DNA of 64,000 nt from Faecalibacterium sp. An121. Lineage in GTDB: Bacteria; Bacillota; Clostridia; Oscillospirales; Ruminococcaceae. The notes under the pieces are model-generated. The model did not search any database and was not told where the DNA came from. It was given only the letters and a program-made list of their open reading frames with translations. The position numbers and the translations under genes are program-made. The stretch is from assembly GCF_002160915.1 (NCBI RefSeq), contig NZ_NFLM01000002.1, forward strand, positions 124,001-188,000, read 5' to 3'. The number at the start of each line of letters is the position of its first letter. Position 1 is the first letter of the stretch. Shown here one piece after another: positions 1 through 64,000 of the stretch.

Positions 1-167
1 ATCCCTTTCCTCCTTTCTGCCGTTTCCCGGCTGCCTGGCCACAGGATACCATCTTTTGGCGGCCGGGCACAGTGTGTCCTTTCGGGGCTTTTTCTCTGCG
101 CCAAAAACCACCCTTTTCTTTTCCAAAAGCACAGATCCCGCCCCCACTTTCCTCTTTGGCTCTGTTG
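1..167. other. No gene seen; probable 5' flank of a gene off the left edge
   Basis: I see no coding region here. On the minus strand an AAAGGAGG-like ribosome site falls at about 10-17 and points out of the window, so a minus-strand gene may start just beyond base 1. The rest is C- and T-rich and carries no recognisable motif. Confidence 0.35.
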
Positions 168-176
168 TGCTACAAT
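168..176 (+). promoter_or_regulatory. Extended -10 promoter
   Basis: TG-C-TACAAT forms an extended -10 element about 46 bases before the start codon at 222. No good -35 is visible. It probably drives the frameshifted small gene and the histidine phosphatase behind it. Confidence 0.45.
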
Positions 177-221
177 AGATTCAAAGCACCCCCACCTTTT
201 TTGATAAGGAGGACCCTTTCC

Positions 222-396
222 ATGTCCCATCGCGAACGCAGGCTCACCCCTGTTGGCCGAGATCATGATCCTGGGCGGCGGGGGCGATTTTCTCATCCTT
301 CTCCAGCTGCTCCGCTACCGTCCCGCTTCCCCCGACGTCCTCTGCCTGGACCATCCCTACGAATGCGGCTTTGTCGCCTTTGAAAAGGCCGTCTGA
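222..396 (+). pseudogene. Frameshifted small gene (57 codons after correction)
   Basis: An AAGGAGGA ribosome site at 206-213 leads to an ATG at 222, but this frame soon reads an arginine/proline-rich shadow. Removing one C from the run at 247-250 restores an open frame to the TGA at 394-396. The corrected product would be 57 residues, start MSHRERRLTLLAE and end with LDHPYECGFVAFEKAV. The restored part is rich in hydrophobic residues and has a GGGGDFLILL stretch. The tail reminds me of the C-terminal end of DUF3267-type putative zincin proteins, but I cannot verify that. It could be a decayed gene fragment, a sequencing error in a C run, or chance. It shares the upstream promoter with the next gene, 21 bases downstream. 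Confidence 0.45.
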
Positions 397-417
397 TCAT
401 CCTGGAGGTATACCGCT

Positions 418-1158
418 ATGAAACTGCTCATCATCCGCCACGGCGAACCCGATTACGTCCACGACACCCTCACCGAAAAAGGCTGGCGGGAAGTCCGTCT
501 GCTGGCCCGGCGCATCGCCCCCATGGACGTCAAACAGTATTACGTCTCCCCTCTGGGCCGCGCCCAGGACACCGCCCGCCCCACCCTGGAGCTGGCGGGC
601 CGCACCGCCATCACCTGCGACTGGCTGCGGGAGTTCACCGGCAAGGTGGAAAAGCCCAACCTTCCCGGCCAGCAATCCATCGCCTGGGACTGGCTGCCCC
701 AGGACTGGACCCGGGACGAGCGCTTTTTCTCGGACACCGCCTGGCTGGACAACGAGGTGATGGCCGCCGGCAACGTCCGGCAGGCCTACGAGAACGTCAT
801 CACCCACTTCGATGACCTGCTGGCGCAGCACGGCTACGTCCGGCAGGGCCGCCTCTACCGCGCCGTCCGCCCCAACAACGACACATTGGTGTTCTTCTGC
901 CACTTCGCCCTGGAATGCGTGCTGCTCAGCCGCCTGCTCAACGCCTCTCCCATGGTGCTGTGGCACGGTTTGTGCGCCGCCCCCTCCTCGGTGACCACCG
1001 TGGTGACCGAGGAACGCCGCCCCGGCATCGCCTGTTTCCGGATGCTGCAATTCGGGGATGTGTCCCATCTCCTGGCCCACGGCGAACAGCCTTCCTTCAT
1101 GGCCCGCTTCTGTGAGTGCTATGGCAATGAGGGCGAGATCTCCGACGACAACGACTGA
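418..1158 (+). CDS. Histidine phosphatase family protein
   Basis: This 246-residue protein belongs to the histidine phosphatase (phosphoglycerate mutase-like) superfamily. The phosphate-accepting RHGE motif is at residues 7-10 (IIRHGEPDY), and SPLGRAQDTA around residue 45 supplies the usual second arginine region. FFCHFALE around residue 160 holds the second active-site histidine. The protein should be cytoplasmic. The substrate cannot be read from the sequence. A GGAGG ribosome site lies 8 bases before the ATG. It follows a frameshifted small gene on the same strand and ends at a strong bidirectional terminator, so it is probably the last gene of its transcript. Confidence 0.88.
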   Translation: MKLLIIRHGEPDYVHDTLTEKGWREVRLLARRIAPMDVKQYYVSPLGRAQDTARPTLELAGRTAITCDWLREFTGKVEKPNLPGQQSIAWDWLPQDWTRDERFFSDTAWLDNEVMAAGNVRQAYENVITHFDDLLAQHGYVRQGRLYRAVRPNNDTLVFFCHFALECVLLSRLLNASPMVLWHGLCAAPSSVTTVVTEERRPGIACFRMLQFGDVSHLLAHGEQPSFMARFCECYGNEGEISDDND

Positions 1159-1170
1159 CTGTACAGCAGC

Positions 1171-1215
1171 AAAAAACCGCCGCGCCAGAAAGCTCTGACG
1201 CGGCGGTCTTTCTAT
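1171..1215. terminator. Bidirectional intrinsic terminator
   Basis: Stem CCGCCGCG (1177-1184) pairs with CGCGGCGG (1199-1206). It is flanked by six A's on the left and a T-rich tract on the right, so it can stop both the phosphatase transcript and the minus-strand secreted-protein transcript. Confidence 0.8.
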
Positions 1216-1248
1216 TTCTTTATTTCCGTTTCATGCCGGATGCAGCTG

Positions 1249-1803
1249 TCACTGCTGCACCATCCGGATGACAGCGGCGCCGTCCTGCATGTTCACATCG
1301 ATGCGGGCCCAGTCCTCGCTGCCGTAGGGCTCGATCTCGGTCTCGGTGCCGTCGCTGTTGATGAGGTACAGGTCATATCCGGCGATGTCCTCCCGGGGGA
1401 GCATGACGCTGGCCGTGACCCCCTTCATGGCAGAGACGCCGCTGCTGATGCAGGAGACGGTCATCACCTTCACCCCGTTGTCCAGGGTGCCCATGTGGAC
1501 ATAGGTGTCACTGAAGTTGGAGGAGGTGTCGTCCAGCTCGGTCAGACCGCTCTCCCCGTTCACATCTCCGCACTCGGCGCAGATCACATAGTCCTTGGTC
1601 TCGCCGTAGGGGCTGGTGAACCGCACCGTCATCTGGGCGTCGTCGCTGCCCCCGCAGTCGCTGTCCATATGGTCCAGCACCTGGGCGGTGTAGCGGGACG
1701 TGCCGTCGGTCCCGGCGGCAAAGCTGGACAGGGCGCCTCCCGCCAGCATACAGGCGGACAGGCTGAGCATAGCGGCGGTCTTGATCCAATTCGATTTCAT
1801 CAT
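1249..1803 (-). CDS. Secreted or surface protein of unknown function
   Basis: This 184-residue protein starts MMKSNWIKTAAMLSL and has a typical signal peptide (positive start, hydrophobic run to about residue 26, ALSSFAA cleavage-like site). The mature part is acidic and has no family I recognise. It contains a cysteine pair in ICAECGD and one in SDCGGSD, and ends in a region rich in valine and isoleucine. I chose the ATG at 1803 because an AAAGGTGAG ribosome site precedes it at good distance. A longer frame to 1881 would bury the signal peptide behind 26 polar residues. It is the last gene of the run response regulator, kinase, HlyD-like adaptor, and may act with the adaptor outside the membrane. 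Confidence 0.75.
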   Translation of the reverse strand: MMKSNWIKTAAMLSLSACMLAGGALSSFAAGTDGTSRYTAQVLDHMDSDCGGSDDAQMTVRFTSPYGETKDYVICAECGDVNGESGLTELDDTSSNFSDTYVHMGTLDNGVKVMTVSCISSGVSAMKGVTASVMLPREDIAGYDLYLINSDGTETEIEPYGSEDWARIDVNMQDGAAVIRMVQQ

Positions 1804-1962
1804 AATTCTCACCTTTCTCCCTTTTGGGGTCGTAATACGAACGTTGTTTGTGATGTTGGGTGTCTTTATCTCCAGAGGCATCGCCTCCTTGGGGCTTGCT
1901 GCAAGGATACCATCTCCAGCTTGAGCCAGCCTTGACGGCGCCTTGATTTTTCCTGGAACTTT

Positions 1963-4341
1963 TCAGTCCTTTTTCACCGCCACCAGCACCCGCACCTTGC
2001 CTCCGGCGGCGCAGCCCATGCTGTCGTACCAGCCGATCAGGTGGTAGTTCTCGGCGTCCACCTTGGCCAGGGTGGTGGGGTAATACTGGCCCTTGTACCA
2101 CAGGTACACCTGCATATCGTCGGCGGTCTCGTAGCGCTTCTCCCCGCTCTTTACCCAGGCGGCCCCCAGCTGGTCCACCATCACCGGCATCAGCTGGGTC
2201 ATGCTGGTCACATCGCCCGAGGCATTGGTGCCCACGGCGATGCCGCCTGCCACCACCGGATACTTGACGGTGGTGTTGAGGGTGGTGTTCTCCCCGTCGA
2301 TGTAGCAGCTGTAGCTTGCCCCGTCTCCCAGGAAGCCCAGGATGCTGCTCAAAAGGCCGGTGGTGTTGTCCGAGGCCACCTCCAGCAGCCAGCTGGCGAT
2401 GCTGCTGGGACTGCTGGTGAGGGTCTCCCACAGGGTACTGCCCACGCTGCCGTCGATGATGCCGTACAGGATCTCGCTGGTGCTGGGCAGCAGATCCAGC
2501 AAGCTGGTGCTGCCGCTCACCTCGGTGGAGCTGTCGCTGGACACCGCGTTCACCAGGTTGCGCACATCGTCCAGCACGCCGTAGGTCCACAGGTCCCCTG
2601 TGACGTTATCCAGGATCAGCCGGTCGATCTGGCCCTCCTCGTTGGTGGTGTAGTAGCGCACATCCCCGCTGTCCAGGGTCACCCCTGCCAGCCGTTCGGG
2701 GCGGACCGTCCCGGCCATCCCGTCCGAGGTGGTGTCCAGGATCTCTACGTTTTCAGCCAGGACCTGCCCTCCCAGCGACCCGCCGTCCTGGCTGAACGTG
2801 CCGCTGGTCTGTTTTGGGTCGATGGCCTCCACCTGTTCTCCGTTTTCGTCCACGGTGATCTCCACCAGCCACCCGGCCGGGAAGTTGAGGCTTTTGTCCA
2901 CGTGGACCGTCCGGGTCACCCCGTCGGTACAGGCCACAGCCACGCTCTGCTGTACATCGGCGCCGTTGTCCTCGGTCAGGCTGCGGGATGCGCTCTGCAC
3001 CACCCCGTAAAAGACCGCGTCGGCCTGGTCGCCGGTCAGCACCCGCACCACCTGGTCATCCATCCCCAGCAGCAGGGTCACCACCTGGCCCACTCCGCCG
3101 CCGTTGAGGGAGGAGATCTGCGCGGCGGCGGAAGCGGTGCCAATGGTGTATTCCGTCCCCGCCACCGTCACGGCGGTGGGAGCGCTGGCCGAGGGGGACA
3201 CCGCGGTGATCCGGCCTGCGGCCCGGGTGTCATAGATCCACACGGTGCGTGTGTTCTCGTTGTAATAGTAGACGTCGTACTGCTCCAGCCGGGCCGAGGC
3301 CGCAGCCTCATCGTTGCGGTAGACCGCGGCGGGCTCAAAGGGCAGCTGGGTGCTCTCCCCCGCCACGAAGGGACCTTCCAGGTTGCCCAGCAGCACGGCG
3401 GACACGTCCACCTGTCCGTCGGTGACGGTAAAGCCCAGGGTGCTGGCATAGACCTCGTTTTCCCCGTTCTCGGCCATCAGGGCGTTGTACAGCAGCACCG
3501 CGCCGGCCGACGGGGCAGTCAGCGTCTGGGACTTCTGGTAGGCCAGCCGGGCCGAGCCCAAAGCGCTGACCCCATCCACCGAGGCGGTGGCCGCCTGCGC
3601 CGACGTCAGGCTCCCTGCGTTGGGCACCGCGATGGTCACCGACCGCACCAGCAGGCTGCCCCCGCTCTGGGTATCCTCTCCCGAGATGGAGCGGATGGTG
3701 CCGGTCAGGGTCTCATAGGTGCCGTCCAACGTCACCTGAGCGGTTTGCCCCACCGTAAAGCCGGCGGCGTCCGCCGCGGGGAAATCCACCGTCAGCAGCA
3801 GGCTGCTGTCGTCCCGGATGGCGGCCACCTCCTGCCCGGCTTCCACTACATCCCCCGGGGCTACGCTGATGGACACCACCGTGCCCCCGATGTCGGCGTC
3901 GATGTACTGACCGTTCACCGCGTCCTCATAGCTGCGCTGGGCCTGGTCCAGGCTGATCTGGGCCCGCTCCACGCTGTTGGCGGCGTCCGAGCTGTCGATG
4001 GTGTACAGGACTGTGCCCTTTTCCACCATGTCCCCTTCCTCAAAGCCGGCGGTCAGCACTTCTCCCCGCACCAGCGATTTCACCTCGTAGGAGTTGGCCG
4101 CCTCGATGGTGCCCGACTCGCTGAATACGTTGGTGATGCTGCGCCGCTGGGGGGTCACTTCGATATAGGTCGTCTCTGCGGCAGCCGGGGCTGCCAACTG
4201 CCTGGCTGCCAGCACACCGGCGGCCACCAGTACGCAGCCTCCCACCGCCAGCAGCTTCCATCTGCGCCGGAGCAGGCTGCCCTTGCCGCCTGCGGCGGCC
4301 TTTGGGCTGTCCCTGTCCTCCTGTGGCTTTTGCTTGAACAT
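1963..4341 (-). CDS. HlyD-family membrane fusion / efflux adaptor protein, large
   Basis: This 792-residue protein has a short basic cytoplasmic start, one transmembrane segment at about residues 29-50, then an adaptor-like extracellular part. SGTIEAANSYEVKSLVRGEV near residue 75 and the paired half GGTVVSISVAPGDVVEAGQEV near 150 are the two halves of a biotinyl-lipoyl-like domain, separated by a short helical hairpin. This is typical of MacA/HlyD adaptors. The rest, with several Thr/Ser-rich beta-type segments, is much longer than the usual 350-450 residues. In Gram-positives such adaptors normally serve a MacB-like ABC permease, but none is encoded nearby. It has its own promoter region, after the kinase terminator, and a strong AAAAGGAGGGG ribosome site. 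Confidence 0.82.
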   Translation of the reverse strand: MFKQKPQEDRDSPKAAAGGKGSLLRRRWKLLAVGGCVLVAAGVLAARQLAAPAAAETTYIEVTPQRRSITNVFSESGTIEAANSYEVKSLVRGEVLTAGFEEGDMVEKGTVLYTIDSSDAANSVERAQISLDQAQRSYEDAVNGQYIDADIGGTVVSISVAPGDVVEAGQEVAAIRDDSSLLLTVDFPAADAAGFTVGQTAQVTLDGTYETLTGTIRSISGEDTQSGGSLLVRSVTIAVPNAGSLTSAQAATASVDGVSALGSARLAYQKSQTLTAPSAGAVLLYNALMAENGENEVYASTLGFTVTDGQVDVSAVLLGNLEGPFVAGESTQLPFEPAAVYRNDEAAASARLEQYDVYYYNENTRTVWIYDTRAAGRITAVSPSASAPTAVTVAGTEYTIGTASAAAQISSLNGGGVGQVVTLLLGMDDQVVRVLTGDQADAVFYGVVQSASRSLTEDNGADVQQSVAVACTDGVTRTVHVDKSLNFPAGWLVEITVDENGEQVEAIDPKQTSGTFSQDGGSLGGQVLAENVEILDTTSDGMAGTVRPERLAGVTLDSGDVRYYTTNEEGQIDRLILDNVTGDLWTYGVLDDVRNLVNAVSSDSSTEVSGSTSLLDLLPSTSEILYGIIDGSVGSTLWETLTSSPSSIASWLLEVASDNTTGLLSSILGFLGDGASYSCYIDGENTTLNTTVKYPVVAGGIAVGTNASGDVTSMTQLMPVMVDQLGAAWVKSGEKRYETADDMQVYLWYKGQYYPTTLAKVDAENYHLIGWYDSMGCAAGGKVRVLVAVKKD

Positions 4342-4400
4342 TGTTGCCCCTCCTTTTTGGTTTGCAGCAGAGCCTCTGTTTGGCCCTCCTGACAGAATGC

Positions 4401-4437
4401 AGTATACAGGGCATTTCTTAAGCTTCCTCCTGAAGAA
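4401..4437 (-). promoter_or_regulatory. Promoter with possible response-regulator repeats
   Basis: Read on the minus strand, TATACT (plus 4401-4406) is preceded by CTTAAGAAAT (plus 4413-4422) and, one helical turn or so further up, an AATTTCTTCAGG segment. The promoter of the response regulator gene at 6602-6657 has a related CCTAAGAAAT block. The repeats suggest control by the neighbouring OmpR-type regulator. This is inference only. Confidence 0.35.
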
Positions 4438-4490
4438 ATTATTAAGACTCCTTTAAGGCGGGTGAACTTTTTATGAATGCCCCCGCACAG

Positions 4491-4534
4491 AAAAACGGCG
4501 CGGCAGGCGGAAAAACTCCACCTGCCGCGCCGCG
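4491..4534 (-). terminator. Intrinsic terminator after the kinase gene
   Basis: GGCGCGGCAGG (4497-4507) pairs with CCTGCCGCGCC (4521-4531). Five A's at 4491-4495 become the U tract on the minus strand. It separates the two-component genes from the adaptor gene. Confidence 0.8.
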
Positions 4535-4541
4535 GCGTTTC

Positions 4542-5849
4542 TTATTCCTGTGTGATGGGGAACAGCAGGGTGATGCGGTAATGCCCCGGCTCCCGTTCCA
4601 CCCGGACATCGGCCTGCATCCGCGCCATCATGGCCTGCACGCTCTCAAGACCCACCCGCGTCCTGTCGGTCCCGGGGGCCTCGGGCAGCGCCTGGTTGGC
4701 AAAGGAAAGCCCGGCCCGCGTCTCATCCCGCACATAATCTACTTCCACCGGCTGGGACGGGTCCGCGTACTTGAGCAGGTTGGAGGTGATGTTGTCCAGC
4801 ACCCGGCGCACATACTGCCCCCGCACCGTCAGCACCACATCCTCGCCGCCCAGCCGGAGGGCGCAAGCAAAGCCGTGCTGCTGCAGCTGTTCGGCCATAT
4901 CCGCAAGCGGCTCCTCAAAGATCTGGGAAAACCGGGCGGGCGGGTCCATGTCCGCCGGCGCGTCCCGGGTCACCAGCGCATATTCAAACAGGTTGTCCGA
5001 CATCTGCTTGATCTGCCGGGCCTTGGTGTCGATCTTGGCCAGGTATTCCTGCAGCTGGGCCTGCCCGTCGTACCGGCCTTCCCGCACGATCTCGGTATAG
5101 AGCAGCAGGGTGGTCAGGGGGGTGCGCAGGTCGTGGGACATCTCGGTGATCAGGTTTTTGACCCGGGCGTCCGCCTCGGCCTTTTCCTGGTGCTGGCGGT
5201 TGAGGGTCTTGCGCATCGAGTCCAGACAGGAGGCCAGGGTGGTCAGCTCGTCCGCCCCCTGCACCGTCACCGGGTGGTCCAGATCGCCCCCCTCCATAGC
5301 CTGGATCTCCTCGCTGAGCAGGCAGATGTACCGTACGATCCGCCTGCACCCCAGCAGAAACACCCCCAGGAACAGCGCGATGCACCCCAGCGTCAGCATC
5401 CGGGTGGCCAGCATCGCATTGGCCCGCAGCACATCGCAGTAGAGCACCGCGTCCAGCTGTCCGTCGGTAAAGAACACCGGGGCCCGGGGAGTCCAGTCGT
5501 AAAAGGGGGCCGCCTGGCCCTCGTGGTTCAGGTCCTGGCGCTCGGGCACAAAGGAGCTGTATACCAGCACGTGGTCCTGATAGAGTTCCAGCAGGGTGAA
5601 GTCGTGCTCATCCACCCATCGGGTGATGCCTTCCACGTCGGAGGCGGCCAGCTGTTCCTCGGTCACATAGCTCTGGAAGTCCTCCAGCAGCCGGACCGTC
5701 TCCTTCTGGCGCAGGTCGGTCTGTTGGGCGTAAGTCTCCAAAGCCGCCAGCACTACCACCCGCAGCACCATAAACAGCAGCACGCACCCCGCCCCGGTCA
5801 CCACCAGCAGCCGGATGAACTGGGCCGTCAGCCCTTTGCGCTTAGACAT
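4542..5849 (-). CDS. Sensor histidine kinase
   Basis: This 435-residue membrane kinase has a first transmembrane segment at about 11-36, an extracellular sensor of about 110 residues, and a second segment at about 150-170. A HAMP-like linker follows, then the H-box EMSHDLRTPLT with the phospho-accepting His239. The ATP-binding domain shows the N-box DNITSNLLKYA. The classical DxGxG box is replaced by FANQALPE, followed by RVGLESVQAMM in place of the second glycine box, a variant I associate with kinases of this clade. It overlaps the end of the response regulator gene by 8 bases, so the two are translationally coupled. The signal sensed is unknown. The adaptor downstream is the likely target. 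Confidence 0.9.
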   Translation of the reverse strand: MSKRKGLTAQFIRLLVVTGAGCVLLFMVLRVVVLAALETYAQQTDLRQKETVRLLEDFQSYVTEEQLAASDVEGITRWVDEHDFTLLELYQDHVLVYSSFVPERQDLNHEGQAAPFYDWTPRAPVFFTDGQLDAVLYCDVLRANAMLATRMLTLGCIALFLGVFLLGCRRIVRYICLLSEEIQAMEGGDLDHPVTVQGADELTTLASCLDSMRKTLNRQHQEKAEADARVKNLITEMSHDLRTPLTTLLLYTEIVREGRYDGQAQLQEYLAKIDTKARQIKQMSDNLFEYALVTRDAPADMDPPARFSQIFEEPLADMAEQLQQHGFACALRLGGEDVVLTVRGQYVRRVLDNITSNLLKYADPSQPVEVDYVRDETRAGLSFANQALPEAPGTDRTRVGLESVQAMMARMQADVRVEREPGHYRITLLFPITQE

Positions 5850-6567
5850 CTTCCCCCTCCCCGCCTCCGAAGTGGTAGCCCTTGCCCCACACGGTGCACA
5901 CGCGCTTGGGGTTCTGGGGGTCTTTTTCGATCTTGACCCGCAGGTTGCGTATGTGCACCATCACCGTGCCGTTGGACACATAAAAATAGGGCTCGTTCCA
6001 CACCTTCTCATACAGCGCCTGCACCGGGAAGATCTGCCGGGGGTTCTGCATCAGCAGCCGCAGGATCTTGTATTCGGTGTCGGTCAGGTCGACCGCCTGG
6101 CCGTCCACCCACACCCGGTTGTAGTCCAGCGCCAGACGTACCCCGCCGGCGCACAGCATCTGTTCTTCCACCCGCACCCCTGCCTGGGCCTTGCCCTGGT
6201 AGACGCAGTACCGGCGCAGCAGCGCCTTGACCCGGGCGCTCAGCTCCGCAAAGGAAAAGGGCTTGGGCAGATAGTCGTCCCCGCCCGCCGTCAGCCCCAG
6301 CAGTTTATCCGACTCCTGGGACTTGGCCGTCAGAAACAGGATGGGCACGGTGGAGCTCTTGCGCAGCTCCTCGCACACCCGCAGCCCCGACATACCCGGC
6401 ATCATCACATCCAGGATCACCAGGTCCACCTCCGGGCCAAATACCTCCAGGGCCCTGGCCCCGTTTTCCGCCTCCAGGATATGGTATCCCTCCCCCGCCA
6501 GCAAAATGCGTACGCCATCCCGGATGTCCGGGTCGTCTTCCACCAGCAGAATGGTCTGTGCACTCAT
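5842..6567 (-). CDS. OmpR/PhoB-family response regulator
   Basis: This 241-residue regulator has a receiver domain (acidic pair EDD at 10-12, phospho-accepting Asp53 in VILDVMMPG, conserved lysine in YLPKPF). A winged-helix DNA-binding domain follows (LTDTEYKILRLLMQNP and the wing VHIRNLRVKIE). It should be phosphorylated by the kinase encoded by the next, overlapping gene. An AAAAGGAGG ribosome site precedes the ATG. The promoter carries CCTAAGAAAT-type repeats similar to those before the adaptor gene, which fits autoregulation but is not proven. Confidence 0.93.
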   Translation of the reverse strand: MSAQTILLVEDDPDIRDGVRILLAGEGYHILEAENGARALEVFGPEVDLVILDVMMPGMSGLRVCEELRKSSTVPILFLTAKSQESDKLLGLTAGGDDYLPKPFSFAELSARVKALLRRYCVYQGKAQAGVRVEEQMLCAGGVRLALDYNRVWVDGQAVDLTDTEYKILRLLMQNPRQIFPVQALYEKVWNEPYFYVSNGTVMVHIRNLRVKIEKDPQNPKRVCTVWGKGYHFGGGEGEDV

Positions 6568-6601
6568 GGCAGCATCCTCCTTTTACCATTGTTTCAATCA
6601 A

Positions 6602-6657
6602 AGTATACCAGCCCATTCTTGTCTTTTCCGTGAAAGATTTCTTAGGAATTCTAAAGA
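6602..6657 (-). promoter_or_regulatory. Promoter region of the two-component operon
   Basis: On the minus strand a TATACT -10 (plus 6602-6607) has no clear -35. Upstream of it lies TTTAGAATTCCTAAGAAAT (plus 6637-6655), a near-repeat of a TAGAA/TAAGAA unit. A poor -35 with repeats above it is typical of activator-dependent promoters. Confidence 0.4.
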
Positions 6658-6664
6658 CGGACCC

Positions 6665-6705
6665 AAAAGGCCCCGCCTTTTCCCTTTCGGGCAAAGACAG
6701 GGCCT
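6665..6705 (-). terminator. Probable terminator after scrB
   Basis: On the minus strand AGGCCC pairs with GGGCCT and is followed by TTTT. The stem is short with a long internal part, so the call is moderate. Confidence 0.45.
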
Positions 6706-6709
6706 GTTT

Positions 6710-8101
6710 TTACAGAGCAAGGGGCCATACGGTGCCCGCAGCGCCTTCCAGACGGAGGGTGACCGGCCCGGGCTCCGGGTAATAGCGGGTGGTGAACACC
6801 GCCTCGCCGCCATTGACAAAGATCTCCAGGCTGGAGGCGTCCGCCAGCACCCGCACCGAGCGGCAGGGCGTTTGCAGCTCCATGGTCCGGCGGTCCCGGC
6901 CCGCTCCCAGCGCCTCACCGGCAAACCAGAGGGAGGCTGTGGACCCGGCCTCGTCGCAGGCAAAGGTCAGCCCGCCCGCCACGGTCAGGGCAAAGCTGCC
7001 CCCAATCGCCGCCTCCAGCTCAAAGCAGGGGGATACGGCCATCTCGGCGCCGTCGGCCAGCGCCGCCGGGGCGCCCCGCAGGGCTTTCAGCTCGTCGGCG
7101 GGCGCTTGCACCAGGAGCTCCCCTTTCCGGCAAAGCTGCCGCGGAAAGGTGAGGCAGTGCTGCCAGCCGTGCTCCACCGTGGGGTTGTGATAGGGGGCGT
7201 CGGGCATCCCCATCCAGCCGAACTGCAGCCGCCGCTCCCCGTCGGCAAAGCTCTGGGGGGCGTAATAGTCAAAGCCGCCGTCCAGGGGGTGGTAGTCCCC
7301 CAGGGTGCACTCCCCCCGGAAATCCCCGTGCAGGGCAAAGAATCCGCAGCCGTACACATTCTGACAGGGGATGCCCTGGGGCGACACCAGCAAAAACCAC
7401 TGTCCGTCCAGCTGGAACAGGTCGGGGCACTCCCACATATAGCCAAAGGGTTCGGGCGTGGTGATGGTGTTGATGTGCCGCCAGCGGCGCTTGTCGCTGC
7501 TGGACAGCACCAGCACCTCCCCCCGGTCCTCCCGGGTGCGGGCTCCCAGCACCATATAATAGACTCCGTCCTGCCTCCACACCTTGGGGTCCCGCACATG
7601 GCAGGAAAGCCCTTCGGGATAGTCCGCGTTGCGCATCAGGCATTCCTTAGTGTCTGCGGTCAGGCAGTCCCGGCTCACCGCCAGACAGAGATTGTGTTCC
7701 CGGCCCTCATGGATGTAGTCGTAGCGGCCGGGCAGCTTGACGTTGCCGGTATAGAACAGCCACAGCTGCCCATCCTCGCAGAGCGCCGAGCCCGAGTAGT
7801 TCCCGTGGCAGTCAAAGGGCTGGTCGGGGCAGAGCATCACCGGCTGGTGCTGCCAGTGCAGCAGGTCGGTGCTGGTGACGTGCCCCCAGTGCTTGACCCC
7901 GCCGGCCGGGTCGAAAGGCCCATATTGGTAGAACACATGGTAGGTGTCCCCCACCTTGCACAGGCCGTTGGGGTCGTTGAGCCAGCCCACCGGGGGCTGG
8001 ATGTGCAGCTTCTGGCGGTGGGGGTCCGCCTTGGCCCGGGCGGCCCCCAGCCCCTCCACCAGGGGCACCAGACGTTTCAGATCCTGTTCCAGTGCATTCA
8101 T
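6710..8101 (-). CDS. scrB: Sucrose-6-phosphate hydrolase (GH32)
   Basis: This 463-residue cytoplasmic enzyme should split sucrose-6-phosphate into glucose-6-phosphate and fructose. All GH32 landmarks are present: WLNDPNG with nucleophile Asp43, RDPK at 170-173 with the transition-state Asp, and the acid/base Glu224 in WECPDLF. A C-terminal beta-sandwich follows (SLEIFVNGGEAVFTTRYYP). The ATG at 8101 overlaps the stop of the PTS gene in an ATGA arrangement, so the two are translationally coupled. The substrate call rests partly on this partnership, since GH32 members also cut fructans. Confidence 0.93.
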   Translation of the reverse strand: MNALEQDLKRLVPLVEGLGAARAKADPHRQKLHIQPPVGWLNDPNGLCKVGDTYHVFYQYGPFDPAGGVKHWGHVTSTDLLHWQHQPVMLCPDQPFDCHGNYSGSALCEDGQLWLFYTGNVKLPGRYDYIHEGREHNLCLAVSRDCLTADTKECLMRNADYPEGLSCHVRDPKVWRQDGVYYMVLGARTREDRGEVLVLSSSDKRRWRHINTITTPEPFGYMWECPDLFQLDGQWFLLVSPQGIPCQNVYGCGFFALHGDFRGECTLGDYHPLDGGFDYYAPQSFADGERRLQFGWMGMPDAPYHNPTVEHGWQHCLTFPRQLCRKGELLVQAPADELKALRGAPAALADGAEMAVSPCFELEAAIGGSFALTVAGGLTFACDEAGSTASLWFAGEALGAGRDRRTMELQTPCRSVRVLADASSLEIFVNGGEAVFTTRYYPEPGPVTLRLEGAAGTVWPLAL

Positions 8102-9486
8102 ACGGCAGCGTCCTCCGGTTTCCAGATCAGCCAGGTGACCGCAAAGGACACGCCGAAGGCGATGGCGATCGAGATGATGTACTGCAGGGGAGCGTGCAGG
8201 CACAGCAGCACCCCAAAGATGCCGGTGACGCCGGTGCCCGTCGCACCCAGGCCCGCCACACTGGCATACAGCGCACCGCAGGCGCCGCCGGCCAGCCCGC
8301 CGAGGAAGGGCTTGAAATACCGCAGGTTGACGCCAAAGATGGCAGGCTCGGTGATGCCCATGCAGGCGGACAGGGCCGAGGGCAGGGCCATCGATTTGAC
8401 TTTGGTGTCCCTGGACTTGAGGGCGACGGCCAGAGCCGCGCCGCCCTGGCCCATGTTGGCGGCGCTGGCCAGAGGCAGCCAGTAGGTCAGGCCGTACTGG
8501 GCCAGCTGGCCCAGGTCGATGATGGTGTACATATGGTGGATGCCGGCCACCACCGTGATGGCGTACAGGCCGCCCATCACAAAGGCGCCGATGCCGAAGG
8601 GCAGGGTGATCAGGGTCTGCACCCCGCCGATGATGCCGTTTTCGATGGTGGTGAAGATGGGTCCGATCACCGCCAGGGTGAGGTAGCCGGTGACAAAGAC
8701 CGACACCAGCGGAGTGACGAACAGGTCGGTCATGGCGGGCACCACCTTGTGCAGCCGCTTTTCGATCTGGCACATCACCCACACCGCAATGATCACCGGG
8801 ATGACGTGCCCCTGATAGCCCACCAGAGGCACCTCATACAGCCCGCCGAACACCGGCTGCATCACCTGGACGCCCTCCGAGACGGTCCAGGCGTTCTGCA
8901 GGTCGGGGTGGATCATGATCATCCCGATGACGGCCCCCAGGAACTGGTTGCCCCCGAACACCCGCGCCGCTGCAAACCCGATCAGGATGGGCAGGAAGGT
9001 GTAAGCCGTATTGGAGAACAGCTGGGCGAAAACGTAGATGGAACCGGAAGTGTCAATGTCCAGAAAGCCGTTGTTGACCATGAAATTGAGCGCTTCCATG
9101 ATCCCCATCAAAAAGCCCGACGCCACGATGGCCGGGATGATGGGCACAAAGATATCCCCCAGGGTCTTGATCAGCCGCTGGGGCAGCGGCGCTTTGGCCG
9201 CCGCGGCCTGCTTGACGTCCTCTTTGGTGCCGCCCTGCACCCCCGACAGGGCCGTGAACGCCTCGAACACCTTGTTCACCGTGCCGGTGCCGAAGATGAT
9301 CTGCAGCTGTCCCTGCGCCTCAAAGACGCCCTTGGCCCCCTCTGCATCTTCCAGAGCCTTTTTGTCCACCTTGCTGTTGTCTGCGATCACCAGACGCAGC
9401 CGGGTGGCGCAGTGTGCCGCCGAAACGATGTTGCCCGCGCCGCCTACGGCATCCAGGACCTGCTGCGCTGCCTTGTTGTGATCCAT
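8098..9486 (-). CDS. scrA: PTS sucrose transporter, EIIBC
   Basis: This 462-residue membrane protein takes up sucrose and phosphorylates it on entry. The EIIB domain is at the start, with phospho-accepting Cys26 in AAHCATRLRL. A short linker leads to the EIIC domain of about ten membrane segments, which contains the sugar-binding signature GITEPAIFGVNLRYFKPF. There is no EIIA domain, so the phosphate must come from an EIIA encoded elsewhere. It is the first gene of the scrA-scrB operon. A TATAAT -10 at 9580-9585 and a LacI-type operator lie upstream, and a GAAAGGAGAAAGG ribosome site precedes the ATG. Confidence 0.92.
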   Translation of the reverse strand: MDHNKAAQQVLDAVGGAGNIVSAAHCATRLRLVIADNSKVDKKALEDAEGAKGVFEAQGQLQIIFGTGTVNKVFEAFTALSGVQGGTKEDVKQAAAAKAPLPQRLIKTLGDIFVPIIPAIVASGFLMGIMEALNFMVNNGFLDIDTSGSIYVFAQLFSNTAYTFLPILIGFAAARVFGGNQFLGAVIGMIMIHPDLQNAWTVSEGVQVMQPVFGGLYEVPLVGYQGHVIPVIIAVWVMCQIEKRLHKVVPAMTDLFVTPLVSVFVTGYLTLAVIGPIFTTIENGIIGGVQTLITLPFGIGAFVMGGLYAITVVAGIHHMYTIIDLGQLAQYGLTYWLPLASAANMGQGGAALAVALKSRDTKVKSMALPSALSACMGITEPAIFGVNLRYFKPFLGGLAGGACGALYASVAGLGATGTGVTGIFGVLLCLHAPLQYIISIAIAFGVSFAVTWLIWKPEDAAV

Positions 9487-9553
9487 GATCCTTTCTCCTT
9501 TCTGTTTTGCCCAAAAACCAGATACGCCAGCCGCACCACTCCGCCTTTTGGAA

Positions 9554-9585
9554 TGGTAACGATTTCATTTTGTGCCCCAATTATA
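9554..9585 (-). promoter_or_regulatory. scrA promoter with downstream operator
   Basis: A perfect TATAAT (plus 9580-9585) serves scrA; no clear -35 is seen. The 14-mer TGGTAACGATTTCA at 9554-9567 lies just downstream of the expected start point. A related copy sits at 9639-9652. The CG centre is typical of LacI-family operators, so ScrR binding here would block transcription. Confidence 0.6.
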
Positions 9586-9638
9586 TACGTTTTTCCGGCA
9601 AAAATCCATTGGCAGAAAAAACAAATCCCCTATTTTTA

Positions 9639-9652
9639 TGTTATTGATTTCA
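9639..9652. promoter_or_regulatory. Second LacI-type operator copy
   Basis: TGTTATTGATTTCA matches the operator at 9554-9567 in 11 of 14 positions and lies 85 bases from it, a spacing that would allow looping by a tetrameric or paired repressor. Confidence 0.45.
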
Positions 9653-9663
9653 TAAAGTTTCAG

Positions 9664-9701
9664 AAAAAAGGGCGGCCTGCCCGAAGGGTTCAGGTCGCCC
9701 A
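9664..9701 (-). terminator. Terminator overlapping the 3' end of scrR
   Basis: On the minus strand GGGCGACCTG pairs with CAGGCCGCCC, followed by six T's. The left arm lies within the last codons of scrR, so the stop codon sits in the loop side of the hairpin. Confidence 0.75.
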
Positions 9702-10706
9702 AATATCCTCGCCGGAAGCATCGTCGCCGGTGGAGGCCCTTGGCCGCAGCACAAAGTCCAGCACCCGAGACTGGGGCTGGGCATGGGGCTGGGCCAGACG
9801 TTCCAACAGCATCTGGGCCGCCAGACGGCCCGCCATGCGGTAGTGCAGCTGCACGCTGGTCAGGGGGACATAGGCCACCCGCCCGGCCTCGCTGTCCCCC
9901 ACAGCGGCCAGCATCAGGTCCTCCGGCACCCGGATGCCATGGCTGCGGCAGTATTGCAGGGCGCCGATGGCGATGGAATCGGTCGCACAGAACAGGCAGT
10001 CCAGATCCCCTTCCCGGGCCAGCAGACTGCCGGCCTGCTCATAGCCCGCCTCCATATTGAAAGCGGCAATGTTGGCTCGCTTGGGGCTGGGGACCAGTCC
10101 CGCTTCCTTCAGGGCATCCTCAAAGCCCCGGCGGCGGTTCAGCCCGGCGGCCAGGTCCTTCATGGTCACCCCCAAAAAGCCGGGCCTGCGCCGCCCCTTG
10201 GCCAGCATATGGGCGGTGGCGGCCCGGGCCGCCCCCCGGTCATCGTGGGACACCGAGCAGAATCCCGGGTACTCCTGGCCCAGGATCACCACCGGCAGCC
10301 GCAGGCTGGACAGGATGGTGCGGTGCTCCGGGGTAAAGATGGTTGCGATCAGGATCACGCCGTCCACCGTGTTCTGCTGCAGCAGGTTGAGCGCCGCGAT
10401 CTCCTTGCTGCTGTCGTTGGCGGTATTGATCAGCAGCAGCTGGTAGCCGCTCTCCTCCAGGATGGCCGAGATTCCCTCCACCATCCGGGCGCAGCTCTCA
10501 CTGGACAGCTTGGGCAGGATCACCAGCACCTGCCGGGTGCGCCGGGTGCGCAGCATCTGGGCCTGGAGGCTGGGCCGGTAACCGGTGGCCGCAGCCGCAG
10601 CCTCGATGCGGGCCCGCTTTTCCTCGCTGAGGTAGCCGCCGTTGAAATAGCGGCTGACCGCTGCCTTGGATACCCCGGCATAGGCGGCAAACTCGGTGAT
10701 GTTCAT
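9690..10706 (-). CDS. scrR: LacI-family repressor of the sucrose genes
   Basis: This 338-residue regulator has an N-terminal LacI helix-turn-helix (ITEFAAYAGVSKAAVSRYFN) with hinge helix near residue 50. A periplasmic-binding-protein-like sugar domain follows (VDGVILIATIF, FCATDSIAIGALQYC, LTSVQLHY). The presumed role is repression of scrA-scrB until sucrose or fructose phosphate is present. This follows from position, as the gene sits directly upstream of the operon on the same strand with its own terminator, and from two operator-like sites between them. It has its own promoter (TTGCCT-17-TATACT). Confidence 0.88.
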   Translation of the reverse strand: MNITEFAAYAGVSKAAVSRYFNGGYLSEEKRARIEAAAAATGYRPSLQAQMLRTRRTRQVLVILPKLSSESCARMVEGISAILEESGYQLLLINTANDSSKEIAALNLLQQNTVDGVILIATIFTPEHRTILSSLRLPVVILGQEYPGFCSVSHDDRGAARAATAHMLAKGRRRPGFLGVTMKDLAAGLNRRRGFEDALKEAGLVPSPKRANIAAFNMEAGYEQAGSLLAREGDLDCLFCATDSIAIGALQYCRSHGIRVPEDLMLAAVGDSEAGRVAYVPLTSVQLHYRMAGRLAAQMLLERLAQPHAQPQSRVLDFVLRPRASTGDDASGEDIWAT

Positions 10707-10750
10707 GGACGGCCTCCCCTCCCTTTTGGTATCGATCTCACCTTATCTCC

Positions 10751-10779
10751 AGTATAGCGCGGGCAGCCGGCATAGGCAA
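10751..10779 (-). promoter_or_regulatory. scrR promoter
   Basis: On the minus strand TTGCCT (plus 10774-10779) and TATACT (plus 10751-10756) are separated by 17 bases. Confidence 0.7.
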
Positions 10780-10866
10780 GGGTTCGAACCGTCCAGCCCT
10801 GCCGCCCTTCAGCTGCGGCGGCTTTCCAGGGCGTACAGCCGGTACTCGCCCGCCATCACCGCGTCT

Positions 10867-13650
10867 TTAGGTCGCGCTCAGGTCCTCCACGGCGTCAAAC
10901 AGATCCCCGGCCCGCTGGATGGCCTCGCGGCTGCCAAAGGTGCAGCGGACGCCCCGGGCCATCTGCCCGGCCAGGCTGCCGGCCTGCTGCCGCAGCCACT
11001 CTGCGGTGACGCCGCACATGGCGGCCCGGTCGGCAGCGGCGATCGGACCGGTGACCCCGCAGAAATACCGGCGGTCCGCCTCCAGTGCCTGCTGGCGGGG
11101 CTTGCGGGGCGAATCCACCTGGGCGACCGTGCCCACGATGCACTCACTCAGGCTCTCGGGGGTGTACTCTTTGGCGGCCAGGACTGCCGGCCCCTGGGCA
11201 AACTTCCGGTAGCTGCCTGCGGCATGGGGGTCGCGGTAGGTGTAGATCAGTTCAAATTCCGCCCGGCTGAGCATACCGGCCCCATAGGCGCCGCCCTGCT
11301 CCCGGATGGCCTGCCACAGATATTCATAGCTCATCACCCGGCTCAGCACCTTGCGGGCGGCGTCACCGTTCATCGGCCAGGCCAGTACGTCATAGTTCAC
11401 CCCGCCCTGGATCAGGAACGCCTCGTTCCGGGCCTGGGGCAGCGGTTCATGGTAAGGCCGGGCCGGGGCGCGGCCCTGGCCGGCAAAGACGCTGCCGGGC
11501 AGCAGCTCCCGCAGCCGCTGGCAGGCGGCGGCGCTGCCATGGCAGCAGACCGTCAGGCTGCAGCGGCGCAGCAGCTTGTTCCGCACCGCCTCCAGTCGGG
11601 CCAGCAGGGCCGGCCAGTCCCGCTGCTCCAGCAGCCTGCACACAAAGCGGTACATATCCACGCCGCCGGTCCGCTCCGCCAAAGCAATATCCACCGAAAA
11701 GCTGCGGCCGGCCCGCAGGATGGCATAATCGTGCCCGCTCTGGATGAAATCGTGCTCGAAATCCAGCTTGAGCTGCTCCAAGGTCCGGGCGAGGGCCGTC
11801 TCGGCCTGGGCCCCCTCCAGTCTGGTGTCGTACAGCAGTTCGCCCAGCAGCTCCACCGCCTTGTCCAGGTTGCGCTCCAGCAGGCTGGCCCGCGCCTCGA
11901 ATTTCGCGATGCAGGGCTTCTCCGCCTGGCGTCCCACCCAGTGGTCGATGGTCACAAAGCTCTCGCCCAGCCAGGTGTTCCGCAGGGTGGTCAGCTGGAT
12001 GGCCGTGTGGCTGCCGCTGTCCAGCTCACCCAGCAGGCTGAGCAGCAGGGCGGCATCGCTGACCTCCTCGGGGTCCAGGGCGCCCATATCGTAATAGAAG
12101 TTCAGATACAGGCTGCCCGCCGTGGGCCGGGTGACCAAAGTCAGACCGGCCAGCTGTTCTTCCTCCGCATCCGGGAAGTGGAGCGGTTCGGCCAGGTCGG
12201 CCACCGTCAGGGGGTGGTCCAGCTGCAGCTTGCCTTCCTGCCGGGCCGAGGGCCCGTCCTCCGGCTGGGGCTTCTGGGGAACCAGGGTGACTTCAACCGG
12301 GTCGGCCTCCAGCAGCTGGGCCAGCAGGCCGGTATACCAGTCGGTGCCCACCTTCTCCCGCAGGAACGCAAAGATCTCCTCCACCCGCAGGTCCGCCATG
12401 GGGTCTCCTGTGTGCAGCCAGCCGGTCACCGCCTCAATGGCGGCCATCACGCCGTCGGGCAGATTGCCCGGGCGCTCGGTCACCTGGAACTCCAGGCTAT
12501 TGATGGAGGCGGTCAGAAGCTCCTGGGGGATGCCCTCGGCGCAGATCTTTTCCACCCCGGCCCTGACTGCCGGTGCAAAACGGGCCGCCCGCTCCTGGTC
12601 GGTCCCCTTGAGCAGCAGCTCGATCACCGGCTGCTGCACCGAACTGTCAAAGACCACCTGGATATCGGTCCCCAGGCCCTGCTCCAGCAGGTACTTTTTC
12701 AGGGGGGACTGGTTGGTGGACAGCAGGGCGTCCAGCAGGATGCTGACGGCCGTCTGCTTTTCCTGCTCCTCAAAACGGCCGGTGTACCAGCCCAGAGCGC
12801 ACTCCACCGGCACCGTGCCGGGGGTGTCGGTGTAGTAGGGCACCAGCCGCCGGACCCCTGTCTGAGGGACCTGCAGGGGGGTGCGGGGCCGGGGCCCGCT
12901 CCGGGGTATTTTGCTCAGATAGTGCTGGTCCAGAAAAGCCAGCTTGTCCGCCATGTCCATCCGGCCATACAGGGTGATGCAGCAGTTATCGGGGCGGTAA
13001 TGGCGGCGGTAGATCTTGACGTACTGCTCATAGGTCAGCCCCGGGATGGCGGCAGGGTCGCCCCCCGACACAAAGCCGTAGCCGTTGTCCGGGAAAAGGG
13101 CCGCGTCCATGGCCGCATCCAGCCGGGCCTCGGGGGAGGCCAGAGCCCCCTGCATCTCGTTGTAGACCACCCCGCTGAAGGAGCCGTCCTCCTCCCGGTG
13201 CCAGCCTTCCTGCTCAAAGACGCTGCGCTCCTTCATCGCCAGGGGGCAGAACACCGCGTTGAGGTAGACGTCCATCAGGTTGCGGAAGTCGGCCTCATTG
13301 GGGGTGGCAAAGGGGTATACCGTCTTGTCCCCAAAGGTCATGGCGTTGAGGAACGATGCCATGCTGCTCTTGACCAGCTGCAGGAAGGGCGATGTGACCG
13401 GGTATTTCTCCGATCCTGCCAGCACCGAGTGCTCCAGGATATGGAACACGCCCGTATCGTCGCTGGGGAAGGTGCCGAACCCGATGCCGAAGGTTTTGTT
13501 CTCGTCCTGGTTCTCGATCACCAGCACGGCGGCGCCGCTCACATCGTGGGTCAGGGTGGTGGCCGTCCCGTGGAAAAGTTCGCTCTGCTCGGTCTTTATG
13601 GTGGTATAGCCGGGCCACTGCCGGCCCGAAAGGCTGTTGGGTTCCTTCAT
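10867..13650 (-). CDS. M16C zinc metalloprotease (presequence-protease-like)
   Basis: This 927-residue protein belongs to the insulinase superfamily, M16C group (PreP / HypA-like). The inverted zinc motif HILEH is at residues 70-74, and the distal glutamate is expected in the VVYNEMQGA region near 165. The full length fits the four-domain clamshell that encloses and cuts short peptides. It has no signal peptide or membrane segment, so a cytoplasmic peptide-degrading role is likely. It is a single-gene unit with its own promoter (13678-13706) and an AAGGAG ribosome site. A short stretch after its stop (10801-10866) reads like coding sequence in another frame but is too short to call. Confidence 0.9.
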   Translation of the reverse strand: MKEPNSLSGRQWPGYTTIKTEQSELFHGTATTLTHDVSGAAVLVIENQDENKTFGIGFGTFPSDDTGVFHILEHSVLAGSEKYPVTSPFLQLVKSSMASFLNAMTFGDKTVYPFATPNEADFRNLMDVYLNAVFCPLAMKERSVFEQEGWHREEDGSFSGVVYNEMQGALASPEARLDAAMDAALFPDNGYGFVSGGDPAAIPGLTYEQYVKIYRRHYRPDNCCITLYGRMDMADKLAFLDQHYLSKIPRSGPRPRTPLQVPQTGVRRLVPYYTDTPGTVPVECALGWYTGRFEEQEKQTAVSILLDALLSTNQSPLKKYLLEQGLGTDIQVVFDSSVQQPVIELLLKGTDQERAARFAPAVRAGVEKICAEGIPQELLTASINSLEFQVTERPGNLPDGVMAAIEAVTGWLHTGDPMADLRVEEIFAFLREKVGTDWYTGLLAQLLEADPVEVTLVPQKPQPEDGPSARQEGKLQLDHPLTVADLAEPLHFPDAEEEQLAGLTLVTRPTAGSLYLNFYYDMGALDPEEVSDAALLLSLLGELDSGSHTAIQLTTLRNTWLGESFVTIDHWVGRQAEKPCIAKFEARASLLERNLDKAVELLGELLYDTRLEGAQAETALARTLEQLKLDFEHDFIQSGHDYAILRAGRSFSVDIALAERTGGVDMYRFVCRLLEQRDWPALLARLEAVRNKLLRRCSLTVCCHGSAAACQRLRELLPGSVFAGQGRAPARPYHEPLPQARNEAFLIQGGVNYDVLAWPMNGDAARKVLSRVMSYEYLWQAIREQGGAYGAGMLSRAEFELIYTYRDPHAAGSYRKFAQGPAVLAAKEYTPESLSECIVGTVAQVDSPRKPRQQALEADRRYFCGVTGPIAAADRAAMCGVTAEWLRQQAGSLAGQMARGVRCTFGSREAIQRAGDLFDAVEDLSAT

Positions 13651-13677
13651 GGCTTTTTCTCCTTGTGTTTTTTCTTT

Positions 13678-13706
13678 ATTGTATCATTCCCGGCCGGGAA
13701 AGGCAA
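13678..13706 (-). promoter_or_regulatory. Promoter of the M16C protease gene
   Basis: On the minus strand TTGCCT (plus 13701-13706) and TACAAT (plus 13678-13683) are 17 bases apart, 28 bases before the ATG. Confidence 0.7.
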
Positions 13707-13762
13707 TCGCCCCGTTTTTCGCCCCATTTCCTGCCTGCAAAGGGGCCATTTCTCTCAAAATA

Positions 13763-13829
13763 GTGCATCTTGCACAAATACGCAGACGTAATTTCGGCGT
13801 CTTTAAACAGGAGGACCATTAAAATGTAG
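13763..13829 (+). other. Palindromes and an orphan ribosome site with ATG-TAG
   Basis: GTGCA-TCT-TGCAC (13763-13775) is a perfect inverted repeat. It is followed by AGACG...CGTCT (13784-13802), then a strong CAGGAGG ribosome site and an ATG at 13824 immediately followed by TAG. No gene continues from it. It may be the remnant of a gene start or a start-stop element. Confidence 0.4.
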
Positions 13830-13871
13830 GGATACAGCACAAAATATTTCTAATTTCTTTTTCCGCATTGT

Positions 13872-13879
13872 GATATACT
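13872..13879 (+). promoter_or_regulatory. Promoter of the GPH transporter (extended -10)
   Basis: TTGTGATATACT contains an extended -10 (TG-A-TATACT, TATACT at 13874-13879). No standard -35 is visible. The palindrome ACAGT-TGTG-ACTGT at 13914-13927 lies about 35 bases downstream and may be a repressor site. Confidence 0.5.
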
Positions 13880-13948
13880 ACGTTACACGGTAACCAATAT
13901 TCCGCAGCTTTGTACAGTTGTGACTGTGCAAAGTGACGCAATCCACCC

Positions 13949-13990
13949 GGGCTGTCCCACACAGGGCAGGCGGTACCCTGCCGGCAGCCC
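13949..13990 (+). promoter_or_regulatory. Two-part hairpin in the transporter leader
   Basis: GGGCTG (13949-13954) pairs with CAGCCC (13985-13990). Inside it GGGCAGG (13964-13970) pairs with CCCTGCC (13976-13982). It ends 10 bases before the AAGGAG ribosome site of the transporter gene and has no U tract, so it would act on translation or mRNA stability rather than termination. Confidence 0.5.
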
Positions 13991-14015
13991 CCAGCCAACA
14001 AAGGAGTAATCATTT

Positions 14016-15410
14016 ATGGCAAACACCGGAACCACGGCCGTGCGTCCCTTTGGTATGAGGGACAAACTCGGCTACATGTTCGGTGATTTCGGCAACGACT
14101 TCACCTTCATGCTATCCTCCAGCTTTATGATGGTGTTCTACACCGATATCATGGGCGTGCCCGCAGCCATCGTCGGCCTGCTGATGATGGTGGCCCGCTT
14201 TGTGGACGCCTTCACCGATGTGGCCATGGGCCAGATCGTAGACCGCGCCAAGCCCACCAAGGACGGCCGTTTCCGTCCCTGGATCAAGCGGATGTGCGGA
14301 CCGGTGGCCATCGCCTCGTTCCTGATCTACCAGTCCGAGTTCGCCGGTATGCCCATGGCCTTCAAGGTGGTGTGGATGTTCGTCACCTACCTGCTGTGGG
14401 GTTCCATTTTCTACACCTCCATCAACATCCCCTACGGCTCGATGGCTTCCGCCATTTCGCCCGAGGCCAACGACCGCACCCAGCTGTCCACCTTCCGCAG
14501 CATCGGCGCCACCCTGGCCAACCTGGTCATCGGCACCGCCACCCCGCTGCTGGCCTATGAGACCGTCAACGGCACCCCCGTCCTGAGCGGCAGCCGTATG
14601 CTGGTCATGGCAGGCCTGTTCAGCGTCTGCGCCATCGTCTGCTATCTGCTGTGCTTCAACCTGACCACCGAGCGTGTCGTCATCCCCGCCAAGACCGAGA
14701 AGTTCGAGCCCGTGGTCCTGCTCAAGCGCATCTTCACCAGCCGTTCCCTGCTGGGCATCATCCTGGCGGCCCTGTGCCTGCTGCTGACCATGCTCACCAT
14801 GACCGGCATGAACCCCTACATCTTCCCCTACTACTTCAAGAACACCGCCGCACAGTCTGCGGTCGCCATGTGCTCCTCCATCGCCTCCCTGGTGGTGGTC
14901 GCTCCCCTGGCCACCATGCTGGCTTCCAAGATCGGCAAAAAGGAGACTGCCATCGCCGGCTCCCTGTTCGGCGCCATCGTCTATCTGATCTGCTTCATCC
15001 TCCATCCTGAAAGCGGCTGGGTCTACCTGGGCTTCTACACCGTGGCTTATGCCGGCCTGGGCCTGTTCAACACCATCGTCTGGGCTATGATCACCGACGT
15101 CATCGACGACAGCGAAGTCAAGAATGGCATCCGCGAGGACGGCACCATCTACTCGGTGTACTCCTTCGCCCGGAAACTGGGCCAGGCTTTCTCCGCCGGT
15201 CTGGTGGGCGCTCTGCTGAGCATCATCGGTTACTCCACCGCCACCCAGCAGGACCCCAACGTCCTGAACGGCATCTACACCATCGCCTGCATGGCTCCCA
15301 TCATCGGCTTTGCCGTCATCGCCCTCGTGCTGTGGTTCGTCTACCCGCTGAGCAAAAAGCGTGTGGATCAGAACGTCGAGACTCTGAAGGCCCGCCGCGC
15401 AGGCAAGTAA
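14016..15410 (+). CDS. GPH-family sugar:cation symporter
   Basis: This 464-residue membrane protein has about 12 transmembrane segments and belongs to the glycoside-pentoside-hexuronide (MelB-like) family. It opens with KLGYMFGDFGNDFTF, the typical GPH helix-I motif whose aspartates bind the coupling cation. FVDAFTDVAMGQIVDRAKP carries the family's Asp-rich helix-II motif. The sugar cannot be inferred, since no sugar hydrolase is in the same transcript. The codon use is more regular than in flanking genes, which suggests high expression. It is monocistronic: its own promoter and structured leader lie upstream and a strong terminator follows. Confidence 0.9.
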   Translation: MANTGTTAVRPFGMRDKLGYMFGDFGNDFTFMLSSSFMMVFYTDIMGVPAAIVGLLMMVARFVDAFTDVAMGQIVDRAKPTKDGRFRPWIKRMCGPVAIASFLIYQSEFAGMPMAFKVVWMFVTYLLWGSIFYTSINIPYGSMASAISPEANDRTQLSTFRSIGATLANLVIGTATPLLAYETVNGTPVLSGSRMLVMAGLFSVCAIVCYLLCFNLTTERVVIPAKTEKFEPVVLLKRIFTSRSLLGIILAALCLLLTMLTMTGMNPYIFPYYFKNTAAQSAVAMCSSIASLVVVAPLATMLASKIGKKETAIAGSLFGAIVYLICFILHPESGWVYLGFYTVAYAGLGLFNTIVWAMITDVIDDSEVKNGIREDGTIYSVYSFARKLGQAFSAGLVGALLSIIGYSTATQQDPNVLNGIYTIACMAPIIGFAVIALVLWFVYPLSKKRVDQNVETLKARRAGK

Positions 15411-15477
15411 ACCGCCAGCTCATGTTCCTCTCCTGATCGAGAGTAACTCCAAACCTCCTAGCCATAAAACCAGAGGG

Positions 15478-15508
15478 GCCCCCGGCTGCAAAGCCGGGGG
15501 CTTTTCTG
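15478..15508 (+). terminator. Intrinsic terminator after the GPH gene
   Basis: GCCCCCGGCT (15478-15487) pairs with AGCCGGGGGC (15492-15501) around a GCAA loop, followed by TTTTCTGCTT. Confidence 0.9.
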
Positions 15509-15557
15509 CTTCTTCCGCGCCGTTTTTGAACCCACCGGAAACTTTTTGTGAAAACGC

Positions 15558-15586
15558 TTGCCAATCCTCTCCCGGGCCGCTATACT
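15558..15586 (+). promoter_or_regulatory. Promoter of the glycerophosphodiesterase gene
   Basis: TTGCCA (15558-15563), 17-base spacer, TATACT (15581-15586), 35 bases before the GTG start. Confidence 0.75.
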
Positions 15587-15621
15587 GATAGACTGAACGT
15601 CAAAAAACAGGAGAAACGATT

Positions 15622-16647
15622 GTGAGGCCCAAAGTCATCGCACACCGGGGCGCATCCCACCTCGCGCCCGAAAATACATTGACCGCCTTCCGGCTGGCCG
15701 CCAGCCTGGGGGTGGACGGCATCGAATTTGATACCCTGCTGACCGCAGACGGTCATCTGGTGGTCCATCACGAATACATCACCGACCTGCACGCCGACCA
15801 GAAAAAGGTCATCCCCTGGTGTACCCTGGAGCAGCTGCGCGCCCTGGATTTCGGCAGCTGGAAGGACCCCCGTTTCGCCGGGGAAAAGATCCCCACCTTT
15901 GCCGAGGCTCTGGAGGCCTGCAGCACGGTGGAGACCATCCAGGTGGAGTTCAAGTCCCCTCTGGGAGCCAACAACACCACTGATCAGGACGCCTTTGCGG
16001 AGCTGATCCTGGAGGAGGTGGAAAGCTCCGGCCTGGCGGACAAGATCGTGGTCACCTCGTTCAACCACGGCATCCTGAGCCGTGTGAAAAAGCTGTCTCC
16101 CTGCCAGCGGGTGGGGGTGCTGACACTCAACTCCCTGGACAGCTACCTGTTCCCCCCGCCGGCCCTGCTGCAGGCCATCGGGCTGGAAAACAGCATGGAA
16201 GCCGGCCTGCCCGGGGAGGCGGAAGCCACCCAGGCCCTGATGGCCCTCTCCCAGGGACAGCCCCTGGACGAGGAGAACATCACCGCCCGCTGGGTGATGG
16301 ACCGCATCTGGGCCCTTACCTCCGACCACCCCGGCGAGAACCTGTTCCAGCTGCTGCTGAGTCTGCTGGCCCAGCACGACCTGCCCGCCTACCTGGCCGG
16401 CCTGGACTTTGTTCCCGAGGTGGTCAGCTGCCAGTACAACACCTGCTTCCGGGACCGGGACCTTGTGCAGCGGGTGCAGGCCATGGGGATGGAGGCCGCC
16501 CCCTGGCCGGTGGACAGCAAGCTGGATCTGCAGAGCATCCTGGATATGCAGCCGGTCTCCATCGTCACCAACCGCCCCGAGCGGCTGCTGCATATGCTGG
16601 ACCCCGCCTATACCCTTCCTCCCGAGGCCCAGGCCATCCTGGCATGA
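15622..16647 (+). CDS. Glycerophosphodiester phosphodiesterase family protein
   Basis: This 341-residue protein belongs to the GDPD family, which releases glycerol-3-phosphate from deacylated phospholipids. The N-terminal block IAHRGASHLAPENTLTAF holds the first catalytic histidine. GVDGIEFDT holds the metal-binding Glu and Asp, and LVVHHE the second histidine. QVEFKS near residue 112 supplies a further metal-binding glutamate. An insertion of about 80 residues around 190-270 makes it longer than the usual 240-260. It starts with GTG, supported by an AGGAGAAACG ribosome site and by the motif position. No signal peptide is present, so it is probably cytoplasmic. Confidence 0.88.
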   Translation: MRPKVIAHRGASHLAPENTLTAFRLAASLGVDGIEFDTLLTADGHLVVHHEYITDLHADQKKVIPWCTLEQLRALDFGSWKDPRFAGEKIPTFAEALEACSTVETIQVEFKSPLGANNTTDQDAFAELILEEVESSGLADKIVVTSFNHGILSRVKKLSPCQRVGVLTLNSLDSYLFPPPALLQAIGLENSMEAGLPGEAEATQALMALSQGQPLDEENITARWVMDRIWALTSDHPGENLFQLLLSLLAQHDLPAYLAGLDFVPEVVSCQYNTCFRDRDLVQRVQAMGMEAAPWPVDSKLDLQSILDMQPVSIVTNRPERLLHMLDPAYTLPPEAQAILA

Positions 16648-16665
16648 ACCTTTCCCAGCGCTCCC

Positions 16666-16701
16666 GCGCCCGCCCCAGCCGGCGGTCCGGGGGCGCTTTT
16701 T
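16666..16701 (+). terminator. Terminator after the GDPD gene
   Basis: GCGCC...CCCC (16666-16676) pairs with GGGG.GGCGC (ending 16696), followed by five T's. Confidence 0.65.
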
Positions 16702-16728
16702 GCGCACCAAATTGTCACCATTTTGCCC

Positions 16729-16808
16729 TTGACAAAGGAGCTTTGGCGCTCGATAATAGTTTTGTATCGAATTGTTCTTGTCCAGACAGTCCAGGGTGTA
16801 AATTGTTC
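16729..16808 (+). promoter_or_regulatory. MarR-gene promoter with two AATTGTTC sites
   Basis: TTGACA (16729-16734), 17 bases, GATAAT (16752-16757) is a strong promoter. TCGAATTGTTC at 16767-16777 and AAATTGTTC at 16800-16808 lie just downstream. They resemble the arms of the inverted repeat at 17412-17440 in the ABC promoter, so the MarR protein probably represses both promoters. Confidence 0.65.
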
Positions 16809-16857
16809 AGCACCCTGCCGACCGGCAAGACAGCCAGCGCAAAGGAGTGCTTCTGTT

Positions 16858-17355
16858 ATGTCCATCAATCCCACACACCTTTCTCCCGACGTCGAGCAGG
16901 CTCTGCTGAGCAGACCCGTCAAAGACCTGCCCCAGGTCATCCCGGCCCAGATGCGCCGGGTCAACAACCTCATCTCCCGCCGGGTGAATTATTACAGCCG
17001 TCTGAACGGGGTGGAGGATGTTACCGCCATGCACGGGTGGATCCTCGCCTATCTTTACAACTGCCGGGACCGGGAGGTCTTTCAGCGGGATATCGAGCGG
17101 GCCTTCTCCATCACCCGCTCCACCGTCACCAACATCCTGCAGCTGATGGAAAAGAAGGGCTATATCCGCCGCATGAGCGTCCCCCAGGACGCCCGCCTCA
17201 AGCGCCTGGTCCTCACCGACGCCGGCGCCCTGGCCCACCAGCAGATCATGCTCAGCCTGCGCCAGACCGACCAGTATATCTCCGGCCTGCTGACCGAGGA
17301 GGAGAACGCAGAGCTGCTGCGGCTGCTCAACAAACTGCGCGCCGGTCTGGAATAA
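16858..17355 (+). CDS. MarR-family transcriptional regulator
   Basis: This 165-residue regulator has a MarR winged helix. ERAFSITRSTVTNILQLMEKKGYIRR (about residues 79-104) is the recognition helix region. The wing RMSVPQDARLKRLVLT follows, and helices at both ends form the dimer. I chose the ATG at 16858 because an AAAGGAG site lies before it; the frame is open further upstream only as a shadow through the promoter. It sits directly before a heterodimeric ABC exporter. The promoters of both units carry GAACA/TGTTC-type elements, so it probably controls itself and the exporter in response to a small toxic compound. Confidence 0.9.
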   Translation: MSINPTHLSPDVEQALLSRPVKDLPQVIPAQMRRVNNLISRRVNYYSRLNGVEDVTAMHGWILAYLYNCRDREVFQRDIERAFSITRSTVTNILQLMEKKGYIRRMSVPQDARLKRLVLTDAGALAHQQIMLSLRQTDQYISGLLTEEENAELLRLLNKLRAGLE

Positions 17356-17405
17356 TCCAACGCTGAAATTTCTATGAACAAAATCTGAAACCTTGCCCAT
17401 ACAGG

Positions 17406-17440
17406 TTGACATCGAACATTTTTTTGGATAGAATGTTCGA
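17406..17440 (+). promoter_or_regulatory. ABC exporter promoter inside a perfect inverted repeat
   Basis: TTGACA (17406-17411), 17 bases, TAGAAT (17429-17434). TCGAACATT (17412-17420) and AATGTTCGA (17432-17440) are a perfect 9-base inverted repeat covering the spacer and the -10. A further GAACAAATTTGTAC follows at 17445-17458. A repressor bound here would exclude polymerase. The MarR protein is the obvious candidate. Confidence 0.8.
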
Positions 17441-17605
17441 CGTTGAACAAATTTGTACGCAACCCAACAATAAGAGCTGCGCGTATCCAAAAGCCCAAAG
17501 CGCCGACCCCTTTGCCCAAGCGTTCCCATACCCCGCGGCCGGTGCGTTTGCCGGCAGGCAGACCGGGCCGGAAGGCTTCCCGATACGCCATAGGAGGTAT
17601 GACCC

Positions 17606-19357
17606 ATGATCAAAAAGCTGGCCTCCCATCTCGGCGAGTACAAGCGCGCCGCGATCATCACGCCGCTTCTGTCGGCGCTGGAAGCCATCATGGACGTCCT
17701 TCTCCCGCTGCTGATGTCCTACATCATCGACCAGGGCATCGAAAAGGGAGATATGGACGCCGTCATCAAGTATGGCCTGCTCACCTTCCTGGTGGCGGCC
17801 ATCGCTCTGGTTCTGGGCCTGTCCGCCGGCCGCTTTGCCGCCAAGGCATCCGCCGGCTACGCAGGCAACCTGCGCGACGCCATGTTTGAGCGCATCCAGC
17901 ACTATTCCTTCACCAACATCGACAAGTTCTCCACGGCGGGCCTGGTCACCCGTATGACCACCGACGTCACCAACGTGCAGAACGCCTTCCAGATGCTGAT
18001 GCGGATGTGCGTGCGCGCTCCGGTGCATCTGGTCTTTGCCCTCATCATGTCGGTGATGATCAACCCGCATCTCACCGGCATCTTCCTGGTGGCCATGCTC
18101 TTTCTGCTGGTGGTGCTGGGCTGCATCATGCTGCCCACCACCAAGATCTTCGACCGGGTGTTCCGCAACTACGACAACCTGAACGCCTCGGTGCAGGAGA
18201 ACGTCACCGCCATCCGGGTGGTCAAGAGTTTCGTGCGCGAAAAGCATGAGGACGACAAGTACACCAGGGCCTGCCAGGACCTGTACAACCAGTTCGTCAA
18301 GGCGGAAAGCCGCCTCAGCTTCAACAACCCCTCCATGCTGGTGGCCATCTACGGCTGCAACCTGGCCCTGTCCTGGTTCGGCGCCCATTTCGTGCTGGAC
18401 GGCGTGATCACCACCGGCCAGCTGAACGCCCTGTTCGGCTACGTCATGAACATCCTGGCCTCCCTGATGATGCTGAGCATGGTGTTCGTCATGCTCAGTA
18501 TGTCGGTGGCCTCCTGCCGCCGCATCATCGAGGTGCTGGACGAAAAGACCGACCTGCCCCCCGCCCAGAAGCCCGTGGATCAGGTGCAGGACGGCAGCGT
18601 GGAGTTCGACCACGTCACTTTCAAGTATAAGCACGGCACCGGCAGCCCGGTGCTCAGCGATATCACCTTCCGCATCCGGCCCGGTGAGACGCTGGGCGTC
18701 ATCGGCGGCACCGGCAGCGCCAAATCCAGCCTGGTGCAACTGATCCCCCGGCTGTACGACGTGGACAGCGGCGCCGTCCGGGTGGGCGGCGTGGATGTGC
18801 GCGACTACAACCTGGATGTGCTGCGCCAGGAGGTCTCGATGGTGCTGCAAAAGAACGTCCTGTTCTCAGGCACCATCCTGGACAACCTGCGCTGGGGCGA
18901 TGAGAACGCCACCGAGGAGGAGTGCATGGAAGCCTGCCGCCTGGCCTGCGCCGACGAGTTCATCCAGCGCTTCCCCGACAAGTACAATACATGGATCGAG
19001 CAGGGCGGCACCAACGTCTCGGGCGGCCAGAAACAGCGTCTGTGCATCGCCCGCGCCCTCCTGCGCAAACCCAAGATCCTGATCCTGGACGATTCCACCA
19101 GCGCGGTGGACACCGCCACCGACGCCAAGATCCGCCAGGCCTTCCGGGAAAAGCTGCCCGGCACCACCCGCATCATCATCGCCCAGCGCATTTCTTCTGT
19201 GCAGGACGCTGACCGCATCCTGGTGCTGGACAACGGCCGGATCGACGGCCTGGGCACCCATGAGGAGCTGCTCGCCACCAACAAGATCTATCAGGAGGTC
19301 TACAACAGCCAGACCCAGGGCGGCGGCGACTTCGACAAGCAGGGAGGTGAAGACTGA
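17606..19357 (+). CDS. ABC exporter half-transporter, degenerate-site subunit
   Basis: This 583-residue protein has a six-helix type IV ABC membrane domain (residues 1-310) fused to an ATPase domain. Its own ATP site is altered at three places. The Walker A reads GGTGSAKSS (367-375) with Ala in place of the usual Gly. The catalytic base after the Walker B is Asp496 (ILDDSTSA) instead of Glu, and the switch histidine is Gln (IIAQRISSV). Its signature VSGGQ is normal. The next gene has the opposite pattern, so the pair forms a BmrCD/TM287-288-type heterodimer. It is probably a drug or lipid exporter. The mRNA has a leader of about 165 bases, GC-rich and prone to fold. AGGAGG lies 8 bases before the ATG. 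Confidence 0.93.
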   Translation: MIKKLASHLGEYKRAAIITPLLSALEAIMDVLLPLLMSYIIDQGIEKGDMDAVIKYGLLTFLVAAIALVLGLSAGRFAAKASAGYAGNLRDAMFERIQHYSFTNIDKFSTAGLVTRMTTDVTNVQNAFQMLMRMCVRAPVHLVFALIMSVMINPHLTGIFLVAMLFLLVVLGCIMLPTTKIFDRVFRNYDNLNASVQENVTAIRVVKSFVREKHEDDKYTRACQDLYNQFVKAESRLSFNNPSMLVAIYGCNLALSWFGAHFVLDGVITTGQLNALFGYVMNILASLMMLSMVFVMLSMSVASCRRIIEVLDEKTDLPPAQKPVDQVQDGSVEFDHVTFKYKHGTGSPVLSDITFRIRPGETLGVIGGTGSAKSSLVQLIPRLYDVDSGAVRVGGVDVRDYNLDVLRQEVSMVLQKNVLFSGTILDNLRWGDENATEEECMEACRLACADEFIQRFPDKYNTWIEQGGTNVSGGQKQRLCIARALLRKPKILILDDSTSAVDTATDAKIRQAFREKLPGTTRIIIAQRISSVQDADRILVLDNGRIDGLGTHEELLATNKIYQEVYNSQTQGGGDFDKQGGED

Positions 19358-21282
19358 TGGCTGAACAGAACGTGAGAACCATCCATGGCCCCGGCCGCCG
19401 CGGCGGTATGGGCCCCCGGCCCAAGGTGGCCAACCCCGGCAAGCTGCTCAAGCGAGTCCTGGGTGAGGTGCTGCGGCACTACACCCCCCACTGCATCGTG
19501 GTGCTGATCTGCATTTTCCTCAGCGCCTTTGCCAATGTGCAGGCCAGCCTGTTTTTGCAGACCCTCATCGACGACTACATCGCGCCCATGCTCCAGCAGC
19601 AGGACCCCAACTTCGGCCCCCTGATCGGCGCCCTGGCACGGATCGGCTGCATCTATCTGGTAGGCATCCTGGCCGCCTGGGGCAACGCCCGCATCATGGT
19701 CAATGTGACCCAGGGCACCATGCGGAACATCCGCATCGAGCTGTTCACCCACATGGAGAGCCTGCCCATCAGCTACTTTGACACCCACCCCCACGGCGAC
19801 ATCATGTCGGTGTACACCAACGACGTGGATACCCTTCGCCAGATGATCAGCCAGAGCATCCCCCAGCTGGTGTCCAGCGTCATCACCATCCTGTCGGTGT
19901 TCGTCAGCATGTGTATCCTGGATATCCCCATGACCGTCCTGACCATCTGCATGGTGGCCCTGATGCTGTTCTGCTCCAAAAAGATCAGCGCCCAAAGCGG
20001 CAAGTACTTCATCTCCCAGCAGCGGGACCTGGGCGCCGTCAACGGCTACATCGAGGAGATGCTCCAGGGCCAGAAGGTGGTCAAAGTCTTTACCCATGAG
20101 GAAAAGACCCTGCAGGGCTTCCGCGAGCTGAACGGCAAGCTGAAGGAAAGCTCCATCCGGGCCAACGGCTACGCCAACATCATGATGCCCGTCAACGCCC
20201 AGCTGGGCAACGTCAGCTACGCTTTGTGCGCCCTTCTGGGCGCGGCCCTGGCGGTCAACGGCATCGGCGGGGTCACCCTGGGCACCGTCATGGCCTTCCT
20301 GGCCCTGAACAAGAGCTTCAATATGCCCATCAGCCAGGTGTCCATGCAGGCCAACAGCGTCATCATGGCGCTGGCCGGCGCCGAGCGCATCTACGCCATG
20401 ATGGACGCCCCCAGCGAGACCGACGACGGCTACGTCACCCTGGTCAACGCCAAATACGACAAGGACAACAACCTGGTGGAGAGCGACTCCCGCACCGGCA
20501 TCTGGGCCTGGAAGCACCCCCACCACGACGGCACTCTGACCTACACCAAGCTGGAGGGCGACATCCGCTTCTTTGACGTGGACTTCGGCTACAATCCCGA
20601 AAAGACCGTCCTCCACGACATCAACCTCTACGGCCTGCCCGGCCAGAAGATCGCCTTTGTGGGCTCCACCGGCGCCGGCAAGACCACCATCACCAACCTG
20701 ATCAACCGCTTCTACGACATCCAGGACGGCAAGATCCGCTACGACGGCATCAACATCCGCAAGATCAAGAAGTCGGACCTGCGGGCCAGCCTGGGCATCG
20801 TGCTGCAGGATACCCACCTGTTCACCGGCACCGTCATGGACAACATCCGCTATGGACGCCTGGACGCCACCGACGAGGAGTGCGTGGTGGCCGCCAAGCT
20901 GGCCAACGCCGACGGCTTCATCCGCCGCCTGCCCGACGGCTACAACACCATGCTGACCGGCGACGGCGCCAACCTCAGCCAGGGCCAGCGGCAGCTGCTG
21001 GCCATCGCCCGGGCGGCCGTGGCCGACCCGCCGGTGCTGATCCTGGACGAAGCCACCAGCTCCATCGACACCCGCACCGAGGCGCTGGTGCAGGCGGGCA
21101 TGGACGGCCTGATGTATGGCCGCACCACCTTTGTCATCGCCCACCGGCTGTCCACCGTGCGCAACGCCGACTGCATCATCGTGCTGGAACAGGGCCGCAT
21201 CATCGAGCGCGGCAGCCACGACGAGCTGATCGCCAAGAAAGGCAAATACTACCAGCTGTACACCGGCAACCTGGCCGAGTGA
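19357..21282 (+). CDS. ABC exporter half-transporter, catalytic-site subunit
   Basis: This 641-residue partner has about 45 basic residues before its six membrane helices, and a C-terminal ATPase with intact Walker A GSTGAGKTT (436-444), catalytic Glu565 in VLILDEATSS, and switch histidine in VIAHRLSTV. Its signature is LSQGQ instead of LSGGQ. It therefore supplies the working Walker motifs of one site and the defective signature of the other. An insertion of about 40 residues before the ATPase domain (DKDNNLVESDSRTGIWAWKH) is unusual. Start and stop overlap by one base with the first subunit (TGATG), so equal expression is expected. Confidence 0.94.
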   Translation: MAEQNVRTIHGPGRRGGMGPRPKVANPGKLLKRVLGEVLRHYTPHCIVVLICIFLSAFANVQASLFLQTLIDDYIAPMLQQQDPNFGPLIGALARIGCIYLVGILAAWGNARIMVNVTQGTMRNIRIELFTHMESLPISYFDTHPHGDIMSVYTNDVDTLRQMISQSIPQLVSSVITILSVFVSMCILDIPMTVLTICMVALMLFCSKKISAQSGKYFISQQRDLGAVNGYIEEMLQGQKVVKVFTHEEKTLQGFRELNGKLKESSIRANGYANIMMPVNAQLGNVSYALCALLGAALAVNGIGGVTLGTVMAFLALNKSFNMPISQVSMQANSVIMALAGAERIYAMMDAPSETDDGYVTLVNAKYDKDNNLVESDSRTGIWAWKHPHHDGTLTYTKLEGDIRFFDVDFGYNPEKTVLHDINLYGLPGQKIAFVGSTGAGKTTITNLINRFYDIQDGKIRYDGINIRKIKKSDLRASLGIVLQDTHLFTGTVMDNIRYGRLDATDEECVVAAKLANADGFIRRLPDGYNTMLTGDGANLSQGQRQLLAIARAAVADPPVLILDEATSSIDTRTEALVQAGMDGLMYGRTTFVIAHRLSTVRNADCIIVLEQGRIIERGSHDELIAKKGKYYQLYTGNLAE

Positions 21283-21302
21283 CCGCCGGATAACCCCCTT
21301 TT

Positions 21303-21340
21303 CCCCGCCCCCGTCTTTCGTTGGGGCGGGGTTTTTATTC
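21303..21340 (+). terminator. Terminator after the ABC exporter operon
   Basis: CCCCGCCCC (21303-21311) pairs with GGGGCGGGG (21323-21331), followed by TTTTTATTC. Confidence 0.9.
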
Positions 21341-21367
21341 TTTTTCGTGAAAAACCGATTTTTTCTC

Positions 21368-21396
21368 TTTAAACCTGCGCTCTTTTATTGTACAAT
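21368..21396 (+). promoter_or_regulatory. Promoter of the HAD-exonuclease operon
   Basis: TTTAAA (21368-21373), 17-base spacer, TACAAT (21391-21396), 60 bases before the ATG. Confidence 0.6.
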
Positions 21397-21455
21397 AGAA
21401 AGTAAGACTGTGAAGGCGGCGCAAGGCTGCCTGGAAGAAGGAGAAACGCTTTTCT

Positions 21456-22283
21456 ATGGCGAAACCGAATATCAAGGTGCTGGCACTGGATCTGGACGGC
21501 ACCCTCACCAACGACGACAAGCAGATCACCCCCCGCACCCGCGCCGCCCTGGACCAGGCCCTGGCCAAAGGGGTGATGGTGGTGCTGGCTTCCGGCCGCC
21601 CCACCGAGGGGGTCACCCCTGTGGCGCGGGATCTTGCCCTGGGCCAGAACGGCCGGGCGGGGGCCATCCTCTCGTACAACGGCGGTGCCATCGTGGACTG
21701 CGGCCCCGGGGCCCGCATCCTGTGGCAGCAGGTGCTGCCGGCCCCCATGGTGCCCGCCCTGTGCAGCTTTGCGGCGCAGCAGAACGTGGCCATCGTCACA
21801 TACAGCCCGGAGGGCATCGTCACCGAGCGTCCCCAGGACCCCTGGGCCATGCGGGAGGGCTTCACCAACAAGCTGCCCATGGTCGGCGTGCCCGACCTGC
21901 CCGCCTACGTCAATTACCCGGTCAACAAAATGCTCATCACCCTCGACCCCATCCGGCTGCGGCCGGTGCTGCAGGCCGGCCTGGACCGCTTTGCCGGGCA
22001 GATCGACCTGTACCCCTCCAGCCCCTTCTTCATTGAGGCGGTGCCTCTGGGGGTGGCCAAGGACCGCAGCCTGGCGGCCCTGCTGGACCGGATGGGCCTG
22101 ACCCGGGACAACCTGATGGCCTGCGGCGACGGGATGAACGACCGCTCGATGATCCACTACGCCGGCGTGGGCGTGGCCATGGCCAATGCCGAAGGCCCCG
22201 TCAAGGCACAGGCGGACTATATCACGGCAGCGGACAACAACCACGACGGCGTCGCAGAAGCCATCGAGCGCTTTATTTTATAA
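21456..22283 (+). CDS. Cof-type HAD-IIB phosphatase
   Basis: This 275-residue cytoplasmic hydrolase has the four HAD motifs. Motif I is ALDLDGTLTN (nucleophile and acid aspartates near 11-13), motif II is VVLASGRP, the motif III lysine is in GVAKDRSL, and motif IV is ACGDGMNDRSMI. A type IIB cap domain fills the middle. Members remove phosphate from sugar phosphates, nucleotides or pyridoxal phosphate, and the substrate is not predictable. It is followed after 20 bases by an exonuclease-like gene in the same direction. The AAGGAG site 10 bases before the ATG supports the start. Confidence 0.92.
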   Translation: MAKPNIKVLALDLDGTLTNDDKQITPRTRAALDQALAKGVMVVLASGRPTEGVTPVARDLALGQNGRAGAILSYNGGAIVDCGPGARILWQQVLPAPMVPALCSFAAQQNVAIVTYSPEGIVTERPQDPWAMREGFTNKLPMVGVPDLPAYVNYPVNKMLITLDPIRLRPVLQAGLDRFAGQIDLYPSSPFFIEAVPLGVAKDRSLAALLDRMGLTRDNLMACGDGMNDRSMIHYAGVGVAMANAEGPVKAQADYITAADNNHDGVAEAIERFIL

Positions 22284-22303
22284 GAATGGGGAATCATACG
22301 ATC

Positions 22304-23308
22304 ATGCCTCAGCGAAATTTGGTCATTTTTGATTTGGAATGGAACATCGGCTACCATCCCTATACCTTCAACTACCACGGGGTGGAGCAGACTTTGCGGG
22401 GGGAGATCATCGAGATCGGCGCCGCTAGGGTGGATGAGGCGGGCAACGTCCTGGACACCTTCTCGATCCATCTGCGGCCCCGCATCTTCCGCAAACTGCA
22501 GCACCACATCGCCAAGGTCACCGGCCTGACCCAGGCCGACCTGGACCGGGGCGAGCCCATCCTGCAGGGGCTGCGCCGGTTCATGAAGTGGTGCGGTCCC
22601 GACGCTGAATTTGCCGAGTGGGGTCTGGATGACGTGCCGGTGCTCAAGCAGAACCTCTTTTTATGCAACCTGGACGAGAGCCGCCCCACCGTCTGGTACA
22701 ACCTGCAGCAGATCTTTCTCAGCCAATACCCCCGCAAGGAGGGGGACGGCCTCACGTTGGAGAGCGTGGTCACCCGGCTGGGGCTGCCCACCGAGCGCCC
22801 CTTCCACGACGCGCTGTCCGACGCCCTGTACACCGCCGATATCTGCCGCTGCATCGACCTGGAGCGCGGCCTGGCCGAGTATCCCACCGAGGCCGAATCG
22901 CTGCGCCAGAGCCTCTGCCCCGAGCCCGGCGACTACCGGGATTTCCGCCTGTGGGAGGGCAACGTGGAGCAGTTTGCCTGGCGCAACGACCCCCGCATCC
23001 TCAGCGCGGCCTGCCCGGTGTGCGGCGCCGCCCTTGTCCCCGATGATATCTGGCTGAAAAAGGGCAGCAACAGCTGGTATACCCTGGCCCAGTGCCCCTG
23101 CTGCGCCGGCACCGACAGCGAAGCCGGCCAGGGGGTCTTTCAGCGGTACAAGCTGGCCCGCCGGGACGGCCTGCACTGGACCTATGCCCGGTGCCTCCAG
23201 ATGCCCACACCCGACCTGCTGGCCCGCTGGCACAAGCAGCGCCGCCAGCAGCTGGAACGGCTGCACGCCGCCGAGGCCCGCGCCGCTGCCGCCAAAGAGG
23301 AGGGCTGA
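22304..23308 (+). CDS. DEDD-family 3'-5' exonuclease with zinc-ribbon-like tail
   Basis: This 334-residue protein starts with an exonuclease domain of the DnaQ/KapD-like DEDD group. VIFDLEWN gives the first Asp and Glu, EWGLDDVPVLKQN the second Asp, and RPFHDALSDALYTADI the His and last Asp. The C-terminal third has CPVCG (about 245) and CPCC (about 268), spaced like a zinc ribbon. I chose ATG 22304, just before the first beta strand. ATG 22286 is in frame and gives 340 residues but has no ribosome site. It is co-transcribed with the HAD gene. A role in RNA or DNA end trimming is likely, but the substrate is unknown. Confidence 0.85.
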   Translation: MPQRNLVIFDLEWNIGYHPYTFNYHGVEQTLRGEIIEIGAARVDEAGNVLDTFSIHLRPRIFRKLQHHIAKVTGLTQADLDRGEPILQGLRRFMKWCGPDAEFAEWGLDDVPVLKQNLFLCNLDESRPTVWYNLQQIFLSQYPRKEGDGLTLESVVTRLGLPTERPFHDALSDALYTADICRCIDLERGLAEYPTEAESLRQSLCPEPGDYRDFRLWEGNVEQFAWRNDPRILSAACPVCGAALVPDDIWLKKGSNSWYTLAQCPCCAGTDSEAGQGVFQRYKLARRDGLHWTYARCLQMPTPDLLARWHKQRRQQLERLHAAEARAAAAKEEG

Positions 23309-23341
23309 GCCCCGCCGCTTTTTGACCCTTCCACCCACAAC

Positions 23342-23389
23342 TTGACAGATCGTTCACCGCTTTGTCATAATGGGAGGGTATACTATAAT
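23342..23389 (+). promoter_or_regulatory. Overlapping promoters of the VTT-protein gene
   Basis: TTGTCA (23362-23367), 16 bases, TATAAT (23384-23389) is the better one. TTGACA at 23342-23347 with CATAAT 18 bases on could form a second promoter upstream. Confidence 0.65.
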
Positions 23390-23466
23390 CTAGATCCGGA
23401 AGATCCAAAGCGGTCTTTGTTCCGGACAAGACCCGAAACCATCCAAGTACGATAGGAGGACGGCGC

Positions 23467-24069
23467 ATGGAAGACATGCTTCAGTATTGGAGCACTCAGA
23501 TCACATCCCTGGATTTCTGGAAGAACCTGCTGGACAGCTTTGAGGGGCTCGGACCCCTGGTGCCGGTCCTGCTGGCCATGGTGGAATCCTTTGTGCCGCC
23601 CCTGCCCCTCATCGCCATCGTGGCGCTCAACGTGGCCGCCCACGGCCCTGTGATGGGTTTTCTGTACAGCTGGTGCGGCGTGGTGGTGGGAGGCGCCATC
23701 ATGTTCACCTTCTGGCGCAGGGTGGTCAAGCGGTTTTTCTGGCGGTTCGCCAGCCGCTTCGAGCTGTTCCGCAAGGCTGAAAAGTGGGTCAGCCACTGCG
23801 ATGTCCCCACCCTGTTCACCCTGGCCATGCTGCCCTTCACCCCCACCTCCTTTCTGCATCTGGCCTTTGGCATCTCCGACTTTGATTCCCGCCGCTACAT
23901 CCTGACTTTGCTGGCCGGCAAGGCCGTCATGATCGCCATGATGGCCCTTTTTGGCCAGTCCCTCACCAATGCGCTGGAGAATCCCCTCTACCTGGTGCTG
24001 GCCATCCTTCTGTGGGTGGGGATGTACTTTGCCTCCAAGCTCTTCTGTCAGAAACATCATCTGGACTAA
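23467..24069 (+). CDS. VTT-domain (DedA/TVP38-like) membrane protein
   Basis: This 200-residue protein has five to six hydrophobic segments and the reentrant-loop pattern of the VTT family, including VESFVPPLPLIAIVALN near the start and MLPFTPTSFLHLAFGIS in the middle. Members of the family (DedA, TMEM41/64) act in lipid flipping and membrane homeostasis; the bacterial roles include undecaprenyl-phosphate recycling. The exact function here is unknown. It stands alone between its own promoter and a strong terminator. An AGGAGG site precedes the ATG. Confidence 0.82.
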   Translation: MEDMLQYWSTQITSLDFWKNLLDSFEGLGPLVPVLLAMVESFVPPLPLIAIVALNVAAHGPVMGFLYSWCGVVVGGAIMFTFWRRVVKRFFWRFASRFELFRKAEKWVSHCDVPTLFTLAMLPFTPTSFLHLAFGISDFDSRRYILTLLAGKAVMIAMMALFGQSLTNALENPLYLVLAILLWVGMYFASKLFCQKHHLD

Positions 24070-24078
24070 AAATACACA

Positions 24079-24112
24079 AGGCCCGCACGGAGCATCCGTG
24101 CGGGCCTTTTTC
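24079..24112. terminator. Bidirectional intrinsic terminator
   Basis: AGGCCCGCACGG pairs with CCGTGCGGGCCT around AGCAT, followed by TTTTTC. It separates the convergent VTT and MoxR genes. The A-rich left flank gives the reverse U tract. Confidence 0.85.
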
Positions 24113-24119
24113 TTTGTAC

Positions 24120-25664
24120 TTAACCTTTGGGGCCGCCGTGGCGCAGTTCCTCGGCCGCCAGTTCCCGGTCGAGGGCCGCCTTGCGGTTATCCAGCAGCAG
24201 ATCCTTGTTGTAGCGGAAGTACCGCTCACAGCCGTTCTCGGCGATGAACGCGTGGGCCGACGGGGAAACGGTCAGCTCGGTGACGAACACCACCATCTCC
24301 TGACTCTCCCCAAACGCCTGCTCCATAAAGTCGAAGGCTGCCTCCAGGGCCGCAGAAGCCTCCTCCTGTCGCTTTTCGCGGTCTGCGGCCAGGGTCTCAA
24401 AGTACCCCCGCAGCAGGTCGAAGGCCTCCTGGGTGCCCGCAGCGTGGGCCCGGCGCAAACGTCCTGCCCAGTCCCGCAGGGCGGCCGCCACCCCCAGACG
24501 GCGGGCCAGCCCCTCTTTGTCCAGGGCGCCGGCCGTGCGCTGGCGGGCCGTCTCAGCCTCATAGTCCCCGATCTGCTGTTGGAGCAGGTCCTCCGGATCG
24601 GTGGGCTCGGGGTCGGGCAGGGCGGCCAGATCCTGCTTGAGCTGCCGCAGCAGGGCATAGCAGGTGTCGGCCACATCGTTCTCCCGGCAGGAATCCCCAA
24701 ACCGCGCTTTCAGCCCCGCCAGCAGCAGGCTGACCAGGGACAGCCGCTCGTCAAAGGGAGCCTGCAACAGCCGTGCAAAAGCCTCCGGCCGGGGCCGCCC
24801 GGCCAGGATCTCCTCGACCCCGTAGTTGTCCCGGTACTTATAGTACAGGTCCAGGTAAGAGGCAAAGTCCTCCGCAATGGTCCTGTGCTGCAGATACTGG
24901 CGGATGACTTCCTCATCGGCCTGCATCCCCAGCTTTTCGTAGGTGTCCAGCAGATTGGACAGATCCTCCCAGCCCCGGGCCGTGACGAACTGGGCGCCCT
25001 CCACGTCGGCGTTGATCTGATAGAAATTCTGGGGGTGCAGCTCCAGATAGCTGAGGATGGCCCCATGGACCCCCACCTTGCGGGCATATTCCCGCCAGGC
25101 GGGCAGGTCGGGCTGAATGTCCATCCGGCGCACCCGGTCCAGGGTGACGATGTCAAAATCCCGGACCGACTTGTTGTATTCGGGGGGATTGCCCGCCGCC
25201 ACGATGACCCACCCCGCCGGCACGGCCTGGTTGCCAAAGGTCTTGCACTGCAAAAATTGCAGCATAGTGGGGGCCAGCGTCTCGGACACGCAGTTGATCT
25301 CGTCGATGAACAGGATGCCCTCCTGCAGGCCGGTGGCCTCCATCTTCTCATAGATCGAGGCGATGATCTCGCTCATGGTATACTCGGTCACCGACACGTC
25401 CCGGTCCCCGTAGTGCTTCTGCCGGATGAAGGGCAGACCCACGGCGCTCTGGCGGGTGTGGTGGGTGATGGTATAGGCCACCAGCGCCACCCCGCACTCC
25501 CGGGCGGCCTGCTCCATGATCTGGGTCTTGCCGATGCCCGGAGGGCCCATCAGCAGGATGGGCCGCTGACGCACCGCCGGGATGGCGTATTCCCCCAGGG
25601 CATCCTTGGCCAGATAGGCCCGCACCGTGCGTTCGATCTCTTCCTTTGCACGTTTGATATTCAT
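24120..25664 (-). CDS. MoxR-type AAA+ ATPase
   Basis: This 514-residue protein has an N-terminal AAA+ domain with Walker A GPPGIGKT (about 40-47), Walker B ILFIDEIN, sensor 1 GNPPEYNKS and an arginine-finger region VRRMDIQPD. About 220 residues of charged alpha-helix follow, far beyond the usual 330-residue MoxR. MoxR ATPases work as chaperones with VWA-domain partners, and here such a partner is encoded 11 bases upstream. The ATG at 25664 is preferred: an AGGAGAG site precedes it, while the longer frame would need GTG. The operon order is LRR protein, VWA protein, MoxR. Confidence 0.88.
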   Translation of the reverse strand: MNIKRAKEEIERTVRAYLAKDALGEYAIPAVRQRPILLMGPPGIGKTQIMEQAARECGVALVAYTITHHTRQSAVGLPFIRQKHYGDRDVSVTEYTMSEIIASIYEKMEATGLQEGILFIDEINCVSETLAPTMLQFLQCKTFGNQAVPAGWVIVAAGNPPEYNKSVRDFDIVTLDRVRRMDIQPDLPAWREYARKVGVHGAILSYLELHPQNFYQINADVEGAQFVTARGWEDLSNLLDTYEKLGMQADEEVIRQYLQHRTIAEDFASYLDLYYKYRDNYGVEEILAGRPRPEAFARLLQAPFDERLSLVSLLLAGLKARFGDSCRENDVADTCYALLRQLKQDLAALPDPEPTDPEDLLQQQIGDYEAETARQRTAGALDKEGLARRLGVAAALRDWAGRLRRAHAAGTQEAFDLLRGYFETLAADREKRQEEASAALEAAFDFMEQAFGESQEMVVFVTELTVSPSAHAFIAENGCERYFRYNKDLLLDNRKAALDRELAAEELRHGGPKG

Positions 25665-25675
25665 AGGCTCTCTCC

Positions 25676-27103
25676 TCACGAATTGTTCAGATCCCGATAG
25701 AGGTCCTGTTCCTCCTCCAGGGCGGCGGCCAGCCCCTGCGCAGGGGCTGCTTCGGGCCCGGCGAACTCCTCCTCATCCAGCACCACCTTCATGGCCCAGG
25801 GAGGCACGCCCGCGTCGTCGAACCGGTCCCCCAAAAAGAGGAAGGCCGCGTCGTAGGGGGGCCGCCGGGCGGGATAGGTCCCCATGCCATCGGTGAAATA
25901 CAGCAGCCCCCGCAGGTTGTGGAACTTCTTCTCCTCGCACAGCCTGGTCACATAGTCGAAGGCGGGGCGGAAATCGGTGCCGCCGCCCCCCGCCAGCTCA
26001 AAGCGATCCATCAGGTCGATCAGTTCCTCCTCGGTGGTGACCAGGTGGTCCCGCTGGACCTTGTTGTCTGCCTGGATGATGTGCAGGTTCATCCGGCGGA
26101 AGAAACTCTCCCGCTGCTTGAGCATGGCGTATGTCTCGGACAAAAAGCTGCGCACCAGGGCCCCCGAGGTGGAATAACTGGTGTCGATCACCAGGGCGAT
26201 CTCCTCGATCTTTTTGTTCTCCCGCGTCTCCACCGGCTCGATCAGAGGCATATTGCCGTAGACCGACAGGCCGTAGGTGTAAAAGTTCAGATCGAAGGTG
26301 TCGGGGTCCAGCCGGGGTTCCTCCCGCAGCACGCAGAACCGGCGCAGGAACTCCCGGTAGCTGCTGCGGCTGCGGTTGGCTGCCTTGACCGCCTGGGCCA
26401 GGTTCCCCCCGTCCTCCCCGGCTTCCCGGTCGTGCAGCTCCAGCTGGGTCTCCATCCGGCGCCCGATCTTCTGCCAGTCCTTCTGGGCCTGGGGCTGGGG
26501 GACCGGCTGGTTGGGCCTGCCGGGCCGGGGCCACAGCCTGTGGTCGTCGGCGTAGAATTCCCGGGCCAGCTGCTTTTGCACCCCGGGGGTCTGGGCCAGC
26601 AGCCAGCGGTAGGCCGGGGCCGCCGCCGCCACATGGCCGCCCTCGGTCAGGGCTTCATAGGCCCGGCGGCGGACGTAGGTCAGGGGCCGGGTGATGCTCC
26701 TGCGCCCCAGCCCGTCGATGACGTTCTCCACCGCGATGTCACAGGCGGTGTGCCACAACACCGGGTCGCGTTTCCCCTGCATCCACAGATGGCGGAATAC
26801 ACAATGGAATATCGTATGCAGATACAACCGATTGAGATATTTCTGGTTCTCCCGGTAGAGCCGCAGCAGGGCGCTGGGCTGGTAGAACAGACTGACCCCG
26901 TCGGTGGCCAGCACCCCGCACCGCTCGTCGGGCACAGGGGTCAGGGCGCCCAGGGCCTGGTCCAAAAAGCGGAAGTCCAGATACAGCTCGCTGCGCAGCA
27001 CCGCAAGCACCTCGCCGCCCATCCGGGCCTGCCATTCCTCCTGGGTCTCGGGCCGCGCCGACTGAAAGGGCGCGTTGAAGTCAACGGGCGCCTTGCGCGC
27101 CAT
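25676..27103 (-). CDS. VWA-like / DUF2201 protein
   Basis: This 475-residue protein resembles the DUF2201 family: an N-terminal putative metallopeptidase region and a C-terminal VWA-like domain. The metal-site helix reads HTIFHCVFRH, so the Glu of the HExxH motif is Thr and peptidase activity is unlikely. The VWA part keeps a MIDAS motif: DTSYS in VIDTSYSTSG, the threonine in GGGGTDFRPAF, and the aspartate in YFTDGMGTYP. It should bind a metal and act with the MoxR ATPase encoded next. The start at 27103 is set by an excellent GGAGGTGAT ribosome site. Confidence 0.85.
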   Translation of the reverse strand: MARKAPVDFNAPFQSARPETQEEWQARMGGEVLAVLRSELYLDFRFLDQALGALTPVPDERCGVLATDGVSLFYQPSALLRLYRENQKYLNRLYLHTIFHCVFRHLWMQGKRDPVLWHTACDIAVENVIDGLGRRSITRPLTYVRRRAYEALTEGGHVAAAAPAYRWLLAQTPGVQKQLAREFYADDHRLWPRPGRPNQPVPQPQAQKDWQKIGRRMETQLELHDREAGEDGGNLAQAVKAANRSRSSYREFLRRFCVLREEPRLDPDTFDLNFYTYGLSVYGNMPLIEPVETRENKKIEEIALVIDTSYSTSGALVRSFLSETYAMLKQRESFFRRMNLHIIQADNKVQRDHLVTTEEELIDLMDRFELAGGGGTDFRPAFDYVTRLCEEKKFHNLRGLLYFTDGMGTYPARRPPYDAAFLFLGDRFDDAGVPPWAMKVVLDEEEFAGPEAAPAQGLAAALEEEQDLYRDLNNS

Positions 27104-27132
27104 GCAGATCACCTCCGTACAGGATCATCGGC

Positions 27133-28140
27133 TCAAATATCGTCGAATGTATAACGCCGCTTGGGCTTTGGCGGGGCAGCCCGGTACTCCGCGTCGGCCA
27201 GCAGGGCCGCCGCCTGGGCGTTGCCCGCCTGCCGGGCGCTGGCCGATGCCTGCGCCAGGGCCGGCCCGTCCAGCACCCCCAGATCCAGCAGGGCGCGCAG
27301 CCCCTCCTGGTCCTGGGCGCGGATCAGCCCGGCGGCCACCACAGCCCCCTGCCGGGCCAGGAAAGCCCGGTAGCGGCCCGCGGCCTCACCATCCAGCTGC
27401 CAGGGATACCGCAGCCGGTCCAAACAGAGCAGGGCCATATAGGCCGGGTCGTCCCCGCCGTGGCCCTGGGCAAAGACGGCGTCGTACTCGCCGCAGAGCA
27501 GCCGCCCGTCCCGGAAGCACTGGCGGTAGTGGTATCCCTGCCCCGAGAAGGTGTGCAGCAGGATGTGGGCGGGGGTCTCCTCGATGTCCTCCCAGTATTC
27601 GGGATAGCGGAACGCCCCCTGCACAGCGCCCCCTGCGCGGAACACCGCCCGCAGGTTGCTGGAGATGTTGTTCACCAGGGCAGACAGTCCGGTAGCCTCG
27701 TCGGGCGAGGCCTCCAGCACCACCTCGGCCAATTCAAAGCAGTTCAAAAAGACATCGCTGCCCACGGCCAGCGGCCCGCTCCCCACCGTGATCCGGCGCA
27801 GGGCCCTGCAGTTGTAAAAAGCGCAGCTGCCGATCTCCCGCAGGGTGCCGGGCAGGGCGACTTCCTCCAGGAAGCGTCCAGCGGCGGGGTGCAGGTCCTG
27901 CCCTTCCTCCGCCGGCACAGTCCGCAGGCTGCCGTCCCGTTCCCGGACACAGCGCAGCAGGGGGCCTTTGGGCTTGTCCCGCACCGTCTCGGCAAAGCAG
28001 TAGCCCCCCAGCCCGGCCAGCGGCAGAGGCCCTTTGGGCCCCGGCAGCGTCTGGGGCAGGCAGAGGACGGGACTGTCTCCATAGGCCCTGGCCAGGACCG
28101 CCCCGCCCGGGCCCAGGGTGTAGTCAAAGGTATCCAGCAT
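27133..28140 (-). CDS. Leucine-rich-repeat (BspA-type) protein
   Basis: This 335-residue protein has no signal peptide. ALPGTLREIGSCAFYNCRAL in the middle is a typical BspA-type repeat (LRR_5), followed by RRITVGSG and a second partial repeat (DVFLNCFELAEVVLE). The C-terminal half is helical and alanine-rich and ends KPKRRYTFDDI. It is the first gene of the operon with the VWA and MoxR proteins (29 bases to the next gene), so it may be an adaptor or substrate-recognition part of that complex. The start at 28140 follows a GGAGGG site. Confidence 0.72.
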   Translation of the reverse strand: MLDTFDYTLGPGGAVLARAYGDSPVLCLPQTLPGPKGPLPLAGLGGYCFAETVRDKPKGPLLRCVRERDGSLRTVPAEEGQDLHPAAGRFLEEVALPGTLREIGSCAFYNCRALRRITVGSGPLAVGSDVFLNCFELAEVVLEASPDEATGLSALVNNISSNLRAVFRAGGAVQGAFRYPEYWEDIEETPAHILLHTFSGQGYHYRQCFRDGRLLCGEYDAVFAQGHGGDDPAYMALLCLDRLRYPWQLDGEAAGRYRAFLARQGAVVAAGLIRAQDQEGLRALLDLGVLDGPALAQASASARQAGNAQAAALLADAEYRAAPPKPKRRYTFDDI

Positions 28141-28159
28141 AGGGCCCTCCATCCAAAAC

Positions 28160-28205
28160 AAAGCGCCCCCGCAGCGTCAGTTCTGCCGCCCGGAAGCGCT
28201 CTGTG
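28160..28205 (-). terminator. Probable terminator after the FMN-binding gene
   Basis: On the minus strand AGCGC...GGCAG pairs with CTGC...GCGCT, followed by TTTGTTTT. It may end the glnS transcript before the LRR operon. Confidence 0.5.
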
Positions 28206-28215
28206 GTTTGTTTCG

Positions 28216-28617
28216 TCAGCCTGCGGCCGCCTGGGTCAGGCAGTCCTGCATCCCATCCAGGACAGCCTGGCTGGTATAGGTGCTGCCCGCCACCACGTCC
28301 ACCCGGTCGGCCGAGCCGGCCTGGGCCAGCTCCTCCGCCAGCTGCGCGGCAGCCACGCCCCCCAGTGCGGGGGTCTCGCCCGAGGCGTCGGCCTGTACGT
28401 CCGATACCATCCCGCTGGAGATGGTCACCGTCACCGTCACCTCACTGATGTAGCCCTGCTGCACCGAGGTATACACCCCGTCGTGGAGCAGGACACTGTT
28501 CGGGTTCTCTCCTCCGGGCACGGGTCCTGAGCTGCGGATATAAAACAGCAGGCCCACCGCCATCAAAAAGGTGACGACCGCCATCAACAGAGCATTGCGC
28601 CAGATCCGTTTGGGCAT
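28216..28617 (-). CDS. Membrane-anchored FMN-binding domain protein
   Basis: This 133-residue protein has one N-terminal membrane anchor (about residues 9-27) and an extracellular FMN_bind domain. YISEVTVTVTISSGMVSDVQ starts the domain, and AGSTYTSQAVLDGM near the end matches the region where RnfG/NqrC-type proteins attach FMN covalently to a threonine. It may carry electrons at the cell surface, as in extracellular electron transfer of Gram-positives, but no partner is nearby. It follows glnS by 33 bases and is probably co-transcribed with it. Confidence 0.8.
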   Translation of the reverse strand: MPKRIWRNALLMAVVTFLMAVGLLFYIRSSGPVPGGENPNSVLLHDGVYTSVQQGYISEVTVTVTISSGMVSDVQADASGETPALGGVAAAQLAEELAQAGSADRVDVVAGSTYTSQAVLDGMQDCLTQAAAG

Positions 28618-28650
28618 AAGCGCAAAGCGCCTCCTTTCGTTTTGTCGTTT

Positions 28651-30327
28651 TTACTGAGGACAGGCAGGCGCCTGTGCGGGCTTGAAGCTGTCCCGCAGGG
28701 TGACCACCCGGTTGAACACTCCGGGGTGCTTGGAATCCGGGGTGAAGAAGCCGTTGCGGACGAACTGGAACTTGTCCCCGGGCTTGGCGCCTTCCAGGGC
28801 CATCTCCAGCTTGGCCCCCGCGCAAACGGTGACGCTGTCGGGGTTGAGGTAGTCCTTGTAGGTGGTGCCTTCGGGGAGGTTGTTCATGTTCTCGCGGGTG
28901 AACAGCTTGTCGTACAGCCGCACCTCCGCCTCGATGCAGTGGTCGGCGCTGACCCAGTGGATGGTGCCCTTCACCTTACGGCCGTCGGCGGGGCAGCCGC
29001 AGCCGGTCTCCAGGTCCGCGGTGCAGTGGATGGCGGTGATCCGGCCCGCCTCATCCTTGTCCACGCCGGTGCAGCGTACGATGTAGGCGCCCATCAGGCG
29101 CACTTCGCTGCCCACCGTCAGCCGTTTGAACTTGGGAGGCGGCACCTCGGCAAAGTCCTCCTCCTCGATCCACAGCTCCCGGCTGAAGACCACCTGCCGG
29201 GTGGAGCTGTCGCAGGCCTCCCGGTTGGGGTTGTTGGCCAGGGCAAACGTCTCGGTCTGGCCGGCGGGGTAGTTGTCCACCACCAGCTTGACCGGGTGCA
29301 GCACCGCCACACGGCGCTGGGCGCACAGGTCCAGCTCACTGCGGACGCAGGCCTCCAGCTGGCGCACATCGATCAGGTTGTCGCACTTGGCGATGCCCGC
29401 CTCCCGCACAAAGGTGAAGATGGAGCTGGGGGTATAGCCGCGGCGGCGCAGGCCGCAGAGGGTGGGCATCCGGGGATCGTCCCAGCCGTCCACCATGCCG
29501 GTCTCCACCAGTTCGCGCAGATACCGCTTGCTCATCACCGTGTTGGTGACGTTCAGCCGGGCGAACTCCCGCTGCTTGGGGAACTCGGTGCCAAACAGGT
29601 TGGTGATCACCCACTCATACAGGGGGCGGTGGTTCTCAAACTCCAGGCTGCACATGCTGTGGGTGATCCCCTCGATGGCGTCCTGGATGGGGTGGGCAAA
29701 GTCGTACATGGGGTAGATGCACCACTTGTCCCCCTGGCGGTGATGGGACTCATACTTGATGCGGTAGATGGCCGGGTCCCGCATATTCATGTTGGGGCTG
29801 GCCAGGTCGATCTTGGCGCGCAGGGTCTTTTCCCCTTCCTTGAACTCCCCTGCCCGCATCCGGCGGAACAGGTCCAGGTTCTCCTCGGGGGTACGGTCCC
29901 GCCAGGGGGAGGGACGGCTGGGCTTGCCTGCGTCCGAGCCGCGGTACTCCCGCATCTCGTCCCGCGTCAGGTCGTCCACATAGGCCTTGCCTTCCAGGAT
30001 CAGCTTCTCGGCATAGGCGTAGCACTGCTCAAAGTAATCGCTGCCATAAAAGACGCCGCCGTTGGGGTCGGCCCCCAGCCAGTGCAGGTCCTCCAGGATG
30101 CTGTTCACATACTCCACGTCCTCCCGGGCGGGGTTGGTATCGTCCAGGCGGAGGTTGAACTTGCCCCCATAGGCCTTGGCGATGGACCAGTTGATATAGA
30201 TCGCCTTGGCGCTGCCAATGTGCAGATAGCCGTTGGGCTCGGGCGGGAATCGGGTATGGATCTCGCTGACCTTGCCCTCGGCCAGGTCGGCGTCAATGAT
30301 ATCGGTCAAAAAGTTTTTGTCTGCCAT
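28651..30327 (-). CDS. glnS: Glutaminyl-tRNA synthetase
   Basis: This 558-residue class I synthetase charges tRNA-Gln. The HIGH motif reads HIGSAK after FPPEPNGYL, and the KMSKS-like motif is VMSKRYL. LDDTNPARE and the C-terminal beta-barrel anticodon-binding domain (KGTIHWVSADHCIEAEVRLYD) are characteristic of GlnRS rather than GltX. Direct glutaminylation is common in this clade although many Firmicutes use the amidotransferase route. The start at 30327 follows an AGGGAG site. The longer open frame has no support. Confidence 0.95.
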   Translation of the reverse strand: MADKNFLTDIIDADLAEGKVSEIHTRFPPEPNGYLHIGSAKAIYINWSIAKAYGGKFNLRLDDTNPAREDVEYVNSILEDLHWLGADPNGGVFYGSDYFEQCYAYAEKLILEGKAYVDDLTRDEMREYRGSDAGKPSRPSPWRDRTPEENLDLFRRMRAGEFKEGEKTLRAKIDLASPNMNMRDPAIYRIKYESHHRQGDKWCIYPMYDFAHPIQDAIEGITHSMCSLEFENHRPLYEWVITNLFGTEFPKQREFARLNVTNTVMSKRYLRELVETGMVDGWDDPRMPTLCGLRRRGYTPSSIFTFVREAGIAKCDNLIDVRQLEACVRSELDLCAQRRVAVLHPVKLVVDNYPAGQTETFALANNPNREACDSSTRQVVFSRELWIEEEDFAEVPPPKFKRLTVGSEVRLMGAYIVRCTGVDKDEAGRITAIHCTADLETGCGCPADGRKVKGTIHWVSADHCIEAEVRLYDKLFTRENMNNLPEGTTYKDYLNPDSVTVCAGAKLEMALEGAKPGDKFQFVRNGFFTPDSKHPGVFNRVVTLRDSFKPAQAPACPQ

Positions 30328-30414
30328 CTTGTTCTCCCTCATACTGCTCTGTAACGCCTTTGGCCCCAAAGCCGCAGGCAGGCGCGCGGTCAGAATACGC
30401 CCCTATAATGGTAT

Positions 30415-30443
30415 ATCATACAACATTTTCGCCTTTCCTGCAA
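30415..30443 (-). promoter_or_regulatory. glnS promoter
   Basis: On the minus strand TTGCAG (plus 30438-30443), 17 bases, TATGAT (plus 30415-30420). The leader of about 80 bases shows no T-box sequence. Confidence 0.55.
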
Positions 30444-30514
30444 GAAGGACCGGCGCAGTTTTCCCTTTTTATTCACCTTCCGTAATTTTTCTGCCGTCCA
30501 TTCGTGCAGAATGC

Positions 30515-30543
30515 TTGACATCCGGGGCGAAGTATCGTATAGT
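30515..30543 (+). promoter_or_regulatory. yitT-type gene promoter
   Basis: TTGACA (30515-30520), 17-base spacer, TATAGT (30538-30543). Confidence 0.8.
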
Positions 30544-30623
30544 TCTGCTTGGTATAAGAAATTCGCGCTTCGGGCTGTCTGTACATTGCAACCCAAAGCA
30601 CAGGCAAATGAGGAAAAGGAATT

Positions 30624-31508
30624 ATGATAGACCTGGTCAAAAACGCCTTTAAAAAGGAAACCATGCTTGCAAACGTCCGCTTTTTTATCCTGCTCAACCT
30701 GGGTCTGGTGCTGACCGCGCTGGGCATCGTCTGGTTCAAGACCCCCAACCACTTTGCCTTCGGGGGCACCTCGGGCCTGTCGGTGCTGCTGTCGGCCCTG
30801 TTCCCCCAGTTCAACGTGGGCTTTTTCATGTGGGTGCTGAACATGGCCCTGGTGGTCCTGGGCTTTTTCACCCTGGGCATCAGCTGTATGGGCTGGACCG
30901 TCTACTCCTCGATGGCCCTCTCCTTCTACGTCTCCCTGTGTGAAGCCATCTGGCCCATGACCGCCCCCTTCACCAACGACACCCTGCTGGAGCTGATCTT
31001 TGCGGTGCTGCTGCCCGCCATCGGCAGCGCCATCGTGTTCAACATCGGCGCTTCCACAGGCGGCACCGATATTGTTGCCCTCATCCTGACCAAACATTCC
31101 TCCCTGAACATCGGCACCGCCCTGATGGCCAGCGATATCCTGATCGTCAGCGGCGCGGCCCTCATTTTTGGCGTCCAGACCGGCCTGTACTGTATCCTGG
31201 GCCTGATCGGCAAGTCCTTCGTGGTGGACGGCGTCATCGAGAGCATCAACCAGCGCAAGGTGTGCACGGTGGTCACCTCCAACCCCGAGGACGTCACCGA
31301 CTTCATCCTGGACGAGCTGCACCGCTCGGCCACGGTGGAGGAGGCCCAGGGCGCCTACACCGGCAAGAGCATGACCGTCATCATGACGGTGCTCACCCGC
31401 CGGGAGGCTACCCATCTGCGCAACTTTTTGCGGATGAACGACAACCACGCCTTCATCACCATCGTCAACTCCAGCGAGATCATCGGCAAGGGCTTCCGGG
31501 CCGTGTGA
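30624..31508 (+). CDS. YitT-family membrane protein
   Basis: This 294-residue protein has five to six membrane segments (DUF161/YitT_membrane), with FKTPNHFAFGGTSGLSVLL and NIGASTGGTDIVALIL as the family's conserved glycine-rich motifs. A C-terminal cytoplasmic DUF2179 domain follows (MTVIMTVLTRREATHLRNFL). YitT proteins are widespread in Firmicutes and their transport substrate is unknown. It is a single-gene unit with its own promoter and terminator. The AGGAAAAGGAA site before the ATG supports the start. Confidence 0.92.
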   Translation: MIDLVKNAFKKETMLANVRFFILLNLGLVLTALGIVWFKTPNHFAFGGTSGLSVLLSALFPQFNVGFFMWVLNMALVVLGFFTLGISCMGWTVYSSMALSFYVSLCEAIWPMTAPFTNDTLLELIFAVLLPAIGSAIVFNIGASTGGTDIVALILTKHSSLNIGTALMASDILIVSGAALIFGVQTGLYCILGLIGKSFVVDGVIESINQRKVCTVVTSNPEDVTDFILDELHRSATVEEAQGAYTGKSMTVIMTVLTRREATHLRNFLRMNDNHAFITIVNSSEIIGKGFRAV

Positions 31509-31534
31509 CGATAAGTCATACTTATTCCAAATCT

Positions 31535-31558
31535 GCCGCCCGAAAGGGCGGCTTTTTT
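31535..31558 (+). terminator. Intrinsic terminator
   Basis: GCCGCCC-GAAA-GGGCGGC followed by six T's, directly after the YitT gene. Confidence 0.93.
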
Positions 31559-31633
31559 GGGGTTTTTACCAGAATTTGACCCACGCCGGGCAGCAACTCC
31601 CCCATTCTGGCGGTAGGAAAATGCCGGCGGATA

Positions 31634-31642
31634 TGATACAAT
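31634..31642 (+). promoter_or_regulatory. purC promoter (extended -10)
   Basis: TGATACAAT (TG-A-TACAAT) lies about 63 bases before the ATG; no clear -35. No purine riboswitch sequence is visible in the leader. Confidence 0.5.
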
Positions 31643-31704
31643 ACCCATGGAACCGAAGGCCGCGGCCTCCAGCCGCCCCATGAGAGAAGAAGGAGTGTTT
31701 TCTG

Positions 31705-32574
31705 ATGACTGAGTACAAGCCTTTCAAAGAGGGCAAGGTGCGCGAGATCTATGACGTGGGCGATGCCCTGGTCATGGTGGCCACCGACCGTATCTCCGCC
31801 TTTGACGTGATCCTCAAGAACAAGATCACCAAAAAGGGCGCCGTCCTGACCCAGATGAGCAAGTTCTGGTTCGACTATACCAAAGACCTGCTGCCCAACC
31901 ATATGATCTCGGTGGATACCGCCGATATGCCCGCCTTTTTCCGCCAGCCCCAGTTCGAGGGCAACAGCATGCTCTGCCGCAAGCTGACCATGCTGCCCAT
32001 CGAGTGCATCGTCCGCGGCTACATCACCGGCAGCGGCTGGGCCAGCTACCAGAAGACCGGCAAGGTGTGCGGCATCACCCTGCCCGAAGGCCTGCGGGAG
32101 TCGGACAAACTGCCCGAGCCCATCTACACCCCCAGCACCAAGGCAGATCTGGGCGACCATGACGAGAACATCTCCTACGAGCAGAGCATCGATGTGCTGG
32201 AAAAGCACTTCCCCGGCAAGGGCGCAGAGTACGCCCAGAAGCTGCGGGACTACACCGTGGCCCTGTACAAGAAGTGCGCCGACTACGCTTTGAGCCGCGG
32301 CATCATCATTGCCGACACCAAGTTTGAGTTCGGCCTGGACGAAGCGGGCAACATCGTGCTGGGCGACGAGATGCTCACCCCCGATTCCTCCCGCTTCTGG
32401 CCCCTGGAGGGCTATGAGCCGGGCCACGGCCAGCCCTCCTTCGACAAGCAGTTCGTCCGCGACTGGCTGAAGGCCCATCCCGACAGCGACTACCTGCTGC
32501 CCCAGGACGTCATCGACAAGACCATCGCCAAGTACCTGGAAGCTTACCAGCTGCTGACCGGCAAGGAACTGTAA
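31705..32574 (+). CDS. purC: Phosphoribosylaminoimidazole-succinocarboxamide synthase
   Basis: This 289-residue enzyme joins aspartate to CAIR with ATP, step 8 of purine synthesis. KEGKVREIYDVGDALVMVATDRISAFD is the N-terminal ATP-grasp-like signature region, LPIECIVRGYITGSGW is the nucleotide-binding segment, and IADTKFEFGLD and DEMLTPDSSRFW are the two PurC signature blocks. It stands alone rather than in a pur operon. The GAAGGAG site fits the ATG at 31705. Confidence 0.96.
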   Translation: MTEYKPFKEGKVREIYDVGDALVMVATDRISAFDVILKNKITKKGAVLTQMSKFWFDYTKDLLPNHMISVDTADMPAFFRQPQFEGNSMLCRKLTMLPIECIVRGYITGSGWASYQKTGKVCGITLPEGLRESDKLPEPIYTPSTKADLGDHDENISYEQSIDVLEKHFPGKGAEYAQKLRDYTVALYKKCADYALSRGIIIADTKFEFGLDEAGNIVLGDEMLTPDSSRFWPLEGYEPGHGQPSFDKQFVRDWLKAHPDSDYLLPQDVIDKTIAKYLEAYQLLTGKEL

Positions 32575-32593
32575 TTTTTTGAATGCAAAAAAC

Positions 32594-32624
32594 GCCCCCG
32601 GGAGGCTTTCCGTCTCCCGGGGGC
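32594..32624. terminator. Bidirectional terminator between purC and hsp20
   Basis: GCCCCCGGGAG (32594-32604) pairs with CTCCCGGGGGC (32614-32624). The U tract is better on the minus strand (hsp20 side). Confidence 0.85.
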
Positions 32625-32661
32625 ATCTGTTTAAGACGCGCTTTTTGGGGCGCAGCCGCCG

Positions 32662-33126
32662 TTACTCGATCTCAATGAGATTGGTGTTGGCGGCAGGCAG
32701 TTCCTTCTCGGTCTGGGGATGGGGCAGGGTGATCTTCAGCACACCATCCTCAAATTTGGCGCGGACGTCCTCTTTCTTGACATCCTCACCGACGTAGAAA
32801 CTGCGGGCGCAGGTACCGGAGAAGCTCTCACGGCGCACATAGCGGCCTTGCTTGTCTTTCTCCTCGTTGCTGTGCGAACGGACCGCCTGGATGGTCAGAT
32901 AGCCGTTGTTCAGCTCCATCTGGACGTCCTCTTTCTTGCAGCCCGGCAGATCGACGGCCACTTCATAGGTGGTGCCGGTATCCTTGACGTCGGTCTTCAT
33001 CATGTTCGCGCCGCGCTTACCAAAAACCTGGCGGGACCCGCGGTCCAGCTCCCGATCCATATCCTCAAAGAACGGATCAAACCAATCATCGAACAGATTC
33101 TCATGAAAAACAGCAGGCAGAAGCAT
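32662..33126 (-). CDS. Small heat shock protein (Hsp20/alpha-crystallin)
   Basis: This 154-residue chaperone has an N-terminal arm (VFHENLFDDWFDPFFEDMD), an alpha-crystallin domain from about 45 to 140 (TTYEVAVDLPGCKKEDVQ ... FEDGVLKITLPH), and an IEIE tail in place of the usual IxI. It should hold unfolded proteins soluble during stress. Its promoter overlaps a CIRCE box, so HrcA control is expected. Confidence 0.95.
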   Translation of the reverse strand: MLLPAVFHENLFDDWFDPFFEDMDRELDRGSRQVFGKRGANMMKTDVKDTGTTYEVAVDLPGCKKEDVQMELNNGYLTIQAVRSHSNEEKDKQGRYVRRESFSGTCARSFYVGEDVKKEDVRAKFEDGVLKITLPHPQTEKELPAANTNLIEIE

Positions 33127-33233
33127 AAGTCAAACCTCCAATCGCTGCCCTTGCGGGCCGATACTTTGCCGCCGGTGTGGAAGGGCCCGGATGCTTTTTA
33201 CATCCCATCGCCCTTCCTCCTGAGCACGGCTTT

Positions 33234-33275
33234 AGTATAGCACCAACTTTTAGCACTGTCAAGCATAGAGTGCCA
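33234..33275 (-). promoter_or_regulatory. hsp20 promoter overlapped by a CIRCE (HrcA) element
   Basis: On the minus strand TTGACA (plus 33257-33262), 17 bases, TATACT (plus 33234-33239). The inverted repeat TTAGCACTG-N9-GAGTGCCAA (33250-33275) matches the CIRCE consensus with two changes, one in each arm. It covers the -35. Confidence 0.88.
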
Positions 33276-33387
33276 AAATTAATTTTTCTATCACACTCTG
33301 TCCATCTTTCATGCAATTTTCCGCTTTTTCAAACGCATCATCGCAGTTTCAAAAATCCGCATCTCTGTCCACAAGTTGCGTCCGCAC

Positions 33388-33810
33388 TCAGAAAAAGGCG
33401 TCGTAGCTGTCGTACTCCTCCGCCTCGGCCCGCTTTTCCTCCAGTACGGCGGCAGCCTGCTCCAGCTGGCCGGGGGTCGCCCCGCACTCGCTGACCAGCG
33501 CCCGCACCGCCGCTGCCAGATCCCCACCAAACAGGGTATCCAGCCGCTCCCGCATACAATAGACCCCATAGGCCCGCCGTGTGACGGTGGGGGTATAGAC
33601 ATTGCGGTTCGACTCCTTTGTCACCTGCACCCAGCCCTTGGCCTCCAGTCTGCTCAAAAAACTCAGCAGGGTGCCGTCGGCCCAGCCCCGGCTCTCCAGC
33701 TGCCGGCCGATCTGCTGCCGTGTGGCCGGGGGCGGCGCCTGCCAAAGCGCCAGCAGCACCTGTTCCTCCGCCCCGGACAGGGGCCTGCATCGCTGCGGGA
33801 TCCCGTACAT
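33388..33810 (-). CDS. BlaI/MecI/CopY-family repressor
   Basis: This 140-residue regulator has a penicillinase-repressor-type winged helix (LSGAEEQVLLALWQ, ATRQQIGRQLE, TLLSFLSRLEAKGWVQ) and a C-terminal helical dimer domain. BlaI and MecI are paired with a BlaR membrane protease; CopY has a metal site (CxC...CxC). Here neither a BlaR gene nor a CopY metal tail is present, so the signal is unknown. TACATTTGTA-type boxes, the family's operator, occur three times upstream of this gene and serC. Confidence 0.87.
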   Translation of the reverse strand: MYGIPQRCRPLSGAEEQVLLALWQAPPPATRQQIGRQLESRGWADGTLLSFLSRLEAKGWVQVTKESNRNVYTPTVTRRAYGVYCMRERLDTLFGGDLAAAVRALVSECGATPGQLEQAAAVLEEKRAEAEEYDSYDAFF

Positions 33811-33837
33811 ACGCCCGCTCTCCTTTCTTTTTTCTTA

Positions 33838-33973
33838 TACATTTGTCTTGGTTTTGTCCATTATACCAGCTTCAGGCCCGGCGCACAAGGGCGCATTCTC
33901 CTGTTTTCTCCTCGTTTTTCGCCTATCTTTTACATTTGTATTAGATATTGTATTTGTATGGCGCACATTTGTG
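33838..33973. promoter_or_regulatory. Repressor promoter and three TACATTTGTA-type boxes
   Basis: The minus-strand promoter TTGTGC (plus 33883-33888), 17 bases, TATAAT (plus 33860-33865) drives the BlaI-type gene. Boxes TACATTTGTC (33838-33847), TACATTTGTA (33931-33940) and CACATTTGTG (33964-33973) fit the TACAnnTGTA operator of BlaI/CopY repressors. The first lies in the repressor gene's leader. The others lie between the two divergent genes. Confidence 0.65.
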
Positions 33974-34026
33974 TGTTCTGCGCCATCACAGCCCCTTTGT
34001 GCCGGCCTTTTTGTGCAAAAGAGCTC

Positions 34027-34056
34027 TTGTTTTTGCCGCCGCAAAACCTTTATACT
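34027..34056 (+). promoter_or_regulatory. serC promoter
   Basis: TTGTTT (34027-34032), 18 bases, TATACT (34051-34056), 66 bases before the ATG. Confidence 0.5.
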
Positions 34057-34122
34057 GTTTTATATCGATCGCATCTGTTCCGCCGGACACCGGCGGGTTT
34101 GGATAGGACGGAGGAATGTACT

Positions 34123-35205
34123 ATGGCACGAGTTTACAATTTCAGCGCCGGTCCCAGCATGCTGCCCGAGCCGGTCCTCAGGAAAGCTCAGGCGGAGCTT
34201 CTGGACTACCACGGCAGCGGCCAGAGCGTCATGGAGATGAGCCACCGCAGCAAGTGGTTCGAACAGATCATCCAGGACACCGAGGCCTCCCTGCGCCGGC
34301 TGATGCAGATCCCCGACAACTACAAGGTCGGCTTTTTCCAGGGCGGCGCCACCCAGCAGTTCGCCATGGTGCCCCTCAACTTCATGACCACCGGCAAGGC
34401 CGACTACATCGTCACCGGCAACTTCTCCAACCTGGCCGCCAAAGAGGCTGCCAAGTTCGGACAGGTGAACGTGGTGGCCTCCAGCAAGGACAAAAACTTC
34501 ACCTACATCCCCGACGTCAGCGCCATCCCCTATGACGCCGACGCCAGCTACATCCACATCTGCCAGAACAACACCATCTTCGGCACCCAGTATGTGGAGC
34601 TGCCCCAGGTAGACGGCATCCCCCTGGTGGCCGACATGAGTTCGATGATCCTGTCCCGCCCGGTGGATGTGACCCAGTATGGCTGCATCTACTTTGGCGT
34701 GCAGAAAAACGTGGCCCCCGCCGGCATGGCCATCGCCATCATCCGGGAGGATCTGCTGGGCCACGCCGCCGACACCGTCCCCACCATGATGAACTACACC
34801 ACCCTCATCAACAAGGACAGTATGTATAACACCCCGCCCTGCTGGTGCATCTATATGACCGGCCTGGTGCTGGATTACCTCGAGCACGAGGTGGGCGGCC
34901 TTGCGGCCATGCAGCAGATCAACGAGGCCAAGGCCAAGGTGCTGTATGACTATCTGGACAGCCAGGACTTCTACCGCAACCCGGTGGAGCACCGCTACCG
35001 CAGCACCATGAACGTCACCTTCACCAGCCCCGACCCCGACACCGACAAAAAGTTCTGCGCCCAAGCCGCCGAGGCCGGCCTGGTCAATCTGAAGGGCCAT
35101 CGCCTGGTGGGCGGTATGCGGGCTTCCATCTACAACGCCATGCCCCCTGCCGGCATCGACAAGCTGGTGGAATTCATGGAAGCGTTCCGCAAGGCCAACG
35201 CTTGA
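34123..35205 (+). CDS. serC: Phosphoserine aminotransferase
   Basis: This 360-residue PLP enzyme converts 3-phosphohydroxypyruvate to phosphoserine. YNFSAGPSMLPEPVL is the family start, GGATQQFAMVPLNF the PLP-phosphate loop, and GVQKNVAPAG carries the PLP-binding lysine (about residue 196). HRSKWFEQI near residue 40 and HRLVGGMRASIYNA near the end bind substrate. GGAGG lies 8 bases before the ATG at 34123. The frame is open further up only by chance. It is followed by serA after 18 bases, making a two-gene serine operon. Confidence 0.96.
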   Translation: MARVYNFSAGPSMLPEPVLRKAQAELLDYHGSGQSVMEMSHRSKWFEQIIQDTEASLRRLMQIPDNYKVGFFQGGATQQFAMVPLNFMTTGKADYIVTGNFSNLAAKEAAKFGQVNVVASSKDKNFTYIPDVSAIPYDADASYIHICQNNTIFGTQYVELPQVDGIPLVADMSSMILSRPVDVTQYGCIYFGVQKNVAPAGMAIAIIREDLLGHAADTVPTMMNYTTLINKDSMYNTPPCWCIYMTGLVLDYLEHEVGGLAAMQQINEAKAKVLYDYLDSQDFYRNPVEHRYRSTMNVTFTSPDPDTDKKFCAQAAEAGLVNLKGHRLVGGMRASIYNAMPPAGIDKLVEFMEAFRKANA

Positions 35206-35223
35206 GCACAGGAGGGACAGGAA

Positions 35224-36384
35224 ATGTTTACCATTCAGACACTCAACGCCATCAGCCCGGTGGGGCTGGCAAAGCTGCCCAAAAACCTGTTTGAGGTGGC
35301 GGTGGACACAGACGCCCCCGACGGCATCCTGGTGCGCAGCGCCGACCTGCTGAACACTGAGTTCAAACCCAATCTGCTGGCCATCGCCCGGGCCGGGGCC
35401 GGGGTGAACAACATCCCCCTGGACCGGTGCAGCGAGCAGGGCATCGTGGTGTTCAACACCCCCGGCGCCAACGCCAACGCCGTGGCCGAGCTGGTGGTGG
35501 GGATGCTGATCGCGGGCAGCCGCAACGTGCCCGCGGCCTCCGGCTGGGCGCAGGGCCTGGCCGGCGACCCCAACCTGAAAAAGGATGTGGAAAAAGGCAA
35601 AAAGCAATTTGTGGGCAATGAGATCGCGGGCAAGACCCTGGGCGTCATCGGTCTGGGCGCCATCGGTTCCCGGGTGGCCAACTGCGCCCTGTCCCTGGGG
35701 ATGGACGTCTACGGCTACGACCCCTATATTTCCATCGACGCCGCCTGGAACCTCAGCAGCCAGGTGCACCACTGCGTCAACCTGAACGATATGCTGCCCC
35801 TGTGCGACTATCTGACCATCCATGTGCCCTATCTGCCCACCACACGGGACACCATCAACGCCCAGACCCTGGCCCTGTGCAAGGACGGCGTCAAGCTGCT
35901 CAACTACGCCCGGGGCGAGCTGGTGAACAACGCCGCCCTGCTGGAGGCCCTGGAGAGCGGCAAGGTGTCCGTTTATATGACCGACTTCCCCGCCGAGGAA
36001 CTGCTGGGCAGGTCGGGGGTCATCTGCACCCCCCATCTGGGCGCCTCCACCCCCGAGGCCGAGGACAACTGCGCCATCATGGCCGCCCAGGAGCTGAGCG
36101 ACTACCTGCGCAACGGCAACATCACCCATTCGGTCAACCTGCCCGATGTGCAGCAGCCCCGGGCCGGGGGCCGGCGGATCTGCGTCATCCACCGCAACGA
36201 GCCGGGCATCATCAGCCAGGTCACCGCCCTGACCACCGCCGCCAGCCTGAACATCGAGAACATGGTCAACAAGAGCAAAAAGAACATGGCTTACACCATG
36301 CTGGACGTCACCGGCGCCATGACCGGCGAGCTGAAGGAAAAGCTTTCCGCCATCCCCGCCGTCATCCGGGTCCGCATCCTGTGA
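35224..36384 (+). CDS. serA: D-3-phosphoglycerate dehydrogenase
   Basis: This 386-residue enzyme catalyses the first step of serine synthesis. ARAGAGVNNIPLD is the substrate-binding block, VIGLGAIGSRVA the NAD-binding glycine motif, and NYARGEL and TPHLGAST hold the catalytic Arg and His. A C-terminal ACT domain (RICVIHRNEPGIISQVT) probably gives serine feedback control. The short form without the intervening domain is typical of this clade. It is co-transcribed with serC and ends at a strong terminator. Confidence 0.95.
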   Translation: MFTIQTLNAISPVGLAKLPKNLFEVAVDTDAPDGILVRSADLLNTEFKPNLLAIARAGAGVNNIPLDRCSEQGIVVFNTPGANANAVAELVVGMLIAGSRNVPAASGWAQGLAGDPNLKKDVEKGKKQFVGNEIAGKTLGVIGLGAIGSRVANCALSLGMDVYGYDPYISIDAAWNLSSQVHHCVNLNDMLPLCDYLTIHVPYLPTTRDTINAQTLALCKDGVKLLNYARGELVNNAALLEALESGKVSVYMTDFPAEELLGRSGVICTPHLGASTPEAEDNCAIMAAQELSDYLRNGNITHSVNLPDVQQPRAGGRRICVIHRNEPGIISQVTALTTAASLNIENMVNKSKKNMAYTMLDVTGAMTGELKEKLSAIPAVIRVRIL

Positions 36385-36398
36385 CCGCCTGATCCACA

Positions 36399-36447
36399 AA
36401 AATGCCCCCGGGCCTGTCTGCACACCGCAGCGGCCCGGGGGCATTTT
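36399..36447. terminator. Bidirectional terminator between serA and murE
   Basis: AAAATGCCCCCGGGCC (36399-36414) pairs with GGCCCGGGGGCATTTT (36432-36447). It ends the convergent serCA and dcw transcripts. Confidence 0.93.
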
Positions 36448-36469
36448 CTCTTGTTTTAACGACGGGCCG

Positions 36470-37948
36470 TCACTCCAGGCCGATCTGCCGGGCGTATTCC
36501 TCCAGCAGTTCCCGCTCCAGGAAGGGCGTCTTGACCCCCATCCGGTCCCGGTAGGTCTCGTGGCCCTTCCCAATGACGGCGATCAGGTCGCCGGGCTGGG
36601 CGTGGTCCACCGCGTAGTGCAGCGCGTCCAGACGGTCGGGGATCTCCACGAACCGGGCGTCGGGGTTGCCCCGCAGCATCCCCTGACGGATGTCGGCCAG
36701 GATGTCCTCCACCTTTTCAAAGCGGTTGTTGTCCTCGGTCAGGATGGAGAAATCGGCCATCCGGGCACAGATCTCTCCCATGCCGTACCGCCGCAGTTTG
36801 GAGCGGTTGCCGCCGCAGCCAAACACCACCACCAGCCGGTGGGGGTCGTACGCACGCAGGGTGGTCAGCAGGCTCTCGGTGGACACCTCGTTGTGGGCGT
36901 AATCCAGCAGGACGGTGAACTTTTTGCTGATGGGCACCAGCTCCACCCGGCCCTTGACTACACAGCGGCCCAGACCGTCGTGGATGGCCTGGTCGGGCAG
37001 GTCCAGCACCTTGCTCACCGCCAGGGCCGCCAGGGCGTTGTAGACGCTGAACTGGCCCGGCATATTCACCTTGACGTCCATTTCATCCCGGCCGCTGACG
37101 TGGAATGTCACCCCCAAAAAGTCGTGGGTGCGCAGCAGCTGGCAGTCGCTGGCCCGGTAGTCGGCCCGGCTGTCCATCCCGTAGGTCACCAGGGCGCAGG
37201 TGTGGCCCTCCAGCAGCGCCTGCGTGTTGGGGTCGTCGATGTTCACCACGCCCACATCGCACCGCCGGAACAGCTGGCCTTTCCAGCTGCGGTACTCCTC
37301 AAAGCTGGCGTGCTCCCCCGGGCCGATGTGGTCGGGAGAGAGGTTAGTGAACACGCCCACCTGGTAATGGATACCCGCCACCCGGTCCATCATCAGCCCC
37401 TGGCTGGATACCTCCATCACCACCGTGTCGCAGCCCGCGTCCACAAAGGTGCGGAAGTATCTTTGCAGCTCATAGCTCTCGGGGGTGGTGTTGGCGGTCT
37501 CCTCGTGACGGCCCATATAATAGACCCCGTTGGTGCCGATCATCCCCACCTTGCGGCCCGCCGCCTCCAGCACGCTGCGGATCATGTGGGCGGTGGTGGT
37601 CTTGCCCTTGGTGCCGGTCACGCCTATCATGGTCATCCGGCGGGCAGGGCTGCCGAACAGGTTGGCGCTCATCAGGGCCATGGCCCGGCGGCTGTTGTCC
37701 ACCTTCAGCACCGTCACCCCCGCAAGGCCGCTCAGGTCAATGTCGTGCTGGATGACGACGGCCGCCGCTCCTTTGGCTGCGCAGTCGGCGGCAAAGTCGT
37801 GGCTGTCCCGCTGGGTGCCCACGATGCAAACGAACAATACCCCCGGGGCTGCCTTCCGGCTGTCATAGACGATGTCGGTGATGTCGGTATCCAGGCTGCC
37901 CTGCACCAGCGTACAGGCCACCCCCTGGGTCAACGCGGATAGCTTCAT
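36470..37948 (-). CDS. murE: UDP-MurNAc-dipeptide ligase adding the third residue (MurE)
   Basis: This 492-residue Mur ligase adds the diamino acid to UDP-MurNAc-L-Ala-D-Glu. The ATP loop is GVTGTKGKTTT (109-119). SYELQRYF and MEVSSQGL carry the lysine-region and substrate motifs. The specificity loop reads DNNR at 406-409; meso-DAP enzymes have DNPR, so DAP use is likely although Pro is replaced. It is the last gene of the dcw cluster, 6 bases after ftsQ, instead of its usual place before murF. GAGGAG precedes the ATG. Confidence 0.93.
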   Translation of the reverse strand: MKLSALTQGVACTLVQGSLDTDITDIVYDSRKAAPGVLFVCIVGTQRDSHDFAADCAAKGAAAVVIQHDIDLSGLAGVTVLKVDNSRRAMALMSANLFGSPARRMTMIGVTGTKGKTTTAHMIRSVLEAAGRKVGMIGTNGVYYMGRHEETANTTPESYELQRYFRTFVDAGCDTVVMEVSSQGLMMDRVAGIHYQVGVFTNLSPDHIGPGEHASFEEYRSWKGQLFRRCDVGVVNIDDPNTQALLEGHTCALVTYGMDSRADYRASDCQLLRTHDFLGVTFHVSGRDEMDVKVNMPGQFSVYNALAALAVSKVLDLPDQAIHDGLGRCVVKGRVELVPISKKFTVLLDYAHNEVSTESLLTTLRAYDPHRLVVVFGCGGNRSKLRRYGMGEICARMADFSILTEDNNRFEKVEDILADIRQGMLRGNPDARFVEIPDRLDALHYAVDHAQPGDLIAVIGKGHETYRDRMGVKTPFLERELLEEYARQIGLE

Positions 37949-37954
37949 ACTGTG

Positions 37955-39349
37955 TCACTCCTCATTGGTCGTCCCCTCCAGGGGGGCGTCTGTGCCTTCT
38001 TGTCCGGCCTCCTGCCCGGCCGTGTCCGGCTGGCCGTCCTGCGGCTGGCCGGACGCTGCCTCGGCGCCATCCTCCGGCGCTGCGGCTTCCGTCTGTTCCG
38101 GCGGCAGATAGCCCGAGGGCAGGTCGGGCGTGCCCTGGGCAAAGATGGCCTGCAAGGTGCCGTCGGTCCGCACATGGCTGCAATCCAGCTGGCCGGTGTC
38201 GGTCTCGGCGCAGCCCTTGCCCTCTTTGTTCAGCAGCATATATTCGGCGTAGTCCATCTTGTAGTCCAGCTCGTTCAGGGTGCCCAGCAGCACGCTGATC
38301 CGGTCCTGATAGAGGAAGGCCAGCTGTTCCACATCGGCGTATTCGATCCGGGTCACGTCCTCCAGCAGGCCGTGCTCCTCCAGCGCCCCCAGCAGGGTCT
38401 CCAGGGCCCTCATGCGGCTGTCCGCCGTCTGGCCCGTCTGGCTGTCCGCCGCCTGACTGGAGGCCTCTCCCTCCGGCGGCACGGCATAGGCCAGCTGGTC
38501 GCCGGGGGTCACGCTCACCGGGTCCCCGCCGTACAGCACCGGCAGCCCTTCGGGCTGCACCGGCTCCGCCGCCAGGATCTTGAGCCCCGCCGACAGGCTG
38601 ATCCATCCGGTGGGGGTCTGCATGGCATAGGCAGGGGCTGCGGGGGTCACCTGCACCACCACCGTACTGGGGTATACCCGCTGCACCTGGATCTGTTCCA
38701 GCAGGGGAAACTCTTTTTCCAGCTGGGCGGCCTTGGCCTCGGGGTCAAAGCTGAAGATGTTCTCCTCCACCTGCACCCCCAAAGCATCCAGGATCTGGCT
38801 GCTGGTGTAGGGGCCCGCCTGGGCGAGGTCCGCCCCGTCGGGACCGGCCACCCGTATGGCGTTGATCTTGAACAGCATGGTCATGGTCAGGTAGATGCCC
38901 GCCCCCGCCACGCACAGCACCAGAAAAGCCGCGGTCAGCCGCCGCATCATCCGGCGGCGGCGCAGCATCTTGCGGGTCACCCGGCGGCGTCTGCGGGCCT
39001 CCTGGCGGGGCGGAGCGGGCCGGGCCGGCCGCGCGGCCTGGGGACGTCTGTCCCGGGCGGGACGGGCCGTCTGGGGCCTGCGGCTGTCGCCGCGGGGCGG
39101 CCGGGCCCGTCCCCCTGTGGGGAACTGCACCGTATTGTCCCGGCGGGGCGGATGCTCATAAAAGAAGCTGTCCTCCACCCGCTGGCCTGGGCTGCGGCTT
39201 TCGAACCGTATCCCTTCGGTATATTGTCCCGGCGTGCGATACGGATCGTTATTCACCGGCCGGTTGGGGGCCGGGCGTCTTCCCTGCCCCTGGGTGCGGC
39301 GCGGGACGGCCTGCCCGGCCGGCCTGCGTCTGCGCTGCTTTGCGGGCAT
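37955..39349 (-). CDS. ftsQ: Cell division protein FtsQ/DivIB with long tails
   Basis: This 464-residue protein keeps the FtsQ plan: cytoplasmic tail, one membrane segment (about 139-160), POTRA domain (INAIRVAGPDG ... QIQVQRVYPSTVVVQVTPAAPAYA) and a beta domain. It assembles with FtsL and FtsB/DivIC in the divisome. The cytoplasmic tail of about 138 residues is extremely Arg/Pro-rich. The extracellular end has about 60 acidic Gly/Gln/Pro residues, and a Ser/Gln-rich insert lies near residue 285. The start at 39349 follows AAAGGAGGGG. Typical relatives have 250-300 residues. Confidence 0.83.
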   Translation of the reverse strand: MPAKQRRRRPAGQAVPRRTQGQGRRPAPNRPVNNDPYRTPGQYTEGIRFESRSPGQRVEDSFFYEHPPRRDNTVQFPTGGRARPPRGDSRRPQTARPARDRRPQAARPARPAPPRQEARRRRRVTRKMLRRRRMMRRLTAAFLVLCVAGAGIYLTMTMLFKINAIRVAGPDGADLAQAGPYTSSQILDALGVQVEENIFSFDPEAKAAQLEKEFPLLEQIQVQRVYPSTVVVQVTPAAPAYAMQTPTGWISLSAGLKILAAEPVQPEGLPVLYGGDPVSVTPGDQLAYAVPPEGEASSQAADSQTGQTADSRMRALETLLGALEEHGLLEDVTRIEYADVEQLAFLYQDRISVLLGTLNELDYKMDYAEYMLLNKEGKGCAETDTGQLDCSHVRTDGTLQAIFAQGTPDLPSGYLPPEQTEAAAPEDGAEAASGQPQDGQPDTAGQEAGQEGTDAPLEGTTNEE

Positions 39350-39385
39350 ACCGCCCCCCTCCTTTCTCACAAAGTATGCGGGGCC

Positions 39386-40513
39386 TTACGGCTCCCGCAG
39401 CAGGTCCTGCAGCCGCCGGACGATCTGGTCCAGGCTGTCGTCCACCGACAGGGTGCGGGCATTGCGGCCCATCCGGGCCAGTCTGCCCTCCTCGGCCAGC
39501 AGCTGCCGTACCTCGGCCACCAGCTTTTCGCCGGTCAGATCCTTTTCTTCGATGACCACCGCCGCGTCCACCTTGGCCAGCTCCAGCGCGTTGTAATACT
39601 GGTGGTTCTCGGCCACGTTGGGACTGGGGATCAGCACGGAAGCCCGGCCTGCGGCCTCCAGTTCGGCCAGGGTCAGCGCGCCGGCCCGGCTGATCACCAG
39701 GTCTGCCGCCGCCAGCAGCTCGGGCATATTGTCGATGTATTCCCGCACCACCAGGTTTTCGCCCCGGGCAAAGCCCTTCTGCTTTTCCAGGTCCCGGAAC
39801 AGCTGCACGCCGTACTGGCCGGTGGCGTGCAGATGCAGGATGTCCCTGTGCTCCTTCTGCTCCCAGGCGCACAGGTCGGCCACCACCTCATTGATCCGCC
39901 TGGCCCCCAGGCTGCCCCCAAAGGACAGGATGACGGTGCGGTCCCCGGCGTGCAGCTTGGCGCGGGCTTCGGCCCGGCGGGCCGCCCATCCAAAGACCTC
40001 GGGGCGGACAGGGTTGCCCACCACCACCGTCTTGCCGGGGGCGCCCAGACGGTCCGCCCCGGCCTGCACGGCGGCAAAGACCACATCCACCTCGGGGGCC
40101 AGCAGCTTGTTGGTCACCCCGGGGAAGGCGTTCTGTTCGTGGATCGCCGTCTTGATGCCGTGTTTGGCGGCGGCCCGTACCACCGGGCCCGACACATACC
40201 CGCCGCAGCCGATCACCAGATCGGGCTGCACCTCTTTGAGGATGGCCCTGCAGCGGGGGCCTGAGCGGGCCAGGTTCCACACCGTGACCAGGTTGCGGCG
40301 CAGGTTCTCCAGGGAAGGCCGCCGCTGGAAACCGGTCACCTCGATGTGGTGGAAGGGATAGCCCGCCTGGGTCACCAGACGGTATTCCATCCCCTCTTGC
40401 CGGCCCGCAAAATGGATCTCGGCGGCGGGGTCCGCCCTCCGCAGGGCCCCCGCGATGGCCAGAGCCGGGTTGATATGGCCGGCCGTGCCGCCGGCTGCGA
40501 TCAGTACACGCAT
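39386..40513 (-). CDS. murG: Lipid II synthase (GlcNAc transferase) MurG
   Basis: This 375-residue GT28 enzyme adds GlcNAc to lipid I at the inner membrane face. GGTAGHINPALAIA is the first glycine-rich loop, IGCGGYVSGPVV and IHEQNAFPGVTNK the lipid-binding side, and SFGGSLGARRINE and ISRAGALTLAELEAAG the UDP-GlcNAc site. All are intact. This matters because its substrate, lipid I, needs an active MraY that the cluster does not seem to encode. AGGAGG lies before the ATG. Confidence 0.96.
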   Translation of the reverse strand: MRVLIAAGGTAGHINPALAIAGALRRADPAAEIHFAGRQEGMEYRLVTQAGYPFHHIEVTGFQRRPSLENLRRNLVTVWNLARSGPRCRAILKEVQPDLVIGCGGYVSGPVVRAAAKHGIKTAIHEQNAFPGVTNKLLAPEVDVVFAAVQAGADRLGAPGKTVVVGNPVRPEVFGWAARRAEARAKLHAGDRTVILSFGGSLGARRINEVVADLCAWEQKEHRDILHLHATGQYGVQLFRDLEKQKGFARGENLVVREYIDNMPELLAAADLVISRAGALTLAELEAAGRASVLIPSPNVAENHQYYNALELAKVDAAVVIEEKDLTGEKLVAEVRQLLAEEGRLARMGRNARTLSVDDSLDQIVRRLQDLLREP

Positions 40514-40543
40514 ATGGATGATTCCTCCTGTCTGCCGGGCTGT

Positions 40544-41869
40544 TTACAGCTGTGCCCGGTGCTGTGCGCCGGAGCGGCGCAGATTACCCAGTACGATGGG
40601 CGGGCGGGCCGTGGTCTGCCGCACCTGCTCCATCCGGGCGGCCCGGCGTGCCTCGGCGGCCTGGGCGCCGTTGCGCCCGATGTGGATCATGACCCCCATC
40701 TCAGCCATCAAAAGCAGCAGGCTGGTGCCGCCCGAGGAAAAGAAGGGCAGGCTGATGCCGGTATTGGGCAGGGTGTTGGTGACGACGGCCACATTGCAGA
40801 ACACCTGCCAGCCCACCTGGGCCATGATGCCCACCCCCACCAGGGTGCTGAACCGGTCGGACGCCTGAAAGGCGATCAGGAACCCCTGCACCAGCAGCAG
40901 CACGAACAGCAGGATGACCACCACGGCCCCCACAAAGCCCAGTTCCTCGCACACCACGCTGAAGATGAAGTCGTTGGTGCACTCGGGCAGCCAGAGCTGC
41001 TTTTCCACGCTGTTGCCCAGGCCCAGGCCGGTCAGACCGCCCGAGCCGATGGCGTACAGGCTCTGAAGGGTCTGATCGGTCATCTTGTTGAGGTCCTGGG
41101 TCCAGCCGTCCAGACGGTCCTGCAGGTAGGGGATGGAGTCGATGTGGGAGAGGATGGTCTCCAGCAGCAGCACGGCGGCCGCCGCGCCCCCGTAGGTGAT
41201 GATGCCGCCGCTGCCGTTCAGCAGCAGGATGCTGCCCACGATGGCGCACATCAGCACGATGCCCGACATATGGGGTTCCAGCGCCAGCAGCACCACCACC
41301 GGCAGCAAAGGCGCCAGGGGAACGGCCAGCTCCCGCACCACCTTCTGGAACAGCCACTGGCCAAAGTTCCCCACAGTCCGCCTGGCCGAAGGATCTCCCT
41401 GGGGCCTGGGATGGGGGGTGCGGCTGGCCAGGTGCGCGGTGAGCAGGATCATCTCAAACTTGACCAGCTCGGACACCTGCAGCGTGGGCAGGCCCTTGAA
41501 ATTCAGCCACCGGCGGCAGCCGTTCAGGGGTTCGCAGAACAGCACCACGATCAGCAGCAGGATGCTGACCAGATACCCCGCCCATACGAATTTGCGGATG
41601 AACCGCAAGTCGAAATACGAAAACAGGAACATCACCCCCATGCCGATCAGGGCATAGAGGGCCTGCGATTTGATGTAGTGATAGCTGTCCCCCATGCGGA
41701 GGTAGCCCGTGGTATAGCTGGCGCTGAACAGCATCACCAGCCCGAAGATCACGATCAGGATCAGGGTCGCCAGCCAGCTGATCAGCAGCGGGGTCCACGG
41801 CCCGGGGTCCCGCTGAAAGACCACCACCGGCCCCCGCGGGTCGGGGTGTCTTCTGTGTGCAACCGCCAT
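40544..41869 (-). CDS. ftsW: Peptidoglycan glycosyltransferase FtsW/SpoVE
   Basis: This 441-residue SEDS protein polymerises lipid II during division together with the class B PBP of the same cluster. Ten membrane segments can be traced. LNFKGLPTLQVSELVKFEMIL holds the family's RW-F and substrate-path motifs, GSGGLTGLGLGNS and PECTNDFIFSVVCEELGFVG form the central loop with the conserved Asp, and NTGISLPFFSSGGTS is the PROSITE-type signature near the end. The Arg/Gln-rich C-terminal tail of about 35 residues is cytoplasmic. Confidence 0.95.
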   Translation of the reverse strand: MAVAHRRHPDPRGPVVVFQRDPGPWTPLLISWLATLILIVIFGLVMLFSASYTTGYLRMGDSYHYIKSQALYALIGMGVMFLFSYFDLRFIRKFVWAGYLVSILLLIVVLFCEPLNGCRRWLNFKGLPTLQVSELVKFEMILLTAHLASRTPHPRPQGDPSARRTVGNFGQWLFQKVVRELAVPLAPLLPVVVLLALEPHMSGIVLMCAIVGSILLLNGSGGIITYGGAAAAVLLLETILSHIDSIPYLQDRLDGWTQDLNKMTDQTLQSLYAIGSGGLTGLGLGNSVEKQLWLPECTNDFIFSVVCEELGFVGAVVVILLFVLLLVQGFLIAFQASDRFSTLVGVGIMAQVGWQVFCNVAVVTNTLPNTGISLPFFSSGGTSLLLLMAEMGVMIHIGRNGAQAAEARRAARMEQVRQTTARPPIVLGNLRRSGAQHRAQL

Positions 41870-41896
41870 AGAAAACCTGCCTTTCTCTCTGCGCGT

Positions 41897-42919
41897 TCAA
41901 AACTGCGCCGTACGCAAAGCGGCCAGGGTGCCTGCCAGCGCCAGAGCGCAAAAGACATAGAAAGCGGCCACCGGGCCGCCCTTTCGGCGCAGCCAGGCGT
42001 CCAGGCTGCCCGCCTTGAACAGGGGCCGGCCCCGCATCCGGCGCCACAGCCCCTGCAGCACCGCCGCCAGCCCCTCCGCCCAGAAGGGCAGGCCCAAAGC
42101 CAGGGCGATATCCGCCCGTCCGATGGACAGGGGGATCCCCCCCACCGCCCCGGCCAGGAACAGGCAGCCCACCGCCCCGGGCATCAGCCGGGCGGGGTAA
42201 AAGTTCCACAGCAGGAACGCCATCAGCGCCCCCGCCAGGGCCGCAGGCAGCACCGCCAGCGGGAAAAATCCCAGGATGGTCTCGGCCCCCATCAGGCCCA
42301 GCATGGCCACAAAGGCGGCCCCCGCCACAGCCCCGTCGGTGGGGCCGGCCAGCCGGGCCGATTCGGCCAGGGCCACCAGCATCGCCGCCCACAGGGGCGC
42401 CGCAGCGGCCCCCAGCTCGACGTAGCCCGCCAGGGGCACCGTCAGGCCGGTGGGCATATATTCGCCGGCCCACAGAGCGGCCACCGTCACAGCGGCGGCA
42501 GCCCCCTCCAAAGCCAGCCGGGGCCCTGTCCGCAGCCCCAGTACCTGCCGGGGCCGCAGCCGGACCAGATCGTCCGCAAGGCCCGCCGCGCCCAGCAGGA
42601 AGCCGGCGCTCAGCCCCAGCATCAGACGGCCGGTCAGGCCGCCGCCCAGCAGTTCAGGCTGCACTAGGCAGACCACCACCCAGCCCACGCCCACCGCGGC
42701 CAGGGTGCCGATGATGAAGCACAGCCCGCCCATGGTGGGCAGGCCCCGGGGCGGCTGGGGCTGTGGTTCCTCCTTGTCCTTGCTTTGCGGCTGGCCGCCG
42801 GGGCCAGTCTCCTTCTCGGGCGGGACGAGGGCCCGCAGCAGCGGGACCAGCAGGTTCCCGACCGCGGTCGTCAGCGCAAACCCCAGCACCGACGCCACGA
42901 TCAAGGCAAAACGTATCAT
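41897..42919 (-). CDS. MraY-like membrane protein lacking most catalytic motifs
   Basis: This 340-residue, roughly ten-helix protein sits where mraY belongs and aligns with it. PRGLPTMGG (58-65) and ADDLVRLRPRQVLGL (115-129) keep the family pattern, including the Asp pair 116-117. The other catalytic sites are gone. The second Asp of NxxNxxDGxDG is lost (GPTDGAVAG, 192-200). The magnesium Asp of FMGDxGS is Ala249 (MPGAVGC). The HHH of the last loop reads DAW (307-309). A charged insert with Gln/Pro repeats follows residue 35. It has no frameshift and a good ribosome site, so it looks maintained. It may be a pseudoenzyme scaffold for the wall complex. Confidence 0.8.
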   Translation of the reverse strand: MIRFALIVASVLGFALTTAVGNLLVPLLRALVPPEKETGPGGQPQSKDKEEPQPQPPRGLPTMGGLCFIIGTLAAVGVGWVVVCLVQPELLGGGLTGRLMLGLSAGFLLGAAGLADDLVRLRPRQVLGLRTGPRLALEGAAAAVTVAALWAGEYMPTGLTVPLAGYVELGAAAAPLWAAMLVALAESARLAGPTDGAVAGAAFVAMLGLMGAETILGFFPLAVLPAALAGALMAFLLWNFYPARLMPGAVGCLFLAGAVGGIPLSIGRADIALALGLPFWAEGLAAVLQGLWRRMRGRPLFKAGSLDAWLRRKGGPVAAFYVFCALALAGTLAALRTAQF

Positions 42920-42944
42920 GTCAGGTTATCTCCGATCGGTCGAT

Positions 42945-44357
42945 TTAGTCTCCGTTCTCTTTCGGACCGTCCTGGGCGGCGGCTGCGGCGTCCTGCAGCT
43001 CCTTCATCCGCTCCACGGCGTTTTCCAGGGCCATGGCGCGGCTCCCTTTGAACAGCACCGCATCCCCCGGCTGGGCCGCCTTGGCCAAAAAGCCCGCGAT
43101 CTCCTCGTAGTTGTTGGCGTGGATGGTGCGGACCCCCTTGGCGGCCGCCACCGTGGCGGTGCGGCGGGCCAGTTCGCCGTAGGTCATCAGCAGGTCGATG
43201 TTGCTCCGGGCCACCAGGCGGCCCAGCTCCTCATGGGCGGCACGGGCCTGATCCCCCAGCTCCAGCATATCGGCCAGCACCGCGAAGCGCCGCTTGCAGG
43301 GGTACTCCTTGAACATCTCCAGCGCCGCCTGCATACTGTTGGGGTTGGCGTTGTAGCAGTCCTGGATGATCCGCACCCCGTGGCTGTCCATCATCTGCTG
43401 GCGCATACCGGTCTGGCGGAACTCCTTCATCAGGCGGATGGCCTCCTTGGGGGTCAGCCCCAGCTGGCTGGCGGCGCAGTAGGCCGCCAGGGCGTTGGCC
43501 ACATTGTGGCGGCCCAGAGCGGGGATGTGCACCATAAAGCAGCCGTTCTCGGCGTCATCCAGCAAAAAGCTCATCCCGTCGTTTTCCTGCCGGATGGCGG
43601 AGGCATACACGTCGGCCTCCTGGCTGGTCATGCTGTACCACACCGGGCGCACATGGGCGGGCAGTTCCGCCTTGCGCAGGAACGGGTCATCGTAGTTGAG
43701 GACCAGCGGCGCGCCCTCGGGCATCCCGTCGCAGATCTCCAGCTTGGCCTTGCAGATGTTCTCCTGGCTGCCCAGGTTGCCGATGTGGGACAGGCCGATG
43801 CAGGTGATGACCCCCACATCGGGCCGGGCGCAGCGGGACAGCCGGCTGATCTCCCCTGCATGGTTCATCCCCATCTCGATCACCGCATATTGGGTGCTGC
43901 CGTCGATCTGGAACAGGGTGCGGGGCAGGCCCAGCTCGTTGTTCTGGTTGCCCTCGGTCTTGATGGTTTGGCCCAGCCCGCTGAGGGCGACGGCGCAGAA
44001 TTCCTTGGTGGTGGTCTTGCCCACACTGCCGGTCACGCCCACCACTTTGGGGGCGAACTGGGCGCGGTAGTTGGCGCCCATCTGCATCATGGCCTGGTAA
44101 CTGTCGGGACAGAGGATGGTCTTTTCTTCGGGCACCCCCTCCACCGGGTGGTTCAGCACCACCCAGGCGGCGCCGGCCTCCAGGGCCCGGGCCGCAAAGT
44201 CATGCCCGTCAAAGTGCTCTCCAGGGAAAGCCACAAAGACGCACCCGGAGATCACCTCCCGGCTGTCGGTGGTCACCAGGGTGATGTCCTGCCCGTCGGC
44301 AAGGCGCTGGGCAGGGACCAGCCCTGCCAGAAGGGTCTTTGCTGCGATGTGTTCCAT
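42945..44357 (-). CDS. murF: UDP-MurNAc-tripeptide:D-Ala-D-Ala ligase MurF
   Basis: This 470-residue Mur ligase adds D-Ala-D-Ala, completing the pentapeptide precursor. VVGVTGSVGKTTTKEF is the ATP loop, EGNQNNELGLP and IEMGMNHAGEI the family signatures, and QDCYNANPNSMQAAL the C-terminal domain motif. All catalytic elements are present. It has its own promoter in the 111-base gap after the PBP gene and is followed by the mraY-like gene after 25 bases. Confidence 0.96.
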   Translation of the reverse strand: MEHIAAKTLLAGLVPAQRLADGQDITLVTTDSREVISGCVFVAFPGEHFDGHDFAARALEAGAAWVVLNHPVEGVPEEKTILCPDSYQAMMQMGANYRAQFAPKVVGVTGSVGKTTTKEFCAVALSGLGQTIKTEGNQNNELGLPRTLFQIDGSTQYAVIEMGMNHAGEISRLSRCARPDVGVITCIGLSHIGNLGSQENICKAKLEICDGMPEGAPLVLNYDDPFLRKAELPAHVRPVWYSMTSQEADVYASAIRQENDGMSFLLDDAENGCFMVHIPALGRHNVANALAAYCAASQLGLTPKEAIRLMKEFRQTGMRQQMMDSHGVRIIQDCYNANPNSMQAALEMFKEYPCKRRFAVLADMLELGDQARAAHEELGRLVARSNIDLLMTYGELARRTATVAAAKGVRTIHANNYEEIAGFLAKAAQPGDAVLFKGSRAMALENAVERMKELQDAAAAAQDGPKENGD

Positions 44358-44404
44358 TCGTTCCTATCCCCTTTCATAATGGTTCTTACAGGATTGCCGC
44401 TTTT

Positions 44405-44434
44405 ATTATAAAGCCCTGCGGCAGGCTCTGGCAA
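44405..44434 (-). promoter_or_regulatory. Internal dcw promoter before murF
   Basis: On the minus strand TTGCCA (plus 44429-44434), 18 bases, TATAAT (plus 44405-44410). GCAGGC...GCCTGC just upstream forms a hairpin that overlaps the -35, so read-through from the PBP gene and new starts may compete. Confidence 0.6.
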
Positions 44435-44468
44435 GCCGGACGGCCTGCTTTTCGCCCATCCTTCACTT

Positions 44469-46958
44469 TTAGCCGCAGGTGATGGTGACGATGGTGCCCA
44501 GCTGCACCCGGTCGCCGGGGGCGGCGCTCTGGCTCTGTACCAGGCCCTGGCTGTCCCCTTCGATGGTGCAGTTCAGTCCGGCGGCCAGCAGCATCTGCCG
44601 GGCAAAGTCGGCGCTCTTGCCGGTCAGGTCGGGCACCTCGGTGGTCTGTCCGCCGTAGCCCTCCGTGTACAGATAGACGGTGGTACCGCTGGGCACGGTG
44701 GTGCCCGCCGTGGGATACTGCCAGGTGACCGGGGCGGCGGTGTTGTCGGTGGTGCTCTCCACCAGATGGTGGGCCAGGCCCCGGATGTTCAGGGACACCT
44801 GGGCGTTGCTCCACTCGGTGCCCACCAGATTGGGCACCTTGACGGTGGTGCCGCTGCGGTCGATGCCGTCGGTGGCGATGCCCAGATAGGGGGCGATCTC
44901 ACTGATGATGTTGCCCACCACCGGCGCGGCCAGCACCGAGGAATAGTCGCTGTTGACGTTGTTGGGGTCGTCCAGCATCACATAGACCAGGATCTCCGGG
45001 TCGTCTGCCGGCAGCACCGCCACGAAGGAGGCCGCCTTTTTGTAGTCGCCGTCGGCGCGGCGGTCCATGTTCAGCAGCTCGGAGGTGCCCGACTTGCCCC
45101 CGATGCGGTAGCCGGCCACATAGGCGCGGTAGCCGCCGCTCTGGGTGGTGCCGTCCCCCACTTCGTACTCCATGATCTGGCGGATGGTCTCGCTGGCCGT
45201 CTCGCTGATCACCTGACGGCGGACATTGGCCCCGATCTGCTGCACCACGTTGCCGTTGGCGTCCACGATCTGGTCCACCACATGGGGGGTCACCAGGTAT
45301 CCCCCGTTGACCGACGCCGCAATAGCGGTGCACACCTGCAGGGGGGTGACCGCCATGGACTGGCCGAAGGCCGAGGACGCCAGCTCCACCTCGCCCATGT
45401 TCTGGTCGGTGTAGTACTGCATATAGGACGTCTCGTTGGGCAGGTCCACGCCGGTGCGCTCGGTGAAGCCGAAGGCCTGGAAATAGTCATAGAAGGTCTG
45501 CGCACCCAGGCGCTGGCCCAGCTGGATGAAATAGATGTTGCAGCTGTTGCGCAAAGCGTCGGCCAGGTTCTGCATCCCGTGGCTGTGGCGTCCGGCGCAG
45601 TGGTAGGTCTGTTTGGCCACGGCATAGGCGCCGGAGCAGTTGAGGGTGGTATTGTAAGAGGCTTTGCCCGAGTCCAGGCCCATGGCGGCGGTGATGACCT
45701 TGAACACGCTGCCGGGGTAGTAGAGCTCGGTGATGGTCTTGTTTTTCCACATGATGTCCCGGAAGTAGCCCGAGTAGTCCGCCTCGGGGTCCAGGATGCG
45801 GTTGCCCTCCTCGTCGGTGACGTAGCTGCCGTCCTCGTTTTGGAGGTAGATGCCGTACAGTTCGGGTTCCGCCCGCACCAGTTCTTCCAGGTAGGCCTGG
45901 TTGGCGGTGTAATTGTTGGGGTCGTTGGGGTCGAAGTCCGGCTTGGAGGCCATGGCCAGGATCCCGCCGGTGTTCACGTCCATGACGATGGCGCAGCCCC
46001 GGTTCTCCACCGTGTTGGCCGCCACCGCCTCCACCAGGTATTTCTCCACCACTTCCTGGATGGTGCTGTCCAGCGTCAGCACCAGACTGTTGCCGTCTTT
46101 GGCGTCGTAGGTGACGGCGCTGCTGTCCGCGATGGCGTTGCCCCGGGCGTTGCGGATGGTGATGGTGCGTCCGTCGGTACCCGACAGCACATCGTCGTAG
46201 GACTTCTCCAGCCCATAGGCCCCGTCGCCGTCCGCGTTGGTGAAGCCCAGCACCGCCGCCGCGAACGCCCCATAGGGGTAGTTGCGCTGGTAGGTGCGGG
46301 AGGAGGACACCGACAGCCGGCCGGTGCCCTGGGCCGCATTGCGGGTGCTGACGTATTCCTCGATGGATTCCTTCACCGCGTTGTTGACCTTTTCGGCCAG
46401 CACCTGGTAGGAGGAATCGATGCTGCTGAGGGCCGCATACACTTTCTCATACTGCTGGGTGTACTCCGCCGAGGCCGTGTTGACGGAATCCAGGCTGACG
46501 CCGTCCCCCGACAGCAGCCGCAGGGTGATCTCCCGGCTGATCTCGGCGCAGGCCGCGGCGTCCAGGGTGCGGACGGTGCTCTCGGTCTCCTGGCCGGCTT
46601 CGTCGGTGCCGGTGAGGGTCTGGCTGTTGTACAGCGCGCTGGAATAGCTGGGGTCGCACCAGATGTCCCACACCACACTGGTGGAGGCCAGCACCTTGCC
46701 GGTGGCGTCGTAGATCTCCCCGCGGGTGGCCTGGATGGTGCTGTCCAGCAGCTGCTGGTCGCTGGCGTACCGGCTGAACATCTCGCCGTTGCGGATCTGT
46801 ATGTTGTACAGGCTGCCCACCACGATGGCGGTCGCCAGCGCCACCGCCCCGATCGAGACGGCCAGCCCCACCTTCCGGGTCCGGGAAGGGATGGGCGCAT
46901 AATCTGGGTCGCGGCGGAGGGAGCTGCCTTTCCGCCTGCGGTCGTTTGGTTGGTTCAT
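44469..46958 (-). CDS. Class B penicillin-binding protein with PASTA domains (SpoVD/FtsI type)
   Basis: This 829-residue transpeptidase has a cytoplasmic start, one membrane segment (about 31-51) and a dimerisation/pedestal domain. The transpeptidase follows with SVFK (417-420), SCN (472-474) and KSG (622-624). Two PASTA domains (VPNLVGTEWSNAQVSL and VPDLTGKSADFARQML) end the protein. It cross-links septal peptidoglycan as partner of the FtsW protein of the same cluster. PASTA repeats suggest a SpoVD or PBP2x-type protein. The start at 46958 follows CAGGAG. Confidence 0.92.
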   Translation of the reverse strand: MNQPNDRRRKGSSLRRDPDYAPIPSRTRKVGLAVSIGAVALATAIVVGSLYNIQIRNGEMFSRYASDQQLLDSTIQATRGEIYDATGKVLASTSVVWDIWCDPSYSSALYNSQTLTGTDEAGQETESTVRTLDAAACAEISREITLRLLSGDGVSLDSVNTASAEYTQQYEKVYAALSSIDSSYQVLAEKVNNAVKESIEEYVSTRNAAQGTGRLSVSSSRTYQRNYPYGAFAAAVLGFTNADGDGAYGLEKSYDDVLSGTDGRTITIRNARGNAIADSSAVTYDAKDGNSLVLTLDSTIQEVVEKYLVEAVAANTVENRGCAIVMDVNTGGILAMASKPDFDPNDPNNYTANQAYLEELVRAEPELYGIYLQNEDGSYVTDEEGNRILDPEADYSGYFRDIMWKNKTITELYYPGSVFKVITAAMGLDSGKASYNTTLNCSGAYAVAKQTYHCAGRHSHGMQNLADALRNSCNIYFIQLGQRLGAQTFYDYFQAFGFTERTGVDLPNETSYMQYYTDQNMGEVELASSAFGQSMAVTPLQVCTAIAASVNGGYLVTPHVVDQIVDANGNVVQQIGANVRRQVISETASETIRQIMEYEVGDGTTQSGGYRAYVAGYRIGGKSGTSELLNMDRRADGDYKKAASFVAVLPADDPEILVYVMLDDPNNVNSDYSSVLAAPVVGNIISEIAPYLGIATDGIDRSGTTVKVPNLVGTEWSNAQVSLNIRGLAHHLVESTTDNTAAPVTWQYPTAGTTVPSGTTVYLYTEGYGGQTTEVPDLTGKSADFARQMLLAAGLNCTIEGDSQGLVQSQSAAPGDRVQLGTIVTITCG

Positions 46959-47013
46959 CTGCTTCTCCTGACGGCGGCTCCCGGGCCCCAATGCCCAAAG
47001 GCCGCCTGAAACC

Positions 47014-47075
47014 GAAAAAGCGTGCGCAGCGGCACGCTTCCCCGGGTGATATGCCTCCCGGTCGCCCTGGGAGGC
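47014..47075 (-). terminator. Two hairpins between ftsL and the PBP gene
   Basis: On the minus strand GCCTCCC/GGGAGGC (plus 47053-47075) follows the ftsL stop. It is succeeded by AAGCGTGC/GCACGCTT (plus 47018-47039) with a U-rich tail. The second looks like an intrinsic terminator or attenuator in the middle of the dcw cluster. Confidence 0.6.
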
Positions 47076-47084
47076 TCTGCTTTT

Positions 47085-47591
47085 TTACTGTGCGTCTGCC
47101 GGCGGCTCGATGGTGCGCAGCAGGCTGGACACCCCTGCCTGCAGGGTATCGGTCCACTTCTCCACGGCACTCTCGCGGCGGGTCAGAACGCTCTGGTCGT
47201 CCAGGCGGATGTAGGTGATCTGACTGTCGTCGATCTTCATCAGGCCCAGCCGGCCCGCCGCGTCCTCGACGCGGTTGATGCTGGACTGGACGTTGATGGT
47301 GGTGGTGTAGTAATCATTCTGGCTCTGGGCCGAGACAAGGGCGGCCTTGGCCTGCCGGATGTCCCCGCTCAACTCTACGATGCGGGCTTCGCTGAACAGC
47401 AGCGCCACCGACAGCCCGGCCAGAAGCCCCAGCGCAAGGATCTGCACGCCGTGCTGCATCATGGCCCGAAGGGGTGAAAGACTGCGCTTGCCCCCCTGTT
47501 CGACCCGCAGATCTACCCGCCGGCCGGGCTGGGGCGCCGGGCGGCGGACCGTCTGTGCACTGTAATTGTAATCATATGCAGGCTGACCCAT
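47085..47591 (-). CDS. ftsL: FtsL-like division protein
   Basis: This 168-residue bitopic protein has a basic cytoplasmic tail (starting MGQPAYDYNY), one membrane segment at about 48-66 and an extracellular coiled coil (SEARIVELSGDIRQAKAALV) ending in a RLGLMKIDD turn typical of FtsL/DivIC. Its sequence is weakly conserved, and the call rests on this plan and on its place between rsmH and the PBP gene. It should bridge FtsQ/DivIB and the FtsW-PBP pair. Confidence 0.8.
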   Translation of the reverse strand: MGQPAYDYNYSAQTVRRPAPQPGRRVDLRVEQGGKRSLSPLRAMMQHGVQILALGLLAGLSVALLFSEARIVELSGDIRQAKAALVSAQSQNDYYTTTINVQSSINRVEDAAGRLGLMKIDDSQITYIRLDDQSVLTRRESAVEKWTDTLQAGVSSLLRTIEPPADAQ

Positions 47592-47636
47592 GATGTATCC
47601 TCTTCCCTTCTGCGCTCGCCCCTGTGGGGCGGCGCC

Positions 47637-48605
47637 TTACAATTTTTCCAAAACACGCAAATGGGCCGAACGGCTGCGCCGGTTGCCGGCCAGCTCGTCG
47701 GGCTTCGCTTCGATGGGTTTGCGGGTGATCAATTTCGCCTTGGCCCTGCCGCCGCAGACACAGACAGGGAACTCAGGCGGGCAGGTGCAGGCGGTCGCCC
47801 AGCGGCGGAACTTGTTCTTCACCAGCCTGTCCTCCAAAGAGTGGAAGGTGATGACGCACAGCCTCCCGCCCGGGGCCAGCGCCCCGAAGATGGCCTCCAG
47901 TCCGTCATCCAGCGCGTCCAGCTCGTGGTTGACCGCTATGCGCAGCGCCTGAAAGCTGCGCCGGGCCGGGTTCTTGTCCTTGCGGCGCACCGCAGGGGGC
48001 ACAGCCGACGCCACCAGCCCCGCCAGCTGGAGGGTGGTCTGGATGGGGGCCTGGGCACGGGCCTCCTCGATGCGGCCCGCGATCTGCCAGGCATAGGGTT
48101 CCTCGCCGTAATCCCGCAGGATGCGGGCCAGCTCCTCCCGGGGGAGGGTGTTCACCAGGTCGGCCGCGCTGGTGCCTTCCTGGCTCATCCGCATATCCAG
48201 CGGCGCGTCGGCCCGGTAGGAGAACCCGCGCTCCGCGTCGTCCAGCTGGTGGCTGGATACGCCCAGATCCAGCAGGGCGCCGTCGATCTGAGGGATGCCC
48301 AGATCAGCCAGAGCCTGCGCCGCATAGCGGAAATTGATCTGCACCACCGTGGCGGGCAGCCCCGCCAGACGCTGGCGTGCGGTCTGCACCGCGTCGGGGT
48401 CCTGGTCCAGAGCCACCAGCCTGCCTCCGGCCGCTGCGTCCAGCCGGCTGGCGATGGCCCGGGAATGGCCCGCACCCCCCGCCGTGCCGTCCAGATAGAT
48501 GCCGCCGGGCCGGATGGCCAGCCCTTCCAGGCATTCCTCCAGCAGCACCGGCACATGGGCAAACGAGGCCGGGTCAAAAGCCTGCTGTTCCTGTTCCGTG
48601 GCCAT
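47637..48605 (-). CDS. rsmH: 16S rRNA (cytosine-1402-N4)-methyltransferase
   Basis: This 322-residue SAM enzyme methylates C1402 of 16S rRNA. HVPVLLEECLEGL is the family start, YLDGTAGGAGHSRAI the SAM loop, LLDLGVSSHQLDDAERGFSY the active-site motif, and VITFHSLEDRLVK and NRRSRSAHLRVLE the C-terminal signature. The start at 48605 follows a purine-rich GAAAGGGGG site. The frame is open further up but reads over the end of mraZ. It is the second gene of the dcw cluster. Confidence 0.96.
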   Translation of the reverse strand: MATEQEQQAFDPASFAHVPVLLEECLEGLAIRPGGIYLDGTAGGAGHSRAIASRLDAAAGGRLVALDQDPDAVQTARQRLAGLPATVVQINFRYAAQALADLGIPQIDGALLDLGVSSHQLDDAERGFSYRADAPLDMRMSQEGTSAADLVNTLPREELARILRDYGEEPYAWQIAGRIEEARAQAPIQTTLQLAGLVASAVPPAVRRKDKNPARRSFQALRIAVNHELDALDDGLEAIFGALAPGGRLCVITFHSLEDRLVKNKFRRWATACTCPPEFPVCVCGGRAKAKLITRKPIEAKPDELAGNRRSRSAHLRVLEKL

Positions 48606-48655
48606 TGGCCTCGCCCCCTTTCGGTCCAAAATCAAAACTACAGCCCGCCCCGGGA

Positions 48656-49075
48656 TCAGATGTGCAGCTCCCGCAGGCGGGCGGCGCGCTGTTCGTTGGT
48701 GATGGCGGCGCGGCGGGCATCCCACCGGGCTGCATCCCAGATCTCCACATGGCTGCGGTTGCCGATCACCGCCGCCGTCCTTTCCAGCCCTGCATACTGC
48801 CGCAGGCTGGCGGGCAGCAGGATGCGGCCCTGCTTGTCCGGCGCCACCTCGCAGGCGGTACTGAACAAGTCCCCCGTGATCTCCCAGCTGGTCACCAGCT
48901 CGTCGGCGCCCAGGCGCTGGGAGATGCGTTCCACTTCCTCCATGGGCAGGGCGAACAGGCACTGGTCCAGCCACTCCATCACCACAAAGCTCTCGCCCAT
49001 CCCTTCCCGGAACCTGGCCGGGAAGTTCAGGCGGCCTTTGGCGTCGATGGTGCAGTCATACCGTCCAAAGAACAC
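48656..49075 (-). CDS. mraZ: Transcriptional regulator MraZ
   Basis: This 139-residue protein has two AbrB-like SpoVT domains: FFGRYDCTIDAKGRLNFPARF at the start and FSTACEVAPDKQGRILLPASL in the second half. MraZ binds direct repeats in its own promoter and represses the dcw cluster. I place the start at the GTG (49073-49075), since MraZ proteins begin with this motif and an AAGGGGGG site lies before it. The longer frame would read back through the promoter. Confidence 0.92.
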   Translation of the reverse strand: MFFGRYDCTIDAKGRLNFPARFREGMGESFVVMEWLDQCLFALPMEEVERISQRLGADELVTSWEITGDLFSTACEVAPDKQGRILLPASLRQYAGLERTAAVIGNRSHVEIWDAARWDARRAAITNEQRAARLRELHI

Positions 49076-49113
49076 TGCCGCCGCCCCCCTTTTTGTGGAG
49101 CAGGATGGGGACA

Positions 49114-49143
49114 GCTCCCCACTTCTCCCTACTTTACTCCACT
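49114..49143 (-). promoter_or_regulatory. MraZ-box-like direct repeats
   Basis: On the minus strand AGTGGAGTAA, AGTAGGGAGA and AGTGGGGAGC follow each other with a 10-base period between the -10 and mraZ. MraZ is known to bind such TGGG-type repeats, so this is the likely autorepression site. Confidence 0.7.
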
Positions 49144-49154
49144 GATACGACTTT

Positions 49155-49183
49155 ATTGTAACAAAACGGGTCACCGATTGCAA
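49155..49183 (-). promoter_or_regulatory. dcw cluster promoter
   Basis: On the minus strand TTGCAA (plus 49178-49183), 17 bases, TACAAT (plus 49155-49160). Confidence 0.75.
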
Positions 49184-49268
49184 TAGGTTTCGCCCGACTT
49201 TTTCAGTCAATTTCTTTCACAGTGTATAAAATGTACGACTCATTTTTCCCCGGAGCGCATTCTGCGCA

Positions 49269-49308
49269 CAAAAAAGCCCCCTCTGCCCCACAGGGCAGAG
49301 GGAGCCAA
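49269..49308 (-). terminator. Terminator of the rsmD operon
   Basis: On the minus strand GCTCCCTCTGCCC pairs with GGGCAGAGGGGGC, followed by TTTTTTG. Confidence 0.9.
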
Positions 49309-49320
49309 ACGGCATATGGT

Positions 49321-49782
49321 TTACGGCTGCTTTTTGGGCGGCTGGCGCAGGCTGGAGCGGACGCTCTTGACCTGGGAGGCGTTGGCGATCATGACCTCCT
49401 CGGTGTTTTTGAGCATATTGTCGCAGTAGTCTGCGGTGGTCTGGCGCAGGGTGCGGCTCTCGGCCTGGGCCTGGGCCAGGATCTCCGAGGCCCGCTGCTG
49501 GGCGTTCTTGACGATCTCCGACTCGCTCACCAGCACCCGGGCCCGCTCTTCCGCCTTGCGGACGATGGCCTGGGCCTGGGCGTTGGCCGAATCCACGATC
49601 TGGGCCCGGTCGTTCACGATGGACTGGGCCTGGCGCAGCTCGTTGGGCAGGTTGGCCCGCACCTCGTCCAGGTAATCCCGGATCTGGTCCACATCCACGA
49701 TCCGCTTGCCCCCGCTCAGGGGCACGCTGGCGCTCTCCTGCAGAGCATCCTCGATGGTATCCAGCAGTTCATTCACGTTCAT
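49321..49782 (-). CDS. Coiled-coil protein of unknown function (ATP-synthase-b-like)
   Basis: This 153-residue soluble protein is almost all alpha-helix. IVNDRAQIVDSANAQAQAIVRKAEERARVL... has the alanine- and charge-rich pattern of ATP synthase subunit b or DivIVA-like coiled coils. It starts MNVNELLDTIEDALQES and ends in a basic PPKKQP tail. Homologues often sit next to rsmD/coaD in Firmicutes and are thought to be division- or membrane-associated, but the role is unknown. Its ATG overlaps the rsmD stop (ATGA). Confidence 0.75.
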   Translation of the reverse strand: MNVNELLDTIEDALQESASVPLSGGKRIVDVDQIRDYLDEVRANLPNELRQAQSIVNDRAQIVDSANAQAQAIVRKAEERARVLVSESEIVKNAQQRASEILAQAQAESRTLRQTTADYCDNMLKNTEEVMIANASQVKSVRSSLRQPPKKQP

Positions 49783-50357
49783 ACACACTCTCCCCCTTCC
49801 GCTCCGGCCTGGTCTGCCCGGGGCATGGTATAGCGCCACAGCAGCACCCGGCCGTACCGGTACTGCTTGCGCAGGGTCAGCCGGCCCACCTGGGCAGGCA
49901 GCACCAGCTTGGCTTCGCTCTCGCACAGGACGATCCCGCCCGGTGCCACAGCCTTCTCCACCAGCGGCAGGATCTCCTCCAGCATCCCCTGGCGGAAAGG
50001 CGGGTCCAGCAGCACCAGGTCGAACTGCTCGCGGCAGGCGCCCAGCCAGCGGACGGCGTCCCCCACGCTGACCCGGCTGCGGTCAAACACGCCGCAGGCC
50101 TTGCAGTTGCGCATCACGACTGCGGCGGCATCCCGGTCCTGGTCCAAAAAGACGCATCGGGCCGCGCCTCTGGACAAGGCCTCGATGCCCAGCTGGCCGC
50201 TGCCTGCAAAAAGATCCAGCACCCGGGCCCCCGGCAGGTCGAACTGGACGATGCTGAACATCGCCTCCTTGACCTGGTCCAGGGTGGGGCGGGTCACATC
50301 GGTGCCGGGCAGCGACTCCAGCCGGCGGCCCCGCGCTTCACCTGCGATCACACGCAT
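49779..50357 (-). CDS. rsmD: 16S rRNA (guanine-966-N2)-methyltransferase
   Basis: This 192-residue SAM enzyme methylates G966 of 16S rRNA. MRVIAGEARGRRLESLPG is the family start, TRPTLDQVKEAMFSIV the RNA-side block, LDLFAGSGQLGIEALSRGA the SAM loop, and LVLLDPPFRQG the catalytic DPPF/Y-type motif. I prefer the second ATG (50357), which lies 9 bases from AAAGGAG. The first at 50363 would be only 3 bases away. It is the first of two overlapping genes. Confidence 0.93.
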   Translation of the reverse strand: MRVIAGEARGRRLESLPGTDVTRPTLDQVKEAMFSIVQFDLPGARVLDLFAGSGQLGIEALSRGAARCVFLDQDRDAAAVVMRNCKACGVFDRSRVSVGDAVRWLGACREQFDLVLLDPPFRQGMLEEILPLVEKAVAPGGIVLCESEAKLVLPAQVGRLTLRKQYRYGRVLLWRYTMPRADQAGAEGGECV

Positions 50358-50494
50358 CTGCATCCGCTCCTTTCAATGGCAGGTTGTTCATTTCATTATT
50401 GCAGAGCAGGGCCCGCTTGTCAAGATGCAGGCCGGCGGCCGGCCCCAATGCCTCCGTTTTTGCCAAAATTTCCTCCCGCCGGCCCCGCAAATTC

Positions 50495-50523
50495 TTTATT
50501 CGTTCATATCTTTGTGCTATCAT
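50495..50523 (+). promoter_or_regulatory. Promoter of the GH2-like gene
   Basis: TTTATT (50495-50500), 17-base spacer, TATCAT (50518-50523). Confidence 0.5.
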
Positions 50524-50582
50524 GAAGCTGGTTATGTATGTAAAATCCGGTCCTGTCCGGACACAGAGGAGCCTTGCAACAG

Positions 50583-52991
50583 ATGGAACGCACCGAACAT
50601 TACGACTGGAACGACGGCTGGCTGTTCACCCCCCAGTTCGACCCCTCGCTGCTGGAACCGGACTGTTCCGGCCTGGAGCTGGAGCCGGTCCGCCTGCCCC
50701 ACACCGTCAAGTCCCTGCCCTTCAATTACTGCAACGAAAACGACTATCAGATGATCAGCGGCTACCGCCGGGTGTTCACCGCCCCCCGCAGCTGGGAGGG
50801 CCGCACCCTGCTTCTGACCGTCGGGGCGGCGGCCCATGACGCCACGGTCTACTGCAACGGCCAGCGGGCGGGCCATCACGCCTGCGGCTACACCGCCTTC
50901 ACCGTCAACCTCACCGGCATGGTGCGGCTGGGGGAGGAAAACGTCCTGGCCATCCGCTGCGACAGCCGCGAGACCCTGGACATCCCGCCCTTCGGGGGCC
51001 AGACCGAGGAACTGACTTACGGGGGGCTGTACCGCGGGGTGGCCCTGGAGGTCAAAGAGAACGCCTGGCTGCGGGATGTGTTCATCCAGGCGGGGGCGGA
51101 GGGGGATTTCCGCATCTATTCTGCTGCCGAAGGCGAGACGGTGGGCTGCACCCTGGAGGCCGAGATCCGCGCCCCTTCCGGGCGGCGGGCCGTCTACACC
51201 GGGGAACTTTCCCTGCCCATCACCGGCAGCCTGAACGGGGTGCAGCCCTGGAGCTGCGAGCACCCCACCCTCTACACCCTCACCCTGCGGCTGATCCGGC
51301 CCGGCACCCTGGGCCTGCCCGACCGCGTGCTGGACCAGAAGGTGATCCGGTTCGGCTTCCGCACCATCCAGTTTGTGGCCGGCGGGCTGTACCTCAACGG
51401 CGCCCGTGTGGAGCTGCGGGGGCTGGCCCGCTTCCAGAGCTACCCCTACCAGGGGTACGCCATGCCCGACAGCATCCAGCGGCTGGACGCCCAGGCCCTG
51501 CGCAAGGAACTGGGCTGCAACGTGGTGCGGTGTTGCTGCCCGCCCAGCCCGGCCTTCCTGGACGCCTGCGACGAACTGGGCCTGCTGGCCTATGTGGAGA
51601 TGCCGGGCCGCAGGCACATCGGCGGCCCCGCCTGGAAGGCCCAGGCCCTGCAGAACTGCCGGGAAATGGTCTGCCAGTGCCGCAACCACCCCAGCGTCTT
51701 TTTGTGGGGGGTGCGGGTGGCCGGCAGTGCCGACGACGACGCTTTCTATAAAAAGACCAACGAGGCCGCCCGCCGGCTGGACCCCACCCGTCCCACCGCC
51801 GGCAGCCGCCGGCTCAAAAAGAGCCATCTGTTCGAGGACGTCTACGCCTACGACGATTTTTCCTTTGGCGGGGCCGGGCCGGGATGCCAGCCCCGGGCCG
51901 CCGTCACCCCCGACCTGCGCAAGGGCTACCTGATCAGCGCTTTTGGGGGGATGATGTACCCCACCAAGAGCTTCGACCCCGGCGCCCAGCGTCTGAGCCA
52001 GGCCCTGCGGTGCGCCGCCGTGCTGAACGACGCCGCCGCCCAGCAGGGCGTGGCGGGCTGCGTGGGCTGGACCATGGCCGATTACAACACCCATCCCTCC
52101 TACGGCAGCGGGGACCATGTCAGCTACCACGGGGTGATGGACCTGTTCCGCAACGAAAAACTGGCGGCAGCCGTCTTTGCCAGTCAGAAGGACCCCCGGG
52201 TCCCCTCCGATATCGTATTCCAGGTCTCCCCGGCGGCCGGCTTCGGGGATATGCCCGCGGGCTACCCCGGCGGATGCTGGGCCTTCACCAACGCCGACGC
52301 GGTGCGGATGTACCGCGGGCGGGACTTCATCGCCGAGTTCCGGCCCGACCGCCAGGGCCGGTTCGCAGCCCTGGCCCATCCCCCCATCCAGATCGACGAT
52401 TTCGTGGGGGTGCTGCTGGAAAAATACGAGGGCATCGGCCACAGCGAGGCGGTGCAGCTGGCCGGCTGCCTCAACGCCCTCCGGCGGGACCCCGCCGCCC
52501 CTTCCCCCCTGCTGCGGGCCCGGCTGACCCGGCTGCTGCGGACCCTGCGGATGAACGAGGCCACCCTGAGCCGGCTGTACCACACCTATATCGGGGCGCT
52601 GGGCGGCCCTGCCGTCCGCTACCAGTTCGACGCCATCTGGAAAGACCGGGTGGTACGCACCATCGTGCAGGAACCGGTGCAGCGGGTCCGGCTGGAATGC
52701 ACCGTCCGCAACGCCATCCTCACCGACGGCCCCACCTGGGACTGCGCCACCATCGCCCTGCGCGCCATCGACCAGAACGGCTGCCTGCTTCCCTATTGCA
52801 GCGAGGCGGTGCAGCTGACCGTGGAAGGTCCCGCCCAGCTGCTGGGCCCTGCGGTGGTGCCCCTGCGGGGCGGCATGGCGGGCGCCTACCTGGCCACCAC
52901 CGGCCACCCCGGCCGCGCCACCCTGCATTGCAGGATGGAGGGTGCCTTGCCCACGGAGGCCTCGGTCATCATCCGGCGGAGGGAGGCGTAA
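50583..52991 (+). CDS. GH2-fold protein lacking both catalytic glutamates
   Basis: This 802-residue cytoplasmic protein has the GH2 plan: N-terminal sugar-binding sandwich (WEGRTLLLTVGAAAHDATVYCNG), immunoglobulin-like domain, TIM barrel from about 285, and C-terminal extras. In active relatives the barrel reads WGVRINES and SEFGGHMYPTK. Here it reads LWGVRVAGSADDD, with Gly381 for the acid/base Glu, and ISAFGGMMYPTKSFD, with Ala453 for the nucleophile. The rest of both motifs is kept. It is thus probably a non-hydrolytic sugar-binding or regulatory protein. It starts at ATG 50583 after GAGGAG; an in-frame TTG at 50574 is too near. It is monocistronic. Confidence 0.82.
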   Translation: MERTEHYDWNDGWLFTPQFDPSLLEPDCSGLELEPVRLPHTVKSLPFNYCNENDYQMISGYRRVFTAPRSWEGRTLLLTVGAAAHDATVYCNGQRAGHHACGYTAFTVNLTGMVRLGEENVLAIRCDSRETLDIPPFGGQTEELTYGGLYRGVALEVKENAWLRDVFIQAGAEGDFRIYSAAEGETVGCTLEAEIRAPSGRRAVYTGELSLPITGSLNGVQPWSCEHPTLYTLTLRLIRPGTLGLPDRVLDQKVIRFGFRTIQFVAGGLYLNGARVELRGLARFQSYPYQGYAMPDSIQRLDAQALRKELGCNVVRCCCPPSPAFLDACDELGLLAYVEMPGRRHIGGPAWKAQALQNCREMVCQCRNHPSVFLWGVRVAGSADDDAFYKKTNEAARRLDPTRPTAGSRRLKKSHLFEDVYAYDDFSFGGAGPGCQPRAAVTPDLRKGYLISAFGGMMYPTKSFDPGAQRLSQALRCAAVLNDAAAQQGVAGCVGWTMADYNTHPSYGSGDHVSYHGVMDLFRNEKLAAAVFASQKDPRVPSDIVFQVSPAAGFGDMPAGYPGGCWAFTNADAVRMYRGRDFIAEFRPDRQGRFAALAHPPIQIDDFVGVLLEKYEGIGHSEAVQLAGCLNALRRDPAAPSPLLRARLTRLLRTLRMNEATLSRLYHTYIGALGGPAVRYQFDAIWKDRVVRTIVQEPVQRVRLECTVRNAILTDGPTWDCATIALRAIDQNGCLLPYCSEAVQLTVEGPAQLLGPAVVPLRGGMAGAYLATTGHPGRATLHCRMEGALPTEASVIIRRREA

Positions 52992-53052
52992 ACTGTATTT
53001 TACGATTGCTTTGCAGTCTGTTCAAAGTTTCATCATTTCCGGCTGGCATACT

Positions 53053-53086
53053 AAAGGCCGGTATATAAGTACAATGGACGGCCTTT
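53053..53086 (+). promoter_or_regulatory. Inverted repeat around a promoter-like -10
   Basis: AAAGGCCG (53053-53060) and CGGCCTTT (53079-53086) flank GTATATAAGTACAAT, which holds two possible -10 hexamers. This may be the promoter and operator of the following zinc-ribbon gene. Confidence 0.4.
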
Positions 53087-53130
53087 CCGCCCGCCGGGCA
53101 AAGGCCATCAAGATTGGAGCCATTTGAGCT

Positions 53131-53526
53131 ATGCGTGAAAAATTCCGTCGTTTTATGGCAGGCCGCTACGGCACCGACGCCCTGAACCAGTTTCTGAGCA
53201 TCCTGGCCGTGGCGCTGCTGCTGGTCTCGCTGATCACCCGGGTGGGGCTGTTCACCTGGCTGGGCCTGGCAGCCCTGATCTACTGCTATTTCCGCACCTT
53301 CAGCCGCAACATCTCCCGCCGCACCGAGGAGAATTACAAGTTCTACACCATGCAGGAGCGGGTCTCGGGCAAGCTCAAGGGGGTCAAGCGCCGCTGGGCC
53401 GACCGCAAGACCTACCGCTACTACCGCTGTCCCAAGTGCCGCCAGATGCTGCGGGTGCCCCGGGGCCGGGGCCGGATCGAGATCTCATGCCCCCGGTGCG
53501 GCACCCAGTTCATCCGCAAGAGCTGA
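53131..53526 (+). CDS. Membrane protein with C-terminal zinc ribbon
   Basis: This 131-residue protein has two hydrophobic segments (about 18-55) and a basic linker. CPKCRQML and SCPRCGTQF form a four-cysteine zinc ribbon at the end. I do not recognise a named family. Similar proteins lie beside DUF5685 and DnaJ-domain genes in related genomes as far as I recall, and the same order is found here. The next gene starts 3 bases after the stop. Confidence 0.75.
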   Translation: MREKFRRFMAGRYGTDALNQFLSILAVALLLVSLITRVGLFTWLGLAALIYCYFRTFSRNISRRTEENYKFYTMQERVSGKLKGVKRRWADRKTYRYYRCPKCRQMLRVPRGRGRIEISCPRCGTQFIRKS

Positions 53527-53529
53527 GCG

Positions 53530-54363
53530 ATGTTTGGCTATATCATCCCGGACCAGCAGGCCATGACCCCCGAGGCCCAGCAGCGCTACCGGACCGCCTA
53601 TTGCGGGCTGTGCCGGCGCACCGCAGCGCTGCACGGTATGGCCGGCCGGCTGACTTTGAGCTATGACCTGACCTTTCTGGATCTGCTGCTGTGCAGCCTG
53701 TACGAGGGCGAGACCCCCGAGACGGTCGAGACCGGCCGCTGCCCGGTGCACATGATCCGCCCCATCCAGTGGCGGTACAGCGGCCCCACCGACTATTGCG
53801 CCGACATCGGGCTGGCCCTCCACTATTACAGCGCGAAGGACAAGTGGCAGGACGACCGCAGCCTGCCGGGCCTGGGCTACATGAAGCTGCTGCAGGCCCG
53901 CCGCCAGGAGGCGGAGGCGCGCTGGCCCCGTCCGTGCCGCGCCATCACCCGAGGGCTTGCGCAGCTGGCCGAATATGAGACCGCCGGCTGCGAGGACCTG
54001 GACCTGGTGTCCGGGTGCTTTGGGGATCTAATGGCCGAGCTGTTCGATTACAAACAGGACCGCTGGTCGCCCGAACTGCGGGCTGTGGGCGCGAATCTGG
54101 GCAAATACATCTATCTGCTGGACGCATGGGACGATCTGCCCCGGGACCTGCGCCGCGGCTCTTACAACCCCCTCAAGAGCCTTTCCGCCGCCCCCGACTA
54201 CGAGGAACAGATGCGGGAGATCTTCGAGCTGCTGCTGGCCCAGGCTGCGGCCGCTTTCCGCCGTCTGCCCTGCGTGGAGGACGCCGACCTGCTGGAAAAC
54301 ATCCTCTATTCCGGCGTGTGGCTGAAATATCATGTGGAAAACCGGCGCAGACAGTCCCGATGA
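53530..54363 (+). CDS. DUF5685-family protein
   Basis: This 277-residue protein starts MFGYIIPDQQAMTPE and contains YRTAYCGLCRRTAALHG near residue 25. Further conserved cysteines and acidic helices follow (CGLC, CPVH, FDYKQD, YLLDAWDDLPRDL). The pattern of aspartate-rich helices resembles all-helical isoprenoid-synthase folds, but that is only an impression. Family members have no known function. It is coupled to the zinc-ribbon gene. Confidence 0.72.
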   Translation: MFGYIIPDQQAMTPEAQQRYRTAYCGLCRRTAALHGMAGRLTLSYDLTFLDLLLCSLYEGETPETVETGRCPVHMIRPIQWRYSGPTDYCADIGLALHYYSAKDKWQDDRSLPGLGYMKLLQARRQEAEARWPRPCRAITRGLAQLAEYETAGCEDLDLVSGCFGDLMAELFDYKQDRWSPELRAVGANLGKYIYLLDAWDDLPRDLRRGSYNPLKSLSAAPDYEEQMREIFELLLAQAAAAFRRLPCVEDADLLENILYSGVWLKYHVENRRRQSR

Positions 54364-54376
54364 GGTCAGTAGGGGC

Positions 54377-54405
54377 TTGCTTTTTGCGCCTCGATACGCT
54401 AGAAT
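54377..54405 (+). promoter_or_regulatory. Promoter of the DnaJ-domain gene
   Basis: TTGCTT (54377-54382), 17-base spacer, TAGAAT (54400-54405). Confidence 0.65.
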
Positions 54406-54475
54406 AGATAAGATTCTTGAACGAACCAGGGGCCATCCCCCCTTTTGACAGATAGAGACGTGAGGAAGTTATCCC

Positions 54476-55222
54476 ATGAGAGATCCCTATGAGGTACTTG
54501 GCATCCAGCGGGGTGCCAGCGAGGAAGAGATCAAAAAGGCCTACCGCGCCAAGTGCAAGCGCTGGCATCCTGACCTGAACCCCAACGACCCGACGGCCGA
54601 GGAGCACTTCAAGGAGGTGCAGGCCGCTTACGACGCCATCATGAAGGGGGACACCGGTCCCCAGAATCCCGGCGGCTACAGCCAGCAGGGCTATGGCGGT
54701 TACAGCCAGCAGAGCTACCAGCAGGGCGGCTATACCCAGGACGGCTTCGACGGCGGGTTCTACGGCTTCGATCCCTTCGGCTTTGGGTTCGGGGGCTTCG
54801 GCACCTACGGCGGCTACAGCCAGCAGGGGCCCAGCGCCTATGCCGGCGACTCCGCCGAGATGCAGGCGGCCCGCAATTTCATCATCAACCGCCGCTATGC
54901 GGAGGCCCGCCGCGTGCTGGATGACCAGCGCCAGCGCAGCGCCCGGTGGTACTATTACTCCAGCCTGGCCTACCAGGGTCTGGGCCGCACGGTGGACGCC
55001 ATGCAGGATGCCCGCCGCGCGGTGCAGATGGAACCGAACAACAGCGAATACCGCGCAAACCTTGAGCGGATGCAGGGCCCCAGCCAGGCCTACCGGGCCA
55101 CCCAGAGCACCTACAATCCCGGGGGCGGCATCATGCGGTGGTGCTGGTCCATGATCCTGCTCAACCTGCTGTGCAACTGCTGCTGCGGCAACCGCTTCTT
55201 CTACCGGCCCTTCGGCTTCTGA
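54476..55222 (+). CDS. DnaJ-domain protein with TPR-like region and membrane tail
   Basis: This 248-residue J-protein has an N-terminal J domain with HPD in [12 protein letters not shown] (about 36-38). A Gly/Tyr/Gln-rich stretch with repeated GGYSQQ units follows (about 65-120). A TPR-like pair of helices comes next ([18 protein letters not shown] ... [16 protein letters not shown]). The C-terminal [20 protein letters not shown] is hydrophobic and cysteine-rich, a possible membrane or metal site. It should recruit DnaK to the membrane. It has its own promoter and terminator. Confidence 0.88.
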
Positions 55223-55238
55223 TCTCCGTCTTTCCACG

Positions 55239-55271
55239 CCCCGCCCCTTTGCCAAGAAGGGGCGGGGTTTT
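55239..55271 (+). terminator. Intrinsic terminator
   Basis: CCCCGCCCCTT (55239-55249) pairs with AAGGGGCGGGG (55257-55267), followed by TTTT. Confidence 0.88.
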
Positions 55272-55319
55272 GCCGTCTTGGGTCGGGCGCTGTATCCTTG
55301 TCCTAAATTTGACGCGCTC

Positions 55320-55348
55320 TTGACATTTTGGAAAAATGGTGCTATCTT
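55320..55348 (+). promoter_or_regulatory. Promoter of the secreted-protein gene
   Basis: TTGACA (55320-55325), 17-base spacer, TATCTT (55343-55348). Confidence 0.65.
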
Positions 55349-55430
55349 GATAGTGGGGTAGTTTGCACACATTTTCAGCGTTTCGTACCGGACTGCCTGC
55401 TTCTGCCCCTGAGGAAAGGATGTTTGAATC

Positions 55431-55928
55431 ATGACCCGTACTTTTTATAGACAGCTGTCGGCGGCGCTGCTGGCGCTGGCCCTGCTGCTGGCCTGCGGGC
55501 TGCGCGCGGGGGCGGTGGGCGCTGCGGACAATTTCACCGCCACCCTGCCCGTTTCGGTGACCTTCTGGGAAGAGGACAGCGAAAGCCTCTCCGTGGTCAG
55601 CGACGGCGTGGATGACGGCCGCGAAGCCACCCTCATCCGCCAGTCCAACGGCACCTACACCCTGGTGCTGCCCATCCAGACCGTCTCGACGGTGGTGTTC
55701 ACCGGACACCTGTCCGGGCTGACCATCGGTGACATCCCCTACGACGGGGAAGTGACCGGCAGCTTTGACGACAACACCGCCGTGCTGACCATCCGCAACC
55801 TGCCCTCCTCGGTGCTGACGGGCAGCAATGTCAGCCGCTCCCTGCTGGTGACCTGCGCCATCGAGATGGACGTGGACCTGCTGGGCGAGACCACCAAAAC
55901 CGCCCGGATGTGCATCGCCGTGCTGTAA
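55431..55928 (+). CDS. Secreted protein of unknown function
   Basis: This 165-residue protein has a signal peptide (LSAALLALALLLACGLRAGA) that includes a cysteine, but not in a good lipobox. The mature part is beta-rich and acidic with few lysines (FTATLPVSVTFWEEDSES, TYTLVLPIQTVSTVVFTGHL). The alternation suggests a small beta-sandwich, possibly a surface-binding domain. No family is recognised. It is a single gene with its own promoter and terminator. Confidence 0.72.
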   Translation: MTRTFYRQLSAALLALALLLACGLRAGAVGAADNFTATLPVSVTFWEEDSESLSVVSDGVDDGREATLIRQSNGTYTLVLPIQTVSTVVFTGHLSGLTIGDIPYDGEVTGSFDDNTAVLTIRNLPSSVLTGSNVSRSLLVTCAIEMDVDLLGETTKTARMCIAVL

Positions 55929-55944
55929 ACGCATCGCCTGCGCG

Positions 55945-55985
55945 AAAAAGGCTGCGGGGCTCATCGCCTGCCGCAGCCTTTTTTT
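55945..55985. terminator. Bidirectional terminator
   Basis: GGCTGCGG (55950-55957) pairs with CCGCAGCC (55971-55978), with A's on the left and seven T's on the right. It also ends the convergent small gene at 55992. Confidence 0.88.
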
Positions 55986-55991
55986 GCCCGG

Positions 55992-56195
55992 TCAGAAGCG
56001 GTCGATCAGGTCGTTGGCCATCTGGTCCAGACGGCCCACAGCGTGCTCGGCCCCTTTGGCCATCTTGCGGGCCGCCCGGCGTACGCCCCGGGGGTCCTGA
56101 TGGACTGCGGCCATCACGCCCGCGGCCCCCACTGCGGCCCCTGCCGCCAGGCCCAACAGCATGCCGGCGGCAGATCTCACCTGTTGTTCTTTCAT
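55992..56195 (-). CDS. YtxH-like small membrane protein
   Basis: This 67-residue protein starts MKEQQVRSAAGMLLGLAAGA. It has one glycine/alanine-rich hydrophobic segment (about 11-31) and an amphipathic helix with basic residues. The plan resembles YtxH/gas-vesicle-like general stress proteins. An AAAAGGAGGGC ribosome site supports the ATG at 56195. The promoter probably lies in the palindromic element upstream. Confidence 0.7.
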   Translation of the reverse strand: MKEQQVRSAAGMLLGLAAGAAVGAAGVMAAVHQDPRGVRRAARKMAKGAEHAVGRLDQMANDLIDRF

Positions 56196-56286
56196 CTCAG
56201 TGCCCTCCTTTTTCGTCCAGACCCGCTGCCGCAAAGGCAGCTGCGGTCGTGCATCCGGGAAGCGGAAAGCTTCCCCAACACGTCTT

Positions 56287-56456
56287 CCAGGGTGCATCTG
56301 AAAACTCCCCCACGCTGATTTATTCTACCAAAAAGCACCATCTGCTGCGTTGCATTCGCTTGCATTCCATCGTCAGGAGTGCGGCGCTCATGCGCCTTGC
56401 AGCTGGCACTTTTTGGTGAATCTCTCAGCATGTTTGACTTCTCAGATACACCCTAG
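56287..56456. repeat. MITE-like palindromic element (~170 bp)
   Basis: The ends are inverted repeats: AGGGTGCATCTGAAAACT (56289-56306) against the reverse complement of 56437-56454, matching in 15 of 18 positions. The pairing goes on inward. ATTC.ACCAAAAAG..CC occurs in both arms (left 56322-56340, right arm around 56408-56424), followed by CTGC. The centre has GGCGC-TCAT-GCGCC. The whole can fold into one long hairpin with no coding capacity, as expected of a MITE or intergenic palindrome. I see no clear target duplication. Confidence 0.7.
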
Positions 56457-56510
56457 TATCCCCGCGGGGCGCCGGGATATCCAACCTGTCAAATAAAGGA
56501 GGCTTGCCTT

Positions 56511-57350
56511 TTGTTCCAACCTTCTGAACCCAAAAAAGTCCTGTGCATCCACGACCTGTCCGGGGCGGGGCGGTGCAGTCTGACCGTCATCCTGCCGGTA
56601 CTGGCCGTGATGGGCGCCCAGCCCATCCCCCTGCCCACCATGCTGCTGTCCACCCATACCGGCGGCCTGGGCGACCCCGCCCGGCAGGACTGCGGGGCCT
56701 TTGGCCGCGCCGCCCTGGAGCATTACCGCAGCCTGGGCCTGGAACCCGACTGCATCTACACCGGCTATCTGGGCAGCGAGGACCTGGTCTGCTTAGCCGC
56801 CGAGGCTTTCCGTCTGTGGCCCGGCGCGCTCAAAATCGTGGACCCTGTCATGGCGGATGGGGGCAGGCCTTACAGCGGGTTTGGCCCCGGACTGATCCAG
56901 GCGGTGGGGCAGCTGTGCCGCTCCGCCGACCTCATCCTGCCCAACCTCACCGAGGCCCGGCTGCTGCTGGGCCAGGACCCCGCCCTGCCCGAGGGCTCGG
57001 TATCGGAGCAGGAGGCCCTTGACCTGGCCGGCCGGCTGACCGGCCTTGCGGGCCGGGCGGTGGTCACCGGGCTGCCCATGGGCAAGTTCGTGGGCTGCGC
57101 CGGCGCGGGCGAGGAGCCCTTTGTGGTGCGCCACCTGCACATGGACCGCAGCTTCCCCGGTACCGGGGACCTGTTCGGGGCCATCGTCACCGGGTCGCTG
57201 CTGCGGGGCAACGCCCTGAGCGCCGCCGCCGACGCGGCCGCCGGCTTTGTGGCCCAGGCCATCCAGCACACCCCCCGGGACGCGGACACCCGCTGCGGGG
57301 TGTGGTTCGAGCCTCTGCTGCCCCGCCTGGCGCCTATGAGGGAGATGTGA
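56511..57350 (+). CDS. Pyridoxamine/pyridoxal kinase family protein
   Basis: This 279-residue ribokinase-fold enzyme phosphorylates vitamin B6 forms. VLCIHDLSGAGRCSLTVILP is the N-terminal substrate site, IVDPVMADGG the magnesium motif, LILPNLTEARLLLG the central block, and FPGTGDLFGAIVTGSLL the anion hole with catalytic Asp. The overall length and the THTGG segment fit PdxY-type kinases. It starts with TTG at 56511, 8 bases after AAAGGAGG. It is followed by trmL after 1 base, so both are in one transcript. Confidence 0.88.
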   Translation: MFQPSEPKKVLCIHDLSGAGRCSLTVILPVLAVMGAQPIPLPTMLLSTHTGGLGDPARQDCGAFGRAALEHYRSLGLEPDCIYTGYLGSEDLVCLAAEAFRLWPGALKIVDPVMADGGRPYSGFGPGLIQAVGQLCRSADLILPNLTEARLLLGQDPALPEGSVSEQEALDLAGRLTGLAGRAVVTGLPMGKFVGCAGAGEEPFVVRHLHMDRSFPGTGDLFGAIVTGSLLRGNALSAAADAAAGFVAQAIQHTPRDADTRCGVWFEPLLPRLAPMREM

Positions 57351-57351
57351 A

Positions 57352-57870
57352 ATGGAGGAAAAGATGCCACAGAAACCCACCCTGAACATCGTCCTGGTGG
57401 AGCCCCGCATCCCCCAAAACACCGGCAACGTGGCCCGCACCTGCGCCTGCACCGCCTGCCGGCTGCACCTTGTGGGACCGATGGGTTTTGCGATCGACGA
57501 TAAAAAATTGAAGCACGCGGGGCTTGACTATTGGCCCATGCTTGATATAACATATTATCAGGGACTTGAGGAGTTCTTTGCAAAGAACAGCGGCCCCTAT
57601 TATTATTTTTCCACCAAAGCGCCGCGCCGCTACACCGACGTGGCCTACCCTGACGGCGCCTACCTGGTGTTTGGCCGGGAGGACGCCGGGCTGCCCGAAG
57701 CTCTTCTGGCCGCCAACCAGGACTGGTGCATCCGCCTGCCCATGCGGGAAGGCGCCCGCAGCCTGAATCTGTCCAACAGCGTGGCGGTGGGCGTGTTCGA
57801 GGTGCTGCGCCAGTGGGATTTCCCCGAGCTGCTGGACCATGGCCACCTGCGTGATTATGAATGGAAGTGA
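57352..57870 (+). CDS. trmL: tRNA (cytidine/uridine-34-2'-O)-methyltransferase
   Basis: This 172-residue SPOUT enzyme methylates the wobble ribose of some tRNA-Leu. NIVLVEPRIPQNTGNVART is the family start, LVFGREDAGLPE and IRLPMREGARSLNLSNSVAV the knot region binding SAM. It lacks the extra RNA-binding domain of other SpoU proteins, as TrmL does. ATG 57352 is used here; ATG 57364 is possible, with GGAGG just before it. A short AT-rich patch (57525-57620) is unlike its neighbours in base use. Confidence 0.92.
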   Translation: MEEKMPQKPTLNIVLVEPRIPQNTGNVARTCACTACRLHLVGPMGFAIDDKKLKHAGLDYWPMLDITYYQGLEEFFAKNSGPYYYFSTKAPRRYTDVAYPDGAYLVFGREDAGLPEALLAANQDWCIRLPMREGARSLNLSNSVAVGVFEVLRQWDFPELLDHGHLRDYEWK

Positions 57871-57880
57871 GGACCTGAGT

Positions 57881-58750
57881 ATGAACAAGACCGCCATCCT
57901 GACCGATTCCTCCTGCGACATCCCCCAAGAACTGGCCGACAAATACGGCATCGATATCATGAGCTTCCATATCATGCTGGACGGCGTGGATTACCTGGAG
58001 CGGGTCAGCTGCACCAACGAAGAATTTTACGGCCTGATGCGCAAAGCCAAGGGGGTGCCTTCCACCGCCGCCATCACGCCTCTCCAGTTCTGCGAGAAAT
58101 ACTGCCAGTACGTGGATGAAGGGTACACCGACCTTGTGCACATCTGCATCAACCGGTCCGGCTCCTCCACCTACGACAATGCGGTGATCGCCCAGGGGAT
58201 GCTGCGGGAAGAGCGCCCTGAGCACAAAATGCGCATCCACCTGCTGGACAGCCACACCTATTCGATGGTGTTCGGCTGGTATGTCTGCGAGCTGGCCCGC
58301 AAGCTGCGCAATGGCGCCGAACTGCGCCATGTGGTGCGGGAATTTGAGACCCAGATGGACAAGATGGAGATCGTCCTGGGACCTTACAGCCTGCGCCAGA
58401 TGAAAAAGAGCGGCCGCATCTCGGCGGCGGCAGCCTTTGCAGGGGAGCTGCTGGGCCTGCGCCCCATCATCACCCTGATCGACGGCAAGACGGTGGTGGA
58501 AAGCAAGGTGCGCGGGGACGACAAGGTGATCCCCGCCATGATCGACCTGTGCAAAAAGCGCACCGCCGGGGTGGATGACTTCGAATACATCATCGGCCAT
58601 ACCGGCATCCCCCAGGCCGAGGACCTGCGCCGGGCCTGCAAAAAAGCCTTCGGCCAGGAACCTCTGGTCGTCTTTGAGCTGGGCGGCGTGGTGTCGGCCA
58701 ACACCGGCCCCGATACTTTGGCCATCGCCTACACCGGCAAGCTGCGCTGA
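57881..58750 (+). CDS. DegV-family fatty-acid-binding protein
   Basis: This 289-residue protein has the two DegV domains. AILTDSSCDIPQELADKYGI opens the first, VPSTAAITPLQFCEKYCQ and INRSGSSTYDNAVIAQ hold the serine and threonine that bind the fatty-acid carboxylate, and LRPIITLIDGKTVVESKVRG is in the second. DegV/FakB proteins hand fatty acids to the FakA kinase for phospholipid synthesis. The FakA gene is not here. The start at 57881 follows a GTGAGGACCTGAG site. Confidence 0.9.
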   Translation: MNKTAILTDSSCDIPQELADKYGIDIMSFHIMLDGVDYLERVSCTNEEFYGLMRKAKGVPSTAAITPLQFCEKYCQYVDEGYTDLVHICINRSGSSTYDNAVIAQGMLREERPEHKMRIHLLDSHTYSMVFGWYVCELARKLRNGAELRHVVREFETQMDKMEIVLGPYSLRQMKKSGRISAAAAFAGELLGLRPIITLIDGKTVVESKVRGDDKVIPAMIDLCKKRTAGVDDFEYIIGHTGIPQAEDLRRACKKAFGQEPLVVFELGGVVSANTGPDTLAIAYTGKLR

Positions 58751-58774
58751 ATCTCTTTTTGACCTCCGGGACGT

Positions 58775-58826
58775 CCCGGCCGGTCTGTGCCCTCTGCAGG
58801 GCGCGGACCGACCGGGGCGTTTTTTC
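58775..58826 (+). terminator. Long-stem intrinsic terminator
   Basis: CCCGG.CGGTC..GCCC pairs with GGGC..GACCG.CCGGG, followed by GCG and TTTTTT. It ends the kinase-trmL-degV transcript. Confidence 0.85.
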
Positions 58827-58828
58827 TC

Positions 58829-58858
58829 TTGCCTTGCCGGCCCTTTCTGTGCTATACT
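58829..58858 (+). promoter_or_regulatory. queT promoter
   Basis: TTGCCT (58829-58834), 18-base spacer, TATACT (58853-58858). Confidence 0.6.
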
Positions 58859-58907
58859 ATCCGGTAGCGTGCGCACAGGCGCACCCCTCAAATCCAAATA
58901 ACGTTCT

Positions 58908-59007
58908 CAGAGCAACTTAGGATTTTAGGCTCCCCGGCAGGACCGCTGCCGGGCCAAACCTCCGGGGGCTGGCGGCCCCGGCAGGTCAAAATCTTTCCGC
59001 CGGGAGT
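58908..59007 (+). ncRNA. preQ1-III-like riboswitch upstream of queT
   Basis: The leader contains the blocks GAGCAACTTAGGATTTTAGG, CTCCCCGGC...GCCGGGCCAAACC and GGTCAAAATCTTTCCGCC in the order I recall for class III preQ1 riboswitches. CCGGCAG/CTGCCGG and CCGGGG/CCCCGG form the two visible hairpins. GGCGG (58971-58975) can pair with CCGCC (58997-59001), right next to the GGGAG ribosome site (59002-59006). Ligand binding is thus likely to hide the ribosome site of the transporter gene. The class is known from Faecalibacterium relatives. Confidence 0.85.
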
Positions 59008-59013
59008 ATTGCA

Positions 59014-59553
59014 ATGATGCGAAAGGAATCCCTGTCCGTCCTCAAACTGGTCCGCTGCGCGGTGGTGGCCGCCATCTATGTGGCTCTGTGCCTTGGCCTT
59101 GCCCCCTTCTCCTACGGGGCCATCCAGGTGCGCGTGGCAGAGGCGCTGTGCCTGCTGCCCATCTTTGGCCCTGAGTATATCATCGGCGTCACCCTGGGCT
59201 GCGCTCTGGCCAATCTGCTGGGCTCCACCTTCATCGACGTGGTCTTCGGCACCCTGGCCACCTTCCTGGCCTGCCTGTGCACCTACGCGCTGCGCCGCGC
59301 ACGGGTCAAGGGCCTGGCCATCCCGGCGGCTCTGCCCCCCATTTTGTGGAACGCCGCCATCGTGGGGCCCGAGATCGCCATTTTCTTCTCGGACTCCCCC
59401 GCCACCCCCGCCCTGGTGCTGTTCAACGCTTTGACGGTGGGCGCCGGCGAAGTGATCAGCTGCGGGGTGCTGGGCGTGGCCCTGGCCCGCCTGATCGAAT
59501 CGGACCCCCGCCTGCGCCGGCTGTTCTCGGACGAGGGGGTCCGCACCGCCTGA
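59014..59553 (+). CDS. queT: QueT-family queuosine-precursor transporter
   Basis: This 179-residue membrane protein has five to six helices and belongs to the QueT family, S components of ECF transporters that import preQ1 or queuine. PFSYGAIQVRVAEALCLLP, GVTLGCALANLLGS and LPPILWNAAIVGPEIA are family motifs. Its leader holds a preQ1-III-like riboswitch, which confirms the substrate class. The energy module would be encoded elsewhere. The gene is followed by a HAD phosphatase. Confidence 0.93.
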   Translation: MMRKESLSVLKLVRCAVVAAIYVALCLGLAPFSYGAIQVRVAEALCLLPIFGPEYIIGVTLGCALANLLGSTFIDVVFGTLATFLACLCTYALRRARVKGLAIPAALPPILWNAAIVGPEIAIFFSDSPATPALVLFNALTVGAGEVISCGVLGVALARLIESDPRLRRLFSDEGVRTA

Positions 59554-59574
59554 CACACCGAAAGGAGGCCCCTT

Positions 59575-60216
59575 ATGGCAGATACAAGCCTGGTCTTTTG
59601 GGACTGGAACGGCACCCTGATGGATGACGTCCGTTACAGCGTGGCCTGTCTGAACGGCCTGCTGGAGGAATACGGCTACGAGCAGCGGTATTCGCTGGGG
59701 CGCTACCGGGAGATCTTCGGCTTTCCCATCGAGGCCTACTACCGGCGGGCCGGGTTCGACTTTGACCGCGACCCCTATCCCGTTCTGGCCGACAGCTATA
59801 TGCAGCGCTACAACGCGGACATGGACGCCTGCCCCCTGACGGCGGGCGCGGCCCGCGCCCTCGAGACGGTGGCGGGCCGGGGTATCCGGCAGGCCATCCT
59901 GTCGGTATCCCGTCAGGATTATCTGGTGCAGCAGGCCGGCCATCGGGGCATCGGCGGGCTGTTCCAGGAGATGCTGGGGCTGAAGGACATCTACGGCGCC
60001 GGCAAGGTGGACCTGGGGCGGCAGTATCTGGCAGGCAGCGGGGCCGACCCCGCCCGCTGCGTCATGGTGGGGGACACCGACCACGACGCCGAGACCGCCC
60101 GGGCCATGGGGGTGCGCTGCATCCTCTACACCGGCGGCCACCAGAGCCGCGCCCGTCTGGCCGCCACAGGCTGCCAGCTGATCGACAGCCTGGAACAGCT
60201 GCCCGGGCTTCTGTGA
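59575..60216 (+). CDS. HAD-family hydrolase (phosphoglycolate-phosphatase-like)
   Basis: This 213-residue hydrolase has HAD motif I WDWNGTLMDD, where the first Asp is the nucleophile, motif II ILSVSRQDY, lysine in GAGKVDLGR, and motif IV MVGDTDHDAETAR. A small helical cap lies after motif I. It resembles Gph/PpaX proteins, but the WDWNGTL start is that of a subgroup of unknown substrate. It lies 21 bases after queT and is probably co-transcribed, perhaps linked to queuine handling. Confidence 0.87.
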   Translation: MADTSLVFWDWNGTLMDDVRYSVACLNGLLEEYGYEQRYSLGRYREIFGFPIEAYYRRAGFDFDRDPYPVLADSYMQRYNADMDACPLTAGAARALETVAGRGIRQAILSVSRQDYLVQQAGHRGIGGLFQEMLGLKDIYGAGKVDLGRQYLAGSGADPARCVMVGDTDHDAETARAMGVRCILYTGGHQSRARLAATGCQLIDSLEQLPGLL

Positions 60217-60226
60217 TCGCGTTTTC

Positions 60227-60271
60227 TGCCGCCTTGTGCCCCGGCTTTGGGCCGCACAGGGCGGCATTTTT
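60227..60271 (+). terminator. Intrinsic terminator
   Basis: TGCCGCC..TGTGC pairs with GCACA.GGCGGCA, followed by TTTTT. Confidence 0.88.
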
Positions 60272-60312
60272 GCTCTGTTCACAGAAATTTTACCTGAAAC
60301 CGCCCCAAATGT

Positions 60313-60342
60313 TTGACACCCCTTCCCGCTTTGGTGTATCAT
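60313..60342 (+). promoter_or_regulatory. secA promoter
   Basis: TTGACA (60313-60318), 18-base spacer, TATCAT (60337-60342). Confidence 0.7.
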
Positions 60343-60436
60343 AGAGGCGGCGTGCCCGGGCTGCGGCCCGGCTGATCCTGCTTTCAGCATCACTGCTTTT
60401 TGATAGACAGACCATCCTGTATTTTGAGGTGAAACT

Positions 60437-63397
60437 ATGTCCCTGGTAGAAAAAATCTTTGGCACTTTCTCGGACCGGGAGTTGAAGAAGATCAACCCCA
60501 TCACCAAGAAGGTCCTTGACCTGGAGCCCACCTACGCAGCCATGTCCGACGGCGAGCTGCAAGCCCAGACCCCCGCCCTGAAAGAGCGGCTGGCCAAGGG
60601 CGAGACGCTGGACGACATCCTGCCCGACGCCTTTGCGGTCTGCCGCGAGGCCGCCTGGCGGGTGTTGGGCATGAAGCACTTCCCGGTGCAGATCACCGGC
60701 GGCATCGCCCTGCACCGCGCCAACATCGCCGAGATGCAGACCGGCGAGGGCAAGACCCTGGTGGCCACCCTGCCCGCCTACCTGAACGCCCTCAGCGGCG
60801 AAGGGGTGCACGTGGTCACCGTCAACGACTACCTGGCCAAGCGCGACAGCGAGTGGATGGGCAAGCTGTACCGCTGGCTGGGGCTGACGGTGGGCCTGAT
60901 CGTCCCCGGCCTGGACGGCGCCGCCCGCCGCAAGGCCTACAACGCCGATATCACCTACGGCACCAACAACGAGTTCGGTTTCGACTACCTGCGCGACAAC
61001 ATGGTGACCTACAAGGCCAACATGGTCCAGCGCGGTCATGCCTACGCCATCGTGGACGAGGTGGACTCCATCCTCATCGACGAGGCCCGCACCCCCCTGA
61101 TCATCTCGGGCCGCGGGGAGGACTCCTCCTCCCTCTACACCCAGGTGGACCAGTTCGTCCGTTCGCTGCGCAAGAGCGTGGTGGTGGAGCTGGAGAGCAA
61201 AGAGGAGGCTGACGACCAGGCCGACGGCGACTATGTGGTGGACGAAAAGCACAAGACCGCCACCCTGACCGCCAGCGGCATCCGCAAGGCGGAGGAATAT
61301 TTCAAGGTGGAGAACCTGGCCGCCGCCGAGAACATGACCCTGGTGCACCACATCGAGCAGGCCATCAAGGCGCACGGCGTCATGAAAAAGGACATCGACT
61401 ATGTGGTCAAGGACGGCGAGGTCATCATCGTGGACGAGTTCACCGGCCGTCTGATGATCGGACGCCGCTACAATGAGGGCCTGCACCAGGCCATCGAGGC
61501 CAAGGAAGGCGTCCACATCGCCTCCGAGAGCAAGACCCTGGCCACCATCACCTTCCAGAACTACTTCCGTATGTACAAAAAGCTGTCCGGCATGACCGGT
61601 ACAGCCCGCACCGAGGCCACCGAGTTCACCGAGATCTACGGCCTGAACATCGTCACGGTGCCCACCAACAGGCCCAACATCCGCAAGGACTACCCCGATG
61701 TGGTCTACTCCACTGTGGCGGGCAAGTACCGCGCCGTCATCGACCAGGTGATGGAGTGCCATGCCAAGGGCCAGCCGGTGCTGGTGGGCACGGTCAGCGT
61801 GGAAAAGAGCGAGATCCTGGCCAAGATGCTCCAGAAGCGCACCCGGGACTTCAACGTCCTGAACGCCAAGAACCACGAGCGCGAGGCCGAGATCGTGGCC
61901 CAGGCCGGCAAGAAGGGCGCCATCACCATCGCCACCAACATGGCAGGCCGCGGCACCGACATCATGCTGGGCGGCAACGCCGAGTTCATGGCCAAGGCCC
62001 AGATGCGCAAGGAGCAGTTCTGTGAAAAACTGCTCAACCCCGAAGCACCCCAGGACGCCCTGCCCGAGCAGGTGGAGGATCTGCTGATCGAGGCGGACGG
62101 CCACAGCGAGACCACCGACGCCAACATCCTGGCGGCCCGGGCCCGCTTTGACCAGCTGTACCGCCAGTACAAGGAGGAGATCGCCAGCGAGGCCGAGGAA
62201 GTACGGGCCGCAGGCGGCCTGTTCATCATCGGCACCGAGCGCCACGAAAGCCGCCGCATCGACAACCAGCTGCGGGGCCGCGCCGGCCGCCAGGGAGACC
62301 CGGGTGCCTCCCGCTTCTACCTGAGCCTGGAGGACGACCTGATGCGCCTGTTCGGAGGCGAGCGGGTCCAGAACCTGATGAACAGCATGGGCCTGGACGA
62401 GGATACCCCCATCGAGACCCGGATGATCACCTCCACCATCGAGAGCGCCCAGAAGAAGCTGGAGGGCCGCAACTTCGAGATCCGCAAAAACGTGCTGCGG
62501 TACGACGACGTCATGAACCAGCAGCGCGAGATCATCTATGGCCAGCGCCACAAGGTGCTGGACGGCGAGGACGTGAGCGCCGACATCCACAAGATGCTGC
62601 GGGACAACGTGGACAGCAGCTGCGCGCTGTTCCTGGCCGGCGAGGACAAGGATACCTGGGACTTCGCCGCCCTGCGCCGCCACTACAACGGCTGGCTGGC
62701 CACCGAGAACGACTTCCAGTATACCGACGAGCAGCGCGCCGGGCTGACCCAGCAGGAAGTGGCCGACAGCCTGTACGACCGCGGGATGAAGGTGCTTGCC
62801 GACAAGGAAGCCCGCTACGGCGCCCCCCTCATGCGGGAGCTGGAGCGCATCTGCCTGCTGCGCTGCGTGGACCGCTACTGGATGGACCACATCGACAACA
62901 TGGACCAGCTGCGCAAGGGCATTTCGCTGCGCAGCTACGGCCAGAAGGACCCTGTGGTGGAATACCGCATCGAGGGCTTCGATATGTTCGACCAGATGGT
63001 GGACTCCATCCGTGAGGACACCGTCAAGATGCTGCTGATGATCGAGGTCCGCCCGGTGCAGCCCGGCCAGCAGCCTGCCCAGGCTCCGGCCGCCCGGCCC
63101 GCTCCCGCCCCTCAGGCAGCCGCACCGGCTGCGCAGGCCCAGCCTGCACCGGCCCGGGCGCCCATCCCGTCGGCCAACCCCAGCTCTGCCGACGTGGCGG
63201 CCCTGCGCCAGAAGATGACCGGCCAGAGCGCCGGCGCCAAGGCAGCCGCTGCGGGCCAGGTGGCAGGCGCCGCCAACAAGCCCGTTCGGGTGGGCAAGAT
63301 CGGCCGCAACGATCCCTGCCCCTGCGGCAGCGGCCTGAAGTGGAAAAAGTGCACCTGCCAGCAGTATCACCCCGACCTCTACCCCTCCAAGAAATAA
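60437..63397 (+). CDS. secA: Preprotein translocase ATPase SecA
   Basis: This 986-residue motor pushes proteins through Sec[14 protein letters not shown] is the Walker A of the first ATPase domain, and [18 protein letters not shown] the Walker B with the adjacent SecA signature. [25 protein letters not shown] and [14 protein letters not shown] are further landmarks. The C-terminal linker (about 870-950) is rich in Ala, Pro and Gln. The protein ends in the zinc-binding [12 protein letters not shown] tail. The tail suggests binding of SecB-like factors or ribosomes. It has its own promoter and terminator. Confidence 0.97.
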
Positions 63398-63411
63398 GCC
63401 GATCCTAAAAT

Positions 63412-63454
63412 AAAACGCCCCCGCCCTTCTCAGAAGAAAGGCGGGGGCATTTTG
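63412..63454. terminator. Bidirectional terminator between secA and deoB
   Basis: GCCCCCGCC (63417-63425) pairs with GGCGGGGGC (63440-63448). A's precede it and TTTT follows. Confidence 0.88.
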
Positions 63455-63460
63455 CGGTTC

Positions 63461-64000
63461 TCAGCAGCGGATCTCGTCCCAGGCGCTCTGGCCGTCCAGG
63501 GTGGAGGCGTCTACGTCCAGATAGGCGCAGATGGTCTTGGCGATGGTGCCAAAGCACATCCGGGTGCCCAGATCGGCGCCGGGGCGGACGTGCTTGCCAT
63601 ACACCAGCCAGGGCACATACTCCCGGGTGTGGTCGGTGGTCTTGGTGTAGGAGGGGTCGCAGCCGTGATCGGCCGTGACCATCAGGATATCATCCTCCCG
63701 CATACCGGGCAGAAAGCCCTCCAGGAAGCGGTCGAACTCGGTGGCGGCGGCAGCATAGCCGGCCACGTCGCGCCGGTGACCGTACAGCATATCGAAATCC
63801 ACCAGGTTGATGAAGGCCAGACCCTCAAAATCCCGGGTCTGCAAAGCCTGGGTGAAGGCGATGCCGTTGGTGTTGCCGGTGGTCTTGATCTTCTCGGTCA
63901 GACCCTGGCCGTCAAAGATATCGTAGATCTTGCCCACCGAGATGACGTCCAGGCCCGCCTTCCGGATCAGGTCCAGCATGGTGTCCCGGGGGGGCTTGAG
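63461..64000 (-). CDS. deoB: Phosphopentomutase, C-terminal part (runs off right edge)
   Basis: The last 179 residues of a phosphopentomutase, which interconverts ribose-1- and ribose-5-phosphate in nucleoside salvage. PPRDTMLDLIRKAGLDVISVGKI, GLAFINLVDFDMLYGHRRDV and VTADHGCDPS carry the metal-binding Asp and His residues of the alkaline-phosphatase fold. YVPWLVYG follows. The gene continues beyond base 64000, so start and N-terminal half are not seen. Confidence 0.93.
   Translation of the reverse strand, partial: LKPPRDTMLDLIRKAGLDVISVGKIYDIFDGQGLTEKIKTTGNTNGIAFTQALQTRDFEGLAFINLVDFDMLYGHRRDVAGYAAAATEFDRFLEGFLPGMREDDILMVTADHGCDPSYTKTTDHTREYVPWLVYGKHVRPGADLGTRMCFGTIAKTICAYLDVDASTLDGQSAWDEIRC

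Follow-up and report, generated by a model that had tools for sequence, protein, structure and literature searches.

The window is a stretch of 64,000 nucleotides from Faecalibacterium sp. An121 that contains a dcw cluster at 36470-49210. Here murE closes the cluster, downstream of ftsQ, and the interval from murG to ftsQ contains no murA. Relatives such as those of loci L154 and L157 have murE ahead of murF, and murA- and ftsZ-like frames come later, all these names being given from our reading. The mraY place of the cluster is occupied by a gene, hereafter A (Table 1), that starts with an ATG at 42919 and reaches its stop at 41897. It had been described as intact and well provided with a ribosome-binding site, and this is borne out by the open frame and the GGAG motif upstream, while a stricter pattern, AGGAGG-N7-ATG with one mismatch, yielded 13 sites against a mean of 18.5 expected by chance, none of them at A. 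MurF and MurG, which had been supposed to be fully active, both score over their family cut-offs.

Table 1. Position of A, its dcw neighbours and its diagnostic residues in the window
Feature	Position	Strand	Remark
A, degenerate MraY homologue at the dcw position of mraY	41897..42919	-	340 aa
GGAG, likely ribosome-binding site of A, 10 nt 5' of the ATG	42930..42933	-	sequence read
murF, upstream neighbour of A	42945..44357	-	TIGR01143 406 bits, above family cut-off
ftsW, downstream neighbour of A	40544..41869	-	PF01098 247.6 bits; TIGR02614 261.3 bits, under cut-off 337.5
murG	39386..40513	-	TIGR01133 268.3 bits, above family cut-off
Asp116-Asp117, kept DD pair (equivalent to Aquifex D117-D118)	42569..42574	-	alignment
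Gly192-Pro-Thr-Asp195 replacing D-G-x-D, uridine-binding loop	42335..42346	-	alignment
Residues 217-239 (about TM7), most conserved segment of degenerate copies	42203..42271	-	mean identity 0.88, 10 representatives
Ala249 replacing the Mg-binding Asp (equivalent to Aquifex D265)	42173..42175	-	alignment
Residues 278-283 of A (TM9)	42071-42088		Pro 278 and Gly 283 common to degenerate MraYs of different genera
Asp307-Ala308-Trp309 replacing HHH of loop E	41993..42001	-	alignment

A belongs to Pfam family PF00953 (Glycos_transf_4; 51.5 bits, curated cut-off 27) and lies far under the cut-off of the MraY equivalog TIGR00445 (61.1 against 192.05 bits), with residues 55-316 matching positions 30-295 of the 321 in the profile. 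The MraY fold covers its whole length, since structural alignment to MraY entries spans residues 1 to 340, in agreement with the earlier note, which had called A a full-length MraY homologue. A thus resembles MraY (TIGR00445; PDB 4J72, 5JNQ and 8G01) in length, fold, location between murF and ftsW, many structural glycines and prolines, and the DD pair, but differs from it in lacking the Mg-binding Asp, the uridine-pocket Asn pair and the HHH motif.

According to a passage of PMC6606608, D117, D118 and D265 of Aquifex MraY form a triad critical for activity, in which D265 coordinates Mg. A retains the DD pair, and the equivalent of D118 is kept in 26/26 A rows of the genus as well as in six of six further degenerate rows from other genomes. 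The Mg-binding Asp of FMGDxGS is replaced by alanine and the HHH of loop E by DAW, both as the earlier note had read them and on all alignments. The note had erred on the DGxDG motif, taking its second Asp to be lost: the first (D193 equivalent) is lost and the second (D196 equivalent) retained, the whole N..N.TDG.DG loop reading E-S-A-R-L-A-G-P-T-D-G in A. The Asp triad is intact in 39/39 canonical MraY rows and in 0/26 A rows, so the loss is not due to chance. An alignment error at these motifs is ruled out, because three alignment sets agree and the structural alignments run from residue 1 to 340. Among the 24 A rows of the main group, the Mg-Asp position is occupied by A, S, C, R, K or M, and the equivalents of H324 and H325 vary. 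These motif losses argue strongly that A is catalytically inactive.

A was found in 30 of 31 genomes of the genus, eight single-contig ones included, which rules out a sequencing or strain artefact. Of these copies, 27 are full length, that of G011 is frameshifted, and those of G019 and G023 run off the ends of their contigs; the remaining genome, G018 (89% complete), yielded neither A nor murF. The 26 rows of the triad count are 27 loci minus G011, with G003, G019 and G023 outside this count. Among them, Asp occupies the D265 position in G009 only, where the first Asp is Glu and HHH reads HAE. The G009 copy (L090:4596-5600) is the sole one of the genus near the mraY cut-off (191.9 bits, or 193.8 with frame neighbours), in a genome that also encodes protein B, described below, and it may represent an early stage of the change from canonical to degenerate MraY. 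The dcw copy of G011, a metagenome-assembled genome 79% complete, is split over two frames (L071:3971-5007), reflecting either an assembly error or a real loss. The most degenerate copies, those of G006, G022 and G026 (L067, L082 and L085), also lack six loop E residues, and their frames are still open. Outside the genus, relatives have an mraY over the cut-off in 28/30 genomes, the other two (G031 and G047) being 84-85% complete. G047 (85% complete) has a single MraY-profile match, at G047:C42:39153-39956, that scores 68.9 bits, far under the cut-off, and is either a further odd case or the product of an assembly gap.

The earlier note had argued that an active MraY must exist elsewhere, and a whole-genome search returned a candidate. 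The An121 genome (99.32% complete) encodes one further PF00953 protein, B (319 aa), on another contig (G000:C23; L001:1255-2214). A missed canonical MraY was also considered and rejected, PF00953 at E <= 1 returning A and B alone. B carries the motifs LDD, NVVNCTDGVDGL, LMGDAGS and PLHDHARKRLGWSDEQVVIR, and hence both the Asp triad and the N..N.(T/S)DG.DG loop. Its best NCBIfam match is mraY with 87.3 bits (archaeal MraY 52.6, wecA 43.8); because this is below the TIGR00445 cut-off of 192.05 bits, B is called MraY-like here rather than a member of the family. The nearest PDB sequences and folds are those of MraYs (predicted model, pLDDT 86.1). The triad is complete in 30/30 Faecalibacterium rows of B, one per genome with the cut G019 left out, and in 73/73 other rows, and the equivalents of D193, D196, N187 and N190 are likewise kept throughout. 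These other rows consist of seven added rows and of the 66 non-genus loci among the top 80 of 565 B relatives (the other 14 of the 80 being Faecalibacterium-genus loci). The 66 bear labels such as Lachnospiraceae bacterium, Butyrivibrio, Lachnoclostridium, Eisenbergiella, Anaerosporobacter and Oscillospiraceae bacterium; one is labelled Faecalibacterium sp. UBA1762 and falls outside the genus clade in the species tree. In a sample of the class, B occurs at E <= 1e-50 in 20/393 genomes. In a quick tree, the B rows make up a single clade (SH-aLRT 100) that is distinct from canonical MraY (89) and from TagO-like rows (100), although the program warned of a meeting of long branches, those of B with those of the TagO-like rows. 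Within this clade, Faecalibacterium B groups with five Lachnospiraceae rows (SH-aLRT 98), which suggests that the genus gained the gene horizontally.

What B does is indicated by genomes that have no other MraY relative. B is the only PF00953 protein above the cut-off in all three genomes (99% complete) of g32, a genus of the same family; other PF00953 matches there score less than 15 bits, in frames of 941-949 aa, one of which we take from its reading to be a YfhO-type membrane protein. The dcw order is ftsI, murE, murF, ftsW, murG in the three genomes, with mraY absent between murF and ftsW. It is also absent from this place in 4/4 genomes read of family f61, where B is the only MraY-profile match and, in the three genomes whose B region was read, lies elsewhere. 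All seven g32 and f61 genomes read have murE, murF, murG and ftsW. Since B is the sole MraY relative found and mraY is missing from the dcw cluster in both groups, B very probably makes lipid I. A further 46 B-carriers outside Faecalibacterium, g32 and G244 (30 chosen from the 66 named loci plus all 16 of the class sample) comprise 13 with canonical MraY and B (in G340 in two pieces), six with degenerate MraY and B, and 27 with B only by the MraY profile. The class sample supplied 15 of the 27, each with a completeness of 96% or more; in the other 12, whose completeness was not given, PF00953 found no second protein above the cut-off. In eight further B-only genomes (L323, L324, L325, L328, L329, L332, L336 and L337), no ftsW or murG was recognised near murF within the stretches read. 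The idea that B serves elsewhere as an in-place dcw MraY was rejected, such an arrangement being absent from the B stretches of g32, G244 and three f61 genomes and from 67 loci (L177-L243, flanks of up to 1500 bases), where L204 alone has a weak ftsI-like neighbour.

The reading that we favour, with a probability of about three in four, is that catalysis moved to B and that A was kept as a pseudoenzyme, most likely as a membrane scaffold or carrier-lipid-binding partner. Faecalibacterium would use B, a very divergent phospho-MurNAc-pentapeptide transferase encoded outside the dcw cluster and probably acquired, for lipid I synthesis. Once freed from catalysis, A would have shed its Mg-binding Asp, the residues of the uridine pocket and the loop E histidines, while purifying selection kept it as a membrane protein. 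Most likely it would retain the non-catalytic share of the work of MraY, as a dimeric platform that holds the carrier lipid and/or the lipid II machinery on the side of MurF, MurG and FtsW, with B as a possible partner. MraY is described in a passage of PMC9046198 as a dimer with C55-P bound at the interface, remote from the catalytic Asps; its reported or proposed partners, according to a part of PMC4929429, are MreB, MurG and Mur ligases. Of the three roles that the earlier note had guessed for A, a scaffold and a lipid-carrier binding protein fit the conservation pattern and a transferase of changed mechanism is disfavoured; our confidence in the scaffold or lipid-binding role is moderate.

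As a special case compatible with this reading, A might pair with B in a mixed dimer and act there as a regulatory subunit, either positioning B or controlling it. The lipid-binding dimer interface just cited would suit this arrangement, as would the finding that the known degenerate copies sit in genomes also having B. This co-occurrence is expected anyway, some active enzyme being needed, and degenerate copies were sought mainly among B-carriers; B moreover stands without A in g32 and f61, and a mixed dimer seems somewhat unlikely.

Retention of A by selection, proposed in the earlier note, agrees with dN/dS ratios (NG86) calculated for pairs within four subclades of the genus (45, 15, 6 and 6 pairs). 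Taking the subclades in this order, the medians are 0.243, 0.312, 0.273 and 0.107 for A, the lowest belonging to the subclade of G003, G006, G022 and G026; 0.219, 0.250, 0.267 and 0.059 for ftsW; 0.147, 0.091, 0.067 and 0.027 for murG; 0.196, 0.214, 0.088 and 0.096 for murF; and 0.145, 0.125, 0.043 and 0.016 for B. The largest value of a single pair of A is 0.508, and median dS is 0.12-0.64. A is less constrained than the four other genes in all four subclades, with ftsW nearest to it in three of them, yet it is far from neutral: A is under purifying selection. Its open frame is weak proof of function, as 328/1000 neutral simulations at 73% GC and 0.25 changes per site stayed free of stops.

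The lower constraint bears on the possibility that A is a slowly decaying leftover of the takeover by B, persisting inside an essential operon with its loss still to come. Such decay would also fit the absence of mraY from this place in g32 and f61, the frameshift in G011 and the ease with which open frames survive at this GC content. The medians of 0.11-0.31 speak against it, with 0.508 as the highest value of any pair, as does the occurrence of A at full length in 27/31 genomes of the genus, three more having it cut or split and G018 yielding no murF either. Five residues that differ from canonical MraY (R134, E138, E186, R189 and W309) are fixed in 24/24 main-group rows, canonical MraY having K, Q, N and N at the columns of the first four, and the degenerate state recurs in other lineages. 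We therefore regard mere decay as unlikely and return to a retained pseudoenzyme.

The distribution of conservation along the protein points to the part that is retained. Mean column identity, compared between 10 A representatives and 27 canonical MraYs, is lower in the A set for loops A (0.24 against 0.64), C (0.48 against 0.90), D (0.69 against 0.84) and E (0.57 against 0.75) and slightly lower for TM9 (0.51 against 0.55), but higher for TM1 (0.75 against 0.31), TM2 (0.74 against 0.41), TM6 (0.66 against 0.30) and TM7 (0.88 against 0.42), in an A set that consists of closer kin and has the higher overall identity (0.60 against 0.46). Judged by these identities, A retains mostly its membrane core, and its cytoplasmic substrate face appears relaxed.

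Six B-carriers outside the genus clade have a degenerate MraY of their own: G345 (labelled Faecalibacterium sp. UBA1762), G346, G349, G350, G351 (Ca. Faecivivens) and G355 (Ruminococcus RUG13226). Each of the six spans the full length (329-351 aa) and is flanked by murF and ftsW, and none has an intact triad. A species tree built for 33 genomes on a concatenation of five dcw proteins implies four changes to the degenerate state, or three if G009 is scored as degenerate, a count that is the same whether murE of G006 (95 bits) and murF of G307 (58 bits), each probably the wrong Mur ligase, are excluded, as here, or included, and that comes from quick trees with SH-aLRT support only, in which G292 is represented by 31% of columns and G351 by a partial ftsW and no murG. 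In the MraY gene tree, A falls with all but one of the six other degenerate copies (SH-aLRT 86; long branches). AU tests rejected neither a grouping of all A copies (p 0.488) nor one of all degenerate copies without G009 (p 0.485); they fit one origin or several, and the gene tree was discarded as proof of independent degenerations. The grouping of A with the other copies is perhaps due to long branches, and it is possible that degenerate MraY was shared by transfer.

Two residues of TM9 recur in these copies. Pro 278 is present in 24/24 main-group A rows and 5/6 other degenerate copies, the 39 canonical rows having I, V, L or M, and Gly 283 in 26/26 A rows and 6/6 other copies. Because Pro 278 also occurs in 11/11 TagO-like rows and Gly 283 in 103/103 B rows, these residues may simply come with the fold instead of marking a new function held in common. 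TagO/WecA-type sugar-1-phosphate transferases (PF00953) belong to the same superfamily as A and share the Pro 278 equivalent with most degenerate copies, but the TagO-like rows differ from A in having the Asp triad (10/11) and in forming their own clade.

B itself might be a GlcNAc- or other sugar-1-phosphate transferase of the TagO/WecA type, leaving lipid I synthesis to A or an unrelated enzyme. Its score below the mraY cut-off would permit this, as would its position in a clade apart from canonical MraY, a clade that is apart from the TagO-like rows too. We consider it very unlikely, given that B is the sole superfamily member above the cut-off in g32 and the sole MraY-profile match in 27/46 further carriers, that the seven g32 and f61 genomes keep murE, murF, murG and ftsW, and that B matches mraY at 87.3 bits against 43.8 for wecA. 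That A has remained a transferase, its metal site altered or its substrate a different one, would suit its predicted fold, its DD pair and its fixed charged residues (R134, E138, E186 and R189), but is highly improbable in view of the drifting Mg-Asp position and variable H324 and H325 equivalents, of loops A and C that are less conserved than in canonical MraY though the A set is closer kin, of the scarcity of the fixed residues in the six degenerate copies elsewhere (E186 and R189 in 0/6, E138 in 1/6, W309 in 2/6, R134 in 4/6), and of a paralogue, B, with intact motifs in the same genome.

The probable retention of A as a pseudoenzyme invites a wider proposal, namely that MraY has a non-catalytic function as a membrane platform for carrier lipid and Mur/Fts proteins, separable from catalysis, and has become a pseudoenzyme, once B was present, several times in Faecalibacterium and its relatives. 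We advance this tentatively and at somewhat less than even odds; g32 and f61, without mraY between murF and ftsW, run counter to a generally retained role.

In the usual view, MraY is an essential enzyme of universal occurrence and a target for drugs, and Faecalibacterium is a very common genus of the human gut. This genus seems to run lipid I synthesis on a different enzyme, with a dead MraY still in its division cluster: the dead copy is kept through nearly the whole genus, B seems to have displaced MraY, and other lineages seem either to be alike or to have lost mraY from the dcw cluster. Any structural role of MraY would here be naturally uncoupled from its catalysis, something difficult to arrange in model bacteria, in which mraY is essential. 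Annotation by gene order would presumably label the wrong protein as MraY. No earlier report of a catalytically dead dcw MraY or of an alternative MraY in these bacteria was found among the open-licence papers that our searches listed. A distant paralogue can likewise replace a dcw-encoded lipid-intermediate enzyme in the case of MglA, the MurG substitute of Kitasatospora and Streptomyces (abstract of PMC8092295); there the MurG step is concerned and the replacement was shown by experiment, whereas the present case concerns the MraY step, and the former enzyme persists with its catalytic residues gone. Similarly, repurposed dcw peptidoglycan synthases of C. difficile keep their dcw place while the vegetative job has moved elsewhere (abstract of PMC10693644), but they work in sporulation, whereas A has lost its catalytic residues. 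Both are precedents for such moves, and neither abstract mentions a retained dead copy.

One genome of another family, f24, G244, combines a canonical dcw MraY with B, the two lying at L163:5419-6384 and L157:7302-8321 in either order, and is possibly an intermediate before mraY loss. Its B lies beside frames that, from reading, are presumably trmD- and rimM-like.

The abstracts of PMC6606608 and PMC9046198 speak of MraY or its pathway as a target, and F262 and H325 of MraY contact nucleoside inhibitors according to a passage of the former. In 103/103 rows of B, F262 is replaced by L or M and H325 by D, and given these differences B may respond differently to MraY-directed compounds.
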